Of a stretch of DNA of 64,000 nt, positions 1 through 64,000 are shown one piece after another. How positions within the stretch are numbered: the first letter of the stretch is position 1; each line of letters begins with the position of its first letter. This DNA comes from Pseudoalteromonas espejiana DSM 9414 (GTDB taxonomy: Bacteria > Pseudomonadota > Gammaproteobacteria > Enterobacterales > Alteromonadaceae). The stretch lies in contig NZ_CP011028.1 in the NCBI RefSeq assembly GCF_002221525.1, positions 2,305,001 to 2,369,000 of the forward strand, given 5' to 3'. Position numbers and translations under genes: made by a program. Below the pieces are notes generated by a model. The model saw only the letters and a program-made list of their open reading frames with translations. It was not told the origin of the DNA and did not search any database.

Positions 1-3000
1 AACTTAAAGTAGTTCATCGCCATTTCTGGTAAGCCATGGTAGTGCTTTTGACGAAGTGTTTCGTCTTGTGTTGCAACACCGGTTGCACAGTTATTTAAGT
101 GACAAATTCTAAGGTATTTACACCCTAACGCCACCATAGGGCCGGTACCAAAGCCAAAGCTTTCTGCACCTAAAATAGCCGCTTTAATAATGTCTAAACC
201 TGTTTTTAAACCGCCATCTGTTTGCAGACGAATACGATGACGAAGGCCATTTTCAACAAGGGCTTGTTGCGTTTCAGCAAGGCCAAGCTCCCAAGGGCTA
301 CCTGCATATTTTACAGACGTCAGCGGGCTTGCGCCGGTGCCACCGTCGTAACCCGAAATTGTAATTAAATCAGCGTATGCTTTAGCTACACCCGTAGCAA
401 TTGTGCCCACACCTGGCTCTGACACTAACTTAACCGAGATCATCGCTTCAGGATTTACTTGTTTTAAATCGAATATTAGCTGAGCTAAATCTTCAATCGA
501 GTAAATATCGTGGTGCGGCGGTGGTGATATAAGTGTTACACCCGGAACTGAATAACGAAGTTTAGCAATATAAGGCGTTACTTTTTCACCCGGTAGTTGT
601 CCACCTTCACCAGGCTTAGCACCCTGCGCCACTTTGATTTGAATTACATCAGCATTACGAAGGTAATGCGGTGTTACACCAAATCGACCAGAGGCAACTT
701 GTTTGATTCGTGAGTTTTTCTCTGTGTTGTAACGTAGTTTATCTTCGCCACCTTCACCAGAGTTTGAACAGCCACCTAAGCGGTTCATCGCTATAGCTAA
801 CGCTTCATGCGCTTCTGGCGAGAGTGCGCCAATACTCATTGCCGCTGAGTCAAAACGCTTATATAGGTTTTCAGCAGGTTCTACATCGTCGACGCTAATG
901 CCTTTTTCAGGTAATTTAAGCGCTAACATATCACGTAAAGTAGCAATTGGACGATTATTAACTAAATCAGCGTAAGCGCCGTAGTCTTTGTAATCTCCAG
1001 AGCGTACCGCTTTTTGCAGCGTTTGAATAACATCTGGGTTGTAAGCATGGTACTCACCACCGTGCACGTATTTTAATAAGCCGCCATGGCTTAGTAGCTT
1101 ACGCTTACTAAAAGCAAGTTTATGCAGCTTTTGCTGATCAATATCAAAATCACTAAAACACGCGCCCTTAATACGACTTGCAACACCTTTAAAGCACATC
1201 TCTACCATTGCATCAGATAGACCAACCGCTTCAAACAACATTGAACAACGGTACGATGCAACCGTACTTATGCCCATTTTAGACATTATTTTGTATAAGC
1301 CTTTATTAATGGCTTTACGGTACGAAAGTGTTACTTCGCAGTACGATTTTTCAATCACTTTACTGTCGCTCATCGCAACCAGTGACTCGTATGCAAGATA
1401 TGGGTAAATCGCTGTTGCGCCAAAACCAAGTAGTACAGCAAATTGGTGCGCATCGCGTACGCTACCGGTTTCAATAATAATGTTCGATTCACAACGTAAG
1501 TTGTTATCTACAAGGCGCTTTTGCACTGCCCCTACCGCCATAGCAGCAGGAATAGGTAGTTGGCTTTCGCTAAAGTTGCGGTCTGACAAAATAAGCATGA
1601 CACAACCCGCTGCCGCTTTTTCTTGTGCAGAATCACAAATTCGCGCCACTGCGTTTTCTAAGCCTTCTTCAGCTGTGTAAGTAATATCGATTTTACAGTA
1701 GCTGTAATGCTCGTCATCAGCGTTAAGTAGCTGCTGCATGTCTGCATACATTAATATAGGCGTATCGAACTGTAAGCGCTTAGCGTGGCCTGTTGTTTCG
1801 TTAAATACATTTTGCTCACTACCAATACAAGTAGCGAGCGACATTACATGGTTTTCACGTAGCGGATCGATTGGCGGATTAGTTACTTGCGCAAACTTTT
1901 GACGGAAGTAATCGTAGAGTGAACGATGCCCTTCGCTTAGCACAGCAAATGGCGTGTCATCGCCCATTGAGCCTGTCGCTTCTTGGCCGTTTTCACCCAT
2001 TACACGAATAACACTATCGAGCTCTTCATTCGTGTAGCCAAACATTTTTTGGTACTTAGCAAGCGTTTCGTCATCAAACGAGCGATTACCCGCGTCTTGC
2101 TCAGTAAGTTCTTCAAATGGTGTTAAACGCTTAACGTTTTCTTCAAGCCATGACTTATAAGGGTGGCGTGATTTTAAATCTTGATCGATTTCGTCTGAGT
2201 GCCAAATTTTGCCAAGCTTTGTATCGATTACTAATAATTCACCTGGTCCAACACGGCCTTTTTCGACTACTTCATCGGCAGTGTAATCCCATATACCGAC
2301 TTCAGAGGCAAGTGTAATAAAGCCATCTTGTGTAATAACATAGCGCGCAGGGCGAAGGCCATTACGGTCAAGGTTACATGCTGCAAAGCGACCATCAGAC
2401 ATTACAATACCCGCTGGGCCGTCCCACGGTTCCATATGCATAGAGTTAAAGTCATAGAATGCGCGTAAATCATCATCCATTGCACGGTTTTTTTGCCATG
2501 CAGGCGGTACAAGCATGCGCATAGCACGGAATAAATCCATACCACCGGCTAAAAATAGCTCAAGCATATTATCTAAGCTTGATGAATCAGAGCCGGTTTC
2601 GTTTACAAATGGCGCTGCGCTTTGTAAATCAGGAATAAGCGGCGATGAGAACTTGTACGAGCGAGCTCGCGCCCATTGACGGTTACCCTCAATCGTATTT
2701 ATTTCACCATTGTGTGCTAAATACCTAAATGGTTGCGCTAAAGGCCAACGCGGCTGAGTATTGGTAGAAAAACGCTGATGGAAAACACAAATAGCGCTAG
2801 TCATACGAATGTCGGCTAAGTCTAAATAAAAGTTAGGTAAATCTGCAGGCATCATAAGGCCTTTATAGATTGTTACTAACCCAGATAAACTTGCAATGTA
2901 AAATGACTCATCATGCGCTAAACGCTTTTCTGCACGGCGACGTGCTACATATAAACGGCGTTCTAAATCTTTAGAGCGCCAACCTTCAGGCGCACTAACA

Positions 3001-3422
3001 AAAATTTGTTCAAAACCAGGTAACTGCTGAGTAGCAATAGGACCTAGCATTGATGGGTCGGTTGGCACTTCACGCCAGCCTAGTATTTTAAGTGTTTCTT
3101 GTTCTAATTCTTCACATAAAACCTGTTTTGCAGCTTGTGCTAAAACGGGATCTGAATTTAAGAAAACCATGCCTACGGCGTAGTTTTTACCTAAGTGCCA
3201 ATTGTGTTCACTGGCTATAGCACGGAAAAAGCTGTCAGGCTTTTGCAGTAATAAACCACAGCCGTCACCAGTTTTACCATCGGCAGAAATACCACCGCGG
3301 TGTTGCATGCGATCAAGTCCAGTTATAGCTGTACGTATAAGCCTATGACTAGCCTGTCCATTAACTTGGGCTATTAAGCCAAAGCCACAATTATCTTTTT
3401 CTAATTTTGAGTCGTATAACAT
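1..3422 (-). CDS. gltB: Glutamate synthase (NADPH) large subunit, 5' part
   Basis: Large (GOGAT) subunit, which makes two glutamates from glutamine and 2-oxoglutarate with electrons passed from the small subunit. The window holds about 1140 codons; the gene runs off the left edge, and the family is about 1480 residues. The start reads [16 protein letters not shown]; Cys12 should become the N-terminal nucleophile of the class II glutamine amidotransferase domain after propeptide removal. The adjacent [18 protein letters not shown] stretch is typical. Near the cut edge Cys1101, Cys1107 and Cys1112 (C-x5-C-x4-C) are the 3Fe-4S cluster ligands. The C-terminal GXGXG domain and the expected gltD lie outside. 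The spacer upstream carries an ArgR-type box and a LiuR-type palindrome, which suggests nitrogen/amino-acid control. The identification is secure. Confidence 0.97.
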
Positions 3423-3523
3423 AGACCCCTCCCCTTGCTGCACTGTTAACGTGAATGAACTGCTCGACGATTTGCTAACAGACGCACAAAACTAGCCTCT
3501 ATAGTAAATAGAGTCAATATTAT

Positions 3524-3541
3524 TTTGAATACATATTCACA
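3524..3541. promoter_or_regulatory. Candidate ArgR box upstream of gltB
   Basis: TTTGAATACATATTCACA matches the 18-bp ArgR consensus wnTGAATwwwwATTCAnw at every fixed base. A second, weaker half-site (TGAAT at 3546-3550) follows 20 bp later, close to the 21-bp repeat of tandem ARG boxes. It lies about 100 bp upstream of the gltB start, in promoter range. ArgR control of gltBD is known in E. coli; its action here is inferred. Confidence 0.5.
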
Positions 3542-3683
3542 TTCTTGAATATTTCTCACTTCAAGGCAAGATTTCTTTTTAACTCATAACTTTTAACAAT
3601 TAGTGCTTATTTAACCGTTATTTTTTCATGACACTGGTGTCAATTTTAACATTTTGTAAAAACAAAGGGCTTAACAACCGACC

Positions 3684-3701
3684 CTTTACGTAAACGTAAA
3701 G
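3684..3701. promoter_or_regulatory. Candidate LiuR-type operator upstream of gltB
   Basis: CTTTACGTAAACGTAAAG is a perfect 18-bp palindrome about 260 bp upstream of gltB. The core TTTACGTnnACGTAAA recurs at 59412-59427 in front of leucine dehydrogenase. The core resembles the motif I recall for LiuR, the MerR-family regulator of branched-chain amino-acid catabolism in gammaproteobacteria. It could also serve the divergent exporter operon, but the link to gltB is more sensible. Confidence 0.5.
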
Positions 3702-3880
3702 ATAAACCACAATGAATAAATATTCACTAAAGTTAAGCTAATTCAGTTAACATTTAGATAGTTTAATATGGTTTTAGGAAATTTAAGGATTAGGATCACG
3801 ATTTTTGAGCATTCATGAGTATAGTTATTAAAATTCAGCACCTCTTTCGTACATTATTAGTGAATTTTTATCTAACATTG

Positions 3881-3914
3881 TGTCCGCAGCGGACACATAA
3901 ACTGTCCGCGGACA
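3881..3914. promoter_or_regulatory. Paired palindromes, likely enhancer sites of the NtrC-type regulator
   Basis: Two palindromes lie side by side: TGTCCGCAGCGGACA (3881-3895, 15 bp, perfect) and TGTCCGCGGACA (3903-3914, 12 bp, perfect). They share TGTCCGC/GCGGACA arms and their centres are about 20 bp apart, so they face the same side of the helix. They sit 55-90 bp upstream of a sigma-54-like promoter and in front of an operon that ends with an NtrC-type activator. The most economical reading is an upstream activating sequence for that regulator. This is inference from layout. Confidence 0.5.
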
Positions 3915-3966
3915 TAGATATTAAAGTCTAAAAAATAAAAAACATTAAATATCAGCAACCTAATAG

Positions 3967-3983
3967 TTGGCATGCTAATCGTA
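3967..3983 (+). promoter_or_regulatory. Candidate sigma-54 (-24/-12) promoter
   Basis: TTGGCATGCTAATCGTA fits the sigma-54 consensus yTGGCACGrNNNTTGCw well at -24 (TTGGCA) and less well at -12 (TCGTA for TTGCA; the G is in register, the C is not). Transcription would begin roughly 20 bp before the small ORF at 4017. Support comes from the paired palindromes upstream and an NtrC-type regulator at the end of the operon. Confidence 0.4.
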
Positions 3984-4016
3984 TAACCTTATACACAATC
4001 GCTAATTGGAATTACT

Positions 4017-4112
4017 ATGTTTACTCTGAGCTTATTTTTACTCTCTCCTATTGCAGCTATTTGCACAGCAGTTTTGTTACTGCTGTGCGAAAAATATATA
4101 AAAGCAATATAG
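4017..4112 (+). CDS. Tiny hydrophobic ORF (31 residues) leading the exporter operon
   Basis: An ATG opens 31 codons reading MFTLSLFLLSPIAAICTAVL, continuing with a short LLLL run and ending CEKYIKAI. The product would be one membrane helix with a basic tail. Its TAG stop (4110-4112) overlaps TAGGAG, the Shine-Dalgarno of the adaptor gene at 4122, the arrangement expected for translational coupling. The upstream ribosome site is weak (GGA nine bases before ATG). It may be a small membrane component, a coupling leader, or chance. I do not recognise a family. Confidence 0.4.
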   Translation: MFTLSLFLLSPIAAICTAVLLLLCEKYIKAI

Positions 4113-4121
4113 GAGAGCAAG

Positions 4122-5375
4122 ATGATTAAAGATACTAGCGCACAAGACGTACAGGTAAAATCGCCTGTAAATTATTTTAAACACGCCTTAGTAGCTGCAA
4201 TTGTTTTAATTATAACCTCTATAACCGCTTATATTTTTTTAACAAGCCATAGCGCAAAAAGCTCTATTAGTCGCTCAAAAGTACAAATTGCTAAGGTACA
4301 TATTAAAACACTTATTCGAGATATTGCCGCCAGTGGTAAAATTGTTGCTGCAAATGCCCCTCAAGTGTATAGCCCAGAGCGTGGATATATAGATTTAAAA
4401 GTAAAAGCCGGCGATACCGTAAAACAAGGCGATATACTTGCTCTATTGCAAAGCCCCGAGTTAACAAACGAATTAAAACAGCAAGAGTCTGTACTTGAAA
4501 GACTCAAAGGCGAGCAGCAAAGAAAACATTTGCAAGCAAGGCGCCAAACGCTCACCTTAAATAAAACACTTGATATAGCGAACGTTGAACTAAATGCCGC
4601 TGAACGCGAAAACCGCCGCGCCCAACTATCAATACAAAAACACTTGATTAGCCAAATTGACCTTGAAAAAGCCGTTGATGATTTATCTCGAGCAAAACTG
4701 ACTTATAAACACGCGCAACAAGAAGTGCACCTTGCTAAAGATACGCTCGCCTTTGAACTAAAAGCAGCTAAAAGTGATGTGACCCGCCAACAACTTATTG
4801 TTAATGATTTAATCAGAAAAGTAAGCAACCTATCTATTAAGGCTTCCGTTACAGGGATCGTGGGTAACCTATTAGTGCAACAAAAAGCCGCAGTCACGCA
4901 AAGCCAACCTCTTATGACACTCGTTGACTTAAGTAATTTCGAAGCCGAACTTCAAGTACCTGAAAGTTACGCGAACGAATTAGGGCTCGGTATGAAAGTA
5001 GAGCTTAAGTTGGGCAGTGAAATAGTAATGGGAAATTTGTCCGCCATATCACCAGAAGTTAATAATCGAGAAGTAACAGCACGCGTTCGATTTAAAGGGG
5101 GTACTAACAACATTCGTCAGAACCAACGCTTAACTGCACGCATTTTACTCGACAACCGAGAAGATGTATTGCAGATAAAACGCGGCGCATTCATGCAGCA
5201 AGGCGGAATTGTTGCCTATAAGGTCGATGGCAATATCGCAAAGCGCATACCTATTACAATAGGTGCCACCAGCATTAATGCCGTTGAGCTTTTGAGCGGG
5301 CTAAAAGAAAAGGATGAAATTATTATTTCAAGCTACAGCGACTTTAAACAAGCCGACACGATTTTATTAAATTAA
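4122..5375 (+). CDS. Periplasmic adaptor (membrane fusion protein) of an ABC exporter
   Basis: A 417-residue HlyD/MacA-like adaptor that would link an inner-membrane exporter to an outer-membrane channel. One membrane helix (about residues 20-42) follows a short cytoplasmic tail. Then come a lipoyl-like half (residues 75-105, ERGYIDLKVKAGDTVKQGD), a long coiled-coil hairpin (about 110-240, rich in Lys/Glu/Gln), the second lipoyl half (VTGIVGNLLVQQ) and a beta-barrel/proximal domain. Strong Shine-Dalgarno AGGAG. It is first of four co-directional exporter genes, so it most likely works with the MacB-like ATPase and permeases downstream. No outer-membrane TolC partner is in the window. The substrate cannot be told from sequence. 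Confidence 0.85.
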   Translation: MIKDTSAQDVQVKSPVNYFKHALVAAIVLIITSITAYIFLTSHSAKSSISRSKVQIAKVHIKTLIRDIAASGKIVAANAPQVYSPERGYIDLKVKAGDTVKQGDILALLQSPELTNELKQQESVLERLKGEQQRKHLQARRQTLTLNKTLDIANVELNAAERENRRAQLSIQKHLISQIDLEKAVDDLSRAKLTYKHAQQEVHLAKDTLAFELKAAKSDVTRQQLIVNDLIRKVSNLSIKASVTGIVGNLLVQQKAAVTQSQPLMTLVDLSNFEAELQVPESYANELGLGMKVELKLGSEIVMGNLSAISPEVNNREVTARVRFKGGTNNIRQNQRLTARILLDNREDVLQIKRGAFMQQGGIVAYKVDGNIAKRIPITIGATSINAVELLSGLKEKDEIIISSYSDFKQADTILLN

Positions 5376-5417
5376 ACAGACGTTCTCAGCCAACGCTAAA
5401 AATAATTAGGAACAACC

Positions 5418-6128
5418 ATGTTACAAATGAACAATGTAAGTAAAGTATACCAAACAGAAATGGTGCAAACCCATGCGCTTCGAGATTTCAATTTGCAAGT
5501 AAACGAAGGCGAATTTATTGCTGTTACCGGTCCTAGTGGCTCAGGCAAAACAACCTTTTTAAATATTGCAGGTATGCTCGAGCCTTTTAACGATGGTCAA
5601 TATCTGTTAGATGGCGTTAATGTTGGCAGCCTAAACGACAACCAACGTGCTGATTTGCGTAATCAAAAAATTGGTTTTATATTCCAAGGCTTTAATTTAA
5701 TTCCCGATTTGAACTTGTATGAAAACATAGAAGTTCCTCTTCGTTACCGAGGGGTTAAAGCAAATGAGCGAAAACGTCGAATTGAGCAATGCCTTGAGCA
5801 AGTTGGCTTAGTATCTCGCGCTAAACATTTACCTCAACAACTCTCCGGTGGCCAGCAACAACGTGTAGCAATTGCCCGTGCGCTTGCCGGAGAACCTCGT
5901 TTTTTACTTGCTGATGAGCCAACTGGTAACCTTGACAGCTTAATGGCACGCCAAGTAATGGAGTTACTTGAGCAAATAAATCGCGACGGTGCCACTATTA
6001 TCATGGTGACGCATGATAGCGAATTAGCCCGCCGTGCTCCGCGCAATATTCAAGTAGTTGATGGGCAACTTGCCGACTTTACGCTTTACCAAGGTGCGCA
6101 AAACATTAAAACAGCATCGGGGGTTTAA
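5418..6128 (+). CDS. ABC exporter ATPase, MacB/LolD type
   Basis: A 236-residue stand-alone nucleotide-binding subunit. Walker A GPSGSGKTT begins at residue 38, the Q-loop sits in FIFQGFNLI, the ABC signature LSGGQQQR begins at 142 and Walker B LLADEPTGNLD at about 163, with the H-loop in VTHD. EPTGNLD and the overall length are typical of the MacB/LolD/FtsE branch, which energises mechanotransmission rather than transport through a classical channel. The next gene starts 3 nt after the stop, so ATPase and permease are tightly coupled. In MacB proper, ATPase and permease are fused; here they are separate. Confidence 0.92.
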   Translation: MLQMNNVSKVYQTEMVQTHALRDFNLQVNEGEFIAVTGPSGSGKTTFLNIAGMLEPFNDGQYLLDGVNVGSLNDNQRADLRNQKIGFIFQGFNLIPDLNLYENIEVPLRYRGVKANERKRRIEQCLEQVGLVSRAKHLPQQLSGGQQQRVAIARALAGEPRFLLADEPTGNLDSLMARQVMELLEQINRDGATIIMVTHDSELARRAPRNIQVVDGQLADFTLYQGAQNIKTASGV

Positions 6129-6131
6129 CTA

Positions 6132-7445
6132 ATGTTTATTCATTATTTAGATTTAAGTTGGCGCAGCTTCAAGCGCACCCCACTGGTTAGCTTTTTGATG
6201 GTACTTGCCATTGCGATAGGTATTGGCATAACAATGACCAGCCTAAGTGTTTACCACATGATGTCGGCCGATCCTATCCCGGAAAAAAGCAGCCAACTTT
6301 ACAGTGTGCAATTACAAACAATGGACGACGGTAGTACGTGGCGGACAGAAGATAACGTGCCACTACAACTTACCTATCAAGATGCAGAGAACTTATTAAA
6401 GGCACCCTCTTTAGATAAAAAAGTGGCCATGATGCGTACCGGCTTTTCGGTTTATTTAGACTCTGACAAAATAAAACCTTTTATAGGCAGTGCCCGCATG
6501 ACAACGCCAGACTTTTTTAGCATGTTTAATTTGTCATTTTTATATGGCGGAACGTGGAGCACAGAGCAAGAAAATTCAGCCGCACCCGTTGTAGTTATTA
6601 CACAAGAGCTAAACGACAAGCTATTCGCAGGAAAAAACTCCGTTGGAGAACTAATTTACTTAGATGATGCAAGCTATCAAGTAGTTGGCGTTGTTAAACA
6701 CTGGCCTCTGAATATTAAATATTATGATTTAAATAACGGCGCATTTAATCAAGCCGAAGATTTATTTATGCCCTTTAGTTTAATTAAAGCAAAAGAGCTC
6801 GTTAGTTGGGGTAATAGCAATGGTTGGAAGCACGAAAACACGCCAACCTTTGTAGATAAACTGCAATCGGAGCAAGTATGGATCCAGTTTTGGGCAGAGC
6901 TAAATACGCTAGAGCAAAAACAAGCCTATCAAAATTACTTATTAGCCTACATGCAAGAACAGCAAAAGCGTGGTCGATTTAATCGTAAACAACTGGAGTA
7001 TAAACTTCGCGATGTAAACCAATGGATGCAGTACAACAACGTCGTCACCGAAGACAATAAAATTTTAGTGGGCTTGAGCTTTATGTTTTTAGGTGTCTGC
7101 TTAGCCAATATTTTAGGTTTACTTTTAGCTAAATTTTTACGCCGAGCACCAGAGGTCGGTGTAAGGCGCGCATTAGGTGCAAGTAAAAGACAAATATTTT
7201 TACAGCACTTAGTTGAGGTCGCCATGCTTGGTTTTATAGGTGGCCTACTTGGAATTGTAATAGCACAACTTGGCTTAATGGGCGTAGGGCAAAGCTACAA
7301 CTACTATGAAAACTTAGCGACTATGGATTTAACCATGCTATTGAGCGCCCCATTAATTGCAATTACAACCTGTATTTTTGCTGGTTTGTACCCCGCTTGG
7401 TTAGTGTGCAAAACCAATCCTGCTATTTATCTGAAGAGCCAGTAA
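6132..7445 (+). CDS. FtsX/MacB-like permease 1
   Basis: A 437-residue permease with the MacB layout: a first helix near residues 17-37 (LVSFLMVLAIAIGIGITM), a large periplasmic domain (about 40-310), then three C-terminal helices ending near 430. The segment before the last helices (RRAPEVGVRRALGASKRQI) is the coupling motif typical of FtsX-superfamily permeases. It is paired with a second permease of similar size directly downstream, so the transporter is probably a heterodimer with two ATPase copies. Substrate unknown. Confidence 0.88.
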   Translation: MFIHYLDLSWRSFKRTPLVSFLMVLAIAIGIGITMTSLSVYHMMSADPIPEKSSQLYSVQLQTMDDGSTWRTEDNVPLQLTYQDAENLLKAPSLDKKVAMMRTGFSVYLDSDKIKPFIGSARMTTPDFFSMFNLSFLYGGTWSTEQENSAAPVVVITQELNDKLFAGKNSVGELIYLDDASYQVVGVVKHWPLNIKYYDLNNGAFNQAEDLFMPFSLIKAKELVSWGNSNGWKHENTPTFVDKLQSEQVWIQFWAELNTLEQKQAYQNYLLAYMQEQQKRGRFNRKQLEYKLRDVNQWMQYNNVVTEDNKILVGLSFMFLGVCLANILGLLLAKFLRRAPEVGVRRALGASKRQIFLQHLVEVAMLGFIGGLLGIVIAQLGLMGVGQSYNYYENLATMDLTMLLSAPLIAITTCIFAGLYPAWLVCKTNPAIYLKSQ

Positions 7446-7457
7446 GGGAATACCACA

Positions 7458-8666
7458 ATGTTAGAAATAAAACCTATATTTAATGCCTTATGTCGCTCAA
7501 AGGTAGGCGCTGTGTTACTGCTAATTCAAATTGCAATCACCACGGCAATTGTCAGTAATGCTGCATTTATTATTCAAGACAGAATTAGCTATTTAAACCA
7601 AGAAACAGGCTACCCTGAGCAAGATATATTTAAGTTTAATGTAATGACCTTTGGAAAGGATATTAACTTAAGTCAACAATTTGAGCTTGATGAAACCATG
7701 ATCAGAGAAATGCCAGGCGTAGTCGATGCAGCGCTAAGCAGTAGCGTCCCGCTATCCGGCGGTGGTAGTGCTTCTAGTTTTAATTTAAAACCAGCTCCAC
7801 AAGAAGGCCTAAGTGTAAGAACCGCTTATTTCTTTATAGACGACCACGCAATTAATACCTACGGCGTTAACTTAATTGCTGGGCGAAATTTTACCGAAGA
7901 TGAAGTGCTCGTTACAAATGAAATTACGCAAGAGCGCACCAATGTCACTATAGTCACTAAAGCCCTACTTGATGAGCTATATCCTGAGAGAAATGGTTTA
8001 GGGGAAATAGTTTATTTTGGCGACATACCACTTAAAATTATTGGCGTAATTGAAAAGATGAAAGGCCCGTGGCTCAAAGACAGTAAACCCGATAATCTTG
8101 CGTTTATTCCTTATATTAAAGCAGCAAGCTATGCACAAGTAGCCGTTCGTACAGAACCTGGTCAGCGAGCCATTGTAATGAAAGAAATAGAAAATGCCAT
8201 GCTCGAAAATTACAGTAAGCGCGTTATTAACAATATTAAAGGGCTTGATGAATTAAAAAATGAGTACACAGCTCAAGATCGTCTCATGATGCGCATGCTC
8301 ATCGTATTAATCACTATTTTAGTACTCATAACCGCGTTAGGTATTTTTGGCTTAACCTTATTTAATATTAGCAAACGCACTAAACAAATTGGTACACGCA
8401 GAGCAATTGGCGCAAGAAAGTCGGCCATCGTTAGCTATTTTTTAGTAGAAAATGCATTAATTTGTAGCCTGGGTTTAGCTTTAGGCGTAGTAACAGCACT
8501 ACTGCTTGGGAAAATGTTAATGCAGTATTTTTCTGTCGCGGCGCTACCGCCAAGTTATATAGCAAGCACGGCTATAGCTGTATTTTTAATGAGCCTACTT
8601 GCTGTATTAGCGCCAGCCAAACGCGCAGCTAATATTTCGCCAAGTATCGCAACTCGCACTATTTAA
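7458..8666 (+). CDS. FtsX/MacB-like permease 2
   Basis: A 402-residue partner of the preceding permease: N-terminal helix (about residues 17-37), periplasmic MacB-type domain, then three helices at about 280-300, 330-355 and 370-390. The cytoplasmic coupling segment KRTKQIGTRRAIGARKSAI matches the FtsX-family motif seen in its neighbour. It starts 12 nt after the first permease ends. A 10-bp hairpin (8685-8711) separates it from the regulator gene, so the regulatory pair may be expressed at a lower level. Confidence 0.88.
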   Translation: MLEIKPIFNALCRSKVGAVLLLIQIAITTAIVSNAAFIIQDRISYLNQETGYPEQDIFKFNVMTFGKDINLSQQFELDETMIREMPGVVDAALSSSVPLSGGGSASSFNLKPAPQEGLSVRTAYFFIDDHAINTYGVNLIAGRNFTEDEVLVTNEITQERTNVTIVTKALLDELYPERNGLGEIVYFGDIPLKIIGVIEKMKGPWLKDSKPDNLAFIPYIKAASYAQVAVRTEPGQRAIVMKEIENAMLENYSKRVINNIKGLDELKNEYTAQDRLMMRMLIVLITILVLITALGIFGLTLFNISKRTKQIGTRRAIGARKSAIVSYFLVENALICSLGLALGVVTALLLGKMLMQYFSVAALPPSYIASTAIAVFLMSLLAVLAPAKRAANISPSIATRTI

Positions 8667-8684
8667 TAATACGTAAACCACTAT

Positions 8685-8711
8685 GCTACACTGCTTATTA
8701 GGCAGTGTAGC
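8685..8711 (+). terminator. Hairpin between exporter and regulator genes
   Basis: GCTACACTGC and GCAGTGTAGC form a perfect 10-bp stem around a 7-nt loop. The tail is CTTTAAAAATT, not a clean T run, so this may be a leaky terminator, attenuator or mRNA-stabilising end. Confidence 0.5.
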
Positions 8712-8735
8712 CTTTAAAAATTATAAAAATAACCT

Positions 8736-10067
8736 ATGACTCATAAAATACTCATTGTTGATGATAATCAAGCAGTACTCGACGCACTTTCATTATTGCT
8801 CGAGATCCATGATTTTTCCGTAGTGACTGCAACAAACCCGTTTGATGCTCTGCAAATAGTACGTTATCAACGAATTGAACTTGTAATTCAAGACATGAAC
8901 TTTAGTAGCGACACTACCTCTGGCGAAGAAGGTAAAACGCTGTTTTATGAACTACGAGAAATAAACCCACATCTTCCTATTATATTAATTACAGCTTGGA
9001 CCGAACTTACCACCGCTATTGAGCTTGTAAAAGCCGGTGCTGCCGATTACCTACCAAAACCCTGGGATGATACAAAGTTACTTGTTTGTATTAATAACTT
9101 AATAGAGCTAGGCAGTGCTAAAAAAATAATTGCTACACATAATCGCCATCAGCAAGAACGAGACACTACATTTAAAAACGCAGACCTTGCGGGGCTAATA
9201 TTTAAAAGCACTGCCATGGAGCGGCTGGTCACTATGGCGCTACAAGTAGCTAAATCTGATATATCTGCATTAATTACGGGCCCTAATGGGAGCGGAAAAG
9301 AGTGCATTGCGCATATCATTCAAAAAAACTCCCCGCTTGTATCACAGCCTTTTATTAAGGTAAACGCAGGCGCACTGCCACAGGAACTTATAGAGGCCGA
9401 ACTTTTTGGCGCTGAAGCTGGCGCATATACAGGGATAACTAAACAACGTATTGGTCGATTTGAAGCAGCTGATGGCGGTACATTATTTTTAGATGAGATT
9501 GGTAACTTACCGCTCTCTGGGCAAATTAAATTACTGCGCGTACTACAAACTGGCGAGTTTGAACGTTTAGGTTCAACTCAAACACGCAAAGTAAATGTGC
9601 GAGTTATCTCTGCGACTAATGAAAACCTGCTACAAGCAATTCAACAAGGTCGATTTAGGGAGGACTTATATTATCGCCTTAACGTAATTGAGCTCAATGT
9701 GCCTGCGCTTAGCGAAAGGCAAGATGATATTTTAGCGCTTATTAGCTACTTTTTACCTCACCGAGAACTGACTATAGATACAGAGCATGTACTTAAACAC
9801 TATACATGGCCTGGTAATGTTCGAGAGCTAGAAAATGCCTGTAAACGTGTAGCGGTACTAAAGCCTACAGGTATACTTTCAGCAGATAACTTTGCACTTT
9901 CGTCACCTACTATTACCCCGCAAAGCATAAAAGTTGAACCTAGTAAGCAAGAAATAGAACACGCAATACGCGCTCATCAAGGTGTTATAGCCAAAGTTGC
10001 CCGTGAATTTGGTTTAAGCCGACAAGCACTTTACAGACGATTACAAAAGATGGGCATTGATTATTAA
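8736..10067 (+). CDS. NtrC-family sigma-54-dependent response regulator
   Basis: 443 residues. A receiver domain (1-120, acceptor Asp53 in LVIQDMNF, Lys108 in LPKPW) is followed by an AAA+ domain with Walker A GPNGSGKE (182-189), Walker B TLFLDEI (249-255) and the sensor segment WPGNVREL (358-365). A Fis-type helix-turn-helix ends the protein (about 405-440, AREFGLSRQALYRRLQ). The sigma-54 contact loop reads GAYTGI (229-234) rather than the usual GAFTGA: the Tyr variant is common, the final Ile is unusual. It overlaps the sensor-kinase gene by one base. Likely target: the exporter promoter upstream, which has paired palindromes and a -24/-12-like element. Confidence 0.93.
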   Translation: MTHKILIVDDNQAVLDALSLLLEIHDFSVVTATNPFDALQIVRYQRIELVIQDMNFSSDTTSGEEGKTLFYELREINPHLPIILITAWTELTTAIELVKAGAADYLPKPWDDTKLLVCINNLIELGSAKKIIATHNRHQQERDTTFKNADLAGLIFKSTAMERLVTMALQVAKSDISALITGPNGSGKECIAHIIQKNSPLVSQPFIKVNAGALPQELIEAELFGAEAGAYTGITKQRIGRFEAADGGTLFLDEIGNLPLSGQIKLLRVLQTGEFERLGSTQTRKVNVRVISATNENLLQAIQQGRFREDLYYRLNVIELNVPALSERQDDILALISYFLPHRELTIDTEHVLKHYTWPGNVRELENACKRVAVLKPTGILSADNFALSSPTITPQSIKVEPSKQEIEHAIRAHQGVIAKVAREFGLSRQALYRRLQKMGIDY

Positions 10068-11380
10068 TGCCAAATATTATTAGTAATTTTACCCTAAGCC
10101 AAAAAATTGTCTTGATCTGCGGCGTTAGTAGCGCAATTCCTGTATTCATAATTGCCACACTAAGTGGTTTAGATATGTATTACACCCTGTTTTTAATAAT
10201 GTTAACACTTGTATTTAGCACCCTACTTTCAAGTGCTCTCGCCAAACCAATACAACTGGGCGTACAATCGCTCGAAACTGGGTTACTTAACTTTAAAGAT
10301 GGCGAATTCTCTAGCTTGCTCGCGTATAAAAGCAACGACGAACTAGGGAAGCTATGCCAACTATATAATCAAACCGCTAAGCAACTACGCCAAGAAAAAC
10401 AGTGGATTTACCAGCGCGAGCTAATGCTCGATAAAGTATTACAAAGCTCACCCCAAGCGCTGCTTCTGGTTAATGACAATAGCACTGTGGTATTTAGCAA
10501 CTTAATTAGTCGTAGTTTATTTAATAGTTCAACTAGGCTTGAGGGTATGCAGTTGAGTAAGTTGCTCGAGAATTCGCCACTGCAATTAGTAGCAGCCATA
10601 GAGCACGGTATTGATGGCCTCTTTAATATAGAAATAGAGAATCAAGACTCACAAACCTGGCATTTAGCCACCGGGGAGTTTTTACTCAATAATCAAAAGC
10701 ATCATTTATATATATTTAAACAACTAACCCGCGAGCTCAGCCGCCAAGAAGTTGCCGTGTGGAAAAAAGTAATTCGCATTATTAGTCATGAATTAAACAA
10801 CTCACTCGGTCCTATGTCATCTATGCTTCATAGTGCACAATTGCTCGCAAACAAAGTGGACGAGCCTCGCCTTGCCCGTGTATTTGCAACTATTGATGAG
10901 CGAATTAGTCATTTAACAGAGTTTGTACAGGGCTATGGCAAATTTGCTAAATTACCTCAGCCACAAAAAACACGCATTAACTGGCAAAACACACTTAATA
11001 ATTTAAAAAATCACTGGCAATTTAGCTATGAAATTAAAAATTCCCCCCATCAATTGCAAGCAGACCAAGCACAGATTGAACAACTACTCATTAACCTATT
11101 GAAAAATGCGCATGAATCAGGCTCTAACATTAATGAGATCTATATTCAGGTCGAATTTGTAACGCAAGCGTGTGTCATTAATGTAAGTGACAGCGGTAAA
11201 GGAATGAGCGAGCAAGTAATGGCAAATGCTTTAGTCCCCTTTTATTCGACAAAAAGTACCGGGAGTGGTTTAGGACTTGCCCTGTGCAGAGAAATAGCAG
11301 AAGCGCATCAAGGCCATATAAGTTTACATAATAAAATAAAGGGCGGCATAAACGTGCAAGTAAGCCTCCCCTACTCGTAA
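10067..11380 (+). CDS. Sensor histidine kinase partner of the NtrC-type regulator
   Basis: 437 residues. Two N-terminal helices (about 14-33 and 38-58) enclose almost no periplasmic loop, so sensing is probably in the membrane or cytoplasm. A HAMP-like segment (60-110) and a PAS-like region (120-220) follow. His241 lies in IRIISHELNNSLGPM. The ATPase core shows the N box (LINLLKNAHES), DSGKGM and GSGLGLALCREI. It starts in the ATTAATG overlap with the regulator stop, so the pair is translationally coupled. The signal is unknown; envelope stress or the exported substrate are reasonable guesses. Confidence 0.92.
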   Translation: MPNIISNFTLSQKIVLICGVSSAIPVFIIATLSGLDMYYTLFLIMLTLVFSTLLSSALAKPIQLGVQSLETGLLNFKDGEFSSLLAYKSNDELGKLCQLYNQTAKQLRQEKQWIYQRELMLDKVLQSSPQALLLVNDNSTVVFSNLISRSLFNSSTRLEGMQLSKLLENSPLQLVAAIEHGIDGLFNIEIENQDSQTWHLATGEFLLNNQKHHLYIFKQLTRELSRQEVAVWKKVIRIISHELNNSLGPMSSMLHSAQLLANKVDEPRLARVFATIDERISHLTEFVQGYGKFAKLPQPQKTRINWQNTLNNLKNHWQFSYEIKNSPHQLQADQAQIEQLLINLLKNAHESGSNINEIYIQVEFVTQACVINVSDSGKGMSEQVMANALVPFYSTKSTGSGLGLALCREIAEAHQGHISLHNKIKGGINVQVSLPYS

Positions 11381-11400
11381 TTTTTATGGTTTGCAAAACA

Positions 11401-11427
11401 ACAAAGCCACTTAAAAAGTGGCTTTGT
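11401..11427. terminator. Bidirectional terminator between kinase and grxD
   Basis: ACAAAGCCAC and GTGGCTTTGT form a 10-bp stem with a 7-nt A-rich loop between two converging genes. It serves the plus-strand operon and could also stop grxD transcription on the other strand. Confidence 0.75.
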
Positions 11428-11469
11428 GTTTAAAGAGCTAAATAACCTGATTGCAGGTCGAGTAGTAAA

Positions 11470-11808
11470 TTACTCTGCGTCAGCTTCTTTATATTTAGCT
11501 GCTGTTTCAGTGATCAATGGCTGTAATTCACCACGTTGGAACATTTCTATAATAATGTCACAACCACCGACTAATTCGCCTTCTACCCAAAGCTGTGGGA
11601 ATGTAGGCCAATTTGCGTATGCTGGTAGTTCAGCACGAATATCTGGATTTAGTAAAATATCAACATAGGCAAATGGTTCGCCACATGACATTAGAGCTTG
11701 TGACGCTTGTGAAGAAAAACCACAATTTGGTAATTTAGGCGACCCTTTCATGTAAAGGATAATTGGGTTTTCTGAAATCTGCTGTTTAATTTTATCAATG
11801 GTTTCCAT
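11470..11808 (-). CDS. grxD: Monothiol glutaredoxin 4
   Basis: 112 residues, the normal size for Grx4. The active site is the monothiol CGFS motif (Cys29-Ser32), preceded by the KGSPKLPNCGFS signature. WPTFPQLWVEGELVGGCDI supplies the cis-Pro and glutathione-binding residues. These proteins carry glutathione-ligated 2Fe-2S clusters with BolA partners and take part in iron-sulfur trafficking. It is divergent from sodB, linking two iron-related genes. Shine-Dalgarno GAGG precedes the ATG. Confidence 0.95.
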   Translation of the reverse strand: METIDKIKQQISENPIILYMKGSPKLPNCGFSSQASQALMSCGEPFAYVDILLNPDIRAELPAYANWPTFPQLWVEGELVGGCDIIIEMFQRGELQPLITETAAKYKEADAE

Positions 11809-11949
11809 CTACAACCTCAAAATGACGATAGCTGAATATACCTAGGTCTTGAAAATAAATCATTATGACCACAGATATATAACTTAAAATGGGCAAATAA
11901 AGCCGCAATTGAAATAGTCTTTCGCAATAGCATTGCTGTTTGCTTAAAC

Positions 11950-11966
11950 TTGAGTAAAATACTCAA
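11950..11966. promoter_or_regulatory. Palindrome in the sodB-grxD spacer
   Basis: TTGAGTA AAA TACTCAA is a perfect 7-3-7 inverted repeat about 110 bp upstream of the sodB ATG. Its shape resembles Rrf2/IscR-type 1 half-sites but the bases differ, so the regulator cannot be named. Confidence 0.35.
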
Positions 11967-12075
11967 CAATTATAGTAACACTATATTCTCGTTTGGTATA
12001 GGTAAGTGGTCTGTTGTAACAGGCATTACGTATTACAAAACGAACTATCAACCAAAAGAAGATGGAGATAAAAAA

Positions 12076-12657
12076 ATGGCATTTGAACTACCGTCACTAC
12101 CATATGCAATTGATGCACTTGAGCCTCATATTTCACAAGAAACTCTTGAGTATCACCACGGTAAGCACCACAACACTTACGTAGTTAAATTAAACGGTTT
12201 AATTCCAGGTACTGAATTTGAAAACAAATCTTTAGAAGAGATTGTTTGTTCATCTGAAGGTGGCGTATTTAACAACGCTGCACAAATTTGGAACCACACG
12301 TTTTACTGGAACAGCCTATCTCCAAATGGCGGCGGCGAGCCAACTGGCGCAGTTGCTGATGCAATTAACGCTAAATGGGGCTCTTTTGACGCGTTTAAAG
12401 ATGCATTAAACGATAAAGCAGTTAACAACTTTGGTTCTAGCTGGACTTGGTTAGTTAAACTTGCTGACGGTTCATTAGATATCGTAAACACGTCTAACGC
12501 TGCTACGCCGTTAACTGACGAAGGTGTTACTCCAATCCTAACTGTGGATTTATGGGAACACGCTTACTACATTGATTACCGTAACGTGCGTCCAGATTAC
12601 CTTAAAGGTTTTTGGTCACTAGTTAACTGGGAATTCGCGAACGCTAACTTCGCTTAA
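12076..12657 (+). CDS. sodB: Superoxide dismutase, iron type
   Basis: 193 residues, cytoplasmic, converting superoxide to peroxide and oxygen. Metal ligands are visible as His27 (LEYHHGKHH), His74 (IWNHTFYW), Asp158 and His162 (DLWEHAYY). Gln70 in AAQIWNH is at the position that marks Fe rather than Mn enzymes. The start at 12076 (MAFELP) is chosen because GGAG lies just upstream and the length fits the family. A longer in-frame reading from 11950 has no family support. A UUCG-loop terminator follows directly. Confidence 0.97.
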
Positions 12658-12680
12658 TTAGCCATTAAACGCTAATTTAA

Positions 12681-12700
12681 AAAGACGCTTCGGCGTCTTT
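12681..12700 (+). terminator. sodB terminator
   Basis: AAAGACGC-TTCG-GCGTCTTT, an 8-bp stem with a stable TTCG tetraloop followed by a T run (TTTT). Confidence 0.9.
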
Positions 12701-12867
12701 TTTTATGTCTATTAACAAGGTTTCACGGCGTTATACGTGGCAGTTTGGCAAATCAGTCAACTTGATCTTTTTTCACTTAAATTTTTAATTTTATTGCACA
12801 AAAATAGTAATCTCTGACTAGACTTTAAAAAGTAAGCACCTTTTTAAAGCGGGTTTCGGAGGTTATT

Positions 12868-14790
12868 ATGACTATTTTTGAGCACTACCAAGCACGATAC
12901 GAAGCAGCACAAGAAGAAGAATACAGCATTAGCGAATTTCTTGAAATTTGTAAAAATGATAAATCAGCTTATGCCAGCGCGCCAGAGCGTTTACTCATGG
13001 CCATAGGCGAACCGCAAATGGTTGATACTGCAACCGATGCACGTTTAAGCCGGTTATTTTCTAACAGAGTTGTTGCACGATACCCTGCCTTTGAAGACTT
13101 TTATGGTATGGAAGATGCCATAGAACAAATAGTTTCTTACTTAAAACATGCCGCTCAAGGGCTTGAAGAGTGCAAACAAGTCCTTTATTTATTAGGCCCT
13201 GTTGGCGGTGGTAAATCATCTATTGCTGAAAAACTAAAATACTTAATGCAACAAGTGCCAATTTATTCAATAAAAGGCTCACCGGTTAACGACCATCCCT
13301 TAGCTTTATTTGATGCGGTAGAAGATGCCAAAGTACTTGAGCAAGAATACGGTATTAAGCCCCGCTATTTAAAAACGATTATGTCGCCATGGGCTGGCAA
13401 ACGGTTAAAAGAATTTAACGGCGATATTAGTCAATTCAGAGTCGTTAAACGCTACCCCTCAATTTTAAACCAAATTGGTATTGCCAAAACCGAGCCAGGT
13501 GATGAAAACAACCAAGATATTTCTGCACTTGTTGGTAAGGTTGATATTCGCCAACTTGAGCATTTTGCGCAAAATGACCCTGATGCTTACGCTTATTCAG
13601 GATCATTATGCCTTGCAAACCAAGGGCTAATGGAGTTTGTAGAAATGTTTAAAGCACCAATAAAAGTGCTACACCCTTTACTTACTGCCACACAAGAAGG
13701 TAATTACAACGGCACCGAAGGCATTAGCGCCCTTCCGTTTAATGGTATGATTTTAGCGCACTCAAATGAGTCGGAGTGGCAAACATTTAAAAATAACAAA
13801 AACAACGAAGCGTTTTTAGATCGGGTTTATATTGTAAAAGTCCCGTACTGCTTGCGTGTTACCGAGGAAATTAAAATATACGACAAACTTATTCAGCACA
13901 GCGAACTGTCAAGCGCCCCCTGTGCCCCGGGTACGTTAAAAACACTGGCACAATTTACTACGCTTTCCCGTTTAAAAGAACCTGAGAACTCAAGTATTTA
14001 TTCAAAAATGCGGGTATACGATGGAGAAACCCTAAAAGATACTGACCCTAAAGCGAAGTCTTATCAAGAGTATCGCGATTACGCTGGTGTTGATGAAGGC
14101 ATGACCGGACTCTCTACTCGATTTGCATTTAAAATCTTATCACGCGTATTTAATTTTGATACAACTGAAGTAGCAGCTAACCCTGTTCACTTATTTTATG
14201 TGCTAGAGCAACAAATAGAACGTGAGCAATTTAGTAGCGAGGTTGAAGAGCGTTACTTGAGCTTTTTAAAAGGCTATTTAATTCCTGAATACGTAGAGTT
14301 TATAGGTAAAGAATTACAAACCGCTTATTTAGAGTCGTATTCTGAGTACGGGCAAAATATTTTTGACCGCTATGTAATTTACGCTGATTTTTGGATACAG
14401 GACCAAGAGTATCGCGACCCAGATACAGGGCAGCTTTTTGACCGCGCGTCACTCAATGCCGAGCTTGAGAAAATAGAAAAGCCTGCAGGAATTTCTAATC
14501 CAAAAGATTTCAGAAACGAGATAGTGAACTTTGTACTGCGTGCACGCGCGCACAATAATGGGAAAAACCCGTTATGGACTAGCTACGAAAAACTGCGCAC
14601 AGTTATTGAGAAAAAAATGTTCTCAAACACTGAAGACCTGCTCCCTGTTATTTCGTTTAACACCAAAACCTCAGCAGAGGATCAGCAAAAACACGAAGAC
14701 TTTGTTAACCGCATGGTCGAAAAAGGCTATACCCAAAAACAAGTTCGCTTATTATCTGAATGGTACTTACGCGTTAGAAAATCGCAGTAA
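12868..14790 (+). CDS. prkA: PrkA-type AAA+ serine protein kinase (YeaG)
   Basis: 640 residues, the family's usual length. The N-terminal AAA+ part has a P-loop GPVGGGKSS (110-118); the C-terminal part is the PrkA kinase-like domain. First of three genes whose order (prkA, yeaH, spoVR) is conserved in proteobacteria and which are induced in stationary phase, starvation and general stress. A strong GGAGG site precedes the ATG. E. coli YeaG with YeaH acts in nitrogen-starvation adaptation; the substrate here is not evident. Confidence 0.96.
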
Positions 14791-14816
14791 CCTTCACGCA
14801 GTTTAGGGGGAACAGT

Positions 14817-16100
14817 ATGGCGCATTTTATAGATAGACGTTTAAACGGTAAAAACAAAAGCACACTTAATCGTCAGCGCTTTATTAGGCGCTATAAAAAA
14901 CAAATAAAAGAAGCGGTATCTGATGCTGTAAATAAACGTAGTGTTACCGACTCAAGCTCTGGGGAGAGCATTTCAATCCCACAGCGAGATATTAGCGAAC
15001 CTATTTTTCATCAAGGAAAAGGCGGAGACCGCGAGCAAATTCACCCGGGTAATGATCAGTTTTCTACCGGCGATAAGATTGAACGCCCTAAAGGTTCACA
15101 AGGTGGGGGCGCAGGAGAAGGTGATGCTAGCGACTCTGGCGAAGGCCAAGATGATTTTGTGTTTTCTATTTCTAAGGACGAATACTTAGATTTACTGTTT
15201 GAGGATTTAGAGCTGCCCAACCTTCAAGAAAACCAACTTGATAAACTTGTACAAATGAAAACTCATCGCGCGGGTTTTTGTAGCGATGGCATGCCTAGTA
15301 ACATTGATATAGTGCGCTCACTTCAAGGCTCTCTTGCTAGAAGAGTTGCGATGAGCGCAGGTAAAAAAAGGCACTTAGCACAGCTTGAGGGCGAACTTGC
15401 AATGGAGCTTGAACAACCTCAAAGCGATAAAGCAGCAATTGCTTTGCTACAAGAAGACATAGCATTACTAAAACAGCAAATTAAAGCCGTGCCGTTTATT
15501 GATAACTATGATTTACGCTTTCGTAACTATGAAAAGCGCCCTCACCCCACCAGCAAAGCGGTGATGTTTTGTATTATGGATGTGTCGGGCTCTATGGACC
15601 AAGCCACAAAAGATATGGCTAAACGCTTTTATATTTTGCTCTATCAATTTTTAACCCGCAGCTACAAAGACATTGAAGTGGTTTATATACGCCATCATAC
15701 CCAAGCAAAAGAAGTAGACGAGCAAGAGTTTTTTTATTCTCAAGAAACTGGGGGAACCATTGTTTCTAGCGCACTTAAATTAATGAACGAAATAATAAAA
15801 GAGCGCTACGACTCTGAGCAATGGAATATTTACGCAGCACAAGCATCTGATGGCGATAATTGGGCTGATGACACCCCACATTGCGGTGAAATTTTGCGTA
15901 ATAAGCTACTTAAGGACGTACGCTATTTTGCCTACATAGAAATTACTACACGTGCACACCAAAGCTTGTGGCGCGAATATCAAGGGATCACCCAAACACA
16001 TAGCAACTTTGCAATACAGCACATTCAAAGCGTTGAAGACATTTACCCTATGTTTAGGGAGCTATTTAAAAAAAATCGTCAACAGCAAGGGGCTGCTTAG
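14817..16100 (+). CDS. yeaH: YeaH/YhbH family VWA-like protein (DUF444)
   Basis: 427 residues. The N-terminus is basic ([23 protein letters not shown]), followed by a low-complexity Gly/Ser/Asp linker (about 60-115). The second half is a von Willebrand A-like domain with a MIDAS-type motif ([10 protein letters not shown], near residue 255). Strong GGGGG ribosome site, 26 nt after prkA. In the PrkA operon it is thought to be a partner or adaptor of the kinase. The function is known only by association. Confidence 0.94.
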
Positions 16101-16117
16101 CCTAAGCGAGGTGTACT

Positions 16118-17632
16118 ATGAACGATAAACGTATTAGCGATGGCCCAGATTGGACCTTTGACTTACTAGAGCAATATCAGAGTGAAATTGCCCGTGTTGC
16201 CACGCATTACCGGTTAGATACTTACCCTAATCAAATTGAGGTAATAACCGCTGAGCAAATGATGGATGCGTATTCTAGCGTGGGGATGCCTATTGGATAC
16301 AGTCATTGGTCTTATGGCAAAAAGTTTATTCAAACAGAGCAAAACTATAAACGTGGGCAAATGGGCCTGGCGTACGAAATTGTTATAAATTCTAACCCGT
16401 GTATTGCTTATTTAATGGAAGAAAACACGCTTCCTATGCAGGCTTTGGTAATGGCTCATGCATGCTATGGTCATAACTCATTTTTTAAAGGTAATTATTT
16501 ATTTAAAACTTGGACCGATGCTGACTCAATTATAGATTATCTAGTATTTGCTAAAAATTATATTAGCCGCTGCGAAGAAAAATACGGCATAACGCAGGTA
16601 GAAAGCCTTCTTGATTCTTGTCATGCCCTTATGAATTACGGTGTAGATAGATATAAACGCCCGCAGCAAATATCATTATTTGAAGAACAAAAGCGTCAAA
16701 AAGAACGCGAAGATTACATGCAATCACAAGTTAACGAGCTATGGCGTACTATTCCAGCCCAACAACAAGAAGCTAAAAAGCAAATAAGGCATTTTCCGCA
16801 AGAACCCCAAGAAAATATTTTATACTTTATAGAAAAAAACGCCCCGCTATTGGAGTCTTGGCAACGAGAAGTAATACGCATAGTTCGAAAAATTTCACAG
16901 TATTTTTACCCGCAAAAACAAACCCAAGTTATGAACGAAGGATGGGCTACTTTTTGGCACTACACCATTTTGAACCACTTATATGATGAAGGTAAATTAA
17001 CCGACTCTTTTATGATGGAGTTTTTACAAAGCCACACCAATGTAGTTTATCAGCCACCTTATAACAGTAACTATTACTCGGGTATAAATCCGTATGCATT
17101 GGGTTTTAATATGATGGTGGATATTCGCCGCATCTGCGAAAATCCAACCGAAGAAGACAAACGCTGGTTTCCACAATACGCTGGCAGCAACTGGTTAGAC
17201 ACACTCCACTTTGCTATGGAAAACTTTAAAGATGAGAGTTTTATTAGCCAGTTTTTATCACCTAAATTAATTCGCGACTTTAAGTTGTTTACTATTGTGG
17301 ATCACGCTAATAATGCACATTTAGAAGTAGGTGCTATTCATAACGACAGCGGCTATAAAGCGGTACGAGAAGCCCTCTCGGCACAGTACAATTTGAGTAA
17401 CCATGAGCCTAATATTCAAGTGTATAATGTTGATATTAGAGGCGACCGGTCATTAACTTTGCGTTATGTGCCGCACAATAAAATACCACTTGCAAGCTCC
17501 CATGAAGAAGTTTTAAAACATCTTTACAGGTTGTGGGGGTTTAAGGTTAGATTGGAGCAAGAGACAAATACAGGCGAGGTAACCACCTTAGGGCAATGCC
17601 CCGTTGATGATGATCGCCATACAACTAAGTAA
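16118..17632 (+). CDS. SpoVR family protein (YcgB)
   Basis: 504 residues, full length for the family. Conserved stretches include the HxYGHNSFFKGN region (near residue 115) and NEGWATFWHYTI (near 272). It is the last gene of the prkA-yeaH-spoVR unit, starting 17 nt after yeaH with a GAGG site. In Bacillus, SpoVR influences spore cortex formation; in proteobacteria the biochemical role is unknown. The set of three is the best clue that it acts in the same stress response. Confidence 0.94.
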   Translation: MNDKRISDGPDWTFDLLEQYQSEIARVATHYRLDTYPNQIEVITAEQMMDAYSSVGMPIGYSHWSYGKKFIQTEQNYKRGQMGLAYEIVINSNPCIAYLMEENTLPMQALVMAHACYGHNSFFKGNYLFKTWTDADSIIDYLVFAKNYISRCEEKYGITQVESLLDSCHALMNYGVDRYKRPQQISLFEEQKRQKEREDYMQSQVNELWRTIPAQQQEAKKQIRHFPQEPQENILYFIEKNAPLLESWQREVIRIVRKISQYFYPQKQTQVMNEGWATFWHYTILNHLYDEGKLTDSFMMEFLQSHTNVVYQPPYNSNYYSGINPYALGFNMMVDIRRICENPTEEDKRWFPQYAGSNWLDTLHFAMENFKDESFISQFLSPKLIRDFKLFTIVDHANNAHLEVGAIHNDSGYKAVREALSAQYNLSNHEPNIQVYNVDIRGDRSLTLRYVPHNKIPLASSHEEVLKHLYRLWGFKVRLEQETNTGEVTTLGQCPVDDDRHTTK

Positions 17633-17734
17633 ATAAAACGAATAGTAGAAACTGCTCGCCTTAATAGGTTTTGTTAACTACGCACATTAGGCATTACAAC
17701 ATGCTAAGCAAACACCACAGCGTAAATACCTTTT

Positions 17735-17756
17735 AAATGACGCTTAAGCGTCATTT
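17735..17756. terminator. Shared terminator of spoVR and the diguanylate cyclase gene
   Basis: AAATGACGC-TTAA-GCGTCATTT is a perfect 9-bp stem followed by TTT. It overlaps the final codons and stop of the minus-strand gene at 17744, so one hairpin ends both converging units. Confidence 0.85.
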
Positions 17757-18715
17757 TTTATATCACCATAAGCCGTTACGCGGTTTCGGCCATGTTCTTT
17801 AGAGTAATAAAGCGCTTTATCGGCAGCCTCTATCCAGCGCTCGTGGCGAGTAAAGTCATTACTATTGCCCGCCAAACCAATACTCACTGTCAGCTCAATT
17901 TTGGCATTTTTATAAATAAACGGATTAGTCTCAATTAAGGCTCTTAAGCGCTCAGCAAATGTGGCAGCACCTTGTTTGTCGGTATCAAGTAAGGTAACTA
18001 CAAACTCTTCCCCGCCGTAACGCCCTGCTATATCTGTTTCGCGTAGAGTGGTTTTTAAAAGAGTCGATAAATGGCGCAGAGCTTCATCTCCACAACTATG
18101 GCCATGTTCATCATTAACTTTTTTAAAATGGTCAATATCAAACATTAGTAAAGTACTGTTACCACCACTACGCTTAACTCTTAAAAACTCTTGATGGAGC
18201 GTACTTTCCCAGTGCCCACGATTAAATAACTGCGTTAAGCTATCGGTTTGACTCACTTGCTCTAGTCGCTTATTTAAATCTTCTAGCTCTTTTTTATTAA
18301 CCGCAACATCTGTCACATCATAAATAATAATACATATGTGACTGACCTCACCTAGGGTATTTGTAAGCGGTATAAATGTGGCGTTTTGATACATATAATC
18401 CGCTTTGCCTGTTATTGGGCGATAATTTTTAAAGCGGAAAATATAAGGTTGCTGTTCCCAAATAGTAAATGAGCGGTTTTTTAGAACAAAAACCGACTCT
18501 GATTTGCTTCTAAACCATTTTTCATCAATTGAAGGAAATAAATCGAATAAATCTTTATCTTTTACAGCACTTGGTAATAATCCAGAATGATTTTCCATAA
18601 AACCATTCCAAATACACACTTTGTAGTTTCTATCGAGTACCACTAGGCCAACATCGACTGTATTAAACATATCCATTAACCAATGGATCTCATTCATTTC
18701 TAAATCAGCGGCCAT
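17744..18715 (-). CDS. PAS-GGDEF diguanylate cyclase
   Basis: 323 residues. An N-terminal PAS domain (about 10-135) has a C-terminal PAC-like tail (ISHICIIIYDVTDVAVNKKELE, quoted here only as its position near 120-142) running into a short coiled coil. The GGDEF domain follows (about 155-315). The catalytic motif is GGEEF near residue 234, and RETD five residues before it is an intact inhibitory I-site, so an active, product-inhibited c-di-GMP synthase is expected. No membrane segment. The gene starts 3 nt after the CheY-CheC gene, so the two form an operon and probably a signalling pair. Confidence 0.93.
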   Translation of the reverse strand: MAADLEMNEIHWLMDMFNTVDVGLVVLDRNYKVCIWNGFMENHSGLLPSAVKDKDLFDLFPSIDEKWFRSKSESVFVLKNRSFTIWEQQPYIFRFKNYRPITGKADYMYQNATFIPLTNTLGEVSHICIIIYDVTDVAVNKKELEDLNKRLEQVSQTDSLTQLFNRGHWESTLHQEFLRVKRSGGNSTLLMFDIDHFKKVNDEHGHSCGDEALRHLSTLLKTTLRETDIAGRYGGEEFVVTLLDTDKQGAATFAERLRALIETNPFIYKNAKIELTVSIGLAGNSNDFTRHERWIEAADKALYYSKEHGRNRVTAYGDIKNDA

Positions 18716-18718
18716 ATA

Positions 18719-19723
18719 TTAATCTTCTAGTAGGTAAGCAACTTTGTATTTCAAAGTTTTAAGTGAATCTTCAGTAAATAACAGCATGAGATCGCAGTTA
18801 ATGTCATGGTTCTCGATGCCGTAGCTTATTTCAATTGCTAAGGTTCGCTGCCAACGTGATTTATTAGATTTTACTAAATCAGACACATCACGGTGCTGAC
18901 CAAGTACAATAGGATGACCTTGACTAAATGGCATATCTAGTTGCTTTGAAAGACCCGTTAATATTGATCCAATCAGTATATTGCTAATATCCATCAATAG
19001 CTCAAGTTCAACTTTATCGTTAAGCTCGCCATCGTAGTTCATTAAGGACGCGATTTCTTTAAAACTCGAATCATTTAGTAATAGTAGTGCCTCCCCCGAC
19101 ACACCACCGCCAATAAAGCCTTGGCATACACCTGAGGTGGCAGCATTATTATCGATCGACTGCAGCGCCATATCTAATTCGTTAACTTCTAAAATGTTAA
19201 CGTTAGGAATAGGAAGTTCTACAAATACATTTAAAAGCCGCGCGAGTAAGTCTCCGGCTTGGCCCATAGCTACGTTTGTTAATTCTTGGTATATATCACG
19301 CACATCAGGGTCAACTTGTTCACCTAATGAATGGGCAAGGCGTTCACGCATGGCTTTATCTTTAATGCCATGATGTTCAATAATATCTGCAAGTTTTTCA
19401 GCTGAGCAAGGCTTTTGAATGAAATCAATAGCGCCAAGCTCTAGTACACGTTGATGCGCATTGGGCTGTATATCACCCGATACAACCACAGTGAGGATAT
19501 TTAAGCCCTGCTCTTTCATAGCCATGAGCACTTCATAGCCATCCATTTCAGGCATGTTTAAATCAAGAAAAAGTATTTCAGGTTCGATTATTTTTAATTG
19601 TTTGATGCAATCAACACCATCTTGAGCAAACTCTACTTTAATATCCCAGTCATCTGGCAAAGAGCGAGCTAGCTGACGCCTCGCTAATTTTGAGTCGTCA
19701 CATATTAATACTGATGTTGACAT
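18719..19723 (-). CDS. Response regulator with CheC-like phosphatase domain
   Basis: 334 residues. The CheY-like receiver spans 1-125: DDSK near the start, acceptor Asp in LFLDLNMPEMDG near 53, Lys in FIQKP. A CheC/CheX-type domain follows. Two copies of the (E/D)xxN active-site pattern are visible, QELTNVAMGQAGD (near 147) and MDISNILIGSIL (near 245), as in two-site CheC phosphatases. It could dephosphorylate its own or other receivers, with phosphorylation gating activity. The operon partner is the PAS-GGDEF protein immediately downstream. There are no chemotaxis genes nearby, so it is likely a stand-alone signalling module. Confidence 0.88.
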   Translation of the reverse strand: MSTSVLICDDSKLARRQLARSLPDDWDIKVEFAQDGVDCIKQLKIIEPEILFLDLNMPEMDGYEVLMAMKEQGLNILTVVVSGDIQPNAHQRVLELGAIDFIQKPCSAEKLADIIEHHGIKDKAMRERLAHSLGEQVDPDVRDIYQELTNVAMGQAGDLLARLLNVFVELPIPNVNILEVNELDMALQSIDNNAATSGVCQGFIGGGVSGEALLLLNDSSFKEIASLMNYDGELNDKVELELLMDISNILIGSILTGLSKQLDMPFSQGHPIVLGQHRDVSDLVKSNKSRWQRTLAIEISYGIENHDINCDLMLLFTEDSLKTLKYKVAYLLED

Positions 19724-19869
19724 ACTATCTCTCTATTATTAAACCCACTACTGTCAATAGGTCATAGGACTTTATTAAAGATACATTTTGTAACTACATG
19801 TTAATAAAAGTTCTATCAGTTTACAATTTTTTATATCACAGAATTTATTACTGGCCTTTAAACGTTATT

Positions 19870-19899
19870 TAATCGCTTGGTAAGCGATTATCAGTATAA
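19870..19899 (+). promoter_or_regulatory. tpx promoter with embedded palindrome
   Basis: A perfect 9-3-9 inverted repeat (TAATCGCTT, GGT, AAGCGATTA; 19870-19890) is followed four bases later by TATAAT (19895-19900), a consensus -10. The palindrome therefore covers the -35 region, a classic repressor or activator position. Which regulator binds is not apparent; it does not look like an OxyR site. Confidence 0.5.
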
Positions 19900-19940
19900 T
19901 ACACTGTCGCCTATTGCGTTAATTTAAAAGGAAATAACCT

Positions 19941-20528
19941 ATGGTACGCTCTCTTATATTTGCACTGAGCACGTTCGCTTTGTGCACAGTTAGCCACGCT
20001 TCACAGTACCCAGAAAACACGCTTGATGCAGGTAAAGTGTCAGCACAAGGCAAACCAGTCACCTTGCTAGGCACTGGGGTAGCAGTGGGCGATAATGCGC
20101 CCAACTTTAAAGTGGTTGATGGTGGTTTTGCACCGGTCACACTTGATGACTACAAAGGCCAAGCTGTATTAATAAGTGTTGTGCCAAGCTTAGATACCGG
20201 TATTTGTAGCTTACAGACTAAACACTTTAACGAAAAAGTAGCCGCGCAATACCCAGGTATTGCCATGCTTACGATTAGTGCCGATTTACCATTTGCTCAA
20301 AAGCGTTTTTGCAAGGCAGAGAATATAGATAAAGTGACTGCACTTTCTGACTCTGTATGGCGTGATTTTGGACAAAAATATGGTTTGATCATAAAAGATA
20401 TGGGGCTACTAACGCGCGCTGTAATTATTTTAGATAAAAGCCACACCGTTGTTTATAAGCAACTAGTAAGCAATTTATCTACTGAGCCTAAGTACGATGA
20501 GGTCATTGAAAGGCTTAAAGCGCTTTAG
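19941..20528 (+). CDS. tpx: Thiol peroxidase with signal peptide
   Basis: 195 residues, about 27 longer than E. coli Tpx because of an N-terminal secretion signal (residues 1-20, hydrophobic core then SHA|SQY). The peroxiredoxin fold is clear: peroxidatic Cys89 in PSLDTGIC and resolving Cys124 in ADLPFAQKRFC, both in the Tpx-specific spacing. It would reduce lipid and alkyl hydroperoxides using thioredoxin-like donors. The signal peptide argues for periplasmic action. Shine-Dalgarno AAGGAAA precedes the ATG. Single-gene unit ended by a strong terminator. Confidence 0.95.
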   Translation: MVRSLIFALSTFALCTVSHASQYPENTLDAGKVSAQGKPVTLLGTGVAVGDNAPNFKVVDGGFAPVTLDDYKGQAVLISVVPSLDTGICSLQTKHFNEKVAAQYPGIAMLTISADLPFAQKRFCKAENIDKVTALSDSVWRDFGQKYGLIIKDMGLLTRAVIILDKSHTVVYKQLVSNLSTEPKYDEVIERLKAL

Positions 20529-20554
20529 GCTGTTAATTTATTTAATTAAATATA

Positions 20555-20580
20555 AAAAAACCGCCAACGGCGGTTTTTTT
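20555..20580. terminator. Terminator between tpx and adk
   Basis: A-run, CCGCC-AAC-GGCGG stem (20561-20573), then T7. Symmetrical, so usable in both directions between two converging genes. Confidence 0.9.
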
Positions 20581-20604
20581 TAATGCTAAATATTAACTGG
20601 CTGT

Positions 20605-21273
<669 letters not shown>

Positions 21274-21354
21274 TTATTATAAAGGCTGAATTCTTCCATA
21301 AGCGCCGCTGATACTCAAGCAACTTATACTAATTGCCTACTTTACGAGGCATAA

Positions 21355-21380
21355 AAAAAGGAAGCGCGTGCTTCCTTTTT
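21355..21380 (-). terminator. htpG terminator
   Basis: AAAAAGGAAGC-GCGT-GCTTCCTTTTT, an 11-bp stem 50 nt past the htpG stop, with a T-rich tail on the minus strand. Confidence 0.88.
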
Positions 21381-21430
21381 AAATATGTATAAACTTTAAG
21401 CTTTTTAGCTATATAAAACAGCTATTAGCA

Positions 21431-23344
21431 TTACTTGCTTAAATCAAGCATTAGCTTATTAAGGCGTGTTACAAACCCTGTAGGGTCTTTTAACGTACCG
21501 CGCTCTGCAAGCAGTGCTTGGTCTAATAATACATGAGACCACTGGGCAAACTTGTCTTCGTCTTGCTCATCGTTTAGATGCTTAACTAACTGATGCTCAG
21601 GGTTTAGCTCAAACACTGGCTTAGCTTCTGGTACAGCTTGGCCTACTGATTCCATTAATTTTTGCATTTGTGAGCTCATGTCGTCTTCATCGCTCACTAC
21701 ACATGCTGGAGAGTCTGTTAAGCGGTGAGTAAAACGCACCTCTTTAACGTCTTCGCCAAGGGCGGTTTTAATACGCTCAACTAAACCTGCTACTTCTTTT
21801 TCAGACTCTTCTTGTGCCTTTTTAGTTTCTTCGTCGTCAAGTTTACCTAGGTCTAAATCACCACGCGTAATTGACTGGAACGACTTTTCATTAAACTCTG
21901 TTAAGTGGCTCATCATCCACTCATCCACACGGTCACTTAGCAGTAATACTTCAATGCCTTTTTTGCGGAAGATCTCTAAGTGTGGTGAGTTTTTAGCTGC
22001 TGTAAACGAGTCAGCAACTACGTAGTAAATTTTATCTTGCTCATCGTTCATACGCTCAATGTATTGCTCAAGCGATACATCTTGTGTTTCTGAGTCAGTA
22101 TGCGTTGATGAAAAACGTAGCAATTTAGCAATCGCTTCTTTATTTGCTGCGTCTTCTGCTGGGCCTTCTTTAATAACTTGGCCAAACTCATTCCAAAATG
22201 TTTGGTAGTCTTCGGCTTTGTTTTTGGCCATACGCTCAAGCATTTTTAATATGCGTGATGTGCACCCTTTACGGATAGCTTGCGTTACTTTGTTATCTTG
22301 TAAAATTTCACGCGATACATTAAGCGGTAAATCGTTTGAATCGAGTAAACCTTTTACAAAGCGCAGGTAGCTCGGCATAAACTGCTCAGCGTCGTCCATG
22401 ATAAATACACGTTGAACGTATAGTTTTAGGCCGCTTTGACGTTCACGGTTCCATAAATCAAATGGGGCTTTTTTAGGGATATATAAAAGGCTGGTGTATT
22501 CAGTTTTACCTTCAACCTTATTATGTGCCCAGCTAAGAGGCTCTTCCCAATCATGGCTTACGTGCTTGTAAAACTCTTTGTATTCATCATCAGAAAGCTC
22601 TGACTTATCACGCGTCCATAATGCGGTAGCACGGTTAATACTTTCCCACTCACCTGGCACTGCTGGGATTTTTTCGCCGTCTTCACCTTCTGATTCAGGA
22701 ACTTCTGCTTTGTACATTTGTACTGGCGTAGAAATATGATCTGAATATTTAGTTACAATGCTACGTAGGCGGTACTCATCAGCGTATTCTTTTTCTTCTT
22801 CACGAAGGTGTAAAATAATGTCGGTACCACGGCCTTCTTTTTCAATTTCTTGAAGTGTGTACTCGCCCTCACCTTGTGATTGCCATTCAACGGCTGTTGT
22901 CTCGCCTGCTTTACGAGTGCGCACGGTTACTTCATCAGCCACAATAAATGCTGAGTAAAAACCAACACCAAATTGACCAATTAACTGCGAATCTTTACTT
23001 TGGTCGCCAGTTAAGTTTTTGAAAAATTCTGCAGTACCCGATTTAGCAATTGTGCCTAAAGAGCTAATTACTTCATCGCGCTTCATACCAATACCGTTAT
23101 CAGAAATAGTAATGGTGTTTGCGTCTTTATCTGCACTTATACGAACTCGTAGGTCGGCGTCACCTTGATATAGGTCGCCATTTGAAAGCGCTAAAAAGCG
23201 TAGTTTATCGGCCGCATCAGATGCGTTTGATACAAGTTCGCGTAAAAATATTTCTTTATTCGAATATAACGAATGAATCATTAAGTTTAATAGTTGTTTT
23301 ACTTCTGTTTGAAAGCCTAATGTTTCTTTTTGTGCTGCAGTCAT
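21431..23344 (-). CDS. htpG: Chaperone HtpG (Hsp90)
   Basis: 637 residues, full length. The N-terminal GHKL ATPase domain shows [12 protein letters not shown] (near 35), ISDNGIGM and [11 protein letters not shown]. The middle domain and the C-terminal dimerisation domain follow without interruption. ATP-dependent folding and remodelling of client proteins, cytoplasmic. A near-perfect heat-shock promoter (23387-23416) lies 42 nt upstream, so sigma-32 control is expected. Confidence 0.98.
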
Positions 23345-23386
23345 TTATGTATCTCCAATTAGCAAAGTGTCTGCGTTATGCACTTA

Positions 23387-23416
23387 ATATGGGGTGAGGT
23401 AAAATAACTTCAAGGG
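23387..23416 (-). promoter_or_regulatory. Sigma-32 heat-shock promoter of htpG
   Basis: On the minus strand: CCCTTGAAG, a 13-nt spacer, then CCCCATAT. This matches the sigma-32 consensus (CTTGAAA, 11-16 nt, CCCCATnT) with one mismatch in the -35 and none in the -10. Confidence 0.85.
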
Positions 23417-23452
23417 AAAATTTAAAAAAAGCTTAAAGGTAGGGCAAATAAA

Positions 23453-23475
23453 AAAGCCACTTCAAAAGTGGCTTT
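23453..23475 (-). terminator. Terminator of the LplT-PlsC fusion gene region
   Basis: AAAGCCACTT-CAA-AAGTGGCTTT, a 10-bp stem directly after the stop of the fusion gene at 23485. The minus-strand tail is T-rich. Confidence 0.85.
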
Positions 23476-23484
23476 AGAGATGCG

Positions 23485-25389
23485 TTACTGTGTATTTTTA
23501 CTATAGCGGGCTTTTAAATTGCTTACTTGCTCGTGTAGCTCATCAGCACTCACCTGCTCAGGCGCTAGCGGCTCACCTACGCTTACCGATACCAGTGACC
23601 ATTTAAGCCGAGGTAGTTGCCACTTCGCTTTGCGGCTAAACATACTGCCCCACAGCCCGTCTAAGTGCACGGGTATTACCGGCACGGGTGTGCGCTCAAT
23701 AATGCGCTCTACACCGCGCCTAAACATATCCATATCACCAGTGCTTGTAAGTTTTCCTTCAGGGAAGATACCGACTAACTCACCGCGTTCAAGTGCATCG
23801 GCTACCTCATCAAATGCTTTGGCAAACGCTTTAGGGTTGGCTTTTTCGCTATCGATGGGAATGGCTTTAGCCATTTTAAATAACCAATGTAAAGCAGGAG
23901 AATAATAAATAGGTGCAAACACCATAAAGCGAATAGGCCTAGGTGAAGCAGCTAAAATAAACATCCAATCTACAAAGCTTACGTGGTTTGCAACAATCAC
24001 CGCCGCCCCTTCAGAGGGGATATTAGACTCGCCTTTTGTTCGTACGCGGTACATACATATCGCTAAAATATAAATAACAAAGCGTAAGAAAAACTCAGGT
24101 ACTTTAGTATAAATATATACAGAAATAAGTAAGTTAAGGCCTGCTAATAATAATAGCAGTGACGAAATATGCCACTGTAAAACAGACAGCGTGACAATAC
24201 TTAATATGGCGCTGCCAACCATAAATAACGCGTTAAGCACATTATTAGCAGCAATAACGCGCGAGCGACTAGATTCCTGTGTGCGCTGCTGAATTAACGC
24301 ATAAAGTGGTACTGTGTAAAAGCCTGATGCTATACCAATGCCTGCCATCCAAATAAAATGCCAGATCATATCGCCGGTATTTAAAACTTGCTCAAGGGTT
24401 AATAAATTTTCGCTTGGGGCAATATAAGTATCAATTGCGGGTTCTTGGCTTAACAAATACAAAAAGAGCGTTATTAAAATAGCGCCAAAAGGCACAATGC
24501 CAAGCTCAATACGTGAGCGCGAGAGCTTTTCACATAAAAGCGAGCCTATCGCTATACTTAATGAAAACACCACCAGCGCACTAGTAACAACAAGCTCATC
24601 GCCACCCATAACATGTTTAACGTAATTAGGTAACGCCGTTAAAATAACCGCACCAATAAGCCAAAACCAACTGATCCCCAGTACCGATTTACCAACCGAC
24701 TCAGTTTGTGCGTTTAATGCTTTAAATACATTTTTAGTGGAAGAAAAAATATTATAGGTAAAGTGCAAGTTTGCATCGTTCGCTTCACTAATAGGAATAA
24801 ACCGGCTACTTAAAAAGCCAAGTACAGCTAACACCAATACCGCGATACTGATTACCGCTGGGCCTGTTGTTTGCGTAATATAATAGGTGCCAAAAATAGT
24901 GCCTAATAAAATGGCTACAAACGTGGCTGATTCAACTAAGCCATTTGCTTTTGTTAATTCGTTAGGTGCAACGTGCTGCGGTAAAATAGAGTACTTGAGT
25001 GGGCCAAAAAAGGTGCTTTGCAGCCCCATAAAAAACACGGTTGTAAGCATTAGCCACACATATTGCGTAAAAATAGAGGCCGCCCCTATTACCATAATCG
25101 GTATTTCGCAAAATTTAACAAGCCGTATGAGCTTTGATTTTTCTGTTTTTTCAGCAAGTTGCCCTGCCATTCCTGAAAATAAAAAAAACGGTAATATAAA
25201 TAAGCCCGCAGCTAAGTTTGAGTAAAGCGCGCCATCACCGAGTGTGGCAGCCTGAAACACCAATAAAATAAGCACAGATTGCTTATAAACATTATCGTTC
25301 ATAGCCGATAAAAACTGCGTAACAAAAAGGGGCAAAAACCGCTTACTACCTAGTAAGCTCCCTTGTGCTTGTTGTTTATTATTTTGCAT
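23485..25389 (-). CDS. LplT-like MFS transporter fused to a PlsC-type acyltransferase
   Basis: 634 residues. The first ~420 residues are a 12-helix major-facilitator domain of the lysophospholipid-flippase (LplT) type (FLSAMNDNVYKQS near the start). The C-terminal ~200 residues are a PlsC-like acyltransferase with HVSFVD (HX4D, near 468) and FPEGKLTSTGD. The combination suggests uptake and re-acylation of lysophospholipids at the inner membrane. The larger Aas-type proteins I know add an acyl-ACP synthetase domain; here the protein stops after PlsC. The start at 25389 is chosen because AGGAG ends four bases before it; an ATG 18 bases further up would put that site inside the gene. Confidence 0.87.
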   Translation of the reverse strand: MQNNKQQAQGSLLGSKRFLPLFVTQFLSAMNDNVYKQSVLILLVFQAATLGDGALYSNLAAGLFILPFFLFSGMAGQLAEKTEKSKLIRLVKFCEIPIMVIGAASIFTQYVWLMLTTVFFMGLQSTFFGPLKYSILPQHVAPNELTKANGLVESATFVAILLGTIFGTYYITQTTGPAVISIAVLVLAVLGFLSSRFIPISEANDANLHFTYNIFSSTKNVFKALNAQTESVGKSVLGISWFWLIGAVILTALPNYVKHVMGGDELVVTSALVVFSLSIAIGSLLCEKLSRSRIELGIVPFGAILITLFLYLLSQEPAIDTYIAPSENLLTLEQVLNTGDMIWHFIWMAGIGIASGFYTVPLYALIQQRTQESSRSRVIAANNVLNALFMVGSAILSIVTLSVLQWHISSLLLLLAGLNLLISVYIYTKVPEFFLRFVIYILAICMYRVRTKGESNIPSEGAAVIVANHVSFVDWMFILAASPRPIRFMVFAPIYYSPALHWLFKMAKAIPIDSEKANPKAFAKAFDEVADALERGELVGIFPEGKLTSTGDMDMFRRGVERIIERTPVPVIPVHLDGLWGSMFSRKAKWQLPRLKWSLVSVSVGEPLAPEQVSADELHEQVSNLKARYSKNTQ

Positions 25390-25612
25390 AACACTCCTTA
25401 TTCTCAAGCTACAGTACTACTTAATTATTCTTAATAACCTTTTACTTAAGGCTCTTCGACAATTTCACCGCCTAATTAAGCTAACTGCGATTAACATTTT
25501 GAAATGTGTCTAATTTATATCACGTTACTTTATACGGTAATCTCAAAGCAAACACAAAAAAGCCCACATATTTTACTATGTAGGCTTTTAAAATCAGTTT
25601 CAGATTGCTGCT

Positions 25613-26221
25613 TTACTCTTGCATTACGGCGCGTCGACCGCTAAATGCGTGCATTAATGTTGTACCATCTACCAAATCAAGCTCACCACCAACAGGTATA
25701 CCGTGTGCTATTCGCGATGCACCTACTTTGTATTTATGGCAAAGCTGAGCAATATAATGCGCGGTGGTTTCGCCTTCAACCGTGGGGTTGGTAGCTAAAA
25801 TCACTTCGTTAATACCGCCATGAGATAGCTTTTGCTCTAATACATCAAGACCTATCTCTTTAGGGCCTATACCATCAATTGGCGATAAATGACCCATAAG
25901 CACAAAATACAAGCCTAAATACTGGCCTGTTTGCTCAATTGCTAGTACGTCAGTGGGCGATTCAACTACACACAAAACACCGCTATCTTGGCGTTTTGTA
26001 CTGAGGCAAATATCACACTGCGCTTGCTCGGCAAAAGTACGACACGACTGGCAATGCCCAACAGCACTCATGGCTTTGGTCAATGCATTACCTAGTTGAG
26101 TGCCCCCTTTACGGTCGCGCTCTAATAAGTGAAAAGCAATACGCTGAGCCGACTTAGGGCCAATGCCCGGTTGGCAACGTAGCGCTTCTATAAGCTGAGT
26201 TAGGCTATCTGAAAGTTGCAT
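25613..26221 (-). CDS. recR: Recombination mediator RecR
   Basis: 202 residues. The N-terminal helix-hairpin-helix ([17 protein letters not shown]), a four-Cys zinc module (CQSC...CDIC, residues near 58-73) and a Toprim domain ([12 protein letters not shown]) are all present. With RecF/RecO it loads RecA on SSB-coated gaps. It lies 6 nt after ybaB in the widely conserved dnaX-ybaB-recR order. Confidence 0.97.
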
Positions 26222-26227
26222 ATTTGC

Positions 26228-26554
26228 TTAAAACGGCATTTTCATACCTGGTGGTAATTGCATACCGCCAGTTACTTTGCCCATACGCTCTTGTGTTTCA
26301 TCTGCTACACGGCGAACGGCATCATTACATGCTGCTGCAAGTAAATCTTCAATCATGTCTTTGTCATCTTCCATTAGGCTTTCATCAAGCTCAACACGAC
26401 GAACGTTATGGTTACCAAGCATGGTTACTTTTACAAGTCCTGCGCCTGCTTCACCAACTACTTCCATAGTTGCGATTTCGTCTTGGGCTTTTTGCATGCG
26501 CTCTTGCATTTGCTGCGCTTGCTTCATCATGTTACCCATTCCACCTTTAAACAT
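26228..26554 (-). CDS. ybaB: Nucleoid-associated protein YbaB/EbfC
   Basis: 108 residues. Met/Gln-rich start ([20 protein letters not shown]) and conserved [16 protein letters not shown] core. A small dimeric DNA-binding protein that is abundant in many bacteria. It sits between dnaX and recR as in most proteobacteria, with a 59-nt spacer to dnaX. Confidence 0.96.
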
Positions 26555-26613
26555 AATTTTCTCTCTTTCTTTTAAGCTCTATTTGTCATGAAGATAAGGG
26601 CGATTGTAGTTAA

Positions 26614-29070
26614 TTACAATGCCTGAATACTGTTTTCGTCAATTTCGGCGCTAAATAGCTGCTGAAATTGTACTATGTTTTCATCCGATGTGATCACATC
26701 AATAGCTTGCTGGTGACGCCCTGCATCTATCTTTTGCTGTATTAAGTAAGGCGAATCAATCACCCCTTTTGCAAAATTAATACTGAGTGACACATTATGC
26801 TCATAAATGCTCGATAGTGCGGCATCGAGCTTTTGTCTTAATACTGGCGTATCTAAGTGTTTTTGAGATTCATCTACATCAATGTGTAAACTATTGCCTT
26901 GCTTAGTAAAAATTGAGTGCAATGCAAATTGGCGCATACGCCCACCTAGCCCCATACGTTTAATTAAATAGGCCCACTCGTCTTGCTGGTGTGCAAACTT
27001 AATTTCGCTAATTGGGCTTTGAAAATCATCAGGCACCGGTATGCTTGTCTCTTGCTCAACAACCTCTGGCTTTTTTTGCGGGTTAATTTGCTCAAGTAAC
27101 TCAGGCGCTAAATTTTCGGTTATGGTTTGATGTTTTTCTTTAAAATCAACCTTACGTACAGGCTGACTTTGAATTTGCGTCTCAGCTTTCGTTTGGCTCC
27201 CTGTTACTGGGAGCTTAGGCTTTTTTTCACTCTCGCCTTCATTGCTATTAGCCCAAGGCGGAGAGTCGAGAGGCTCGTCTTGCTTTATATCACTAAAGTC
27301 TTGTTGAACTGCTGGAGGGCTGAAATCTTCTTGTGTATTTGTTTTTGGGGCTGGTTTTGGCTCAGCTGTATTTATGTTTGTACCAGAGAGCCTACCTGCG
27401 CCCGATATATTTCTATCACGCAATATTCTTGCAATAGCCGACTGCGCTTGTGCTTCTTGCTCTACTACGCTACTTGATGGTGTTTGAGCAGCTTGCTCAG
27501 CGACATCATTTGAATGTTCAATGTTATTTGCAGGGCTAAAACCTTGATCAATAGCGCTGCTCATTACATCATCAAACTGCGCTGCTAAATCTTGCTCTAC
27601 ATCACTGTGCTGCATGTAGGCTTCATCTTCGCTTCGGCGCTGCGCTTGCTCATCGCTTTGCATGGGCGCTATTTGCTGCTCGCTGGCGTGATCTGTTTCA
27701 CTAGCTTGTGTATCAGGTGCTAATGGCGAACTTGTATCAGCTTGATGTATATTTTTTTGCGTTTGTTCATTTGACTGCGCTTGCTCTGTCGGTTGCAAGC
27801 TTTGCTCAGTATCTACTCTGTCTGGCGAACTAACCACTGTAGAGGCTGATGATGAAGTACTTGGCGCTGATTTGTTTTTATTTAATATATCCCGCAATGC
27901 TTCAGCACGGCCTTTGCTATTTATAGTGGCTTGTGGGGTTGAGCCTGTTGGCTGCTCATTGCTCGCTGGTTGCACATTATGTGTACCTACAGATTCAAAT
28001 GCTAATAGGCGTAGCATAATCATTTCAAAGCCTAAACGCGGCTCTGGTGCCCATTGTAAATCTTTTTTGCCATTTAATAGCAGCTGGTAATAAACCTGAA
28101 TTTGCTGCGCATCAGTATGTTGCGCTACATGGCTAATATAATCTGCGTTTTTATCGTCAAGCTCTGCCGCTTGCGGTACTAGTTGCGTTAACTGAACTAG
28201 GTGAGTAAGTGCAATTAAATCATCTAATAATGCAATATAATTAGGGTTGCGGCTTGCTACTTGCGCTATTTCGCTCATTAGCGCGCTACCGTCTTGTGCA
28301 AGTAATGCCGCCAATAGGCTTTGGCTGTAATGGGTATCCATTAAACCCAGCATAGCTTGCACAGCGTGATTATTTATATCGCCGTTAGTTTGGGCAATGG
28401 CTTGGTCTGTTAAACTAAGCGCGTCGCGCATACTGCCATCAGCCGCTTTTGCAATAATGCTAAGGGCATCTTTATCAAAGCTCAGTTGCTCTTGAGTAAG
28501 CACATGATCAAGCTGTGCTTTAATTTCACTTTGCGAAAGTGCATTTAAGTTAAACTGTAAACAACGCGATAAAATGGTAACTGGTAACTTTTGTGGATCG
28601 GTGGTTGCGAGTAAAAACTTCACATGCTCTGGTGGCTCTTCTAACGTTTTTAAAAGTGCGTTAAAACTATGCTTTGAGAGCATGTGAACTTCATCGATTA
28701 GGTATACTTTGTAACGTCCGCGCGTAGGCGCATATTGAACGTTATCGAGGATTTCTCGGGTATCTTCTACTTTAGTGCGCGACGCTGCATCTATTTCAAG
28801 TAGGTCAATATAACGACCCGCTTCTATATCAGTACAGCTACTACATTGCCCACAAGGTGATGCCGAAATACCTTCATCACAGTTTAAGCTTTTAGCAAAA
28901 ATACGCGCTATGGTGGTTTTACCCACACCTCGAGTTCCAGTGAATAAATACGCGTGATGCAGTCTATTTTGTGTAAGCGCATTAACCAGCGCTTGTTTTA
29001 CATGTGACTGCCCAACCAATTCATGAAAGGTTTGCGGACGCCATTTTCTCGCTAGAACCTGATAACTCAT
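26614..29070 (-). CDS. dnaX: DNA polymerase III tau subunit (gamma by frameshift)
   Basis: 818 residues as read in frame, longer than the 643 of E. coli tau because of a low-complexity Gln/Ser/Glu-rich linker (about 360-650). The clamp-loader AAA+ core has Walker A GTRGVGKTT (near 45), a four-Cys zinc module (Cys64-Cys79 region), Walker B LIDEVHML and sensor 1 LLATTDPQKLP. The C-terminal ~150 residues should bind the alpha polymerase and DnaB. A slippery A AAA AAG at 27226-27220 with a hairpin 5 nt later and an immediate -1 stop predicts a short gamma form of about 618 residues. First gene of the dnaX-ybaB-recR block. Confidence 0.96.
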   Translation of the reverse strand: MSYQVLARKWRPQTFHELVGQSHVKQALVNALTQNRLHHAYLFTGTRGVGKTTIARIFAKSLNCDEGISASPCGQCSSCTDIEAGRYIDLLEIDAASRTKVEDTREILDNVQYAPTRGRYKVYLIDEVHMLSKHSFNALLKTLEEPPEHVKFLLATTDPQKLPVTILSRCLQFNLNALSQSEIKAQLDHVLTQEQLSFDKDALSIIAKAADGSMRDALSLTDQAIAQTNGDINNHAVQAMLGLMDTHYSQSLLAALLAQDGSALMSEIAQVASRNPNYIALLDDLIALTHLVQLTQLVPQAAELDDKNADYISHVAQHTDAQQIQVYYQLLLNGKKDLQWAPEPRLGFEMIMLRLLAFESVGTHNVQPASNEQPTGSTPQATINSKGRAEALRDILNKNKSAPSTSSSASTVVSSPDRVDTEQSLQPTEQAQSNEQTQKNIHQADTSSPLAPDTQASETDHASEQQIAPMQSDEQAQRRSEDEAYMQHSDVEQDLAAQFDDVMSSAIDQGFSPANNIEHSNDVAEQAAQTPSSSVVEQEAQAQSAIARILRDRNISGAGRLSGTNINTAEPKPAPKTNTQEDFSPPAVQQDFSDIKQDEPLDSPPWANSNEGESEKKPKLPVTGSQTKAETQIQSQPVRKVDFKEKHQTITENLAPELLEQINPQKKPEVVEQETSIPVPDDFQSPISEIKFAHQQDEWAYLIKRMGLGGRMRQFALHSIFTKQGNSLHIDVDESQKHLDTPVLRQKLDAALSSIYEHNVSLSINFAKGVIDSPYLIQQKIDAGRHQQAIDVITSDENIVQFQQLFSAEIDENSIQAL
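27196..27226 (-). promoter_or_regulatory. Programmed -1 frameshift signal in dnaX
   Basis: On the minus strand the zero-frame codons GAA AAA AAG contain the heptamer A AAA AAG (27226-27220). Five bases later comes a perfect 6-bp stem, GCTCCC/GGGAGC, with a 7-nt loop (27214-27196). After slippage the -1 frame reads GCC TAA, ending at 27215. E. coli dnaX has the same layout (slippery A AAA AAG, hairpin, stop after one codon). A purine-rich AAGGCGAG stretch 5-12 bases upstream may act as the stimulatory Shine-Dalgarno-like element. Confidence 0.8.
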
Positions 29071-29073
29071 CGA

Positions 29074-29619
29074 TTACTCGCCTTCAAACTCAACCAGTTT
29101 TAAGATTTTAATGCCCATTTTTTCGATGCGTTGTTCACCACCAAGTTCTGGTAAAGATACAACAAACGCAGCGTCTGTGGCTTCGCCACCTAATTTAGCA
29201 ACTAATTTAGCGGTAGCTTCAATTGTGCCGCCCGTTGCGAGTAAATCGTCAACTAATAGCACTTTGTCGCCAGGGACAATAGCATCTACATGTAATTCTA
29301 AGGTGTCTTCGCCGTATTCAAGTAGGTAGTCTTGACGGATAACTTCGCGCGGTAACTTACCAGGCTTACGCACAGGAATAAACGGGATCCCTAAGGCGTA
29401 AGACAGTGGCGCCCCAAAAATGAAGCCACGTGATTCGGTACCAATAATTTTTGTAAAGCCTTGGTTTTTATATTCGTTTATAAAAGCATCTATCGTTGCT
29501 TTAAAGGCTTCTGGGTTTGCCATTAATGTGGTTACATCACGAAACATAATGCCTGGTTTTGGGTAGTCAGCAATAGTTGCGATACTGTTTTTAATAATAG
29601 CGGGTGTTACTTGAGTCAT
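29074..29619 (-). CDS. apt: Adenine phosphoribosyltransferase
   Basis: 181 residues; salvages adenine to AMP with PRPP. The PRPP-binding loop is [13 protein letters not shown] (near residues 122-134); the adenine-site region ([13 protein letters not shown]) and KPGKLP hood are conserved. It ends 3 nt before dnaX begins, so apt is co-transcribed with, and upstream of, dnaX-ybaB-recR. Confidence 0.97.
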
Positions 29620-29748
29620 AATTTTAATTGCTCAATAGTTTGTATTTCAAAGCAGCTGATTATAACCTTAACTGGCCTTAAATTGCGAGTTTGCTGTGAT
29701 TAATACCAAGGCAGTTTGAAAAACATATAGAAAGGGGGAAAGAGAAGC

Positions 29749-29778
29749 TTAAGGCTGATATAAACAAAACAGCCTTAA
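29749..29778 (-). terminator. Hairpin after the 40-residue membrane-protein gene
   Basis: TTAAGGCTG and CAGCCTTAA form a 9-bp stem with a 12-nt loop just past the small gene's stop; the minus-strand tail is C/T-rich. Confidence 0.6.
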
Positions 29779-29790
29779 TAGGGCAACGGA

Positions 29791-29913
29791 TTACGTTAGG
29801 CTTGTGATCCAGCCTAAAATCGCATTTAAACAACCAATACCTGCAAACACGGCTAAAAAAGCAATGAAGTAAGTGGCGTTAAACGGATCTTTAAAGTCTT
29901 TATCATCTGACAT
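29791..29913 (-). CDS. Small single-helix membrane protein (40 residues)
   Basis: MSDDKDFKDPFNATYFIAFL begins a 40-residue protein with an acidic N-terminal tail of about 12 residues. A hydrophobic helix (about 14-38, AVFAGIGCLNAILGW) and a short polar end follow. An AAGG site lies 8 bases before the ATG, and a hairpin follows the stop; both support a real gene. It lies 72 nt after the hvfC-type gene on the same strand, so it could belong to that unit or be independent. I do not recognise a family. Confidence 0.6.
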   Translation of the reverse strand: MSDDKDFKDPFNATYFIAFLAVFAGIGCLNAILGWITSLT

Positions 29914-29985
29914 TGGTACAACCTTTTATTAAGCACGACAAATAAGGCTGCCATAATAGACGAAGTAAAATAATCAATAAAGACC

Positions 29986-30738
29986 TTAATGTTGATTTTT
30001 TGTCACTATAACACCGCGTTCTGCCATTGCATTTAAGGTAGTTAATGCACCTTGGGCAATTTGTTCTTTGCTAAATTGAGGCGCATGCGATACCACTTGC
30101 TCACAGATACTCTCAAAATTAATACCATCGCTTGTTTCAATAATAGTAAGTAGTAACGCCGTCATGGCATTAGTGGCTAAAAACTGCACGTCATCATCGC
30201 TATCTCTGTACACTACAAAGTAATTGGGCTGCTCTGAGGGCTTTGTAGGCAAAAACTGCGTACTTATATTTTGAACAGCAAATTGATAACTCAAATTTCG
30301 CGCTACGCTAGATAAATAAAGAAGCGAGCTGGTTAATTCTGTACTTTTTAAAGGTTGTTCATCAGGGCTTTCATTCGCCACAGATACATCAAGCTCTACC
30401 CACTCATAATGAGCAAGCTCTAGCATAAAAACAGGATCGCTTTGTTTCATTTTATAACTACTCGATAAGTAGCTGATAAATTCCCCTGCTATATCTAAAA
30501 AATAGGGGGATTGGCAGTCATGCTCACTAAAGAACGCTCTTACAAGTGTTTTCCACTGTTGCTCGGTATAGAGTGTTTTAAGCACCGGAAAACCAGAGGA
30601 TATAAACCCTTCAATATTATTAAAAAATAAATCACGGTAGATTGCCATGCGTCTATCTTCAATATCGATAGGTTTTTTTTGCGTATTTGGCTCTCGTATA
30701 TGGGCCATAAATTCGTTTTGCGTATCAATAAAGCTCAT
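29986..30738 (-). CDS. hvfC: HvfC-like partner protein (DUF2063)
   Basis: 250 residues. The N-terminal half (about 5-100: FIDTQNEFMAHIRE, ...GFISSGFPVLKTLYTEQQW) is the DUF2063 'putative DNA-binding' domain, now understood as the partner that helps present precursor peptides to MNIO enzymes. The C-terminal half resembles the second domain of HvfC/BufC proteins. It starts 13 nt after the DUF692 gene with a strong AAGGAAGG site. With the DUF692 enzyme it should form the modification complex for the EGKCG peptide. The DNA-binding annotation is probably historical. Confidence 0.8.
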   Translation of the reverse strand: MSFIDTQNEFMAHIREPNTQKKPIDIEDRRMAIYRDLFFNNIEGFISSGFPVLKTLYTEQQWKTLVRAFFSEHDCQSPYFLDIAGEFISYLSSSYKMKQSDPVFMLELAHYEWVELDVSVANESPDEQPLKSTELTSSLLYLSSVARNLSYQFAVQNISTQFLPTKPSEQPNYFVVYRDSDDDVQFLATNAMTALLLTIIETSDGINFESICEQVVSHAPQFSKEQIAQGALTTLNAMAERGVIVTKNQH

Positions 30739-30751
30739 TTACCTTCCTTAT

Positions 30752-31609
30752 TTACGCTGTTTGCTGAGTAAGTGCTGCACTTGCATTTTTGCTTTGTAAA
30801 TTGTGAATAATATCTAGCTCTTTAGTTAGCACATTGATACTAGGAATATTAAAGTCACGCTCTAACAATGTAGGAAATACCCCATGGAGTTGATACGCTT
30901 TATCGAGCAATTGCCAAACAGGGTCAATTACATCGGCGCCATGTGTATCTACAATTAAATCGTCTGCTTCATTGTAGTGCCCTGCTACATGGCCATAAGC
31001 AATACGCTTTGAGGGTAACCCACAAAGAAATTCTTCAGCGTTATAACCATGATTCACTGAGTTTACATATATATTATTTACATCTAATAATAACTTACAG
31101 TCAGCTTGCTCTAAAATTGCATTAGTAAACTCAAGCTCTGACAACTGTTGACCTGGCGCACCATAATAAGACACATTTTCAATTACTAATTGGCGCTCTA
31201 AAATATCTTGCACTTGTTTAATACGTGCTACTACATGCGCAACAGCATCATCTGTAAAAGGGATTGGCATCAGATCATACATATGGCCCGTACCCGAACA
31301 ATAGCTTAAATGCTCGCTGTATAGCTTAATATTATGCTCGTCAAAAAATGATTTTAGCGATTTAACAAACGCAATATCAAGAGGCTCAGGCGATCCTATT
31401 GAAAGTGACAAACCATGACACACAAAATTATTAGCATCGGTTAGGGTTTTAAATTGCTTTTTAAAGCGTCCCCCCAACTTAAGCCAGTTTTCTGGTGCTA
31501 CTTCCATAAAATCGACTTGTTGAGGAACGTGTTCAAGTAGCTCATCGAGCATTTCGCGCCGAAGGCCTAATCCGACCATGCCAAGCTCTGAATTTTTTGT
31601 TGGTATCAT
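30752..31609 (-). CDS. hvfB: MNIO-family (DUF692) peptide-modifying oxidase, HvfB-like
   Basis: 285 residues with a TIM-barrel metal-ligand pattern: His65 (VCHGLS), Glu99-His100 (YSEHLSY), Glu144 (VIENVS), Asp176 (LDVNN), His207/His211 (GHVAGH), Asp221/His223 (VDTHG) and Glu250 (LLERD). MNIO enzymes use two or three irons to oxidise Cys in RiPP precursors. Adjacent HvfA- and HvfC-type genes point to the EGKCG-type chemistry (oxazolone plus thioamide, copper binding in the Haemophilus case). The ATG at 31609 is chosen because AAGGAG lies 5 bases upstream; a TTG at 31627 falls in the preceding hairpin region and lacks a site. Confidence 0.88.
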   Translation of the reverse strand: MIPTKNSELGMVGLGLRREMLDELLEHVPQQVDFMEVAPENWLKLGGRFKKQFKTLTDANNFVCHGLSLSIGSPEPLDIAFVKSLKSFFDEHNIKLYSEHLSYCSGTGHMYDLMPIPFTDDAVAHVVARIKQVQDILERQLVIENVSYYGAPGQQLSELEFTNAILEQADCKLLLDVNNIYVNSVNHGYNAEEFLCGLPSKRIAYGHVAGHYNEADDLIVDTHGADVIDPVWQLLDKAYQLHGVFPTLLERDFNIPSINVLTKELDIIHNLQSKNASAALTQQTA

Positions 31610-31626
31610 TATTGTCTCCTTAAACA

Positions 31627-31648
31627 AAAAGGGCCTTTTGGCCCTTTT
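31627..31648 (-). terminator. Hairpin (attenuator) between precursor and enzyme genes
   Basis: AAAAGGGCC-TTTT-GGCCCTTTT, a 9-bp stem followed on the minus strand by TTTTTGTTT and then directly by the AAGGAG site of the DUF692 gene. It looks like an intrinsic terminator that would let most transcripts end after the precursor gene, with readthrough supplying enzymes. Confidence 0.75.
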
Positions 31649-31692
31649 AGCATAACGTATATCTGAGTGACTCAGGTATTTAAATCAGCGTA

Positions 31693-32127
31693 TTATTGGC
31701 CACCACATTTGCCTTCGCCGCATTTACCTTCTTTTTTACCTTTTGCTTCGCCGCCGCATTTGCCTTCGCCGCACTTACCTTCTTTTTTACCTTTTGCGTC
31801 GCCGCCACATTTGCCTTCGCCGCACTTACCTTCTTTTTTACCTTTTGCGTCGCCGCCACATTTGCCTTCTCCGCACTTACCTTCTTTTTTTCCTTTGGCA
31901 TCGCCGCCACATTTGCCTTCGCCGCATTTTCCTTCTTTTTCGCCTTTAGCATCGCCACCACATTTACCTTCGCCGCACTTACCTTCAGCAGCATCTAACT
32001 GGTAACCTGTCACTAATTGCTGAAACTCAAAAGGGTTTGCTTGAACGTCTGCAGACACAAAACTTGCAGAGCCAACAACTACTGCACCAAGGGTTAACGC
32101 GATTGAATTTTTCTTTACTGTATTCAT
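31693..32127 (-). CDS. hvfA: Secreted EGKCG-repeat RiPP precursor, HvfA-like
   Basis: 144 residues. Signal peptide 1-30 (MNTVKKNSIALTLGAVVVGS, cleavage after VQA), a 17-residue spacer (NPFEFQQLVTGYQLDAA), then five 17-residue units of the form EGKCGEGKCGGDAKGKK plus a last partial unit ending CGGQ. Together these hold twelve EGKCG motifs and twelve cysteines, with no other Cys. EGKCG is the motif modified in Haemophilus HvfA. The adjacent DUF692 and DUF2063 genes fit. Expected product: an exported copper-binding peptide. Site AAGAGAG precedes the ATG. The array is nearly identical at the DNA level, so copy number may vary between strains. Confidence 0.88.
   Translation of the reverse strand: MNTVKKNSIALTLGAVVVGSASFVSADVQANPFEFQQLVTGYQLDAAEGKCGEGKCGGDAKGEKEGKCGEGKCGGDAKGKKEGKCGEGKCGGDAKGKKEGKCGEGKCGGDAKGKKEGKCGEGKCGGEAKGKKEGKCGEGKCGGQ
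31696..31986 (-). repeat. 51-bp tandem repeat inside the EGKCG precursor
   Basis: Five complete 51-bp units and a 36-bp partial unit, in frame, with only a few substitutions between units. Each unit encodes two EGKCG motifs plus a Gly/Asp/Ala/Lys linker. The homogeneity suggests recent expansion or gene conversion. Not a CRISPR: no spacers. Confidence 0.92.
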
Positions 32128-32311
32128 TGTATGACTCTCTTATTCAAGGTTTGTATTAAGGTAACGTTTAAACGATTATTTTCATTTATGCGTTGTTTGT
32201 ATAGTTAAGTAGACCTGTATTGAAATAAAAACTTTCATTTATTTTCATTTTTTTTACTTTTTAAATTTATCTAAACAAATATGGACAGTAAATTGAGATT
32301 TATCAAACCTA

Positions 32312-32327
32312 AGTTTACAGGTAAACT
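32312..32327. promoter_or_regulatory. Palindrome upstream of dusC
   Basis: AGTTTAC AG GTAAACT, a perfect 7-2-7 inverted repeat 31 bp before the dusC ATG in the dusC-hvfA spacer. Position suggests an operator; the binding protein is unknown. Confidence 0.3.
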
Positions 32328-32357
32328 ATGCATCCAATTTTTCGATGAAAGTTCTCT

Positions 32358-33338
32358 ATGAAACTAGTTTTAGCGCCTATGGAAGGTGTTGTTGATTTTA
32401 AAATGCGCCAACTACTCACCGATATTGGTGGTTTTGATCTATGCGTAACAGAGTTCGTAAGAGTTATCGACAAATGTTTGCCTGATAAAGTGTTTCAGCG
32501 TTATTGCCCTGAGCTCAATAATAATGGATTAACTCGGGCCAGAACACCTGTGCGTATACAGTTGCTAGGTCAAGTAGCCGATGTGCTTGCCGAAAACGCA
32601 GTGAAAGCCATAAAGTTAGGCTCTCACGGGGTTGACCTTAATTTTGGTTGCCCAGCTAAAACAGTAAACAAAAGCCGTGGTGGCGCTGTCTTACTTAAAG
32701 ACCCTGAGCACATGTATAACATTATTAAAGCTGTAAGAGATGCTGTAGATAATAATCACGAAGTCAGTGCAAAAATTCGCTTGGGCTTTGATGATGACAG
32801 CAATAGCCAAGAAATTGTAGATGCTGTGGTTAGCGCAGGCGCTAACAGTGTTGCTATTCATGCCCGTACTAAGCGCGATGGATATAACCCGCCCGCATAC
32901 TGGGAAAAAATCCCCCCATTAATCAAAAATAAAAATATAGCGGTGGTTGCAAACGGCGAAATTTGGCAAGTAGAAGATGCCCTACTTTGCCAAAAACGTA
33001 GCCAGTGTACTGACTTAATGCTGGGCCGTGGTGCATTGTCGCATCCAGATTTAGCAAAAAAAATTAAAGCTCATGTGAATAATGAACAATATAATGCTTT
33101 AGAGTGGGAACATATTATTTACCACCTAATCCACTCCGCTATTCACCAAGACCCTTCACAAGATGAAAAATATTTCGCCTCGCGTACTAAGCAATGGCTT
33201 GGCTATTTAAAGCGCCAATACCCACAAGCTAATCAGCTTTTTGATGAAATAAGACGCTTAAAGGCAAAAGAAGACGTGGCACAAGTACTTAAAAAATACG
33301 CTAAGTCTCCGCAACTTGATTCAAATCATAACGTGTAA
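32358..33338 (+). CDS. dusC: tRNA-dihydrouridine(16) synthase
   Basis: 326 residues, flavin enzyme reducing U16 in tRNA. The start APMEGVVDFKMRQLL, the TEFVRV motif (near 31), QLLGQ, the catalytic Cys in DLNFGCPAKTVNKSRGG (near residue 99) and the FMN-phosphate region (VVANGEIW, MLGRGAL) identify a Dus protein. TEFVRVIDKCLPDKVF and overall similarity favour DusC over DusA/B. Confidence 0.93.
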   Translation: MKLVLAPMEGVVDFKMRQLLTDIGGFDLCVTEFVRVIDKCLPDKVFQRYCPELNNNGLTRARTPVRIQLLGQVADVLAENAVKAIKLGSHGVDLNFGCPAKTVNKSRGGAVLLKDPEHMYNIIKAVRDAVDNNHEVSAKIRLGFDDDSNSQEIVDAVVSAGANSVAIHARTKRDGYNPPAYWEKIPPLIKNKNIAVVANGEIWQVEDALLCQKRSQCTDLMLGRGALSHPDLAKKIKAHVNNEQYNALEWEHIIYHLIHSAIHQDPSQDEKYFASRTKQWLGYLKRQYPQANQLFDEIRRLKAKEDVAQVLKKYAKSPQLDSNHNV

Positions 33339-33359
33339 ATACAAGCCACCAGATAATAA

Positions 33360-33394
33360 CGGTATAACGTGACGCCATTTAAAAGGTTATACCG
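33360..33394 (+). other. Inverted repeat enclosing the ribosome site of the DksA-like gene
   Basis: CGGTATAAC (33360-33368) and GTTATACCG (33386-33394) form a 9-bp stem whose loop holds AAAAG; the Shine-Dalgarno AAAAGG straddles loop and stem, 10 bases before the ATG at 33397. It could terminate dusC messages or modulate translation. Confidence 0.4.
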
Positions 33395-33396
33395 AT

Positions 33397-33729
33397 ATGC
33401 TTTATCAGCAAAAATTAGACGCCGAAGTAAGCCAAGTAAAATCAGCAATTATAAATATGCTGAGCCAATCTAAACACCCTACTCATCAAAAATTACTCAG
33501 TAGCATTATTAGTAGCCAGCATAATGAGTGGCTAGATACAGCAACACAAAATTTAGGCCCTGAATATGAAGAATTAATAATCAGGATGACGAAATTAGAA
33601 GCTGCTATAAGCCAAATTGAAATTGGACAGTATGGAATATGTTGTGATTGCGAGGCTGAGATACCTGTTAGAATGCTTGAGCAAGACCCTACTACACAGC
33701 GCTGTGAAAAGTGCGCTACGCGCACTTAA
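33397..33729 (+). CDS. Small DksA/TraR-family zinc-finger protein
   Basis: 110 residues with a C-terminal C4 zinc finger (CCDCEAE...RCEKCA, near residues 81-106) as in DksA/TraR/YbiI proteins. A helical N-terminal part is too short for the full DksA coiled coil. It lacks a clear DxxDxA tip motif, so RNA-polymerase modulation is uncertain. Follows dusC by 58 nt on the same strand. Confidence 0.82.
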   Translation: MLYQQKLDAEVSQVKSAIINMLSQSKHPTHQKLLSSIISSQHNEWLDTATQNLGPEYEELIIRMTKLEAAISQIEIGQYGICCDCEAEIPVRMLEQDPTTQRCEKCATRT

Positions 33730-33761
33730 ACATTATAAAACAGCAGTATGGCCCGATTTAT

Positions 33762-34811
33762 TTATTTAAAACTTACAATCTGCTGAGCAAAACTAAATGA
33801 CTGCGCAGGATAGAGAATAATATCCTCAACTAGATATTGTGCGTCATCCTCAGTTACAGAAAGTCTTTTAATTAGATTAACTTTAGCTTGAGGCAGGGTC
33901 CATGCATGGTAATGAATACCTACATCGGTTTCCATTAGTGCTAGCATAAGGTTTTTATCGCTCGGATTTAACGATGCATTACTTGCCATAGAAGGCAGTA
34001 TTTTATAATTCGTTTGCCAATCTAGCCCCTGCACTATTGGCGTACTTTTTAAAAATTTACTTACAAACGACACGGTATGGCTTTGACTGTAAGTAAGAGA
34101 AGGCTTTGTGCTAGTCGTTGTTTTAATCTGCTCATTGAGCAGCTCAACCCATTGCAGCGGCGAGTATACAGTGCCACTAAAATAGTTAAGCTTGCTTTGA
34201 TACCACTCACTACCATTAGCAAGGCCTCTTAGGCCTAAACTTCCTCTGACCTTATAATTTACTAAATAATTATAGAAACCCTTGAGCTGTTGCTTTAAAT
34301 CATCAGAGTTGTAGTTAGCTGACAACGCACTTTGCACATAATCTTTCATAATACCCAGCTCAACTTTATTAAGCTTTAGGTTACTTTGCAGCGCGCTATC
34401 TAATTGATCTTGTGTGAACTTAACCCATGTTGCGGCATTTGTAAATTGAGCGTCTGTTGGCGATTTTGATAATAGATTATTTAAAACGTTACTTTGTACC
34501 GGCCAGCTAAAATAACGCTCAGGAAAACGCTCAGCAATAATTAAATAATTTAATTGATTAGTTTGCTCTGTAGTAAGCTCCATCGCCTGCATACGTTGAT
34601 AAATACGGTGGCGCTTTGTTAGGTATTGTGTAGAAAAAGGTAAAATAACCTTCTCACTAACAATCGTTTCGTTATCAGTTTCTTTTATAGGCGCATTTAA
34701 GGCTTTAATACTCGCTTGAGCATTATCATAATTTTGAAAAGGCACGGGCTGTTTTGAACAGGCAACTAAAAAAAAGCTAAATAGGACAGACAAAAAACGT
34801 GTTTTATTCAT
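33762..34811 (-). CDS. DUF885-like lipoprotein lacking the catalytic core
   Basis: 349 residues from the ATG at 34811. A lipoprotein signal ends LVAC|SKQ (lipobox Cys17). The middle (GLRGLANGSEWYQSKLNYFS, near 200) and the C-terminus (DVGIHYHAWTLPQA... ILYPAQSFSFAQQIV) resemble the flanks of DUF885 proteins. The region between, which in family members holds a histidine-rich HExxPGHH-type zinc site, is missing; normal members are near 580-600 residues. It is therefore likely a degenerate or repurposed enzyme. A strong terminator (34827-34849) separates it from the Ton operon upstream. Confidence 0.65.
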   Translation of the reverse strand: MNKTRFLSVLFSFFLVACSKQPVPFQNYDNAQASIKALNAPIKETDNETIVSEKVILPFSTQYLTKRHRIYQRMQAMELTTEQTNQLNYLIIAERFPERYFSWPVQSNVLNNLLSKSPTDAQFTNAATWVKFTQDQLDSALQSNLKLNKVELGIMKDYVQSALSANYNSDDLKQQLKGFYNYLVNYKVRGSLGLRGLANGSEWYQSKLNYFSGTVYSPLQWVELLNEQIKTTTSTKPSLTYSQSHTVSFVSKFLKSTPIVQGLDWQTNYKILPSMASNASLNPSDKNLMLALMETDVGIHYHAWTLPQAKVNLIKRLSVTEDDAQYLVEDIILYPAQSFSFAQQIVSFK

Positions 34812-34826
34812 TTTAAATTCCAATAA

Positions 34827-34849
34827 AAAAAGCCCCATAGGGGCTTTTT
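34827..34849 (-). terminator. Terminator of the TonB2-type operon
   Basis: AAAAAGCCCC-ATA-GGGGCTTTTT, a 10-bp stem between the TPR gene and the lipoprotein gene; T7 follows on the minus strand. Confidence 0.9.
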
Positions 34850-34874
34850 ATAAAGTTGCTAAAGCAAATTAAAG

Positions 34875-36134
34875 TTAAATTTTAACACCGTTGCGAGCGG
34901 CTTTATCTTTAATAAACGTAGACCAACCTTTTGCAAACTTGCGTGTGCGTGGGTCGTCCATAGCTTTAGTAATAGCGGCATAAGCTTGCTTATACTTTGC
35001 TTGGTAATAGTACGCTTCAGCTAAATCTGAATAAATAGTACCTTTTTTGTCAGAGCCTAGCTCTAACGCTTTGTTCAAACGAACAACAGCGGCACTAAAG
35101 TTTTCAGATTGTAAAAGTAACGAACCAGCTTTGCGGTAAAGCTCAGCGTCGTCGTCAAATTTAGCAGCTTCTTCGTAGTATTTAGCAGCTTTTTCTAAGT
35201 CTTTAGAGCGGTGGTAATTACTAGCAATAGCGTTAACATTTTGCTTAGTACGCTTTACTTTGTCTTCTTTAATTGCCTTTTCAAGCGTTTGTGCAGCTTT
35301 AAAAGGAATTTCATTTAAAGAATAAAAGTTAGATAATACTTTGTAATCAACTTCAGCTTCAAAATAGCCATTTTTGAACGCTACTTCCATGGTCGCTAGA
35401 CCTTTAGAGTAGTTTTCGGTTTGTAGGTAATATTTACCTAAACTAACCCAAGCTTTTTTGTCGTCTGGCCAAACTCTAACAATCTCTTCACCAATCTTAA
35501 CCATGTTTGGGTAATCTTTAAGTTCAAAGTATGCACCCAGTTTAAGTTGATAAGGGCCTTTATTTGGCTCTTTTTGAAGAGAGATTGCTTTGTTAGCAGG
35601 CTCAAAAACATCACGGTATTGTTCAAGCTGATAGTTTGCTTGTGCAATACGTGTGTAAACTTTCGGATCTTCTTCACCGGTAAAGTCCATCCAAGCTGTG
35701 TAAGCTTTTTTGGCTTCTTTAAACTTTTCAGTACCTGCGTATAAATCACCTAATAGTTTTAAAGTTTGCTCGTGATCAGCGAAGTTTAAAATATCTGGAG
35801 CTACTGCTTGTCTAGAGTATTTGATTGCTTCTGCGTACTTTTCTTTTTGCGCGTACATACTACCTAAGTAACGATTTACAGTCGCTTTATCAAAGTCATT
35901 AGAAGCATCAATCTCTTTAAGCAATACGATTGCTTCATCAATTTTATCTTCGTTGTACAAGTCAAATGCTTTAATTACTTTTTTACCAGTACGCTCGCCC
36001 ATGATTTTAGTCTTGGCTTTCTTACGCTCTTCAATTTTAGCGTAATCTGGCGCTGCTAATACAGGTGCAGTTATAGCTGCACCTGACACAGACATAAGAA
36101 TTGCAAGAGCAGTTACTTTAGATAAATTTCTCAT
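34875..36134 (-). CDS. TPR-repeat periplasmic protein of the Ton operon
   Basis: 419 residues. A signal peptide (1-28, ending PVLA|APDYA) is followed by tetratricopeptide-like helical repeats throughout (for example VNRYLGSMYAQKEKYAEAI, ELYRKAGSLLLQSENFSAAV). It is last in the order DUF3450, TtpC-like, ExbB, ExbD, TonB, TPR that recurs in Alteromonadales and Shewanella. The location suggests a periplasmic accessory that stabilises or positions the TonB complex; direct evidence is lacking. Confidence 0.85.
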   Translation of the reverse strand: MRNLSKVTALAILMSVSGAAITAPVLAAPDYAKIEERKKAKTKIMGERTGKKVIKAFDLYNEDKIDEAIVLLKEIDASNDFDKATVNRYLGSMYAQKEKYAEAIKYSRQAVAPDILNFADHEQTLKLLGDLYAGTEKFKEAKKAYTAWMDFTGEEDPKVYTRIAQANYQLEQYRDVFEPANKAISLQKEPNKGPYQLKLGAYFELKDYPNMVKIGEEIVRVWPDDKKAWVSLGKYYLQTENYSKGLATMEVAFKNGYFEAEVDYKVLSNFYSLNEIPFKAAQTLEKAIKEDKVKRTKQNVNAIASNYHRSKDLEKAAKYYEEAAKFDDDAELYRKAGSLLLQSENFSAAVVRLNKALELGSDKKGTIYSDLAEAYYYQAKYKQAYAAITKAMDDPRTRKFAKGWSTFIKDKAARNGVKI

Positions 36135-36145
36135 TACTCGCCTCC

Positions 36146-36760
36146 TTAGCCTTGGTTAAGTTTAAAGTCTAGTTGAACTTGTAAACCAACTTGTTTTTGT
36201 GGTTTTCCGTCAATGATCTTAGGACGGTACTTCCACTTACGAAGTGCACGTTTAGCTTCACGGTCAAAGATACGTTTCGGCTCTGCGTCAATAACTTCTA
36301 CGTCAATTACGCCACCTAACTCATCAATCGTGAACGAAAGTTGTACCCAACCTTCTTTACCATCACGCGCTGCTTGCGTCGGATATTTTGGTTCAATACG
36401 AACGATAGGTGTCGCATCACCATCTCGTCCAAATGCACCTGGACCACTTAGTCCACCAGCCGAACTACCTACATCTATGCTACCCATGTTAAATGACATA
36501 GCACCAGGATTAGGATTGTTATTCTCCGGCTGTGGCGGCTGCGGTTTAGGCGGCTGCTTTGGCGGTGGCGGAGGCGGAGGCGGTACACGCTTCCTCTCCT
36601 GCACCTTAGATTCAGGCGGATTCGTCATTATTTCGACTATGATCTGCTCTTTTTGTTCAGTATTACGGTCAGCCCCACCAGAGATGAGGTAAGCCATGAA
36701 GTAGAACAAGCCGAAAGTAACTGCCCCACCTGCAATCAGTGAAAACAGAAAACGAATCAT
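36146..36760 (-). CDS. tonB2: TonB2-type energy transducer
   Basis: 204 residues. One N-terminal membrane helix (6-26) anchors the protein; a Pro-rich linker (PPPPPPPPKQPPKPQPPQP, near 62-80) spans the periplasm. The C-terminal TonB domain shows the YPTQAARDGKEGWVQLSF motif and ends VGLQVQLDFKLN. Couples the ExbB/ExbD motor to outer-membrane receptors. Its first codon overlaps the last base of exbD. Confidence 0.92.
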   Translation of the reverse strand: MIRFLFSLIAGGAVTFGLFYFMAYLISGGADRNTEQKEQIIVEIMTNPPESKVQERKRVPPPPPPPPKQPPKPQPPQPENNNPNPGAMSFNMGSIDVGSSAGGLSGPGAFGRDGDATPIVRIEPKYPTQAARDGKEGWVQLSFTIDELGGVIDVEVIDAEPKRIFDREAKRALRKWKYRPKIIDGKPQKQVGLQVQLDFKLNQG

Positions 36761-37164
36761 TACTGATCTCCAGCTATTGAAATTCTCAGGTTGTCACCTG
36801 TCGCTTTGATCTGGTCCATAACTTTAACCACTGTACCGTGCTTTGCTTCTTTATCAGCTTGCAAAATCACAACATCAGTAGGTTGTTCTGCTAATAAACT
36901 TTCGATTTTTGCTGAAACACGTTCAACATCAACTTGCTGTTTATCAATCCAGATAGCACCATCACTGCGAATAGCAATAAAAATGTTAGCATTTTTTTGC
37001 TTCGTAGCTTGGGCCGCTTTAGGTTTATTGACCTCGATACCAGCCTCTTTAACGAACGATGTAGTTACGATAAAGAAAATAAGCATGATAAATACGATGT
37101 CAAGCATTGGCGTCATATCTACCGCTGCTTCTTCTTCTTCACGAAAACGTTGTTTACGTGCCAT
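36760..37164 (-). CDS. exbD2: ExbD-type biopolymer transport protein
   Basis: 134 residues. A short basic/acidic N-terminus precedes the single membrane helix (about 17-40, containing Asp22 in MLDIVFIMLIFFIV, the proton-pathway Asp). A periplasmic ExbD domain follows. Works with ExbB as a proton-driven motor for TonB. 14 nt after exbB, one-base overlap with tonB. Confidence 0.94.
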   Translation of the reverse strand: MARKQRFREEEEAAVDMTPMLDIVFIMLIFFIVTTSFVKEAGIEVNKPKAAQATKQKNANIFIAIRSDGAIWIDKQQVDVERVSAKIESLLAEQPTDVVILQADKEAKHGTVVKVMDQIKATGDNLRISIAGDQ

Positions 37165-37178
37165 ATTTAATTCTCTCT

Positions 37179-37703
37179 CTAGTGATGAGGCATGCTATCT
37201 ACAAGTTTGGCTTTCACCATTCTCGCTCTTGCCTCAAGGCGTGAGCTAAAGAAAACTCCAGATAGTGCCGCAACCATTCCAGCCATTGTTGGGATTGTTG
37301 CCATTGAAATACCTGATGCCATTAAACGTGCATTACCAGTACCTTGAGTTGCCATGGTTTCAAAAACCGCGATCATACCCGTTACAGTTCCAAGTAAGCC
37401 TATTAAAGGACAAACAGCTACTAATGTTTTAATCAACAACATACGCTGATCTAATTTTTCAGACGCTTCAGAAATCCATGCTTCACGGATTCTGTGTGCG
37501 TACCAAGACGTAGTGTCTTGGCGGGCATCCCACTTGGCTACAATATCCTTCGTTAAACGAGGAAATTCAGCAAGTAGGAACCAATAGCGCTCAATCATTA
37601 AAACCCACATAAGAAAGAGTGCTATCGCGACCACGTATAATACCTGGCCGCCTGTGCCAACAAAATCCCTGATAGATTCCCATATCTCCATCAGGACTAG
37701 CAT
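37179..37703 (-). CDS. exbB2: ExbB-type proton channel protein
   Basis: 174 residues, short as in TonB2-type ExbB. Three membrane helices; the last two contain the conserved LIGLLGTVTGMI and ATIPTMAGMVAAL segments. The ATG at 37703 overlaps the TAA of the upstream gene and has a GGAG site; an internal ATG 12 bases on is also possible. Confidence 0.93.
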   Translation of the reverse strand: MLVLMEIWESIRDFVGTGGQVLYVVAIALFLMWVLMIERYWFLLAEFPRLTKDIVAKWDARQDTTSWYAHRIREAWISEASEKLDQRMLLIKTLVAVCPLIGLLGTVTGMIAVFETMATQGTGNARLMASGISMATIPTMAGMVAALSGVFFSSRLEARARMVKAKLVDSMPHH

Positions 37704-39067
37704 TAGGCTTTCTCCTTCTCCGCGTGAGTAGCAACGATACCCGCGCTTTGCTCATCAAGGATATGTAATACCGACTTACTACGACCTGCAACAATTGAAT
37801 GAAGTAGGATAAGTGGTAATGCAGCAATTAGACCTAGCGCTGTAGTTACAAGAGCTAGAGAGATGTTACCAGCCATGATCTTCGGATCGCCCGTACCGAA
37901 CAATGTGATTGTTTGGAACGTTAAGATCATACCGATTACTGTACCTAGTAGACCAAGTAATGGTGCGATTGCAGCAAGGATCTTGATGATGTTAATACCA
38001 GCTTCAACACGTGGTGTTTCACGTAAGATAGCTTCATCAAGTTTAAGCTCAAGGTTTTCAACGTCTTGACTCTTGTTGTCATGGTACACTTTAAGAATAC
38101 GACCCAGTGGGTTGTTTGTATTCGGTGTAGACAAGTTTTTAAGCTGAGACTTGATCTTAGAAGTAGTAAGCGCTAAGTCAACGAAACGTACTAAGAAGAT
38201 TAGTAGACCAACAGCTAATAAAACTGTGATGATGTAACCAACTTCAGCACCTTGCTCGTAGTATTCCATAAGCGTTTTCTTCTGCGTGTTGATACGTAAG
38301 ATTGCACCACGAGTCGGGTCAACGTATACGCCAGCGTAATTATCAGAAGAAGTACCTTCAAGTGCAGAGATACCGTCTAAGATGTAACCATCAGGTTGTT
38401 TACCTAAAGGTTGAATAGACTTAGTCTCTGGCGAGTAAATTAAGTAACCTTCGTCAGTAACTAAGTTAAAGTTACCAATACGTGTTACTTGCTTAACTGC
38501 TGAGTTACCGTCAAGGCCTGCAACTTCAGTTTCAAAAGTAGAAACTTTAGCTGACTCAGTCATTTCTGTTTGAAGTGAAATCCAAAGCTCTTCAAGTTCA
38601 CGAACTGTTGGAAGTTCTTTAGCAGCTGCTAATGAACGTAATACTTCAGCACGACCTGGCTTTTCAGCACTTACTAGTGAAGCTTCGATAGAACCGATAG
38701 CGTCTTGCGCTGCACGACGTACAACACCAAACATCTCACCAAGAGTACCTTGAGCGTTTTGAAGAGCTTGCTCTTTTTCAGCTAAAGTATTTTCGTTTTG
38801 TGCATATTGCTTAGCTAAGCTATCACCACGTGCTTTTTCAGCAGCTAGTTGGCTTTTTGCTTTATTAAGTAATGCTTGCTTGTCAGCACGTTCTGATAAG
38901 AACTCTTGCTCACGTTGCTTATTGATTTTACCTTCAGAGATACGTTCTTGCTTTACTTGCTCAAGAATTTTATCTAAAGCATCAGTATTTGCATGTGCAT
39001 TAAGCGCGGTACCTGCAGAAACAGATAGTACTGCTGCAACAGCAAAACCTTTAAATAGTTTCTTCAT
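37703..39067 (-). CDS. TtpC-like MotA/TolQ/ExbB protein
   Basis: 454 residues. A signal peptide (about 1-27, ending AHA|NTDA) leads into a long periplasmic coiled coil (about 30-110) and a middle domain. The C-terminal third is a MotA/TolQ/ExbB channel domain (PLLGLLGTVIGMI, with GDPKIMAGNISLALVTTALG). This matches TtpC, the extra component of Vibrio-type TonB2 systems needed for siderophore uptake. The ATG at 39067 is preferred (GGAG upstream, clean signal peptide) over an in-frame start overlapping the preceding gene. Confidence 0.9.
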   Translation of the reverse strand: MKKLFKGFAVAAVLSVSAGTALNAHANTDALDKILEQVKQERISEGKINKQREQEFLSERADKQALLNKAKSQLAAEKARGDSLAKQYAQNENTLAEKEQALQNAQGTLGEMFGVVRRAAQDAIGSIEASLVSAEKPGRAEVLRSLAAAKELPTVRELEELWISLQTEMTESAKVSTFETEVAGLDGNSAVKQVTRIGNFNLVTDEGYLIYSPETKSIQPLGKQPDGYILDGISALEGTSSDNYAGVYVDPTRGAILRINTQKKTLMEYYEQGAEVGYIITVLLAVGLLIFLVRFVDLALTTSKIKSQLKNLSTPNTNNPLGRILKVYHDNKSQDVENLELKLDEAILRETPRVEAGINIIKILAAIAPLLGLLGTVIGMILTFQTITLFGTGDPKIMAGNISLALVTTALGLIAALPLILLHSIVAGRSKSVLHILDEQSAGIVATHAEKEKA

Positions 39068-39074
39068 TATTCGA

Positions 39075-39845
39075 TTACTCCGCGCCAAAGATTGGTAGTT
39101 TAACAAGTTCTAGTGTCGCTTGCTTACGCGCCATACGGATCACTTCTTTAACTGGTTTTAGGTATTCTTCACCTAATTTTTTCCACTCTTTAGTGTTGTT
39201 GTCCCACACCCAAGCGTTTTTCAAGTCAAAAGATTGTGCTACGTATGTGATACGACCTAAACGACCGATATCAACGTTAATGTTTTTACCATCAACTTCT
39301 AAAGTACCTTGAGAAGCTGTTACAGCCGAGCTGTAAGCAGTTTCAACAGTGTATGCTTCAAGAACCAGGCGGAATTTCTCAGACGTCGTTACAGACGCAG
39401 AAGCCATAATTTCACGAAGTCTTTCTACACGTGCTAGACGAGAATCAAGATTGAACGGAACGTCCGCTTTGATGAATTGCTCAAGCGTATCGATCATGCG
39501 ATACATCAAAGGCACAACGTTTTGTTTAGTGTTGTCGATAGTAGCGATTTGACGGTCAAACGATTCGATTGACGCGTTTTGGTCAGCGACCAAACGTGCT
39601 ACGTGATCGTTGTACACTTTCATAAGTTCAGTCTCATCAACAATACTACGGTACTCAGCGATTAGCTCTTGAGTTTGACCGTATACGTTGTCAATTTTAG
39701 TTTGAGACTTAACAGCAGCCTTTTGAATTTGTTGACCTGCTTTTTGCACGTCATTCAAAGGATCTGCAATCACATTGCTGCTTGCAAATGCAAAAGCGCC
39801 AACCAACGCAGTTGCTACAAGACTCTTTCTGATTTTAACAGACAT
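39075..39845 (-). CDS. DUF3450 periplasmic protein heading the Ton operon
   Basis: 256 residues from ATG 39845, which has GGGA just upstream. A signal peptide (1-28, ending VIA|DPLND) precedes a long alpha-helical, Gln/Lys-rich coiled-coil (about 30-120) and a small C-terminal domain. DUF3450 proteins are consistently the first gene of TtpC-type Ton operons. They are thought to work in the periplasm with TtpC, though the mechanism is unknown. The stop is 7 nt before the next start. Confidence 0.88.
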   Translation of the reverse strand: MSVKIRKSLVATALVGAFAFASSNVIADPLNDVQKAGQQIQKAAVKSQTKIDNVYGQTQELIAEYRSIVDETELMKVYNDHVARLVADQNASIESFDRQIATIDNTKQNVVPLMYRMIDTLEQFIKADVPFNLDSRLARVERLREIMASASVTTSEKFRLVLEAYTVETAYSSAVTASQGTLEVDGKNINVDIGRLGRITYVAQSFDLKNAWVWDNNTKEWKKLGEEYLKPVKEVIRMARKQATLELVKLPIFGAE

Positions 39846-40888
39846 AGTTCCCAACCAATTAAGTAATGTTACTTTTATAATTTAATTACCAACCCTATTA
39901 AGGATGGCAACCCTGATATCTTTTAATAGATATCAACCCTCCAATAATGCTAAATGCAATACGCCCTGTCAACTTGATGTTAGCTATTCTAAGTAAATAA
40001 ATAGCTTGAAAAAGCTAAAACTAAAGTATTAAAAAATATACTGTTAACATAAATGCAACCAGTAGGATGCATAACAAGCCCAATATAGCCCCTTTAAAAT
40101 TAAACACTAGTTAAAAATTAGACACTTACATGAAACAAAAATGCAACATATAAACCAAACTGAATTGCGGCTTAAAAAAAACAAAAAATATTACTAATGT
40201 GAAAATTTAATGAATCTAACAAGCCAGTTTTTTTACCAAATATGAGCTTATTTACGGCTTAACTTAAAAATTGAGCGCTTTATCGCATAAAAAAGCACCG
40301 AAAATTATACGCGCTTACTTAAATGTTTAATTTTTAATGCAATAAAGTTAACAAACGCCAAGTAGCCAATAGATCAGAAATAATAACTCATGAAAACCAT
40401 ATGACCATTTAGTAAAAGCATTAATAAAGCTGCCCCTTTAGATGAGCGATTCATTCATTGGCAATATAACTTTGCCAACGACAACAAAAATTTCGCTATT
40501 TAGTTAGCCTTTTTAAGAAGTGTAAAACGCAGCAGCCTTATTGTTGGGCCCTTATTATGACATAGCATTACTTTGATTAATTACAAGTACGATAACTGAC
40601 GAATGGAATGTAATAGGTTTTAGGTTTTACGAGTACACATGAGCAGCACACATCATATTACTTAGTTTGCATATGCTAATTAGCTATCATATCAGTATAT
40701 TAAGGCGTGGTTCTATTTTAAAAACTTTAGAGTGTATTAATTGAAAATTTGGTTGTATGGTATTAAAGGTGTTTGCTAGTACTAAATATAGAAGGGGGAT
40801 AGACGTAGAACTTAGAAATATTTTTTAGGAATTATGGTGAAACAGAAAACTGCTTCACCAAGATGAACTAAGGTTCACATAATTAAAA
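39846..40888. other. Gene-free 1-kb AT-rich spacer
   Basis: No open frame of useful length on either strand and no convincing RNA gene. The end next to the DUF3450 gene holds three direct CAACCCT copies (39890-39896, 39908-39914, 39934-39940) around a palindrome GATATC-8 nt-GATATC (39915-39934). This is likely operator material for the Ton operon. AAATGCAA occurs three times between 39949 and 40146. I see no clear Fur box. Promoters and an uncharacterised small RNA are possible. Confidence 0.5.
40835..40860 (-). terminator. cspA downstream hairpin
   Basis: TGGTGAA...TTCACCA with an inner CAG/CTG pair around AAAA (one A-C mismatch), about 30 nt after the cspA stop. The tail lacks a long T run, so it may be a stabiliser rather than a strong terminator. 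Confidence 0.5.
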
Positions 40889-41092
40889 TTATGCTACTTC
40901 TACGTTCTCAGCTTCAGGGCCTTTTTGACCTTGTTTGATGCTGAATGTCACTGCTTGACCTTCGCTAAGAGTGCGAAAACCTGAACCAGTGATTGCGCTG
41001 AAATGTACAAACACGTCAGGACCATTTTCTTGTTCAATGAAACCAAAGCCTTTAGCTTCGTTGAAAAATTTTACTTTACCAGTAACCGACAT
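40889..41092 (-). CDS. CspA-family cold-shock protein
   Basis: 67 residues, one cold-shock domain. RNP1 (KGFGFIEQ) and RNP2 (DVFVHFSAI) single-strand-nucleic-acid motifs are intact. Expected RNA chaperone/antiterminator. A 450-nt upstream spacer leaves room for the long 5' leader typical of cold-inducible csp genes; TACTATACC near 41176-41184 (minus strand) could be a -10. Whether it is cold-induced cannot be read from the sequence. Confidence 0.95.
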
Positions 41093-41505
41093 ACTAAATT
41101 TTCCTGTAAGTCAATAATTAAAATTCAGCCATATTATTATGGCTATATCCTCCCTGAGTCAGTGCCCAAAATTCTGGAGGTATAGTACAGGAACAAGTTT
41201 TAACCTAACCGGTAACCTTAAACGCAGCACAATATCCGTAAATTCAATACGCAAAAACTCAAAGCAAGTTAAGATTAACACATTAATATTTTTTTGGCTC
41301 TATTAATTGGTATTTATTTATTAAGAATAGCGTTATTTAACCACAAATATCTAAGTGATTATTTTTAAAGCTAAAATTAAGTGAAAAGATGCTGAATTTT
41401 TAAGCCTAATTGTAACAAAGCGTGTCAGCAGGCTGGGTGGGTATAATATTGTGAAGCTCGATAAAAAGTAATATCGCAATTTAGCGGGTATTTTAGACAA
41501 ATAAA
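41093..41505. other. Spacer upstream of cspA
   Basis: About 410 bp without a gene. It should contain the cspA promoter and long leader on the minus strand. Nothing else was recognised. Confidence 0.4.
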
Positions 41506-41528
41506 AAGCCGTAAAAGTTATACGGCTT
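41506..41528 (-). terminator. pyrC terminator
   Basis: AAGCCGTA-7 nt-TACGGCTT stem, followed by TTTTTA on the minus strand, 18 nt past the pyrC stop. Confidence 0.88.
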
Positions 41529-41545
41529 AGTTTATCTGTTAAAAA

Positions 41546-42598
41546 TTACTTAACTTGCCAATCGATAGTCGATTCGGCTTTAATTGGTACAACTTCAGAG
41601 TCACCTAATGTGTAACTTGCAGGAACCTGCCACGGGCTTCTTTCAAGAGTAATTGTATCTGTATTACGGGCAAGGCCATAAAAGTCCGGGCCAAAATGAC
41701 TCGCAAACCCTTCTAGTTTATCAAGCGCCCCCGCCTCTTCAAAAGCCTCCGCGTATAATTCAATAGAAGCATGCGCGGTATAAGCACCTGCACAACCACA
41801 TGCGGCTTCTTTTTTATCTTTATAATGTGGTGCTGAATCAGTTCCTAAAAAGAACTTTTCATTACCACTAGTAGCAGCCGCCATTAATGCTTGTTGGTGT
41901 ATATTACGCTTTAAAATTGGTAAGCAGTAATAGTGCGGGCGAATGCCTCCGGCCAACATATGATTACGGTTATAAAGTAAGTGGTGCGCGGTAATAGTTG
42001 CAGCTACATATTTTGGTGCAGCCATAACAAATTCAACGGCATCTTTAGTTGTAATATGCTCAAGCACAATTTTGAGTTCAGGAAAATCGGCAACCACATC
42101 TCCTAAAATTGTTTCTAAGAATACTTTTTCACGGTCAAAAATATCTATTGATGAATCAGTTACTTCACCATGTACTAATAAAAGCATACCAACTTCTTGC
42201 ATTGCTTTAAGCACAGGGTAAATGTTTTTAACTGAAGTAACCCCCGAATCGGAGTTTGTCGTTGCGCCGGCTGGGTATAATTTGGCAGCAAAAATTTTGC
42301 CTGTCGCTTTAGCTTTTTTTATTTCTTCTGCCGTGGTTTTATCAGTTAAATAAAGCACCATTAATGGTTCAAAGTTACCTTGTGGTTCTTCAGCCATAAT
42401 TCGCTCGCGATAAGCTAACGCAGTTTCTGTAGATGTCGCAGGAGGAACAAGGTTAGGCATAATAATAGCGCGCCCCATATAACGGCTAATGTCACGCACA
42501 GTATCTTTTAGTTGCTCACCATCACGTAAATGTACATGCCAATCATCTGGGCGAGTGATAGTAAGGGTTGTTACGGTGTTAGATGTATTACTTGTCAT
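41546..42598 (-). CDS. pyrC: Dihydroorotase (type II)
   Basis: 350 residues. Converts carbamoyl aspartate to dihydroorotate in pyrimidine synthesis. The zinc motif is [10 protein letters not shown] (near residues 17-26); the carboxylated Lys lies in [12 protein letters not shown] (near 105). His ligands follow in LVHGEV and VLEHITT, and the catalytic Asp in [10 protein letters not shown]. The sequence type matches E. coli PyrC. Monocistronic, with a clear terminator. Confidence 0.97.
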
Positions 42599-42753
42599 TA
42601 CTTTGTTCCACGGCTGAATTTATGCGATCATAGGCATATGAGGTTTTGGAGTAAAGATTTTATTAAAAAGAATCGCTTTATTTTGTACTCAAGAAAATAT
42701 TGAGTTAACTTAGTACCTGTATCAAAAAATAAAAAGAATAATATAAATTGCCT

Positions 42754-45123
42754 ATGCCTTATCAAATCGACGCAGCTAGAGCCCTTGAAATAAAAACTGA
42801 TCAACTCAGTATCATTAATCAATTTTCATCTAGCTTATTACAACTCGACACACTCGATGAGTTATTTGAGTACGTTACAACACAAGTAGTCAACCGCTTA
42901 GGATTTGTTGATTGCGTTATTTACCTTGCAGATCGAGACACTGATACATTAAATCAAGTCGCCTCTATGGGTATTGCTCATGCACGGGATAAGTACCAAG
43001 CTGAGCGTAAAATAATTCGCTTTAGTGAAGGCATTACAGGTGCAGTTGCAAGTACAGGTAAAGCAGTCATCATTGATGATGTAAGTAAAGACTGTCGGTA
43101 TATTGCAGATAATCGCCCTGCTCAATCAGAGCTATGTGTACCGCTTATATATAAAGAAAAAGTACTTGGGGTGATTGACTGCGAACACCCAATAAAAAAC
43201 TATTTTACCAATGCGCATTTAGAAATACTAACAACAGTGGCCCACTTACTAAGTGCAAAAATAAACCAAGTAAACACGGTTACCAGTTTAAAACACACCG
43301 TTAGGCAATTAAACGATGCTCAAAAGCTCGAAAGTAGCTTACTGCAAATAGCTAATCTAACGTATAAAGCCAGCGACCTAGACACTTTTTTTGAAACACT
43401 TCACAGCATTATAAATAGCTTGTTACCAGCAGATAACTTTTTTATTGCCTTATACGATAAACAAGTCGATATACTCGACCTGGTATATATAGTTGAAGAA
43501 GGCATTCAAACTCATGCTCATAAAAAAATCTCAAAAGAACAATTAAAAGATACCGCATCTTACTATTTACTAAAATCAGATCGCGTTTTGTTATTAAACC
43601 AAGATGACTACCTACAACATATTGAACAAGGTGATTTTAAACTTGTAGGCAGACTGTCTGATTCTTGGTTGGGTGTCCCCTTTAAAGCAAATAATAGAAT
43701 GAGTGGTGTTATCGTTGTTCAAAGCTACGATAATAAACTGCACTATAATGAACACGACAGTGATCTACTTACTTATGTAAGTAGGCAAATTAGTATGGCA
43801 ATAGATAGACAGCTTGCGCGCCAAGAGCTTGAACACAAAGCACTGCATGATGAGCTAACCGGTCTAGCTAACCGCTCACTGCTAATTGAGCGTATTAAGC
43901 ATGCTATTTTGCGTTTATCACGCGGTAAAAAAGGCACTAGCCACGCGCTTTTATATCTAGACTTTGATCGCTTTAAAAGTATAAACGACTCACTAGGCCA
44001 TGAGGTAGGCGATCACTTTTTAATTAAAATTTGCGAACTTATAAAAGGCACCGTAAGAAGCACCGATACATTTGCAAGGCTCGGTGGCGATGAGTTTGCT
44101 ATTTTTATGGAGAACATTACTCACCGAAATCAAGTAAACGAAGCGCTTAAACGTATCAATACCGTTTTATCAAAGCCGCTAAATGTTGATAGTCACTTAC
44201 TTCAAGCATCTACTAGTATAGGTATTGCCTTTAGCGAAAGCACCGACGATAAAGCCTACTTATTACTACAACAAGCTGATGCTGCCATGTACGAAGCTAA
44301 ATCGAGTGGTCGCGGGCAAGTTAAGTTTTTTAACAATACTATGCGTAAAAAACTAAAAACCCACGCAGACATTGAAAACGACCTACAGCACGGTATAGAA
44401 CACAACGAATTTGAGCTATATTTTCAGCCTATTTTTACTATTGCAAACAGTGACGTAGTTGGTTTTGAAGCGCTGGTTAGGTGGCACCATCCAAAAAAAG
44501 GCTTTGTACCACCCAACGAGTTTATTCCTATTGCCGAAACCACAGGACAAATAATAAATCTCGATTTGCATTTGCTTGAGCTTGCTGCACAACATATAGC
44601 TAACTGGCACAAACAAGGTCATCGATTTTTAAAAGTAACGGTAAACGTATCATCTCGTCACTTTGCTAGCCTCGATTTTGTAGCTCAAATTCATGCGCTT
44701 TATAATAAATATCAGCTGCCTTTAGGCTCTTTGTGTTTAGAAATTACAGAGTCGGGGTTAATCGCTAACCTCGATTTAGCCACACAAATTATCGAAGGGC
44801 TTTCTCCATTAAAAGTTAAATTATGCCTTGATGACTTTGGCACGGGCTATTCAGCGCTTGGCTATTTACATCAACTACCAATTCATATTTTAAAAATAGA
44901 TAAAAGCTTTATTGATCACCTCAATAAAACCAACAACCCGTTAGTTGAAGCCATATTGTCTTTAGCGCAGTCATTAAACTTTGAAGTAGTTGCAGAAGGT
45001 ATAGAAACGCAAGAGCAGCTAAGCATTTTACAATCTACGCAATGTAATTATGGCCAAGGCTTTTTAAAGTCAAAGCCTGTAAATGCTCAACAAGCTATAA
45101 CGTTAATAAATAAACCACTGTAA
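42754..45123 (+). CDS. GAF-GAF-GGDEF-EAL c-di-GMP protein
   Basis: 789 residues from the ATG at 42754 (a TTG six bases upstream is less likely). Two tandem GAF domains (about 25-180 and 195-355) precede GGDEF (about 365-525) and EAL (about 540-785). The cyclase motif is GGDEF near 446 with RSTD I-site five residues before it. The phosphodiesterase motif EALVRW, the DDFGTGYS loop-6 region and KIDKSFI are intact, so both activities look possible. No membrane segment. No obvious Shine-Dalgarno, so expression may be low. Confidence 0.93.
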   Translation: MPYQIDAARALEIKTDQLSIINQFSSSLLQLDTLDELFEYVTTQVVNRLGFVDCVIYLADRDTDTLNQVASMGIAHARDKYQAERKIIRFSEGITGAVASTGKAVIIDDVSKDCRYIADNRPAQSELCVPLIYKEKVLGVIDCEHPIKNYFTNAHLEILTTVAHLLSAKINQVNTVTSLKHTVRQLNDAQKLESSLLQIANLTYKASDLDTFFETLHSIINSLLPADNFFIALYDKQVDILDLVYIVEEGIQTHAHKKISKEQLKDTASYYLLKSDRVLLLNQDDYLQHIEQGDFKLVGRLSDSWLGVPFKANNRMSGVIVVQSYDNKLHYNEHDSDLLTYVSRQISMAIDRQLARQELEHKALHDELTGLANRSLLIERIKHAILRLSRGKKGTSHALLYLDFDRFKSINDSLGHEVGDHFLIKICELIKGTVRSTDTFARLGGDEFAIFMENITHRNQVNEALKRINTVLSKPLNVDSHLLQASTSIGIAFSESTDDKAYLLLQQADAAMYEAKSSGRGQVKFFNNTMRKKLKTHADIENDLQHGIEHNEFELYFQPIFTIANSDVVGFEALVRWHHPKKGFVPPNEFIPIAETTGQIINLDLHLLELAAQHIANWHKQGHRFLKVTVNVSSRHFASLDFVAQIHALYNKYQLPLGSLCLEITESGLIANLDLATQIIEGLSPLKVKLCLDDFGTGYSALGYLHQLPIHILKIDKSFIDHLNKTNNPLVEAILSLAQSLNFEVVAEGIETQEQLSILQSTQCNYGQGFLKSKPVNAQQAITLINKPL

Positions 45124-45130
45124 ATGCTTT

Positions 45131-45157
45131 AGGCTGGTTAATTACTTTAACCAGCCT
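45131..45157 (+). terminator. Terminator of the GGDEF-EAL gene
   Basis: AGGCTGGTTAA and TTAACCAGCCT form an 11-bp stem with a 5-nt loop; tail ATCTTTCCTTTC. Confidence 0.8.
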
Positions 45158-45455
45158 ATCTTTCCTTTCATATAAATATTGCCTGTCAAACTTATACACA
45201 CCTTTAATGCGCTTATGTGTAACTTCATTGCATGCTTAATTGATAAAGCAACTAAAAACAACATGAACTAAGCTCATAGCTAACACATCAAACCAGTTTG
45301 TAATTTAGCATAGCTATTAATTAAATTAACTTTAAGCGGTTATTTTACTTATCAGTAGATTATTTTAGCCATCTAGACGTTGAAACGTTTTTTGTAAAGG
45401 CGTAGTATGTAGTCAATCTGAGCTAAACTCACTTTTTCCTTGAGAATTTTTAAAG
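45158..45455. other. Spacer upstream of metR
   Basis: About 300 bp, AT-rich, presumably holding the metR promoter. No clear MetR box (TGAAnnnnnTTCA) was found and no divergent met gene is present. Confidence 0.4.
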
Positions 45456-46343
45456 ATGATTGATATAAAACACCTTAAAACTATTGCGACCTTAAAAGAT
45501 ACCGGATCTTTAGTTAATACAGCCCGTGAACTATTTTTAACGCAATCGGCTTTATCACATCAAATTAAAGACTTAGAAAACAAATTAGACTGCCAATTAT
45601 TTGAAAGAAAAACTCAACCTGTGCGCTTTACACCACAAGGTATGTTGTTACTAGAATTAGCTAACGAAGTATTACCAAAAGTTGAAGCAACAAAATGCCG
45701 CTTAAAAGAAAGCTTAAACCAGCCTATTTCTCAACTGCGTTTAAGTGTTGAGTGTCATGCCTGTTTTCATTGGCTGTTACCTACAATTAAAGAATTCAAT
45801 AATTTTTGGCCTGATATAAAAATTGATTACGAACGCGGCTTTAGCTACGACGCGATTCCTGATTTACTTAACGATGAACTCGACTTAGTACTCACATCTG
45901 ATATTCGCGAGCCTGATAAACTTGAATACGCACATTTATTTGATTTTAAGCTAAAGCTAATAGTGGCCCCTGATCACGATTTAGCTAAAAAAGCGTATGT
46001 AACCGCACTTGATTTAAAAAACGAAACCATTATTTCGTACCCTATTCCGCGTGAGCGCCAAGATATATTTAAACACTTTATTCAAAACGCACGTTTTGAC
46101 GGCACCTTAAAAAATGTTGACCAAGGCTTATTAATTTTTCAGCTAGTGAGCGCAGGTATGGGCGTAGCAGCTCTACCCGATTGGCTTGTAACACCGTACG
46201 AAAGCCAAGGGCTAATTAAATCAATCCCACTTGGTGCACTGGGGCTAACTCGTCCTATGTATTTAGCAATGAAAAAAGATATGAAAGATAACCCTGTTTA
46301 TCGTCACTTTTTAAACACATGTAAGCAAAATAACGGTCGATAA
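45456..46343 (+). CDS. metR: LysR-family methionine regulator MetR
   Basis: 295 residues. The N-terminal winged helix (IDIKHLKTIATLKDTGSLV...TQSALSHQI) is followed by a LysR effector domain. The segments VECHACFHWLLP, ELDLVLTSDI and MGVAALPDWLV resemble E. coli MetR closely. MetR activates metE/metH/glyA with homocysteine as coactivator. Here it is not next to a met gene, so it acts in trans. Confidence 0.88.
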   Translation: MIDIKHLKTIATLKDTGSLVNTARELFLTQSALSHQIKDLENKLDCQLFERKTQPVRFTPQGMLLLELANEVLPKVEATKCRLKESLNQPISQLRLSVECHACFHWLLPTIKEFNNFWPDIKIDYERGFSYDAIPDLLNDELDLVLTSDIREPDKLEYAHLFDFKLKLIVAPDHDLAKKAYVTALDLKNETIISYPIPRERQDIFKHFIQNARFDGTLKNVDQGLLIFQLVSAGMGVAALPDWLVTPYESQGLIKSIPLGALGLTRPMYLAMKKDMKDNPVYRHFLNTCKQNNGR

Positions 46344-46353
46344 CTTGCGTACT

Positions 46354-46395
46354 AATAAGTAACATAAAGCAATATTATGCTCTGTGTTACTTATT
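46354..46395 (+). other. Hairpin abutting the start codon of the ElyC/YdcF-like gene
   Basis: AATAAGTAACA (46354-46364) and TGTTACTTATT (46385-46395) pair over 11 bp, with an inner AGCA/TGCT pair. The stem ends on the base before the ATG at 46396 and no Shine-Dalgarno is visible. It may end metR transcription, or hold down translation of the next gene. Confidence 0.5.
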
Positions 46396-47160
46396 ATGTT
46401 TGAAATAAAAAAGATTATAGGTGGCCTACTTATGCCACTGCCTTTATTTGCTATTTTTGCTTTTATAATGTTGTTAATGGCCTTTAAAGGACGTAAATCA
46501 GCACTTGTTCTTTCAAGTTTGAGCTTAGCGGCTTTGCTCACACTGAGTATGCCCTTTTTTGCGCATCAAATTATTAAAAATAATGAGCCAGCCTCACTTA
46601 CGTTTAATGCGTTAAAGCACCCTAAAATAGATAAAATTGTTGTACTTGGTTGCGACATAAACCCAAACGCTGCACTCAGTGCTAATAACCAGCTTGGTAA
46701 CTGTGCGCTTAGCCGCCTAGTCGAGGGAGTAAAACTTGCTAAGCAATACCCTAAAGCACAGCTTATCGTATCAGGGGGTGGCTACAAAAACGTGACTAAC
46801 AGTGGGCTTATGTTTAAAACAGCGATTAGTTTAGGCATAAATAAAAACCGCATTAGCCAAAACCCACACGCAATGGATACTGCCGCAGAGGCAAAACTTT
46901 TAGCCCCTAAGCTTGTTGATTTTAAAGTAGCGTTAGTTACCTCAGTGCTGCATATGGCTCGGGCAAAAAGCTTATTTAACGCCCAAGGGATAGACGTAAT
47001 ACCTGCAGCCACTGACTACCACAACTTTGCCGCTACTCCTTTATATAAGCAGTTTATTCCAAATGCAGAGGCATTAAGAGTCGTGACACAGTACGCACAT
47101 GAAGTGCTCGGAAATGGATGGATAAATATGCGCCGCTGGATTAACCCAGAAGCGCTTTAA
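46396..47160 (+). CDS. YdcF/ElyC-like DUF218 envelope protein
   Basis: 254 residues from ATG 46396. Two N-terminal membrane helices (about 8-30 and 33-55) precede a DUF218 domain (about 75-235). VVLGCDIN, SRLVEGVKLAKQYPKAQLIVSGG, DTAAEAKLLAP and VTSVLHMARAKSLF are the family signatures. E. coli members (ElyC, SanA, YdcF) affect envelope integrity and peptidoglycan/ECA metabolism. The layout (two helices plus DUF218) is ElyC-like. An in-frame GTG at 46384 is an alternative start inside the hairpin. Confidence 0.85.
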   Translation: MFEIKKIIGGLLMPLPLFAIFAFIMLLMAFKGRKSALVLSSLSLAALLTLSMPFFAHQIIKNNEPASLTFNALKHPKIDKIVVLGCDINPNAALSANNQLGNCALSRLVEGVKLAKQYPKAQLIVSGGGYKNVTNSGLMFKTAISLGINKNRISQNPHAMDTAAEAKLLAPKLVDFKVALVTSVLHMARAKSLFNAQGIDVIPAATDYHNFAATPLYKQFIPNAEALRVVTQYAHEVLGNGWINMRRWINPEAL

Positions 47161-47182
47161 AGTTTTAGCAAAAAAATTGATA

Positions 47183-47935
47183 TTAAACTGGGTTGTCAAT
47201 ATCAATAAAGCTGACATCAAACCCATGCTCTGTTGCAAGTAACTCACCTAATGCTTTAATACCATAGCGCTCAGTAGCATGGTGCCCTGCGGCAAAAAAG
47301 TCTATGTTTTGCTCACGAGAGCTGTGAATAGTCTGCTCAGATGCTTCACCGGTGAGGTATGCATCAATGCCTTGCTCTGCAGCAAGGTCAATGTAGCCTT
47401 GGCCACCGCCGGTACAAAGTGCAATCGTATTAATTTTTTCGTTACGCACTAAACTTGTAAGTGGTTCTCTGTTTAAAACAGTAGCTATTTTTTCAGCAAA
47501 TTGTGCACCTGTTAATGGCGTTTTTAAGCGCCCTTTCATTGCCACACTGTTTGTTACAGGCTCAAGACCTGTTTCTATTTCAATATCAAGTAAATCAGCA
47601 AGCTGAGCGTTATTACCAATAACAGGGTGAATATCTAATGGCAAATGATAAGCAAATAGGTTTATATCATGCGCTAATAATGCACCAATCCGGCGTTTTT
47701 TCATGCCCGTTACAGGTTGTGATTCCCCCTTCCAAAAATAGCCATGGTGAACCAAAATAGCATCCGCTTTTTTTTCTATTGCTGCGTCAATAAGTGCTTG
47801 GCTTGCTGTTACCCCTGTTACGATAGTTTTTATCTCGTTTTTACCTTCCACTTGAAGCCCGTTTGGGCAAAAATCTTTAATTGTGTGAGGTTTTAAAATG
47901 TCGTTTAGCAGTTGGTTAAATTCTCTACGTTGCAT
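47183..47935 (-). CDS. ybgI: Nif3-like dinuclear-metal protein (YbgI)
   Basis: 250 residues. Metal-site segments are visible as VHHGYFWKG (near 63), YHLPLDIHP (near 98) and, at the end, FFAAGHHATERYG. This family forms toroidal hexamers with two metal ions per subunit. The biochemical role is debated (GTP cyclohydrolase I type 2-like). ATG 47935 is chosen for its AAGG site; a GTG 21 bases upstream has none. Confidence 0.92.
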   Translation of the reverse strand: MQRREFNQLLNDILKPHTIKDFCPNGLQVEGKNEIKTIVTGVTASQALIDAAIEKKADAILVHHGYFWKGESQPVTGMKKRRIGALLAHDINLFAYHLPLDIHPVIGNNAQLADLLDIEIETGLEPVTNSVAMKGRLKTPLTGAQFAEKIATVLNREPLTSLVRNEKINTIALCTGGGQGYIDLAAEQGIDAYLTGEASEQTIHSSREQNIDFFAAGHHATERYGIKALGELLATEHGFDVSFIDIDNPV

Positions 47936-48085
47936 ACTGGTTACCTTACTAAGCACTGAATTTTGTGCAAATTTTGGCGTTTATGGGCTTAAAATGGAAG
48001 GAAAATCGCAAAAAATTGAAAAACAGTTGGAAAATAGGTATAAATACGGCTTCTTTATCTGTGTTCACAACGTATAGGGTCTCTG

Positions 48086-48454
48086 ATGAGCAAACTAGAC
48101 AAAACAGAAGTTTTATCTGCCTTTGAAGCTGCATATGAAGCTGCCAATGGTAAAAAACCTGAAATTACTACAAAACCTGGCTGGTACAGCATCGATGGCG
48201 GTAAAAACTTACGCCTAGCTGATGTAGCAGAGCTAACTAAAGAATTAAGCTCTGGCAAAACTACTGCACAAGCTGAACAAAAAGCGCCTGCTAAAAAAAC
48301 TAAAACAAAAACAGCTGCGCCTGTTAAAACACAGAAAACGGCTCCGTTCACTGTTGTTACTCAAAGCGAAGACGGCTATACCGCTGAAGAGCTTTGGATT
48401 GTTGAACTCGCAAGCAAAGATCACGACTGTCGCTTACCGCGCGGTGTTGTTTAA
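48086..48454 (+). CDS. Small two-part protein of unknown function
   Basis: 122 residues. An N-terminal segment (1-58, with KPGWYSIDGGKNLRLADVAEL) and a C-terminal one (88-122, SEDGYTAEELWIVELASKDHDC) are joined by a Lys/Thr/Ala/Pro-rich linker (60-87). No signal peptide or membrane helix. A strong terminator follows, and the reading frame is clean, so it is a real gene. I do not recognise a characterised family. Confidence 0.75.
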   Translation: MSKLDKTEVLSAFEAAYEAANGKKPEITTKPGWYSIDGGKNLRLADVAELTKELSSGKTTAQAEQKAPAKKTKTKTAAPVKTQKTAPFTVVTQSEDGYTAEELWIVELASKDHDCRLPRGVV

Positions 48455-48471
48455 ACAATATGTGATTGATA

Positions 48472-48498
48472 AAAAAAACCGCGTTAAGCGGTTTTTTT
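48472..48498. terminator. Bidirectional terminator
   Basis: A7-CCGC-GTTAA-GCGG-T7 between two converging genes; it overlaps the last codons of the HPP gene. Confidence 0.88.
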
Positions 48499-48969
48499 AT
48501 GCCCACAATTTTTAACGCCAGCTAATAATGCCTTAGCTATAACCGCACTTAACACAATAAAGCTAGTGCCTAAAAGCACGGGGAATATTAAAAAATCCCA
48601 GCTTTGCCCCGTTGTAATAATTAAAATTGGGTTAGCCCCTGCTGCCGGATGTACAGTGTTTGTAAGTATCATTAAAGTAATAGCAAGCCCAACAGCAATG
48701 GCGATTGAAATCGTACTATCGCCAATATAATTTACAAATATAACCCCCACTAAAGCCGTTAAAAAATGCCCTACAATAACATTCTTAGGATGAGCTAAAG
48801 GGCTATTTGGAATACCAAATACTAACACCGCTGTTGCACCAAACGGCGCCATTAGCCATATTCCATAATCTTGTAGTGTATTTAACCACGTCAAAAATCC
48901 AATACATAGTACCGAGAACACCCCAGCTATAATGGCAAACTTAAGTCGCTCTATATTCATACTCGTCAT
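48484..48969 (-). CDS. HPP-family integral membrane protein
   Basis: 161 residues with four to five membrane helices. The hallmark TVHPAAGANPILIITTG (near 108-124) is the HPP motif; APFGATAVLVFGIPNSPLAHPKNVIVGH is the other conserved block (near 42-69). HPP proteins in plants transport nitrite; bacterial roles are little studied. It is divergent from a TetR regulator with two operator-like palindromes between, so its repression by that regulator is likely. An internal ATG nine bases on is an alternative start. Confidence 0.88.
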   Translation of the reverse strand: MTSMNIERLKFAIIAGVFSVLCIGFLTWLNTLQDYGIWLMAPFGATAVLVFGIPNSPLAHPKNVIVGHFLTALVGVIFVNYIGDSTISIAIAVGLAITLMILTNTVHPAAGANPILIITTGQSWDFLIFPVLLGTSFIVLSAVIAKALLAGVKNCGHKKTA

Positions 48970-48981
48970 CTCACATCAAAA

Positions 48982-49027
48982 GTAGACCGATCTGTCTACC
49001 CTGACGATTGTAGACAAGTCTGTCTCC
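48982..49027. promoter_or_regulatory. Twin operators between HPP and TetR genes
   Basis: GTAGAC-CGATCT-GTCTAC (48982-48999, perfect arms) and GTAGAC-AAGTCT-GTCTCC (49010-49027, one mismatch) are two 18-bp copies spaced 28 bp apart in a 99-bp divergent spacer. This is what a TetR-family autorepressor would bind. The first copy is one base from the NemR box TAGACCnnnnGGTCTA of E. coli. Confidence 0.75.
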
Positions 49028-49068
49028 CCGTGTCAAGATGAGTTTATTCTCGAATAAAAAAGTATTTT

Positions 49069-49641
49069 ATGAACAAGCAAGAACAAATAGTGAATACAGC
49101 GCTAAGCCTTTTTTATAGCAAAGGGCTACATGCAGTGGGCATAAACGAAATTTTAGCGGTATCAGGAGTCGCAAAAAAAACGCTTTATAATCATTTTGAG
49201 AGTAAAGATGAACTGATCATTGCTTGTTTAAAAAAGCGAGATGAAAATTTTAATAATTGGTTAGAACAAGTTTGCGACAAACCAAATGCAATTGACGTTG
49301 CCAATGCACTTTTTTTCGGTTTAAGCCAATGGTTTAATAACCAAGTGCCTGAGCTTGGCAATTTCAATGGCTGTTTTTTTATTAATACCGCAGCTGAATA
49401 CCCTAATGAATCGCACCCAATAGCCGCTCAATGTAAAGTGCATAAACAAGGTGTCATTGAGCTAATTTTGAATGCGCTTGTTGCTACACCTCAGCTTAAA
49501 AATAATAAAGCCAAAGCAAGCGACATTGCACAAACCTTATTTACTTTAAAAGAGGGGCTTATTTGCCAAGCGCGCGTTATGCATACAAACACATTTCCTA
49601 TGCCTAGCAATCAATTTATTGAGCGTTTAATTTTAATGTAA
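49069..49641 (+). CDS. TetR-family transcriptional repressor
   Basis: 190 residues. The N-terminal helix-turn-helix is classical (ALSLFYSKGLHAVGINEILAVSGVAKKTLYNHFESKDEL, residues 12-50). The C-terminal ligand domain contains a Cys-bearing GCFFINTAAEYP stretch (near 104). The NemR-like operator and a Cys near the ligand site make sensing of electrophiles possible, but this is only a hint. The likely targets are itself and the divergent HPP gene. Ended by a strong hairpin. Confidence 0.92.
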   Translation: MNKQEQIVNTALSLFYSKGLHAVGINEILAVSGVAKKTLYNHFESKDELIIACLKKRDENFNNWLEQVCDKPNAIDVANALFFGLSQWFNNQVPELGNFNGCFFINTAAEYPNESHPIAAQCKVHKQGVIELILNALVATPQLKNNKAKASDIAQTLFTLKEGLICQARVMHTNTFPMPSNQFIERLILM

Positions 49642-49666
49642 AAAAGCGGCTATTTAAGCCGCTTTT
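49642..49666 (+). terminator. Terminator between TetR gene and amidohydrolase gene
   Basis: AAAAGCGGC-7 nt-GCCGCTTTT, 9-bp stem, directly after the TetR stop; symmetrical and usable in both directions. Confidence 0.88.
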
Positions 49667-49698
49667 ATGATGTAAATGTTTAAATTAAAATAGTAGTA

Positions 49699-52600
49699 TT
49701 ACTCAAAATAAAGCGCTTTACGCTGCTTTTTACCCACTTCGTTCATGGTACTTGCATCAAATAAACGACCATTAATCATGGTATAATCAACTTTATCTGA
49801 GTCACGAATATTCTTAAGTGGATCGCCATCAATAACCATTAAATCGGCAAGTTTGCCTACTTCAAGCGAGCCTACGTTTTTATCAAGCCCTAAATATTTA
49901 GCTGGGTCGAGTGTTGACGCTCTAATAGCTTCTAGGGAGCTCATTCCGCCTTGAGCGAACATCCACATTTCCCAGTGAGCGCCTAAGCCCTCACGTTGCC
50001 CATGCGCACCTAAATTTACTAATACACCTAGGTCTTGCAGCTCTTTCGCAACGCGTGCATTATTAAAGTGGTTATAGTGATGATCGGGTGCTTTTACACG
50101 GCGCATTGAACGCGGCAATAATTGATTTTTAGGCACAAATTTACTTAAACGCGGATGATTCCACACATCAGTTTTATCGTACCAATAGTTTTCACCCCAA
50201 ATACCACCGTAAGCAACTACTAATGTTGGTGTGTAACCTACATCGCTTTGCGACCATAGCTGTTTTATATCATCGTAAATATGCTCAACAGGAATAGAGT
50301 GTTCAATGCCGGTGTGGCCATCTACAACCATACTTAAGTTATGTTGTAATAACGAGCCACCTTCTGGCACTATCATCATTTCAAGTTCGCGCCCTGCCTC
50401 AATCACTTGTTGGCGTTGTTCGCGGCGTGGTTGGTTATACGACTTAACACTAAACGCACCCACTTTTTTAAGACGCTCTAAATGAAATTTAGCATCGTCT
50501 AACGAGTCAATATGCGATGTATAACCCGGCATATTTGCGCCGTACAAAATCGTGCCTGTAGAGAAAATTCGCGGCCCTACAATCATTCCTGCCTTTTGCA
50601 TTTCGCTGGCGGTAAATATCTCTGATGTATCGTTTGAAGGATCATGAATTGTGGTAACACCGAGCGCTAAACCTGCAAAGTTTTTCCAGTTTTGCTGTGG
50701 AATTATTTCATCACTTGCTTGAGAGCCATGGGCATGTGCATCAACGATACCAGGCATAATTGTTTTACCTGTAACATCAATTACATCCGCATCATTAGGA
50801 ATAGCAACTTCACCCACTTTACCAATCGATTTAATATGTTTCCCATCGGTAATTATTACGCCACTTTCAATGACCTGTTCGCCATTCATGGTAATAATTT
50901 TTGCACCTTTTAAGGCAATCATACCTTTTGGCTCAGCCATTTTTTTACTAAAGCTAATGTTTTCGCCACTTTTAACTTTAAAATCGGTATCGTCTGCATT
51001 GTTTATAGCAAACATGCCACCTAGGTTTGCATGGTAAAGCTCAGGGCCTAAACTCCAGTACAGTTTATTACTATTAGCACTCCAGCTTATATTTTCACCT
51101 GCACGGACCGATAGCTGCTCTATCGGAAATTTATTATCTTTAGGGCTAATATTAATCACCGAACCACTTTCAACTAATGGCGTAACAAATACTTTAAAAC
51201 GCTCTGCAAACGCTAAATACTTTCCATCTGGAGAGACTCTAAATTCAGTGGCATGCTCTGACTCATAAAGCTTGCGTACCTTTTTACTTTCAAGATCAAC
51301 AACACTTAAAGTTGGCTTAGGCCATGGGCTCATTATAAAAACGCGTTCACTGCTACTGCCAAATTGAGGTTGGTAGCCACTTTTAGTTATTAGCTCGCTT
51401 TCTCCGCCTTTAGTACTTACTTTATAAATACCAGGATTGAGTGACCACTTAGGGTTTAAAACGCTACCGCCAGTGGCTTTTCGATAAACGACTGTTTTAC
51501 CATTAGGACTAAAGGTAGGCTCTACGTATTTACCAGGCTGCGTTGTAATTGTATCGCCACGGCCACTGCGCGCAGATACAACACGTACAGTGCCTTGCGT
51601 ACTGTCATTCCACGTGGTATAGACAATTTTTTTGCCATCACGGGAGTACTGTGGAAATAACTCATAATGATCGGTTTGTTTAGTTAGGCGCTTAATTTTA
51701 CCCGACTCTAAGTCGCGCTTATAAATATACCCTAGCGCTTCAAAAATAGCGGTTTCGCCATCTGGGCTTACCTGCACATTACGCAGCATTTTTACGTCAA
51801 ACTCATCGGTATCTAAGTCTTGTGTAAAACGTACTGCCTTTTGAATTTTTTTAGTGGTTTGTACTTTAAAATCAATTGGGGTGACTGTTTTGTCATCAAC
51901 GGCTAATTTGTGAATTGTACCGCCTGCCCAAAATACCAGTTCATCGTTATCAGGAGTCCATGCAATAGTTGGGTAAACACCATGAATGGCCCACGTTTCT
52001 TGCATGTCGCGCTCAAGCTTATCGTAAAGTTTAGTGTGCTCGCCGCTAGTTAAATCGTATAGATATAAACTGGTTTGAAAGTCGTCACGTTTTATATACG
52101 CAAGCTTTTTACCATCAGGTGAAGGCGTTGGTCTTATTGCACCGCCCATTCCTTCAATAATTGTTTCTATTTCGCCGGTTTGTCGGTCAAAGCGCTTAAT
52201 TTTATAAATACCCGCTACCGAGTCCTTTGAATAATGGAAGGTTTTACCAGGCGTTGCGTCATGGGAAAAATAAACATAACGACCATCAGGTGAAAACATG
52301 GGTTCACCTAAATCTTTTTGGTCGTTTTCACGCTTAGTTAATTGTACGCCTTTCCCACCCGCTTTATGGTAAAGCCAAACTTCACCAGCGCCTAAAGAGC
52401 GGCTTGCGGTAAAGTGTTTTCGGGCAACTAAATAGTCGCCATCAGGGCTCCAAGCAGGGCTATTGAGTAGTCTAAAGGTTTCATCGGTAACCGCGCGCTG
52501 GTTTTCACCATCAATATCCATTACCCATATATTATCGCCACCACCTTGATCCGATGTAAACGCAATGTGCTTACCGTCTGGGCTAAAGCGAGGTTGCATT

Positions 52601-52869
52601 TGCCAAGCAATATCCGATGTAAGTTTAGTTGCCTCACCACCACTAAAAGGCATAGTGTAAATATCGCCAAGTAGATCAAACACCAATGTTTTACCATCAG
52701 GGCTCACATCAATATTCATCCATGTGCCTTGCTGTACGCTAATTGTTGCTTCTACAAATTGCCCTTTGGGTGAATCAACCTGCCACTTAGCTTGCTCTTC
52801 GCTTGCATGCGCGTGACCGATTGCCAATGACACTGATAAAGCCAGTGCAGTGTGAAGCATTTTTTTCAT
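49699..52869 (-). CDS. Exported beta-propeller/amidohydrolase fusion protein
   Basis: 1056 residues. A signal peptide (about 1-21, ending AHA|SEEQ) precedes a TolB/PD40-type propeller region (about 40-640) with many SPDGK repeats. The C-terminal ~390 residues are an amidohydrolase-family domain: VDAHAHGSQ (metal HxH, near 710), DGHTGIEHS and GAHGQREGLGAHWEM, ending GSLEVGKLADLMVIDGDP. Relatives are described as imidazolonepropionase-like or Xaa-Pro peptidase-like. A periplasmic peptidase/amidase is plausible; the substrate is unknown. ATG 52869 gives a normal signal peptide. Confidence 0.85.
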   Translation of the reverse strand: MKKMLHTALALSVSLAIGHAHASEEQAKWQVDSPKGQFVEATISVQQGTWMNIDVSPDGKTLVFDLLGDIYTMPFSGGEATKLTSDIAWQMQPRFSPDGKHIAFTSDQGGGDNIWVMDIDGENQRAVTDETFRLLNSPAWSPDGDYLVARKHFTASRSLGAGEVWLYHKAGGKGVQLTKRENDQKDLGEPMFSPDGRYVYFSHDATPGKTFHYSKDSVAGIYKIKRFDRQTGEIETIIEGMGGAIRPTPSPDGKKLAYIKRDDFQTSLYLYDLTSGEHTKLYDKLERDMQETWAIHGVYPTIAWTPDNDELVFWAGGTIHKLAVDDKTVTPIDFKVQTTKKIQKAVRFTQDLDTDEFDVKMLRNVQVSPDGETAIFEALGYIYKRDLESGKIKRLTKQTDHYELFPQYSRDGKKIVYTTWNDSTQGTVRVVSARSGRGDTITTQPGKYVEPTFSPNGKTVVYRKATGGSVLNPKWSLNPGIYKVSTKGGESELITKSGYQPQFGSSSERVFIMSPWPKPTLSVVDLESKKVRKLYESEHATEFRVSPDGKYLAFAERFKVFVTPLVESGSVINISPKDNKFPIEQLSVRAGENISWSANSNKLYWSLGPELYHANLGGMFAINNADDTDFKVKSGENISFSKKMAEPKGMIALKGAKIITMNGEQVIESGVIITDGKHIKSIGKVGEVAIPNDADVIDVTGKTIMPGIVDAHAHGSQASDEIIPQQNWKNFAGLALGVTTIHDPSNDTSEIFTASEMQKAGMIVGPRIFSTGTILYGANMPGYTSHIDSLDDAKFHLERLKKVGAFSVKSYNQPRREQRQQVIEAGRELEMMIVPEGGSLLQHNLSMVVDGHTGIEHSIPVEHIYDDIKQLWSQSDVGYTPTLVVAYGGIWGENYWYDKTDVWNHPRLSKFVPKNQLLPRSMRRVKAPDHHYNHFNNARVAKELQDLGVLVNLGAHGQREGLGAHWEMWMFAQGGMSSLEAIRASTLDPAKYLGLDKNVGSLEVGKLADLMVIDGDPLKNIRDSDKVDYTMINGRLFDASTMNEVGKKQRKALYFE

Positions 52870-52966
52870 CCATTTCTCACTTGTTATTATTGCAGTTGTA
52901 TTCTCTAACACGATTGCAACAAAAACGGGCATAACATGCCAGTGTTATCAGACCAAGTGCCAAAAA

Positions 52967-53800
52967 TTAATGCCAAACAATGGGATCAAATTGATAATAC
53001 TCCACCAGCATGCGGTAAATTTCAGGGTCGTATTGACGCAGCTCGCTTGGTTTTTCTAAAAAAGTCTCGGTGATCACAGCAAAAAATTCAGCTTCGTTTG
53101 TTGCCCCATAACTGTGAATTACATGGGGCATATTATACGCAACATGGCTTTTTAATTGAGTAAACGCACGGCTAAACACTCTTGCCCACTCTTTGTAAGC
53201 ATGAGCACTTTTTAATAAAGGTGTGCCGCTAGTTTTGCCAGTTTCTTGGTCAAGCTGATGAGCAAATTCATGAAACACTAAGTTATGGCCATCACTAGGA
53301 AGACGATTACCTTCAAGTACATCATGCCAACTAAGCACTAACGTACCGCCAGGCCATGATTCACCTAAACGTACAGTGTTATGATAACTAACAAGCCCTG
53401 CACTATCGCGTGTTGATTGCGGCGCATAATACGCACTCGGGTAAAGTAGAACTTCTTTTACATTTTTATAGAGTGGCCAAGGTTTGTTTAGCACTAACAA
53501 GCATGCATCGGCGGCAACAATTAATTTCATGGCGGGGGTAAGCTTTAAGCCATCGCGGCCTAAAAAGCGCTTTTCGTTTAAAAACCACACTACATGGCGC
53601 TCAAGTTTAGCTCTGTCGGCATCGGTCATTTTTTTATAAATGGGCATACAGCGCAATAAAATGTCTTTTTGCTGAGAATTTAGTACAACATTTTTATATT
53701 TTTTATTCCAAAGCCAGTTTTGTATTGTTGGCCAGCGCCAATAAGTAATAACAAAAACAGCCAATACGGTAATTAGTAGCCCATTTATCATTAGGGACAT
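52967..53800 (-). CDS. mtfA: MtfA-type zinc metallopeptidase (M90)
   Basis: 277 residues. One N-terminal membrane helix (about 4-24) precedes a zinc peptidase domain with HEFAHQLD (HExxH, near 178) and a glutamate ligand downstream (TNEAEFFAVITETF, near 235). E. coli MtfA regulates the glucose PTS by binding the repressor Mlc. Here the membrane anchor is an addition, so its partner may differ. 50 nt after the Reg_prop-GGDEF gene ends there is little spacer, but no overlap. Confidence 0.88.
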   Translation of the reverse strand: MSLMINGLLITVLAVFVITYWRWPTIQNWLWNKKYKNVVLNSQQKDILLRCMPIYKKMTDADRAKLERHVVWFLNEKRFLGRDGLKLTPAMKLIVAADACLLVLNKPWPLYKNVKEVLLYPSAYYAPQSTRDSAGLVSYHNTVRLGESWPGGTLVLSWHDVLEGNRLPSDGHNLVFHEFAHQLDQETGKTSGTPLLKSAHAYKEWARVFSRAFTQLKSHVAYNMPHVIHSYGATNEAEFFAVITETFLEKPSELRQYDPEIYRMLVEYYQFDPIVWH

Positions 53801-53850
53801 CCAAAATAAGTTAGTCCCTTATTAATATGTGCTCTTAAGCTCATTTTCAA

Positions 53851-56739
53851 TTAGATAATTTCTGTACAGTTACGGCCGCTATTTTTTGCTTTGTATAAAG
53901 CTTGGTCTGCGCGAGATAAAAGGCGGTCATAATCGCCAACACTGGTTGAGTCCGATAGGCCAAAACTAGCGGTTACATTTAACCCTTCACCAAAAGCTGA
54001 AAAATCATAATGTTCAATGCTTTTTCGTAGCGTTTCACATATTTCTTTAGCCTGTAGTGCGGTTTTATCTGGAAATACAATAGTAAATTCTTCCCCACCC
54101 CAACGTGCAATGTGTTGGTCTTCATGGCAACCATTTTTTAAAATAGTGGCAATCGTACAAATTACTTTATCACCTACAATATGTGACCAGTTATCGTTTA
54201 TACGCTTAAAGTGATCTATATCTAAAATAGCAATTGCGAGGGGCCGCTGTTGTTGTTTGTAAGTTGCAAAATTATGTGCAAGCCAACTATCAAATGCACG
54301 CCTGTTAGGCATATCGGTTAGCTGATCATGGGTTGCTTGGTATGCAAATGCATTAGCCTGCGTTTGTAAGTCTTGTGTTTGTTTTTCTACTCGGTTTGTT
54401 AGCTCTATTTCTATTTGCTTGTAATGATATAAACGGTATTTGTATATGCCATAAATAACCATTAAAAAGAAAACAAATACTGCAAATTTAAAATGTGCTT
54501 TTTGCCAAAAAAACGACTGTATAACAATATGCACAACTTGCTGATTATCTTGCCACTGCGCATTCGGGTAACTGGCTCTAACCATAAAAGTATATTCACC
54601 TGGCGGTAAATTGGTGTACTCAGCGCCAGTCATATGCTGTCGATTAACCCAACTATCATTAAACCCCACTAAACGGGTTTGAAAGTTCAATCGCTGAGGC
54701 ATAATAAAACTAAGGCCAGCGTAGTGAAAAGACAAGCGGCTAACACCTGGAGGTATAAATACTGACTCCCCCAGAAGTGGCAGTGCAATAGGTTTCCCAT
54801 CTACATTAATATTTTCAATAATGGTAGGTAATGCAATCTCTGTGGAGGCGGTTAATCGAGCTGGCTTTACCGTACTGACGCCCTTAGCTGTTGCAAACCA
54901 AAGACTCCCATCGTAATGGGCTACCGCAGAGGGTGTAGAGCCACCATTTGCCTGAGCGCTCAACATACCATCGCCTTCATCATAAAGCTGATAATTTAAA
55001 GGTGGCGGTTTAATACCATTAGGTGTATTGAGTATGGATTGTATGTGCGCTTTATCAATTTGAATAATACCGCGGTTACTAGAGAGCCAAAATGAGCCAT
55101 TGCTTGGTACTATTTGAAATAATTTATCTATTGGTAGGCCTTGCTCTAAACCTAGCATCGCCATTTTTGAAGTACTTAGCTCGTAGCGGACTAAGCCTCG
55201 GTCTGTGGCCATCCAGGTATAGGTTTCATCTATATAAAAACCAAACGCATATTGAGCAGAGAAGCCTTCGGTGAAATCTATGGTATTAAATTTTTCGCTA
55301 ATAATGTCAAAAACAACAACCCCATTTCCAGTACCAACCCAAACATTACCCGCTTTATCCTCAGTTAAAGCTAAAATAAAGCCACTGGGCAAATCCTTTT
55401 CATTAGTAAATTGATCTAAGCTTCCATCCTCATTGACTCGGGTTAACCCCATGGCAGAGCCTATCCACAAACGTTTTTTAGAATCAAATAGGAGTGCTCT
55501 TACTTCGTTACTACCTAAGCCATTGCTACGATTTAAATAAGGAATAAATTTATTATCTTTGACCTTTAAAACGCCTGATGTATAAGTGCCAGCCCACACA
55601 TCGCCATTTGGCGCTTCTAATAAACTTAAAACCGAATAAGGGCTTCCTTCTTTAGAACCTGCCACTAATTGAGCTCGGTTATTTTTAATTATATTTAAGC
55701 CTGAACTACCACCAGCCCATAAACTCCCATCAGAATGAGACAATACTGTTCGTGTGTAATCGTCGGCTAACCCTCTTTTTTGCGTCCAGGATGAAAACGG
55801 TGATTCACGTAACCTAAAGAGTCCTGCATTAGTGCCTATCCAAATACTATTTTCTCTATCTTGTAACAGCGATAGTGTGCGGTTTGCTGGTAAACCATTA
55901 TTGGCATCGAGTTGCTCTATACCATCTGGCGATAATCGCAATACCCCTTTGTTAATTGTGCCAAACCATAAATCTCCATGATTATCTTCTAATAAACTTG
56001 AAATAGACTCATTTGTTAGTTTTTTATGGATAGGCTTAAATTGATTTCCCGCTTGAATCCACGCGCCTTTTTCACTGCCCACAATCAGTGAGCCACCACG
56101 TGTTATAAGCAAATTATAAACAGGTGCATTGGGCAGGCCATACTCTGGGGTCATTAGAGTAGGAGTTTTATTATCTATTTTATAAAGGCCCGCACTGGTT
56201 GCAGCCCATACAACCCCTTGGTTATCTTCAATAACACGATAGGCACTTACATTTTCAATAATAGGCAGGTCAGTATTACTATTGGCTTCGCGGTAAAATA
56301 CTCCGTCATTTTCAAGGGCTAACCATAGGCTTTTATCTGCAATTTCAATTAAATGATTAACCATGGTCGATGCCGAGCGCTTAGTATCCCATTGTCTATG
56401 GTTATATAAGCTAATACCCCCTCGTGAACCTGCTATGTATAAACCACCATCTGGCGTAGGTGTTAAAGCCCTAAGTCCTGAGTCTGGCAAATCATTAATA
56501 TGTGCTCGCGTTAATATTTTAAACTCTTGACCATTAAAACGCGCTAACCCTTCCCACGTTGCCACCCATAAATAGCCATCTTGCGTTTGAGCTACACTAT
56601 TAATGCTATTGTGAGGTAAACCCGAGCGCGTATTCCATGTTTCAGAAAAGTAGTCACTCAATGGTAAGCGACTTTGCTCTTGGGCTTCACATAAAAACAT
56701 GACGAATAAAGTACACAGAATACCTAATTGTCTCATCAT
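53851..56739 (-). CDS. Reg_prop/YYY sensor diguanylate cyclase
   Basis: 962 residues. A signal peptide (about 1-19, ending CEA|QEQ) leads to a two-lobed Reg_prop propeller (about 30-660, repeats such as DNQGVVWAATSAGLYKI). A YYY domain (about 680-745), one membrane helix (about 755-775), a short coiled coil and GGDEF (about 795-960) follow. The motif is GGEEF (near 884), but the upstream I-site position reads HEDQ instead of RxxD, so product inhibition is probably lost. The periplasmic part resembles hybrid polysaccharide sensors of Bacteroidetes. Ligand unknown. Confidence 0.92.
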   Translation of the reverse strand: MMRQLGILCTLFVMFLCEAQEQSRLPLSDYFSETWNTRSGLPHNSINSVAQTQDGYLWVATWEGLARFNGQEFKILTRAHINDLPDSGLRALTPTPDGGLYIAGSRGGISLYNHRQWDTKRSASTMVNHLIEIADKSLWLALENDGVFYREANSNTDLPIIENVSAYRVIEDNQGVVWAATSAGLYKIDNKTPTLMTPEYGLPNAPVYNLLITRGGSLIVGSEKGAWIQAGNQFKPIHKKLTNESISSLLEDNHGDLWFGTINKGVLRLSPDGIEQLDANNGLPANRTLSLLQDRENSIWIGTNAGLFRLRESPFSSWTQKRGLADDYTRTVLSHSDGSLWAGGSSGLNIIKNNRAQLVAGSKEGSPYSVLSLLEAPNGDVWAGTYTSGVLKVKDNKFIPYLNRSNGLGSNEVRALLFDSKKRLWIGSAMGLTRVNEDGSLDQFTNEKDLPSGFILALTEDKAGNVWVGTGNGVVVFDIISEKFNTIDFTEGFSAQYAFGFYIDETYTWMATDRGLVRYELSTSKMAMLGLEQGLPIDKLFQIVPSNGSFWLSSNRGIIQIDKAHIQSILNTPNGIKPPPLNYQLYDEGDGMLSAQANGGSTPSAVAHYDGSLWFATAKGVSTVKPARLTASTEIALPTIIENINVDGKPIALPLLGESVFIPPGVSRLSFHYAGLSFIMPQRLNFQTRLVGFNDSWVNRQHMTGAEYTNLPPGEYTFMVRASYPNAQWQDNQQVVHIVIQSFFWQKAHFKFAVFVFFLMVIYGIYKYRLYHYKQIEIELTNRVEKQTQDLQTQANAFAYQATHDQLTDMPNRRAFDSWLAHNFATYKQQQRPLAIAILDIDHFKRINDNWSHIVGDKVICTIATILKNGCHEDQHIARWGGEEFTIVFPDKTALQAKEICETLRKSIEHYDFSAFGEGLNVTASFGLSDSTSVGDYDRLLSRADQALYKAKNSGRNCTEII

Positions 56740-56979
56740 TATTTGCCTTAGTTATTCTTTTACTAGGGTGTATAGGTTTTACTGCTTATTGAAAAAATGG
56801 GGGGCGTTATCTTGGCATATCCACATCAAAACTGTGCCAATGCCAATCAAAGCGTTAAGCCCCTATAAGCACTTATTATCGTTTTATTTATTGCTTACGC
56901 TAAAATATTGCAAGCTCAACACTTAACTAAATATTTTTATAATGCTTATAAAAAGCCTATAAAATAAATACAAAAGCTC
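56740..56979. other. Spacer upstream of the Reg_prop-GGDEF gene
   Basis: About 240 bp, no gene. It presumably contains the promoter of the minus-strand GGDEF gene. No clear element was recognised before the MITE-like repeat begins. Confidence 0.4.
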
Positions 56980-57292
56980 AGGGCGTGTTGATCTTTGCGG
57001 ATTGAAATTTGTTCAATCTAGGGGCGATTAAATCGCAGCGCGAGGTTTGTAACCTAGTGGGCTAAGTAAAAACCGAGCAAAGCTTCCGCGTCCTGCTCAC
57101 GCCCCTTACCTACATCCATGTAGGCAACAAAGAGTTTATCGCCCCTAGGCAGAACCCGAAGGGCAGCGCATGTTTGGCATTTATGCTGCATTATCGCCTA
57201 TTTATGGGGAATAACCACACTTCATAGGCTCTGCCTTGCCTAAAAACCAAACATACTGCTGCAAATTCAACCATCAAAGATCAACATGCCCT
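56980..57292. mobile_element. 313-bp MITE-like element
   Basis: The ends are AGGGCGTGTTGATCTTTG (56980-56997) and CAAAGATCAACATGCCCT (57275-57292), inverted copies matching at 17 of 18 bases, with weaker similarity for another ~15 bases. Inside are further inverted repeats (CTAGGGGCGAT at 57018-57028 with ATCGCCCCTAG at 57138-57148; CCTACAT/ATGTAGG near 57111-57125) and no open frame. GC is above the surroundings. Size, inverted ends and lack of coding fit a non-autonomous miniature element. Target duplication is unclear. Confidence 0.7.
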
Positions 57293-57396
57293 AGTTAAGT
57301 AAGCGTATAAGTAAATCATTACAGATTTACTTAAGTTGTCTATTTAACTGAAAATATTACCACAGCAATTAAATACATTGCATTAACTATATTTAA

Positions 57397-58056
57397 TTAT
57401 TCTTTACAAAAATCATTTATATTATTTTGTAAAACGTTTATAAACTTTGCTACGTGTAAGCCGTCCATTAACGAGTGATGCACATCGATTGATAACGGCA
57501 TCAAACCGGTCGATTTATCGTATTGGCCAAATACTAATTTAGGGATGCCTAAACTCTCCCCTTCGCTAAATGCATGCGAAAAGCTAGAAAAGTTAAGCCA
57601 AGGTAATACTGATATATGAACGAGATCAGCTTGGCCTTCAGTTTGATTAAACGCATCTGAAAATAAAGGCTGAGATTTAGCTGCTTTACTCACCTTTGTG
57701 GCACGCGATGAAAATTCAGTAAACGTTGGTGAGTGATTAAAATAACTAAATATAAACGAGTCGTCCTCGCTAAGCTCAACTACACTGGCTCTTACGCTAG
57801 TCAATAACCATGGCTTATTATCAATCACCCTTAGCATAATAGGAGAATATTGATGGCAAGCTTTAAGGGTTGCATATACATAAGCTTGAAAAAAAGAGCG
57901 GTTATGTTGTTGGCAATACTCAAATAAACGCTGAGCATTAAGCGTTACACATACATTAAAATATGGCTGAGTAAAATTTTTAAATAATTCAAAGTGTTGC
58001 TTGCGAGGCCAAGTATCAAAATCAATTGGCTGCATTAAAGCGTTTTTATTAGTCAT
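57397..58056 (-). CDS. Chloramphenicol-acetyltransferase-like protein
   Basis: 219 residues from ATG 58056, exactly the size of the CatA family. The catalytic motif is HHSLMDG (near 193) with the general-base His; the N-terminal PRKQHFELFKNFTQPYFNV block (about 15-33) is typical. Residues that bind chloramphenicol cannot be judged without alignment, so it may acetylate something else. Upstream in-frame ATGs (58065, 58098) lack ribosome sites, and the farther one overlaps a terminator hairpin. It sits beside a MITE-like element; the neighbourhood could have been gained by transfer. Confidence 0.8.
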   Translation of the reverse strand: MTNKNALMQPIDFDTWPRKQHFELFKNFTQPYFNVCVTLNAQRLFEYCQQHNRSFFQAYVYATLKACHQYSPIMLRVIDNKPWLLTSVRASVVELSEDDSFIFSYFNHSPTFTEFSSRATKVSKAAKSQPLFSDAFNQTEGQADLVHISVLPWLNFSSFSHAFSEGESLGIPKLVFGQYDKSTGLMPLSIDVHHSLMDGLHVAKFINVLQNNINDFCKE

Positions 58057-58097
58057 ATTATCCATACGGTTGAAGTTAACGCCATAAAGTATAAACA

Positions 58098-58125
58098 AAA
58101 AAGGCGTACCAAAGTACGCCTTTTT
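58098..58125. terminator. Terminator of leucine dehydrogenase gene
   Basis: AAAAAGGCGTAC-CAAA-GTACGCCTTTTT, a 12-bp stem, 19 nt past the dehydrogenase stop. Confidence 0.9.
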
Positions 58126-58143
58126 ATAAATAATACAGCTAAA

Positions 58144-59184
58144 TTAAAGGCCGTTTTTAATAATCTCTTGAGCTAGCTCATCAGCAATTAAATGCGTTGA
58201 TTTTTGCTCTTTTTCACTACGCGCAAAAATTTCAGTTAGCGTATCGTATATGCCTTCAACATGCTTATTAGAAGCCACAGCATTGTAACCTTCAGGTGCT
58301 GTTTCGTAATAAACGTTTATTATGCCACCAGCATTTATAACGTAATCAGGTGCATATAAAACCCCTTTTTCACGTATAACTTCCCCGTGGCGAGATTGTG
58401 CTAATTGATTATTTGCACAACCTGCAATAATCGTTGCTTTAAGGCGTGGTATAGTTTCATCGTTAACCGTTGCGCCAAGTGCACAAGGGGCGTACACATC
58501 AACATCAAGGTCATATATTTCATCAATGCCTACCGGTGTTGCACCAAAGTCATTAACTACACGCTCAATAGCAGCTTGGTTTATATCTGTCACAAACAAT
58601 TGCGCGCCAGCTTCAGCTAGGTGTTTACATAAACCATAGGCAACAGCACCTAAGCCTTGCACAGCCACTTTAATGCCCGAAAAATCTTGATGACCGCGCT
58701 GGTGCTGTAACGCCGCTTTTATACCTAAAAATGTACCATATGCAGTAAAAGGTGACGGGTTACCGCTTTTACCTTCAAGGCCTAGCACATAGTTTGTTTC
58801 TTTATTCATTAATGCCACATCATCACAGGTAATGTTCACATCTTCAGCTGAATAGTAACTGCCATTTAATCGCTCTAATTGGCGTCCAAAAGCACGGAAT
58901 AACTGCTCAGACTTAATTTTTTTTGCATCACCAATAATAACTGATTTACCACCACCAAATGGTAAACGTGCTACCGCATTTTTGTAGGTCATGCCCTTAG
59001 ATAAACGCAGTACATCGTATACTGCGTCTTCATCTTTTGCATAATCCCACATTCTACAACCGCCAACCGCAGGGCCAAGGTTAGTATTGTGTACAGCAAT
59101 AATTGCTTTTAAACCTGACTCTTCGTCAGAACAAAAAACCACTTGTTCGTGGTTATCAAATTCAGCTTGATTAAACACAGCCAC
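58144..59184 (-). CDS. ldh: Leucine (Leu/Phe/Val) dehydrogenase
   Basis: 346 residues. NAD-dependent oxidative deamination of branched-chain amino acids. The catalytic Lys lies in LPFGGGKSVIIGD (near 80) and the glycine-rich LNxPxGGGxR-like start in GPAVGGCRMWDY (near 37). The NAD site is AVQGLGAVAYGL (near 180). The spacer upstream has a TTTACGTGAACGTAAA palindrome matching the one before gltB, consistent with LiuR-type control of leucine catabolism. Confidence 0.93.
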   Translation of the reverse strand: MAVFNQAEFDNHEQVVFCSDEESGLKAIIAVHNTNLGPAVGGCRMWDYAKDEDAVYDVLRLSKGMTYKNAVARLPFGGGKSVIIGDAKKIKSEQLFRAFGRQLERLNGSYYSAEDVNITCDDVALMNKETNYVLGLEGKSGNPSPFTAYGTFLGIKAALQHQRGHQDFSGIKVAVQGLGAVAYGLCKHLAEAGAQLFVTDINQAAIERVVNDFGATPVGIDEIYDLDVDVYAPCALGATVNDETIPRLKATIIAGCANNQLAQSRHGEVIREKGVLYAPDYVINAGGIINVYYETAPEGYNAVASNKHVEGIYDTLTEIFARSEKEQKSTHLIADELAQEIIKNGL

Positions 59185-59590
59185 TGTTATTACTCCAAAA
59201 TAGTTTACCCGTGAGAGGGATGAGCGCTGGAAATTGACGAAACTTTACCACTTCACTTTTAAGCGTGCCACATAATGAGAAGTTAAACCTGTAAAAACCT
59301 AACCTTGTGAATTAATAAATCTAAATAGCAATAAAATATGGATATAAAATTCAACAATTGGCAAAAAAGTTAAAGTTAAAACTAACAGCACCATAAAAAA
59401 GGCCTCTCGAGTTTACGTGAACGTAAAAGTAACACCAAGTGTAAACCTTGTATTACACAGCTCCGCTCCCAGCAAAGGCGCACAGTGTATAGGTTTATAA
59501 AGAAAAAAGCAGATTTACCACAACTGGTCTGAGGTGTTTATTTGAAGGCTAAATTAGCGCTATTTAAATATTTCATAAATAAAAAATAAA
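59185..59590. other. Spacer between ldh and fumarase genes
   Basis: About 400 bp without a gene. Apart from the LiuR-type palindrome at 59412-59427 nothing was recognised; the promoter of the dehydrogenase gene should lie here. Confidence 0.45.
59412..59427. promoter_or_regulatory. LiuR-type operator upstream of leucine dehydrogenase
   Basis: TTTACGTGAACGTAAA is a perfect 7-2-7 palindrome about 230 bp upstream of the ATG. It has the same arms as TTTACGTAAACGTAAA at 3685-3700. It resembles the LiuR consensus I recall for branched-chain amino-acid genes; the gene it faces fits that regulon. Confidence 0.6.
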
Positions 59591-59612
59591 AAAGCGAGCC
59601 TAAGCTCGCTTT
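59591..59612 (-). terminator. Fumarase terminator
   Basis: AAAGCGAGC-CTAA-GCTCGCTTT, 9-bp stem, followed on the minus strand by TTTTATTTTTT. Confidence 0.9.
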
Positions 59613-59633
59613 GTATTTAGATTACGTAAGGCT

Positions 59634-61160
59634 TTATTTAAGCTTACCGTCTAGCTCTTCAATTTTTGCTTTCCAAATTGCAGGACCTTGCGTGTGTGCG
59701 TTAGCACCTTCGCTATCAACTGCAACGGTTACTGGCATATCTTCAACTTCAAACTCGTAAATTGCTTCCATACCTAAATCTTCAAAGGCTACAACACGTG
59801 CTTTTTTAATTGCTTTTGACACTAAGTAAGCCGCGCCGCCTACAGCCATTAAGTAAACTGATTTATGCTCTTTAATAGACTCAACCGTCGCAGGTCCACG
59901 TTCAGCTTTACCAATCATGCCTACAATGCCAGTTTTTTCTAACATCATATCGGTAAATTTATCCATACGTGTTGCTGTAGTTGGGCCTGCAGGGCCTACA
60001 GCTTCATCACCAACTGCATCTACCGGGCCTACGTAATAAATAAACTTGTTATCAAAATCTACGCCCTCAGGTAAACCTTCACCAGAGTTAATCATGTCTT
60101 GTAGACGTTTATGCGCAGCATCACGACCCGTTAAAATTGTGCCTGAAAGTAAAACGGTTTCACCCATTTTCCACTCACGTGTGTCTTCTTTGGTTAACGT
60201 ATCTAAATTAACGCGGCGAGTGCCCTCGCCTACTTCAAATGTTACTTCTGGCCAATCTTCAAGCTTCGGCGCTTTTAAATCTGCAGGGCCTGAGCCATCT
60301 AAGGTAAAGTGTACGTGGCGAGTTGCAGCACAGTTAGGGATCATTACAACAGGCTTTGAAGCCGCATGCGTTGGTGCCGTTTTAACTTTAATATCCACAA
60401 CCGTAGTTAAACCACCAAGGCCTTGTGCGCCAATACCTAATTTATTAGCACGTTCAAAAATTTCTAAGCGTAGTTTTTCTTCTGTTGTTTCTGCGCCGCG
60501 CTCCATTAGCTCATGAATGTCTACCGGATCCATTAGCGACTCTTTTGCCATTACCGCTGCTTTTTCAGCTGTTCCACCAATACCTATGCCTAGCATGCCC
60601 GGCGGACACCAACCAGCGCCCATAGTAGGCAGGGTTTTTTCTACCCATGCAGCTACATCATCTGATGGGTTTAACATCACCATTTTACTTTTATTTTCCG
60701 AGCCACCGCCTTTAGCAGCCACCATTACTTCTACTTCACCGCCCGCCACTAAATCAATGTGTACAACTGAAGGGGTATTGTCTTTGGTGTTTTTACGTGT
60801 GCCTGCAGGATCTGCAACAATAGAAGCACGCAGTGGGTTATCTGGATTTAAATACGCACGACGCGTACCTTCATCAACCATTTGTTGTACGGTTAAATCA
60901 GTTTTATCCCACTTAACATCCATACCTACTTTTACAAAACAGGTAATAATACCTGTATCTTGACACAATGGACGCTTGCCTTCAGCCGACATACGCGAGT
61001 TAATTAAAATTTGAGCAATTGCATCTTTTGCCGCTTTACTTTGTTCTTTGTTGTAGGCTTTTTCTAGCGCTTGAACAAAATCAAGAGGATGATAAAAGGA
61101 AATATATTGCAACGCATCTTCAATGCTATCAATAAAGTCTTGCTGACGGATTGTACTCAT
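59634..61160 (-). CDS. fumA: Class I fumarate hydratase (4Fe-4S)
   Basis: 508 residues, close to bacterial class I fumarases (fumA/fumB). The N-terminal alpha part includes the cluster Cys in LCQDTGIITCFVKVG (near 100) and PNCAATRHVHFTLDGSG; the C-terminal beta part begins near 330. Catalyses fumarate to malate in the TCA cycle; the cluster is oxygen-sensitive. A 16-bp palindrome lies about 20 nt upstream of the ATG. fumA versus fumB cannot be separated. Confidence 0.93.
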   Translation of the reverse strand: MSTIRQQDFIDSIEDALQYISFYHPLDFVQALEKAYNKEQSKAAKDAIAQILINSRMSAEGKRPLCQDTGIITCFVKVGMDVKWDKTDLTVQQMVDEGTRRAYLNPDNPLRASIVADPAGTRKNTKDNTPSVVHIDLVAGGEVEVMVAAKGGGSENKSKMVMLNPSDDVAAWVEKTLPTMGAGWCPPGMLGIGIGGTAEKAAVMAKESLMDPVDIHELMERGAETTEEKLRLEIFERANKLGIGAQGLGGLTTVVDIKVKTAPTHAASKPVVMIPNCAATRHVHFTLDGSGPADLKAPKLEDWPEVTFEVGEGTRRVNLDTLTKEDTREWKMGETVLLSGTILTGRDAAHKRLQDMINSGEGLPEGVDFDNKFIYYVGPVDAVGDEAVGPAGPTTATRMDKFTDMMLEKTGIVGMIGKAERGPATVESIKEHKSVYLMAVGGAAYLVSKAIKKARVVAFEDLGMEAIYEFEVEDMPVTVAVDSEGANAHTQGPAIWKAKIEELDGKLK

Positions 61161-61180
61161 AATGGTTCCTTAAGTTAGCG

Positions 61181-61196
61181 TTACGCTTTAGCGTAA
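61181..61196. promoter_or_regulatory. Palindrome upstream of fumA
   Basis: TTACGCTTTAGCGTAA, a perfect 16-bp palindrome just before the fumA Shine-Dalgarno (minus strand). It could be an operator or a leader hairpin (6-bp stem, TAAA loop). It does not match the LiuR-type sequence. Confidence 0.35.
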
Positions 61197-61329
61197 TCTA
61201 TACCAAACCGGTGACGGTGGTTTGCACTGTTTTAATTACAACGTTGATTTGATACTAAACGCTGCCAAAAAAATTTGACTTATGATACCCTCCCAGCCCG
61301 TTTCGAGCCAGTTCTTAAAGGGGCAGTAA

Positions 61330-62676
61330 ATGCTAAACAATGAAAAAAATTGTGTAAAATTAGCCATAACACAAAACTGCATTGATGTTTTCGCGCATTT
61401 TGCGCATTTACCCTATGCCGTATTACTAGACTCAGCTAATAGCGAGCACATAAATAGTCGCTTTGATATTATTGCAATAGAACCAAGTAGCATTTTAGAA
61501 GTTGATAACAATCAAAGTTTTTTAAATCAACAGCCTGACGCGCGAAGCCCATTTAGTATCATGAACGCTGAGCTAAATAAGCTCAGCTCACAAAAGGCAG
61601 CGAATAACTTACCCTTCAATGGTGGTTGGCTTGGTTATTTTGGCTACGATTTAGGGCGTATTATTGAAAACATCCCTACTACAGCTGCCCACGATATCAC
61701 TCTTCCACAAATGGCCGTTGGGTTGTATGTTGATGCACTTATATATGATAAGCACCTACAAAGCTGGTTTTATGTATCGCAGCCAAAGGTGAATCGCTTA
61801 GCGCTGTATGAGCAACATTTAGCTGAAAAAGTTAACAACACTGACTTTGCGCTCACCACCGATTGGCAATCAAACATGAGTGAGCAAACATATGCCAAAA
61901 AGTTTGCACATATAAATGCTTATCTTAAAAGTGGTGATTGCTATCAAATTAATTTAGCCCAGCGTTTTAATGCCGGTTTTAAAGGCAGCCCGTGGCAAGC
62001 ATATAAAAAATTACGCGATGCTAATAAAGCACCTTTTTCTAGCTTTATAAACCATCCCCGCGGGGCAATATTATCAATCTCGCCAGAGCGTTTTATTGCC
62101 GTTAATAACAATATTGTTGAAACCAAGCCGATTAAAGGCACTTTGCCACGCATGGCCGATGCAATAGCCGATCAGCAACAAGCTAGAGCACTTGCAAGCT
62201 CCACTAAAGATCGCGCTGAAAATGTCATGATAGTTGATTTATTGCGCAACGATTTAGGTAAAGTAGCCAAGCCAGGCTCTGTAAAAGTACCCTCATTATT
62301 TGCCATTGAAAGCTTTCCTGCCGTGCATCATTTAGTAAGCACAGTAACCGCAGAACTTGAAGAGGGTAAAACGGCGGTTGATCAACTTGAAGCGGCTTTT
62401 CCAGGCGGCTCAATTACCGGCGCACCCAAAATTAGAGCCATGGAAATAATTGAAGAACTTGAGCCCCACCGCCGCAGTATTTACTGTGGTTCAATTGGTT
62501 ATTTAAGTGCCTGTGGCAATATGGATACCAGCATCACAATTCGCACTTTAGTGTGCCATAACCAGCAGATTTACTGCTGGGCCGGTGGTGGTATTGTGGC
62601 TGATTCTAAAGTCGAATTGGAATACCAAGAAACATACGATAAAGTGAATAAAATACTTCCTTTATTAACACAGTAG
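61330..62676 (+). CDS. pabB: Aminodeoxychorismate synthase component I
   Basis: 448 residues. Chorismate-binding enzyme that, with the PabA glutaminase, makes aminodeoxychorismate for folate. The C-terminal domain shows the family motifs SFINHPRGAILSISPERF, ETKPIKGT (near 262), AENVMIVDLLRNDLG and AAFPGGSITGAPK. Lys in PIKGT points to PabB rather than TrpE. The order pabB-nudL-sdaA matches E. coli. pabA is not in the window. Confidence 0.94.
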   Translation: MLNNEKNCVKLAITQNCIDVFAHFAHLPYAVLLDSANSEHINSRFDIIAIEPSSILEVDNNQSFLNQQPDARSPFSIMNAELNKLSSQKAANNLPFNGGWLGYFGYDLGRIIENIPTTAAHDITLPQMAVGLYVDALIYDKHLQSWFYVSQPKVNRLALYEQHLAEKVNNTDFALTTDWQSNMSEQTYAKKFAHINAYLKSGDCYQINLAQRFNAGFKGSPWQAYKKLRDANKAPFSSFINHPRGAILSISPERFIAVNNNIVETKPIKGTLPRMADAIADQQQARALASSTKDRAENVMIVDLLRNDLGKVAKPGSVKVPSLFAIESFPAVHHLVSTVTAELEEGKTAVDQLEAAFPGGSITGAPKIRAMEIIEELEPHRRSIYCGSIGYLSACGNMDTSITIRTLVCHNQQIYCWAGGGIVADSKVELEYQETYDKVNKILPLLTQ

Positions 62677-62682
62677 GTCGCT

Positions 62683-63258
62683 TTGAATAGTGAACACATT
62701 ATGGCGCGGTTTCAGTTAAGCCCTACAGCTGCGCCAAATCAAATAAAAGATACCCGTAAAAAACGCGCAAGTGCCGTTATGCTGCCTATTATTGATATTG
62801 ATAATCACGCACATATTTTATTGTGTAAGCGCCCTACTTACTTACACCATCACCCTGGTGAAATTTGTTTGCCAGGTGGTAAGTTTGAGCAAAACGATAA
62901 ACACCTGCGCACCACAGCGATTCGAGAACTTCACGAAGAGCTTAATATAGCGCCAAGTAATGTAACAGTGCTGGGCCAACTGCCACAATACTCTACGCTT
63001 ACAGGTTTTAGCATCAGCCCTTTTGTTGGCTTGCTTGATAAAAACACACTGTGGAAGAACGACTACAACGAAGTTCAGGCTAGTTTTTTGCTCTCACTGA
63101 CTGAACTAAGTAAAGCAGATAATTGGCAGCCATTGCCTTTTCAACGCTTTGGTAAAACTATTACCCTACAGGGGTTTAGTACACCTCATGGGTTACTGTG
63201 GGGGGCGACGGCCAGCATTATAAAAAACTTTACAAAACAGCTTGCCCTACCAGTTTAA
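62683..63258 (+). CDS. nudL: NUDIX CoA pyrophosphatase (NudL-like)
   Basis: 191 residues if the TTG at 62683 (AGG site five bases before it) is the start; the first ATG (62701) would give 185 residues with no clear site. The NudL/CoA-hydrolase motif LLCKRPTYLHHHPGEICLPGG precedes the Nudix box (GGKF...RELHEELNI, near 65-90). Expected to hydrolyse CoA and acyl-CoA to phosphopantetheine and 3',5'-ADP. 6 nt after pabB, so co-transcribed. Confidence 0.85.
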   Translation: MNSEHIMARFQLSPTAAPNQIKDTRKKRASAVMLPIIDIDNHAHILLCKRPTYLHHHPGEICLPGGKFEQNDKHLRTTAIRELHEELNIAPSNVTVLGQLPQYSTLTGFSISPFVGLLDKNTLWKNDYNEVQASFLLSLTELSKADNWQPLPFQRFGKTITLQGFSTPHGLLWGATASIIKNFTKQLALPV

Positions 63259-63359
63259 AACTTACTTCCAAATAGTTACATAATTAGTAATTAACGTTAT
63301 GATACTCGACCGTTCAAAGAACAGCTTTCTAGCTGAGTAGATAAAGTAGAGACCCATAT

Positions 63360-64000
63360 ATGATCAGTGCATTTGATATGTTTAGCATTGGTATTGGCCC
63401 ATCGTCGTCACATACTGTTGGCCCAATGCGCGCCTCGCGTTTATTTGTTAATGACCTACAAGAGCAACAATTATTATCACGCGTTACCGATATAAAAGTA
63501 GAGCTTTATGGCTCACTAGGCCAAACCGGTGTTGGCCACGGATCTGGTAAAGCCGTTATATTAGGGCTTGCCGGATACGACCCAGAAACAATCGATGCCG
63601 ATTTAGTTGACGATATCCTTGCCACTATCGAAAAAGAGCAAGTGATATACCTAAACCAAACTCATAAAGCGAATTTTCCTAAACAAGGCGCGATTGTATT
63701 TCATCGTCGTAAAACCCTACCTAAGCATTCAAATGCAATGGAAATTATTGCATCTCATAATGGCGAAAAAGTATATAGCAAAGTGTACTACTCGATTGGT
63801 GGCGGCTTTATAGTAACCGACGAAGAGTTTGAAAACGAAAAACAAGCAGCGCTTGATATACGTGAACAAAACCCAGCACCGTATCCTTTTGAAAGTGCCA
63901 AAGATTTATTAGAGCTGTGTAAAGAGTCAGGCTTTAGTGTATCTACATTAATGATGCACAACGAAAAAACCCTACGAAAAGAAGATGACATTAAAGACGA
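63360..64000 (+). CDS. sdaA: L-serine dehydratase (iron-sulfur), 5' part
   Basis: About 213 codons before the window ends. The start ISAFDMFSIGIGPSSSHTVGPM is the conserved beginning of single-chain SdaA enzymes, followed by GSLGQTGVGHGSGKA and the Arg/His-rich PNAMEI-type segment (KTLPKHSNAMEI). The 4Fe-4S cysteines lie beyond the cut. It converts L-serine to pyruvate and ammonia. Third in the pabB-nudL-sdaA order; 101 nt after nudL, so it may have its own promoter. Confidence 0.95.
   Translation, partial: MISAFDMFSIGIGPSSSHTVGPMRASRLFVNDLQEQQLLSRVTDIKVELYGSLGQTGVGHGSGKAVILGLAGYDPETIDADLVDDILATIEKEQVIYLNQTHKANFPKQGAIVFHRRKTLPKHSNAMEIIASHNGEKVYSKVYYSIGGGFIVTDEEFENEKQAALDIREQNPAPYPFESAKDLLELCKESGFSVSTLMMHNEKTLRKEDDIKD

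Follow-up and report, generated by a model that had tools for sequence, protein, structure and literature searches.

Copper protection, copper acquisition and oxidant defence are all candidate roles for peptides built of EGKCG repeats, and the captophorin paper, in the passages cited here, calls for physiological studies (PMC13097082). A cluster of this kind lies in a 64,000-nucleotide stretch of DNA, referred to below as the window, and raises the question of which of these roles the peptide serves and under what control it is made. The first-pass annotation had described a secreted Cys-rich precursor, a DUF692 enzyme and a DUF2063 protein of the HvfA/B/C type in a marine host. The host is indeed marine, being placed in or next to Pseudoalteromonas by similarity to named loci, with a best identity of 87% for HvfB.

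The genes hvfA, hvfB and hvfC follow one another in this order on the minus strand (window positions 29986-32127). hvfA (31693..32127, minus strand) encodes an exported EGKCG-repeat RiPP precursor of 144 aa, and the twelve EGKCG motifs first reported for it were confirmed and found to be arranged as six EGKCGEGKCG pairs. They are preceded by a Sec-type signal peptide, recognized by eye, and by a leader of the form ANPF-x7-GYQ. The underlying DNA is a tandem array (31699..31986, minus strand) of 5.6 copies of a 51-nt unit, which encodes 17 residues with two EGKCG motifs, and the copies match one another at 91%. HvfA scored 78.2 bits against the repeat model NF050137 (KCGExKCG_twice; cut-off 19.5) and 70.7 against the strict equivalog NF050188, below the cut-off of 95, so that the precursor is placed in the HvfA family by the repeat model and is not equated with HvfA itself.

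hvfB (30752..31609, minus strand) encodes an MNIO (DUF692) enzyme of 285 aa, counted from the ATG at 31609. A mechanical ORF call put the start at a TTG at 31627, touching the hairpin described below; the ATG, 18 nt downstream, has an AAGGAG site and is the better start. The protein matched PF05114 with 348.6 bits and the HvfB model NF003818 with 440.4 bits (cut-off 360), and its closest solved chain was 3BWW (E 8e-74), which the HvfB preprint sets beside HvfB itself. The expected MNIO metal ligands are all present (H65, H100, E144, D176, N179, H207, D221, H223 and E250) and are identical in all 105 aligned sequences of the genus, that of the window included. These positions were transferred from the published MbnB list, seven of the nine by hand through an alignment with 7DZ9 and the two N-terminal histidines by motif only. 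hvfC (29986..30738, minus strand) encodes the DUF2063/PME1 partner, a protein of 250 aa with an NGO1945_C domain, which matched PF09836, PF22106 and NF050145 (305.7 bits, cut-off 142). The HvfA/B/C type thus stands, with NF050137, NF003818 and NF050145 all above cut-off.

HvfB was the only MNIO found in the genome, and no DoxX gene was present among the neighbouring genes tested. A bufferin (Buf1/Buf2) assignment, which calls for a DUF2282 or 6/12-Cys precursor with a BufB-type MNIO, failed, HvfA having no Pfam match at E 0.001 and NF050167 scoring 264.6 against 310, as did one to methanobactin (TIGR04159, 36.7 against 325), the partner being a DUF2063 protein instead of MbnC. A search for a plasmid copy of the cluster gave no match, and neither a tRNA nor an Rfam family reaching gathering score was found in the window.

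Two points of the first reading have been overtaken by the literature. The authors of the oxazolone/thioamide structure have since revised it, as have others, and two groups now assign a 5-thiooxazole (PMC13097082 among the sources); homologous enzymes are reported, in the passages cited, to make copper-binding 5-thiooxazoles. Likewise, a product thought to be so far undescribed belongs to a published kind, for which Pseudoalteromonas is mentioned in passages of PMC12452194. The Buf_EGKCG/oxazolin precursors treated there share the 17-residue, two-EGKCG unit, again with Pseudoalteromonas included, and differ in repeat number; the same passages do not mention sigma control. The fontiphorin/captophorin system shares the EGKCG substrate, on which FonBC installs the 5-thiooxazole, but has seven sites, with which it took up to four Cu, and another host (passages of PMC13097082). 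In Microbulbifer, the bulbicupramide (mmr) cluster has an MNIO, a DUF2063 protein and an EGKCG precursor that are likewise kept through a marine genus, with five to eight cysteines in place of twelve, and the passages cited give no promoter or regulon (PMC12538549). HvfABC/oxazolin of nontypeable H. influenzae also has EGKCG pairs behind a signal peptide, an HvfB-type MNIO and a DUF2063 partner. It has six modified cysteines, however, and DoxX (HvfX) is encoded inside the operon, whereas in the genome of the window DoxX is unlinked and carries the same promoter element as hvfA. DoxX is common in EGKCG operons, although not universal, occurring "in various combinations" (PMC12452194, in part). 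Passages of PMC13419390, PMC8888699, PMC7907618, PMC3240639, PMC2893595 and PMC3511200 are also cited.

Twelve sites in one peptide had been taken as something special, a view that the genus does not support. Among 93 full precursors the number of EGKCG motifs ranged from 4 to 58 with a median of 14; exactly twelve were found in 21 and more than twelve in 56, while 77 had an even number. The 93 were obtained from 105 loci by excluding nine whose precursor is truncated at a contig end, one with no precursor before the contig end (G083), one with a partial precursor (G010) and one interrupted by a run of N (G074). The precursor with 58 sites (G044) has a counterpart in the 58-Cys kind already reported for P. 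piscicida (PMC12452194, in part). Draft contigs broke at or near the hvfA array in ten genomes (G008, G041, G042, G046, G052, G053, G062, G063, G081 and G083), so repeat counts from short reads may be too low. All 93 precursors have the leader ANPF-x7-GY[QM] after the signal peptide, and this is likely to be the element recognized by HvfC. The paired layout of the motifs agrees with what is reported for FonBC, which acted on a double repeat and left a single one unmodified (passages of PMC13097082). Strong concerted evolution of the array was considered and set aside, support being weak: the identity of the 30-nt unit was 0.904 within arrays and 0.878 between genomes (91 genomes).

An orthologous hvfB was found in 107 of 108 genomes of the genus (at ≥60% identity in 105 genomes from the fetched set, plus two others), so the cluster is not a chance occurrence. 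The genes dusC, hvfC and apt surround hvfB in 87 of the 105 loci; 11 loci end at a contig end before dusC and 7 are without apt in the fetched stretch. The neighbours conserved in the genus are dusC, hvfABC, apt and dnaX. In the set taken outside Pseudoalteromonas (L080-L140, n = 55), hvfC was present in 55 loci, apt in 52 and a divergent dusC in 31. The sole genus genome without hvfB, G006, has a deletion scar between apt and dusC (L244, ~5257-5819), where hvfA, hvfB and most of hvfC are gone and a 55-residue remnant of hvfC is left. The cluster is, in short, an ordinary and well conserved representative of a published kind.

Between hvfC and apt lies an unannotated gene for a 40-aa, one-helix membrane microprotein (29791-29913, minus strand), which had no match in Pfam or NCBIfam. 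A similar ORF is present in all 98 hvfC-apt gaps of the genus, and tblastn found a match in 44 of the 55 other loci. It is unlikely to be a fourth member of the operon, since it survives in G006, at 80% identity despite the loss of hvfABC, and has no match in two loci with hvf at a different place, L103 and L130. Many genus genomes, although not that of the window, have a second MNIO cluster (L436, L439, L027, L024 and relatives), whose precursor in L436 and L439 has 12 cysteines and one more in a lipobox-like N-terminus; the promoter element described below is found in 7 of 25 such loci.

After hvfA, a hairpin (31627..31648, minus strand) with the sequence AAAAGGGCC-AAAA-GGCCCTTTT is followed by TGTTT, a T-rich tail (z -3.7). 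The gap between hvfA and hvfB could be compared in 104 loci and measures at least 40 nt in 88 of them. A strong stem, meaning 6 bp or more of which no fewer than 4 are G-C, was found in 69 of the 88, where shuffled sequences predict 3.8. The arms differ by genome (GGGCC, GAGCAAC, GGCCAGC, CAAGCCGC and others). With 19 long gaps lacking a strong stem and no terminator-like hairpin in any of the 16 gaps shorter than 40 nt, which lie outside this count, the hairpin is not required everywhere. A local terminator scanner did not list it. The hairpin is probably a partial terminator or an mRNA stabilizer, either of which would favour the precursor message over that of the enzyme.

Upstream of hvfA, alignment revealed a conserved pair of boxes, TGAAAG and GGTCTA, 16-17 nt apart, which we take from their architecture to be an ECF promoter. 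In the window the element is TGAAAG-N16-GGTCTA (32210..32237, minus strand), 82 nt upstream of the hvfA start. The strict form, TGAAA[GT]-N16/17-GGTCT[AT], precedes hvfA in 80 of 93 genus loci, and a near variant is present in 12 of the remaining 13. The reversed pattern (0/93), the opposite strand (0/93) and the region upstream of apt (0/98) gave no matches, and shuffling predicts 0.02. The end of the -10 box lies 34-157 nt (median 38) before the hvfA start. In other genera, including Shewanella, Rheinheimera and Alteromonas, the strict element was found in 31 of 51 loci (the 55 minus four Pseudoalteromonas loci, three of them positive) and a form ending in GGTCT[GC] in 7 more. A local sigma-70 promoter scan returned 11 promoter-like sites, against 7.9 in shuffled sequence. 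The Neisseria SigE promoter is given, in the passages cited, as GTMAGBWTT, 12-13 nt and CGTCTAAH; the spacing and the -10 box of the present element resemble it, GGTCTA differing from CGTCTA in the first base only, but the -35 box is unlike.

The element is not confined to hvfA. In the genome of the window (G000) it occurs at 16 sites, compared with 5 for the reversed control. Sites lie about 30-50 nt before genes for an exported MsrAB fusion, an exported MsrA (its start taken as the ATG at the signal peptide) and DoxX, and before a divergent pair consisting of a TonB-dependent receptor and a DoxX-like gene (L312:2049-5139), each of which has its own copy. The sites at this pair hint at metal uptake within the regulon. 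A further site precedes two genes that we take to be cutA and dsbD, as it does in G051 and G029, where an open reading frame on the opposite strand contains it. Several of the remaining sites look like chance. Over the genus, with the best 30 matches for each gene and the window's genome included, the element was present at MsrAB in 23 of 30 loci and at DoxX in 22 of 30. The genome that has lost hvfABC is left with a fragment of DoxX, and retains MsrAB with the promoter element (L355) and the sigma factor discussed below. In five further genomes, chosen for an hvfA with the TGAAAT-N17 form, that pattern gave 26 sites against 12 for the control. The element preceded hvfA in all five, as expected from the choice, and a sigma gene in two. 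It was also found before DoxX and DsbD in Arsukibacterium and, in Shewanella, before a DUF417 protein and a molybdopterin oxidoreductase, MsrP-like as judged by eye.

A candidate for the factor that reads the element came from gene neighbourhoods. The genome of the window has 15 matches to sigma-70 region 2, and ten ECF factors were compared with the hvf loci of relatives. Only one type, that of L287 (NF009170/PRK12517), had relatives near hvf, namely in two Arsukibacterium loci, which were singled out for containing the sigma. The A. tuosuense locus reads hvfA, hvfB, hvfC, element, DoxX, sigma and DUF3379, with the element before hvfA as well; in A. perlucidum a TGTCTT variant precedes DoxX-sigma-DUF3379, and a thioredoxin and a DsbD-like gene lie behind another copy. 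SigZ (L291) and the L288 sigma were discarded as cognate factors, no relative of either lying near hvf in the loci compared. The L287 type was present in all 107 genomes searched. Its own start has the element in 8 of 20 loci picked from other clades (six strict, two ending in GGTCTC), and in two further loci found by the pattern itself, but in none of the 30 closest loci, L287 included. In these ten (L424, L440, L450, L452, L455-L457 and L459-L461) the -10 box ends 6-7 nt before the ATG of the sigma gene, so that the message would be leaderless or nearly so. A motif scan around the 15 region-2 genes of G000 gave nothing convincing.

The protein encoded with the sigma, DUF3379, has a membrane helix, judged by eye, and a single cysteine, and therefore lacks the C-x2-C of the ZAS motif; a His, a Cys and a His are invariant. 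The pair (NF009170 with single-Cys DUF3379) consequently departs in its anti-sigma from the RpoE2/SigE type, an ECF group 13 factor with a small ZAS anti-sigma, and so from the RpoE2 system of H. influenzae. When the periplasmic part of DUF3379 was compared with the RseB C-terminal domain fold, 1VR8 scored like MucB, and the best match of the DUF3379 profile to PDB sequences had an E value of 0.059. Among the open-access papers searched, none mentions DUF3379. On the evidence of synteny and promoter occurrence, the cognate sigma of the hvfA element is most likely the L287-type factor with DUF3379 as its anti-sigma.

We consider it probable that the cluster encodes a captophorin-class metallophore made under an ECF sigma together with periplasmic repair genes. 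HvfB, a di-iron MNIO, and HvfC would carry out a four-electron oxidation of each EGKCG cysteine in HvfA to a 5-thiooxazole, and the modified peptide, exported by Sec, would sequester Cu(I) in the periplasm. Transcription would start from the ECF-sigma promoter TGAAAG-N16-GGTCTA, and the hairpin after hvfA would probably yield more precursor than enzyme message. The L287 sigma, encoded elsewhere in the genome, would be held by the membrane anti-sigma DUF3379 until envelope stress, in the form of oxidized thiols, oxidized methionines or copper, is sensed by a putative RseB-like periplasmic domain of the latter. The released sigma would turn on hvfABC along with exported MsrAB and MsrA, DoxX and cutA-dsbD, so that the peptide would serve as the metal-handling branch of a regulon for oxidation repair in the periplasm.

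This regulon would be like the RpoE2 regulon of H. influenzae and the SigE regulon of Neisseria, with another regulator in control. According to the passages cited, RpoE2 responds to HOCl and controls msrAB along with COG3767, COG3220 and DUF2063 proteins and DoxX, which we equate with the hvf genes. Neisseria SigE/MseR and Caulobacter SigF/NrsF are likewise described, in part of the sources, as small ECF regulons with MNIO clusters, DoxX and periplasmic methionine sulfoxide repair or a YedY-type enzyme, but have other anti-sigma proteins (ZAS type and NrsF) and most of their genes linked. A role of the cluster in copper handling is plausible; the inferred regulon would point no less strongly to oxidation damage in the periplasm. 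Because its content is like that of the RpoE2, SigE and SigF sets, a role in periplasmic oxidation and metal stress is preferred over a stand-alone copper buffer. The reported lack of a chromate or cadmium phenotype in Caulobacter mutants counts against it.

Copper binding, shown for homologous products, would also be explained if the peptide were a plain buffer against excess copper, controlled by a copper regulator, with the element bound by a factor that is not an ECF sigma; pathways of this kind are said to be induced frequently by copper in excess (PMC13097082, in part). Nevertheless, two short boxes 16 or 17 nt apart and close to the start look like an ECF promoter, as does the -10 match to SigE, and the partner genes tested are for methionine sulfoxide and thiol repair and DoxX, with no copper pumps among them, which makes this reading improbable. 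Copper may also be incidental, the main task of the peptide being to scavenge oxidants or soft metals other than copper (HOCl, Au, Cd, Hg). In H. influenzae, RpoE2 mediates the induction of genes of this family by HOCl, and Caulobacter SigF responds to chromate and cadmium, as far as the cited passages go; copper binding has, however, been demonstrated for several EGKCG products (passages of PMC13097082 and PMC12538549), and we think this account rather unlikely.

That the modified peptide leaves the cell for scarce copper and returns through a TonB-dependent receptor is suggested by the element at the receptor gene beside the DoxX-like gene in G000 and by the term chalkophore-like, which its authors use for the Microbulbifer product (PMC12538549, in part). 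Yet no receptor or exporter is found among the genus-conserved neighbours, the remaining partner genes are for oxidation repair, and homologous pathways are reportedly induced by excess metal, gold and oxidants, unlike methanobactin (PMC13097082, in part), so that such a chalkophore is very unlikely. There is also a small chance that the element, though real, is recognized by a different ECF factor of the genome, in view of the ten factors compared out of 15 region-2 matches and the bare start of L287 itself. Against this, the L287 type alone among those compared is linked to hvf in relatives, and in other clades the element is present at the start of this sigma gene itself. Control by the L287 sigma and DUF3379, jointly with the repair genes, remains the preferred reading.

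Since the gene trio is already of a known kind, the value of the locus lies in its setting. The first-pass annotation made no mention of the promoter element, of its partner genes, of a probable regulator or of the hairpin between hvfA and hvfB, and it is these, with the sigma/DUF3379 pair, that appear to be new against the open-access papers searched. A more tentative extension, possible at best, is that in the Alteromonadales and neighbouring groups the EGKCG metallophore supplies the metal-handling part of a regulon dedicated to oxidation repair in the periplasm (TGAAAT-N17-GGTCTW), under a sigma/anti-sigma pair that has yet to be described. DUF3379 would then be a single chain uniting an anti-sigma domain with an RseB-like sensor, and its invariant His, Cys and His might detect copper or the oxidation of thiols. 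We hold this the more cautiously because 1VR8 scored like MucB and two of the eight sites at sigma starts are variants. The element common to hvfA and the methionine sulfoxide and thiol-repair genes gives the question of the peptide's role a direct, testable answer and points to a named candidate regulator, the sigma with DUF3379. That Haemophilus, Neisseria and Caulobacter place similar sets of genes under different sigma factors suggests that such a link arose at least twice, or dates from very early on.
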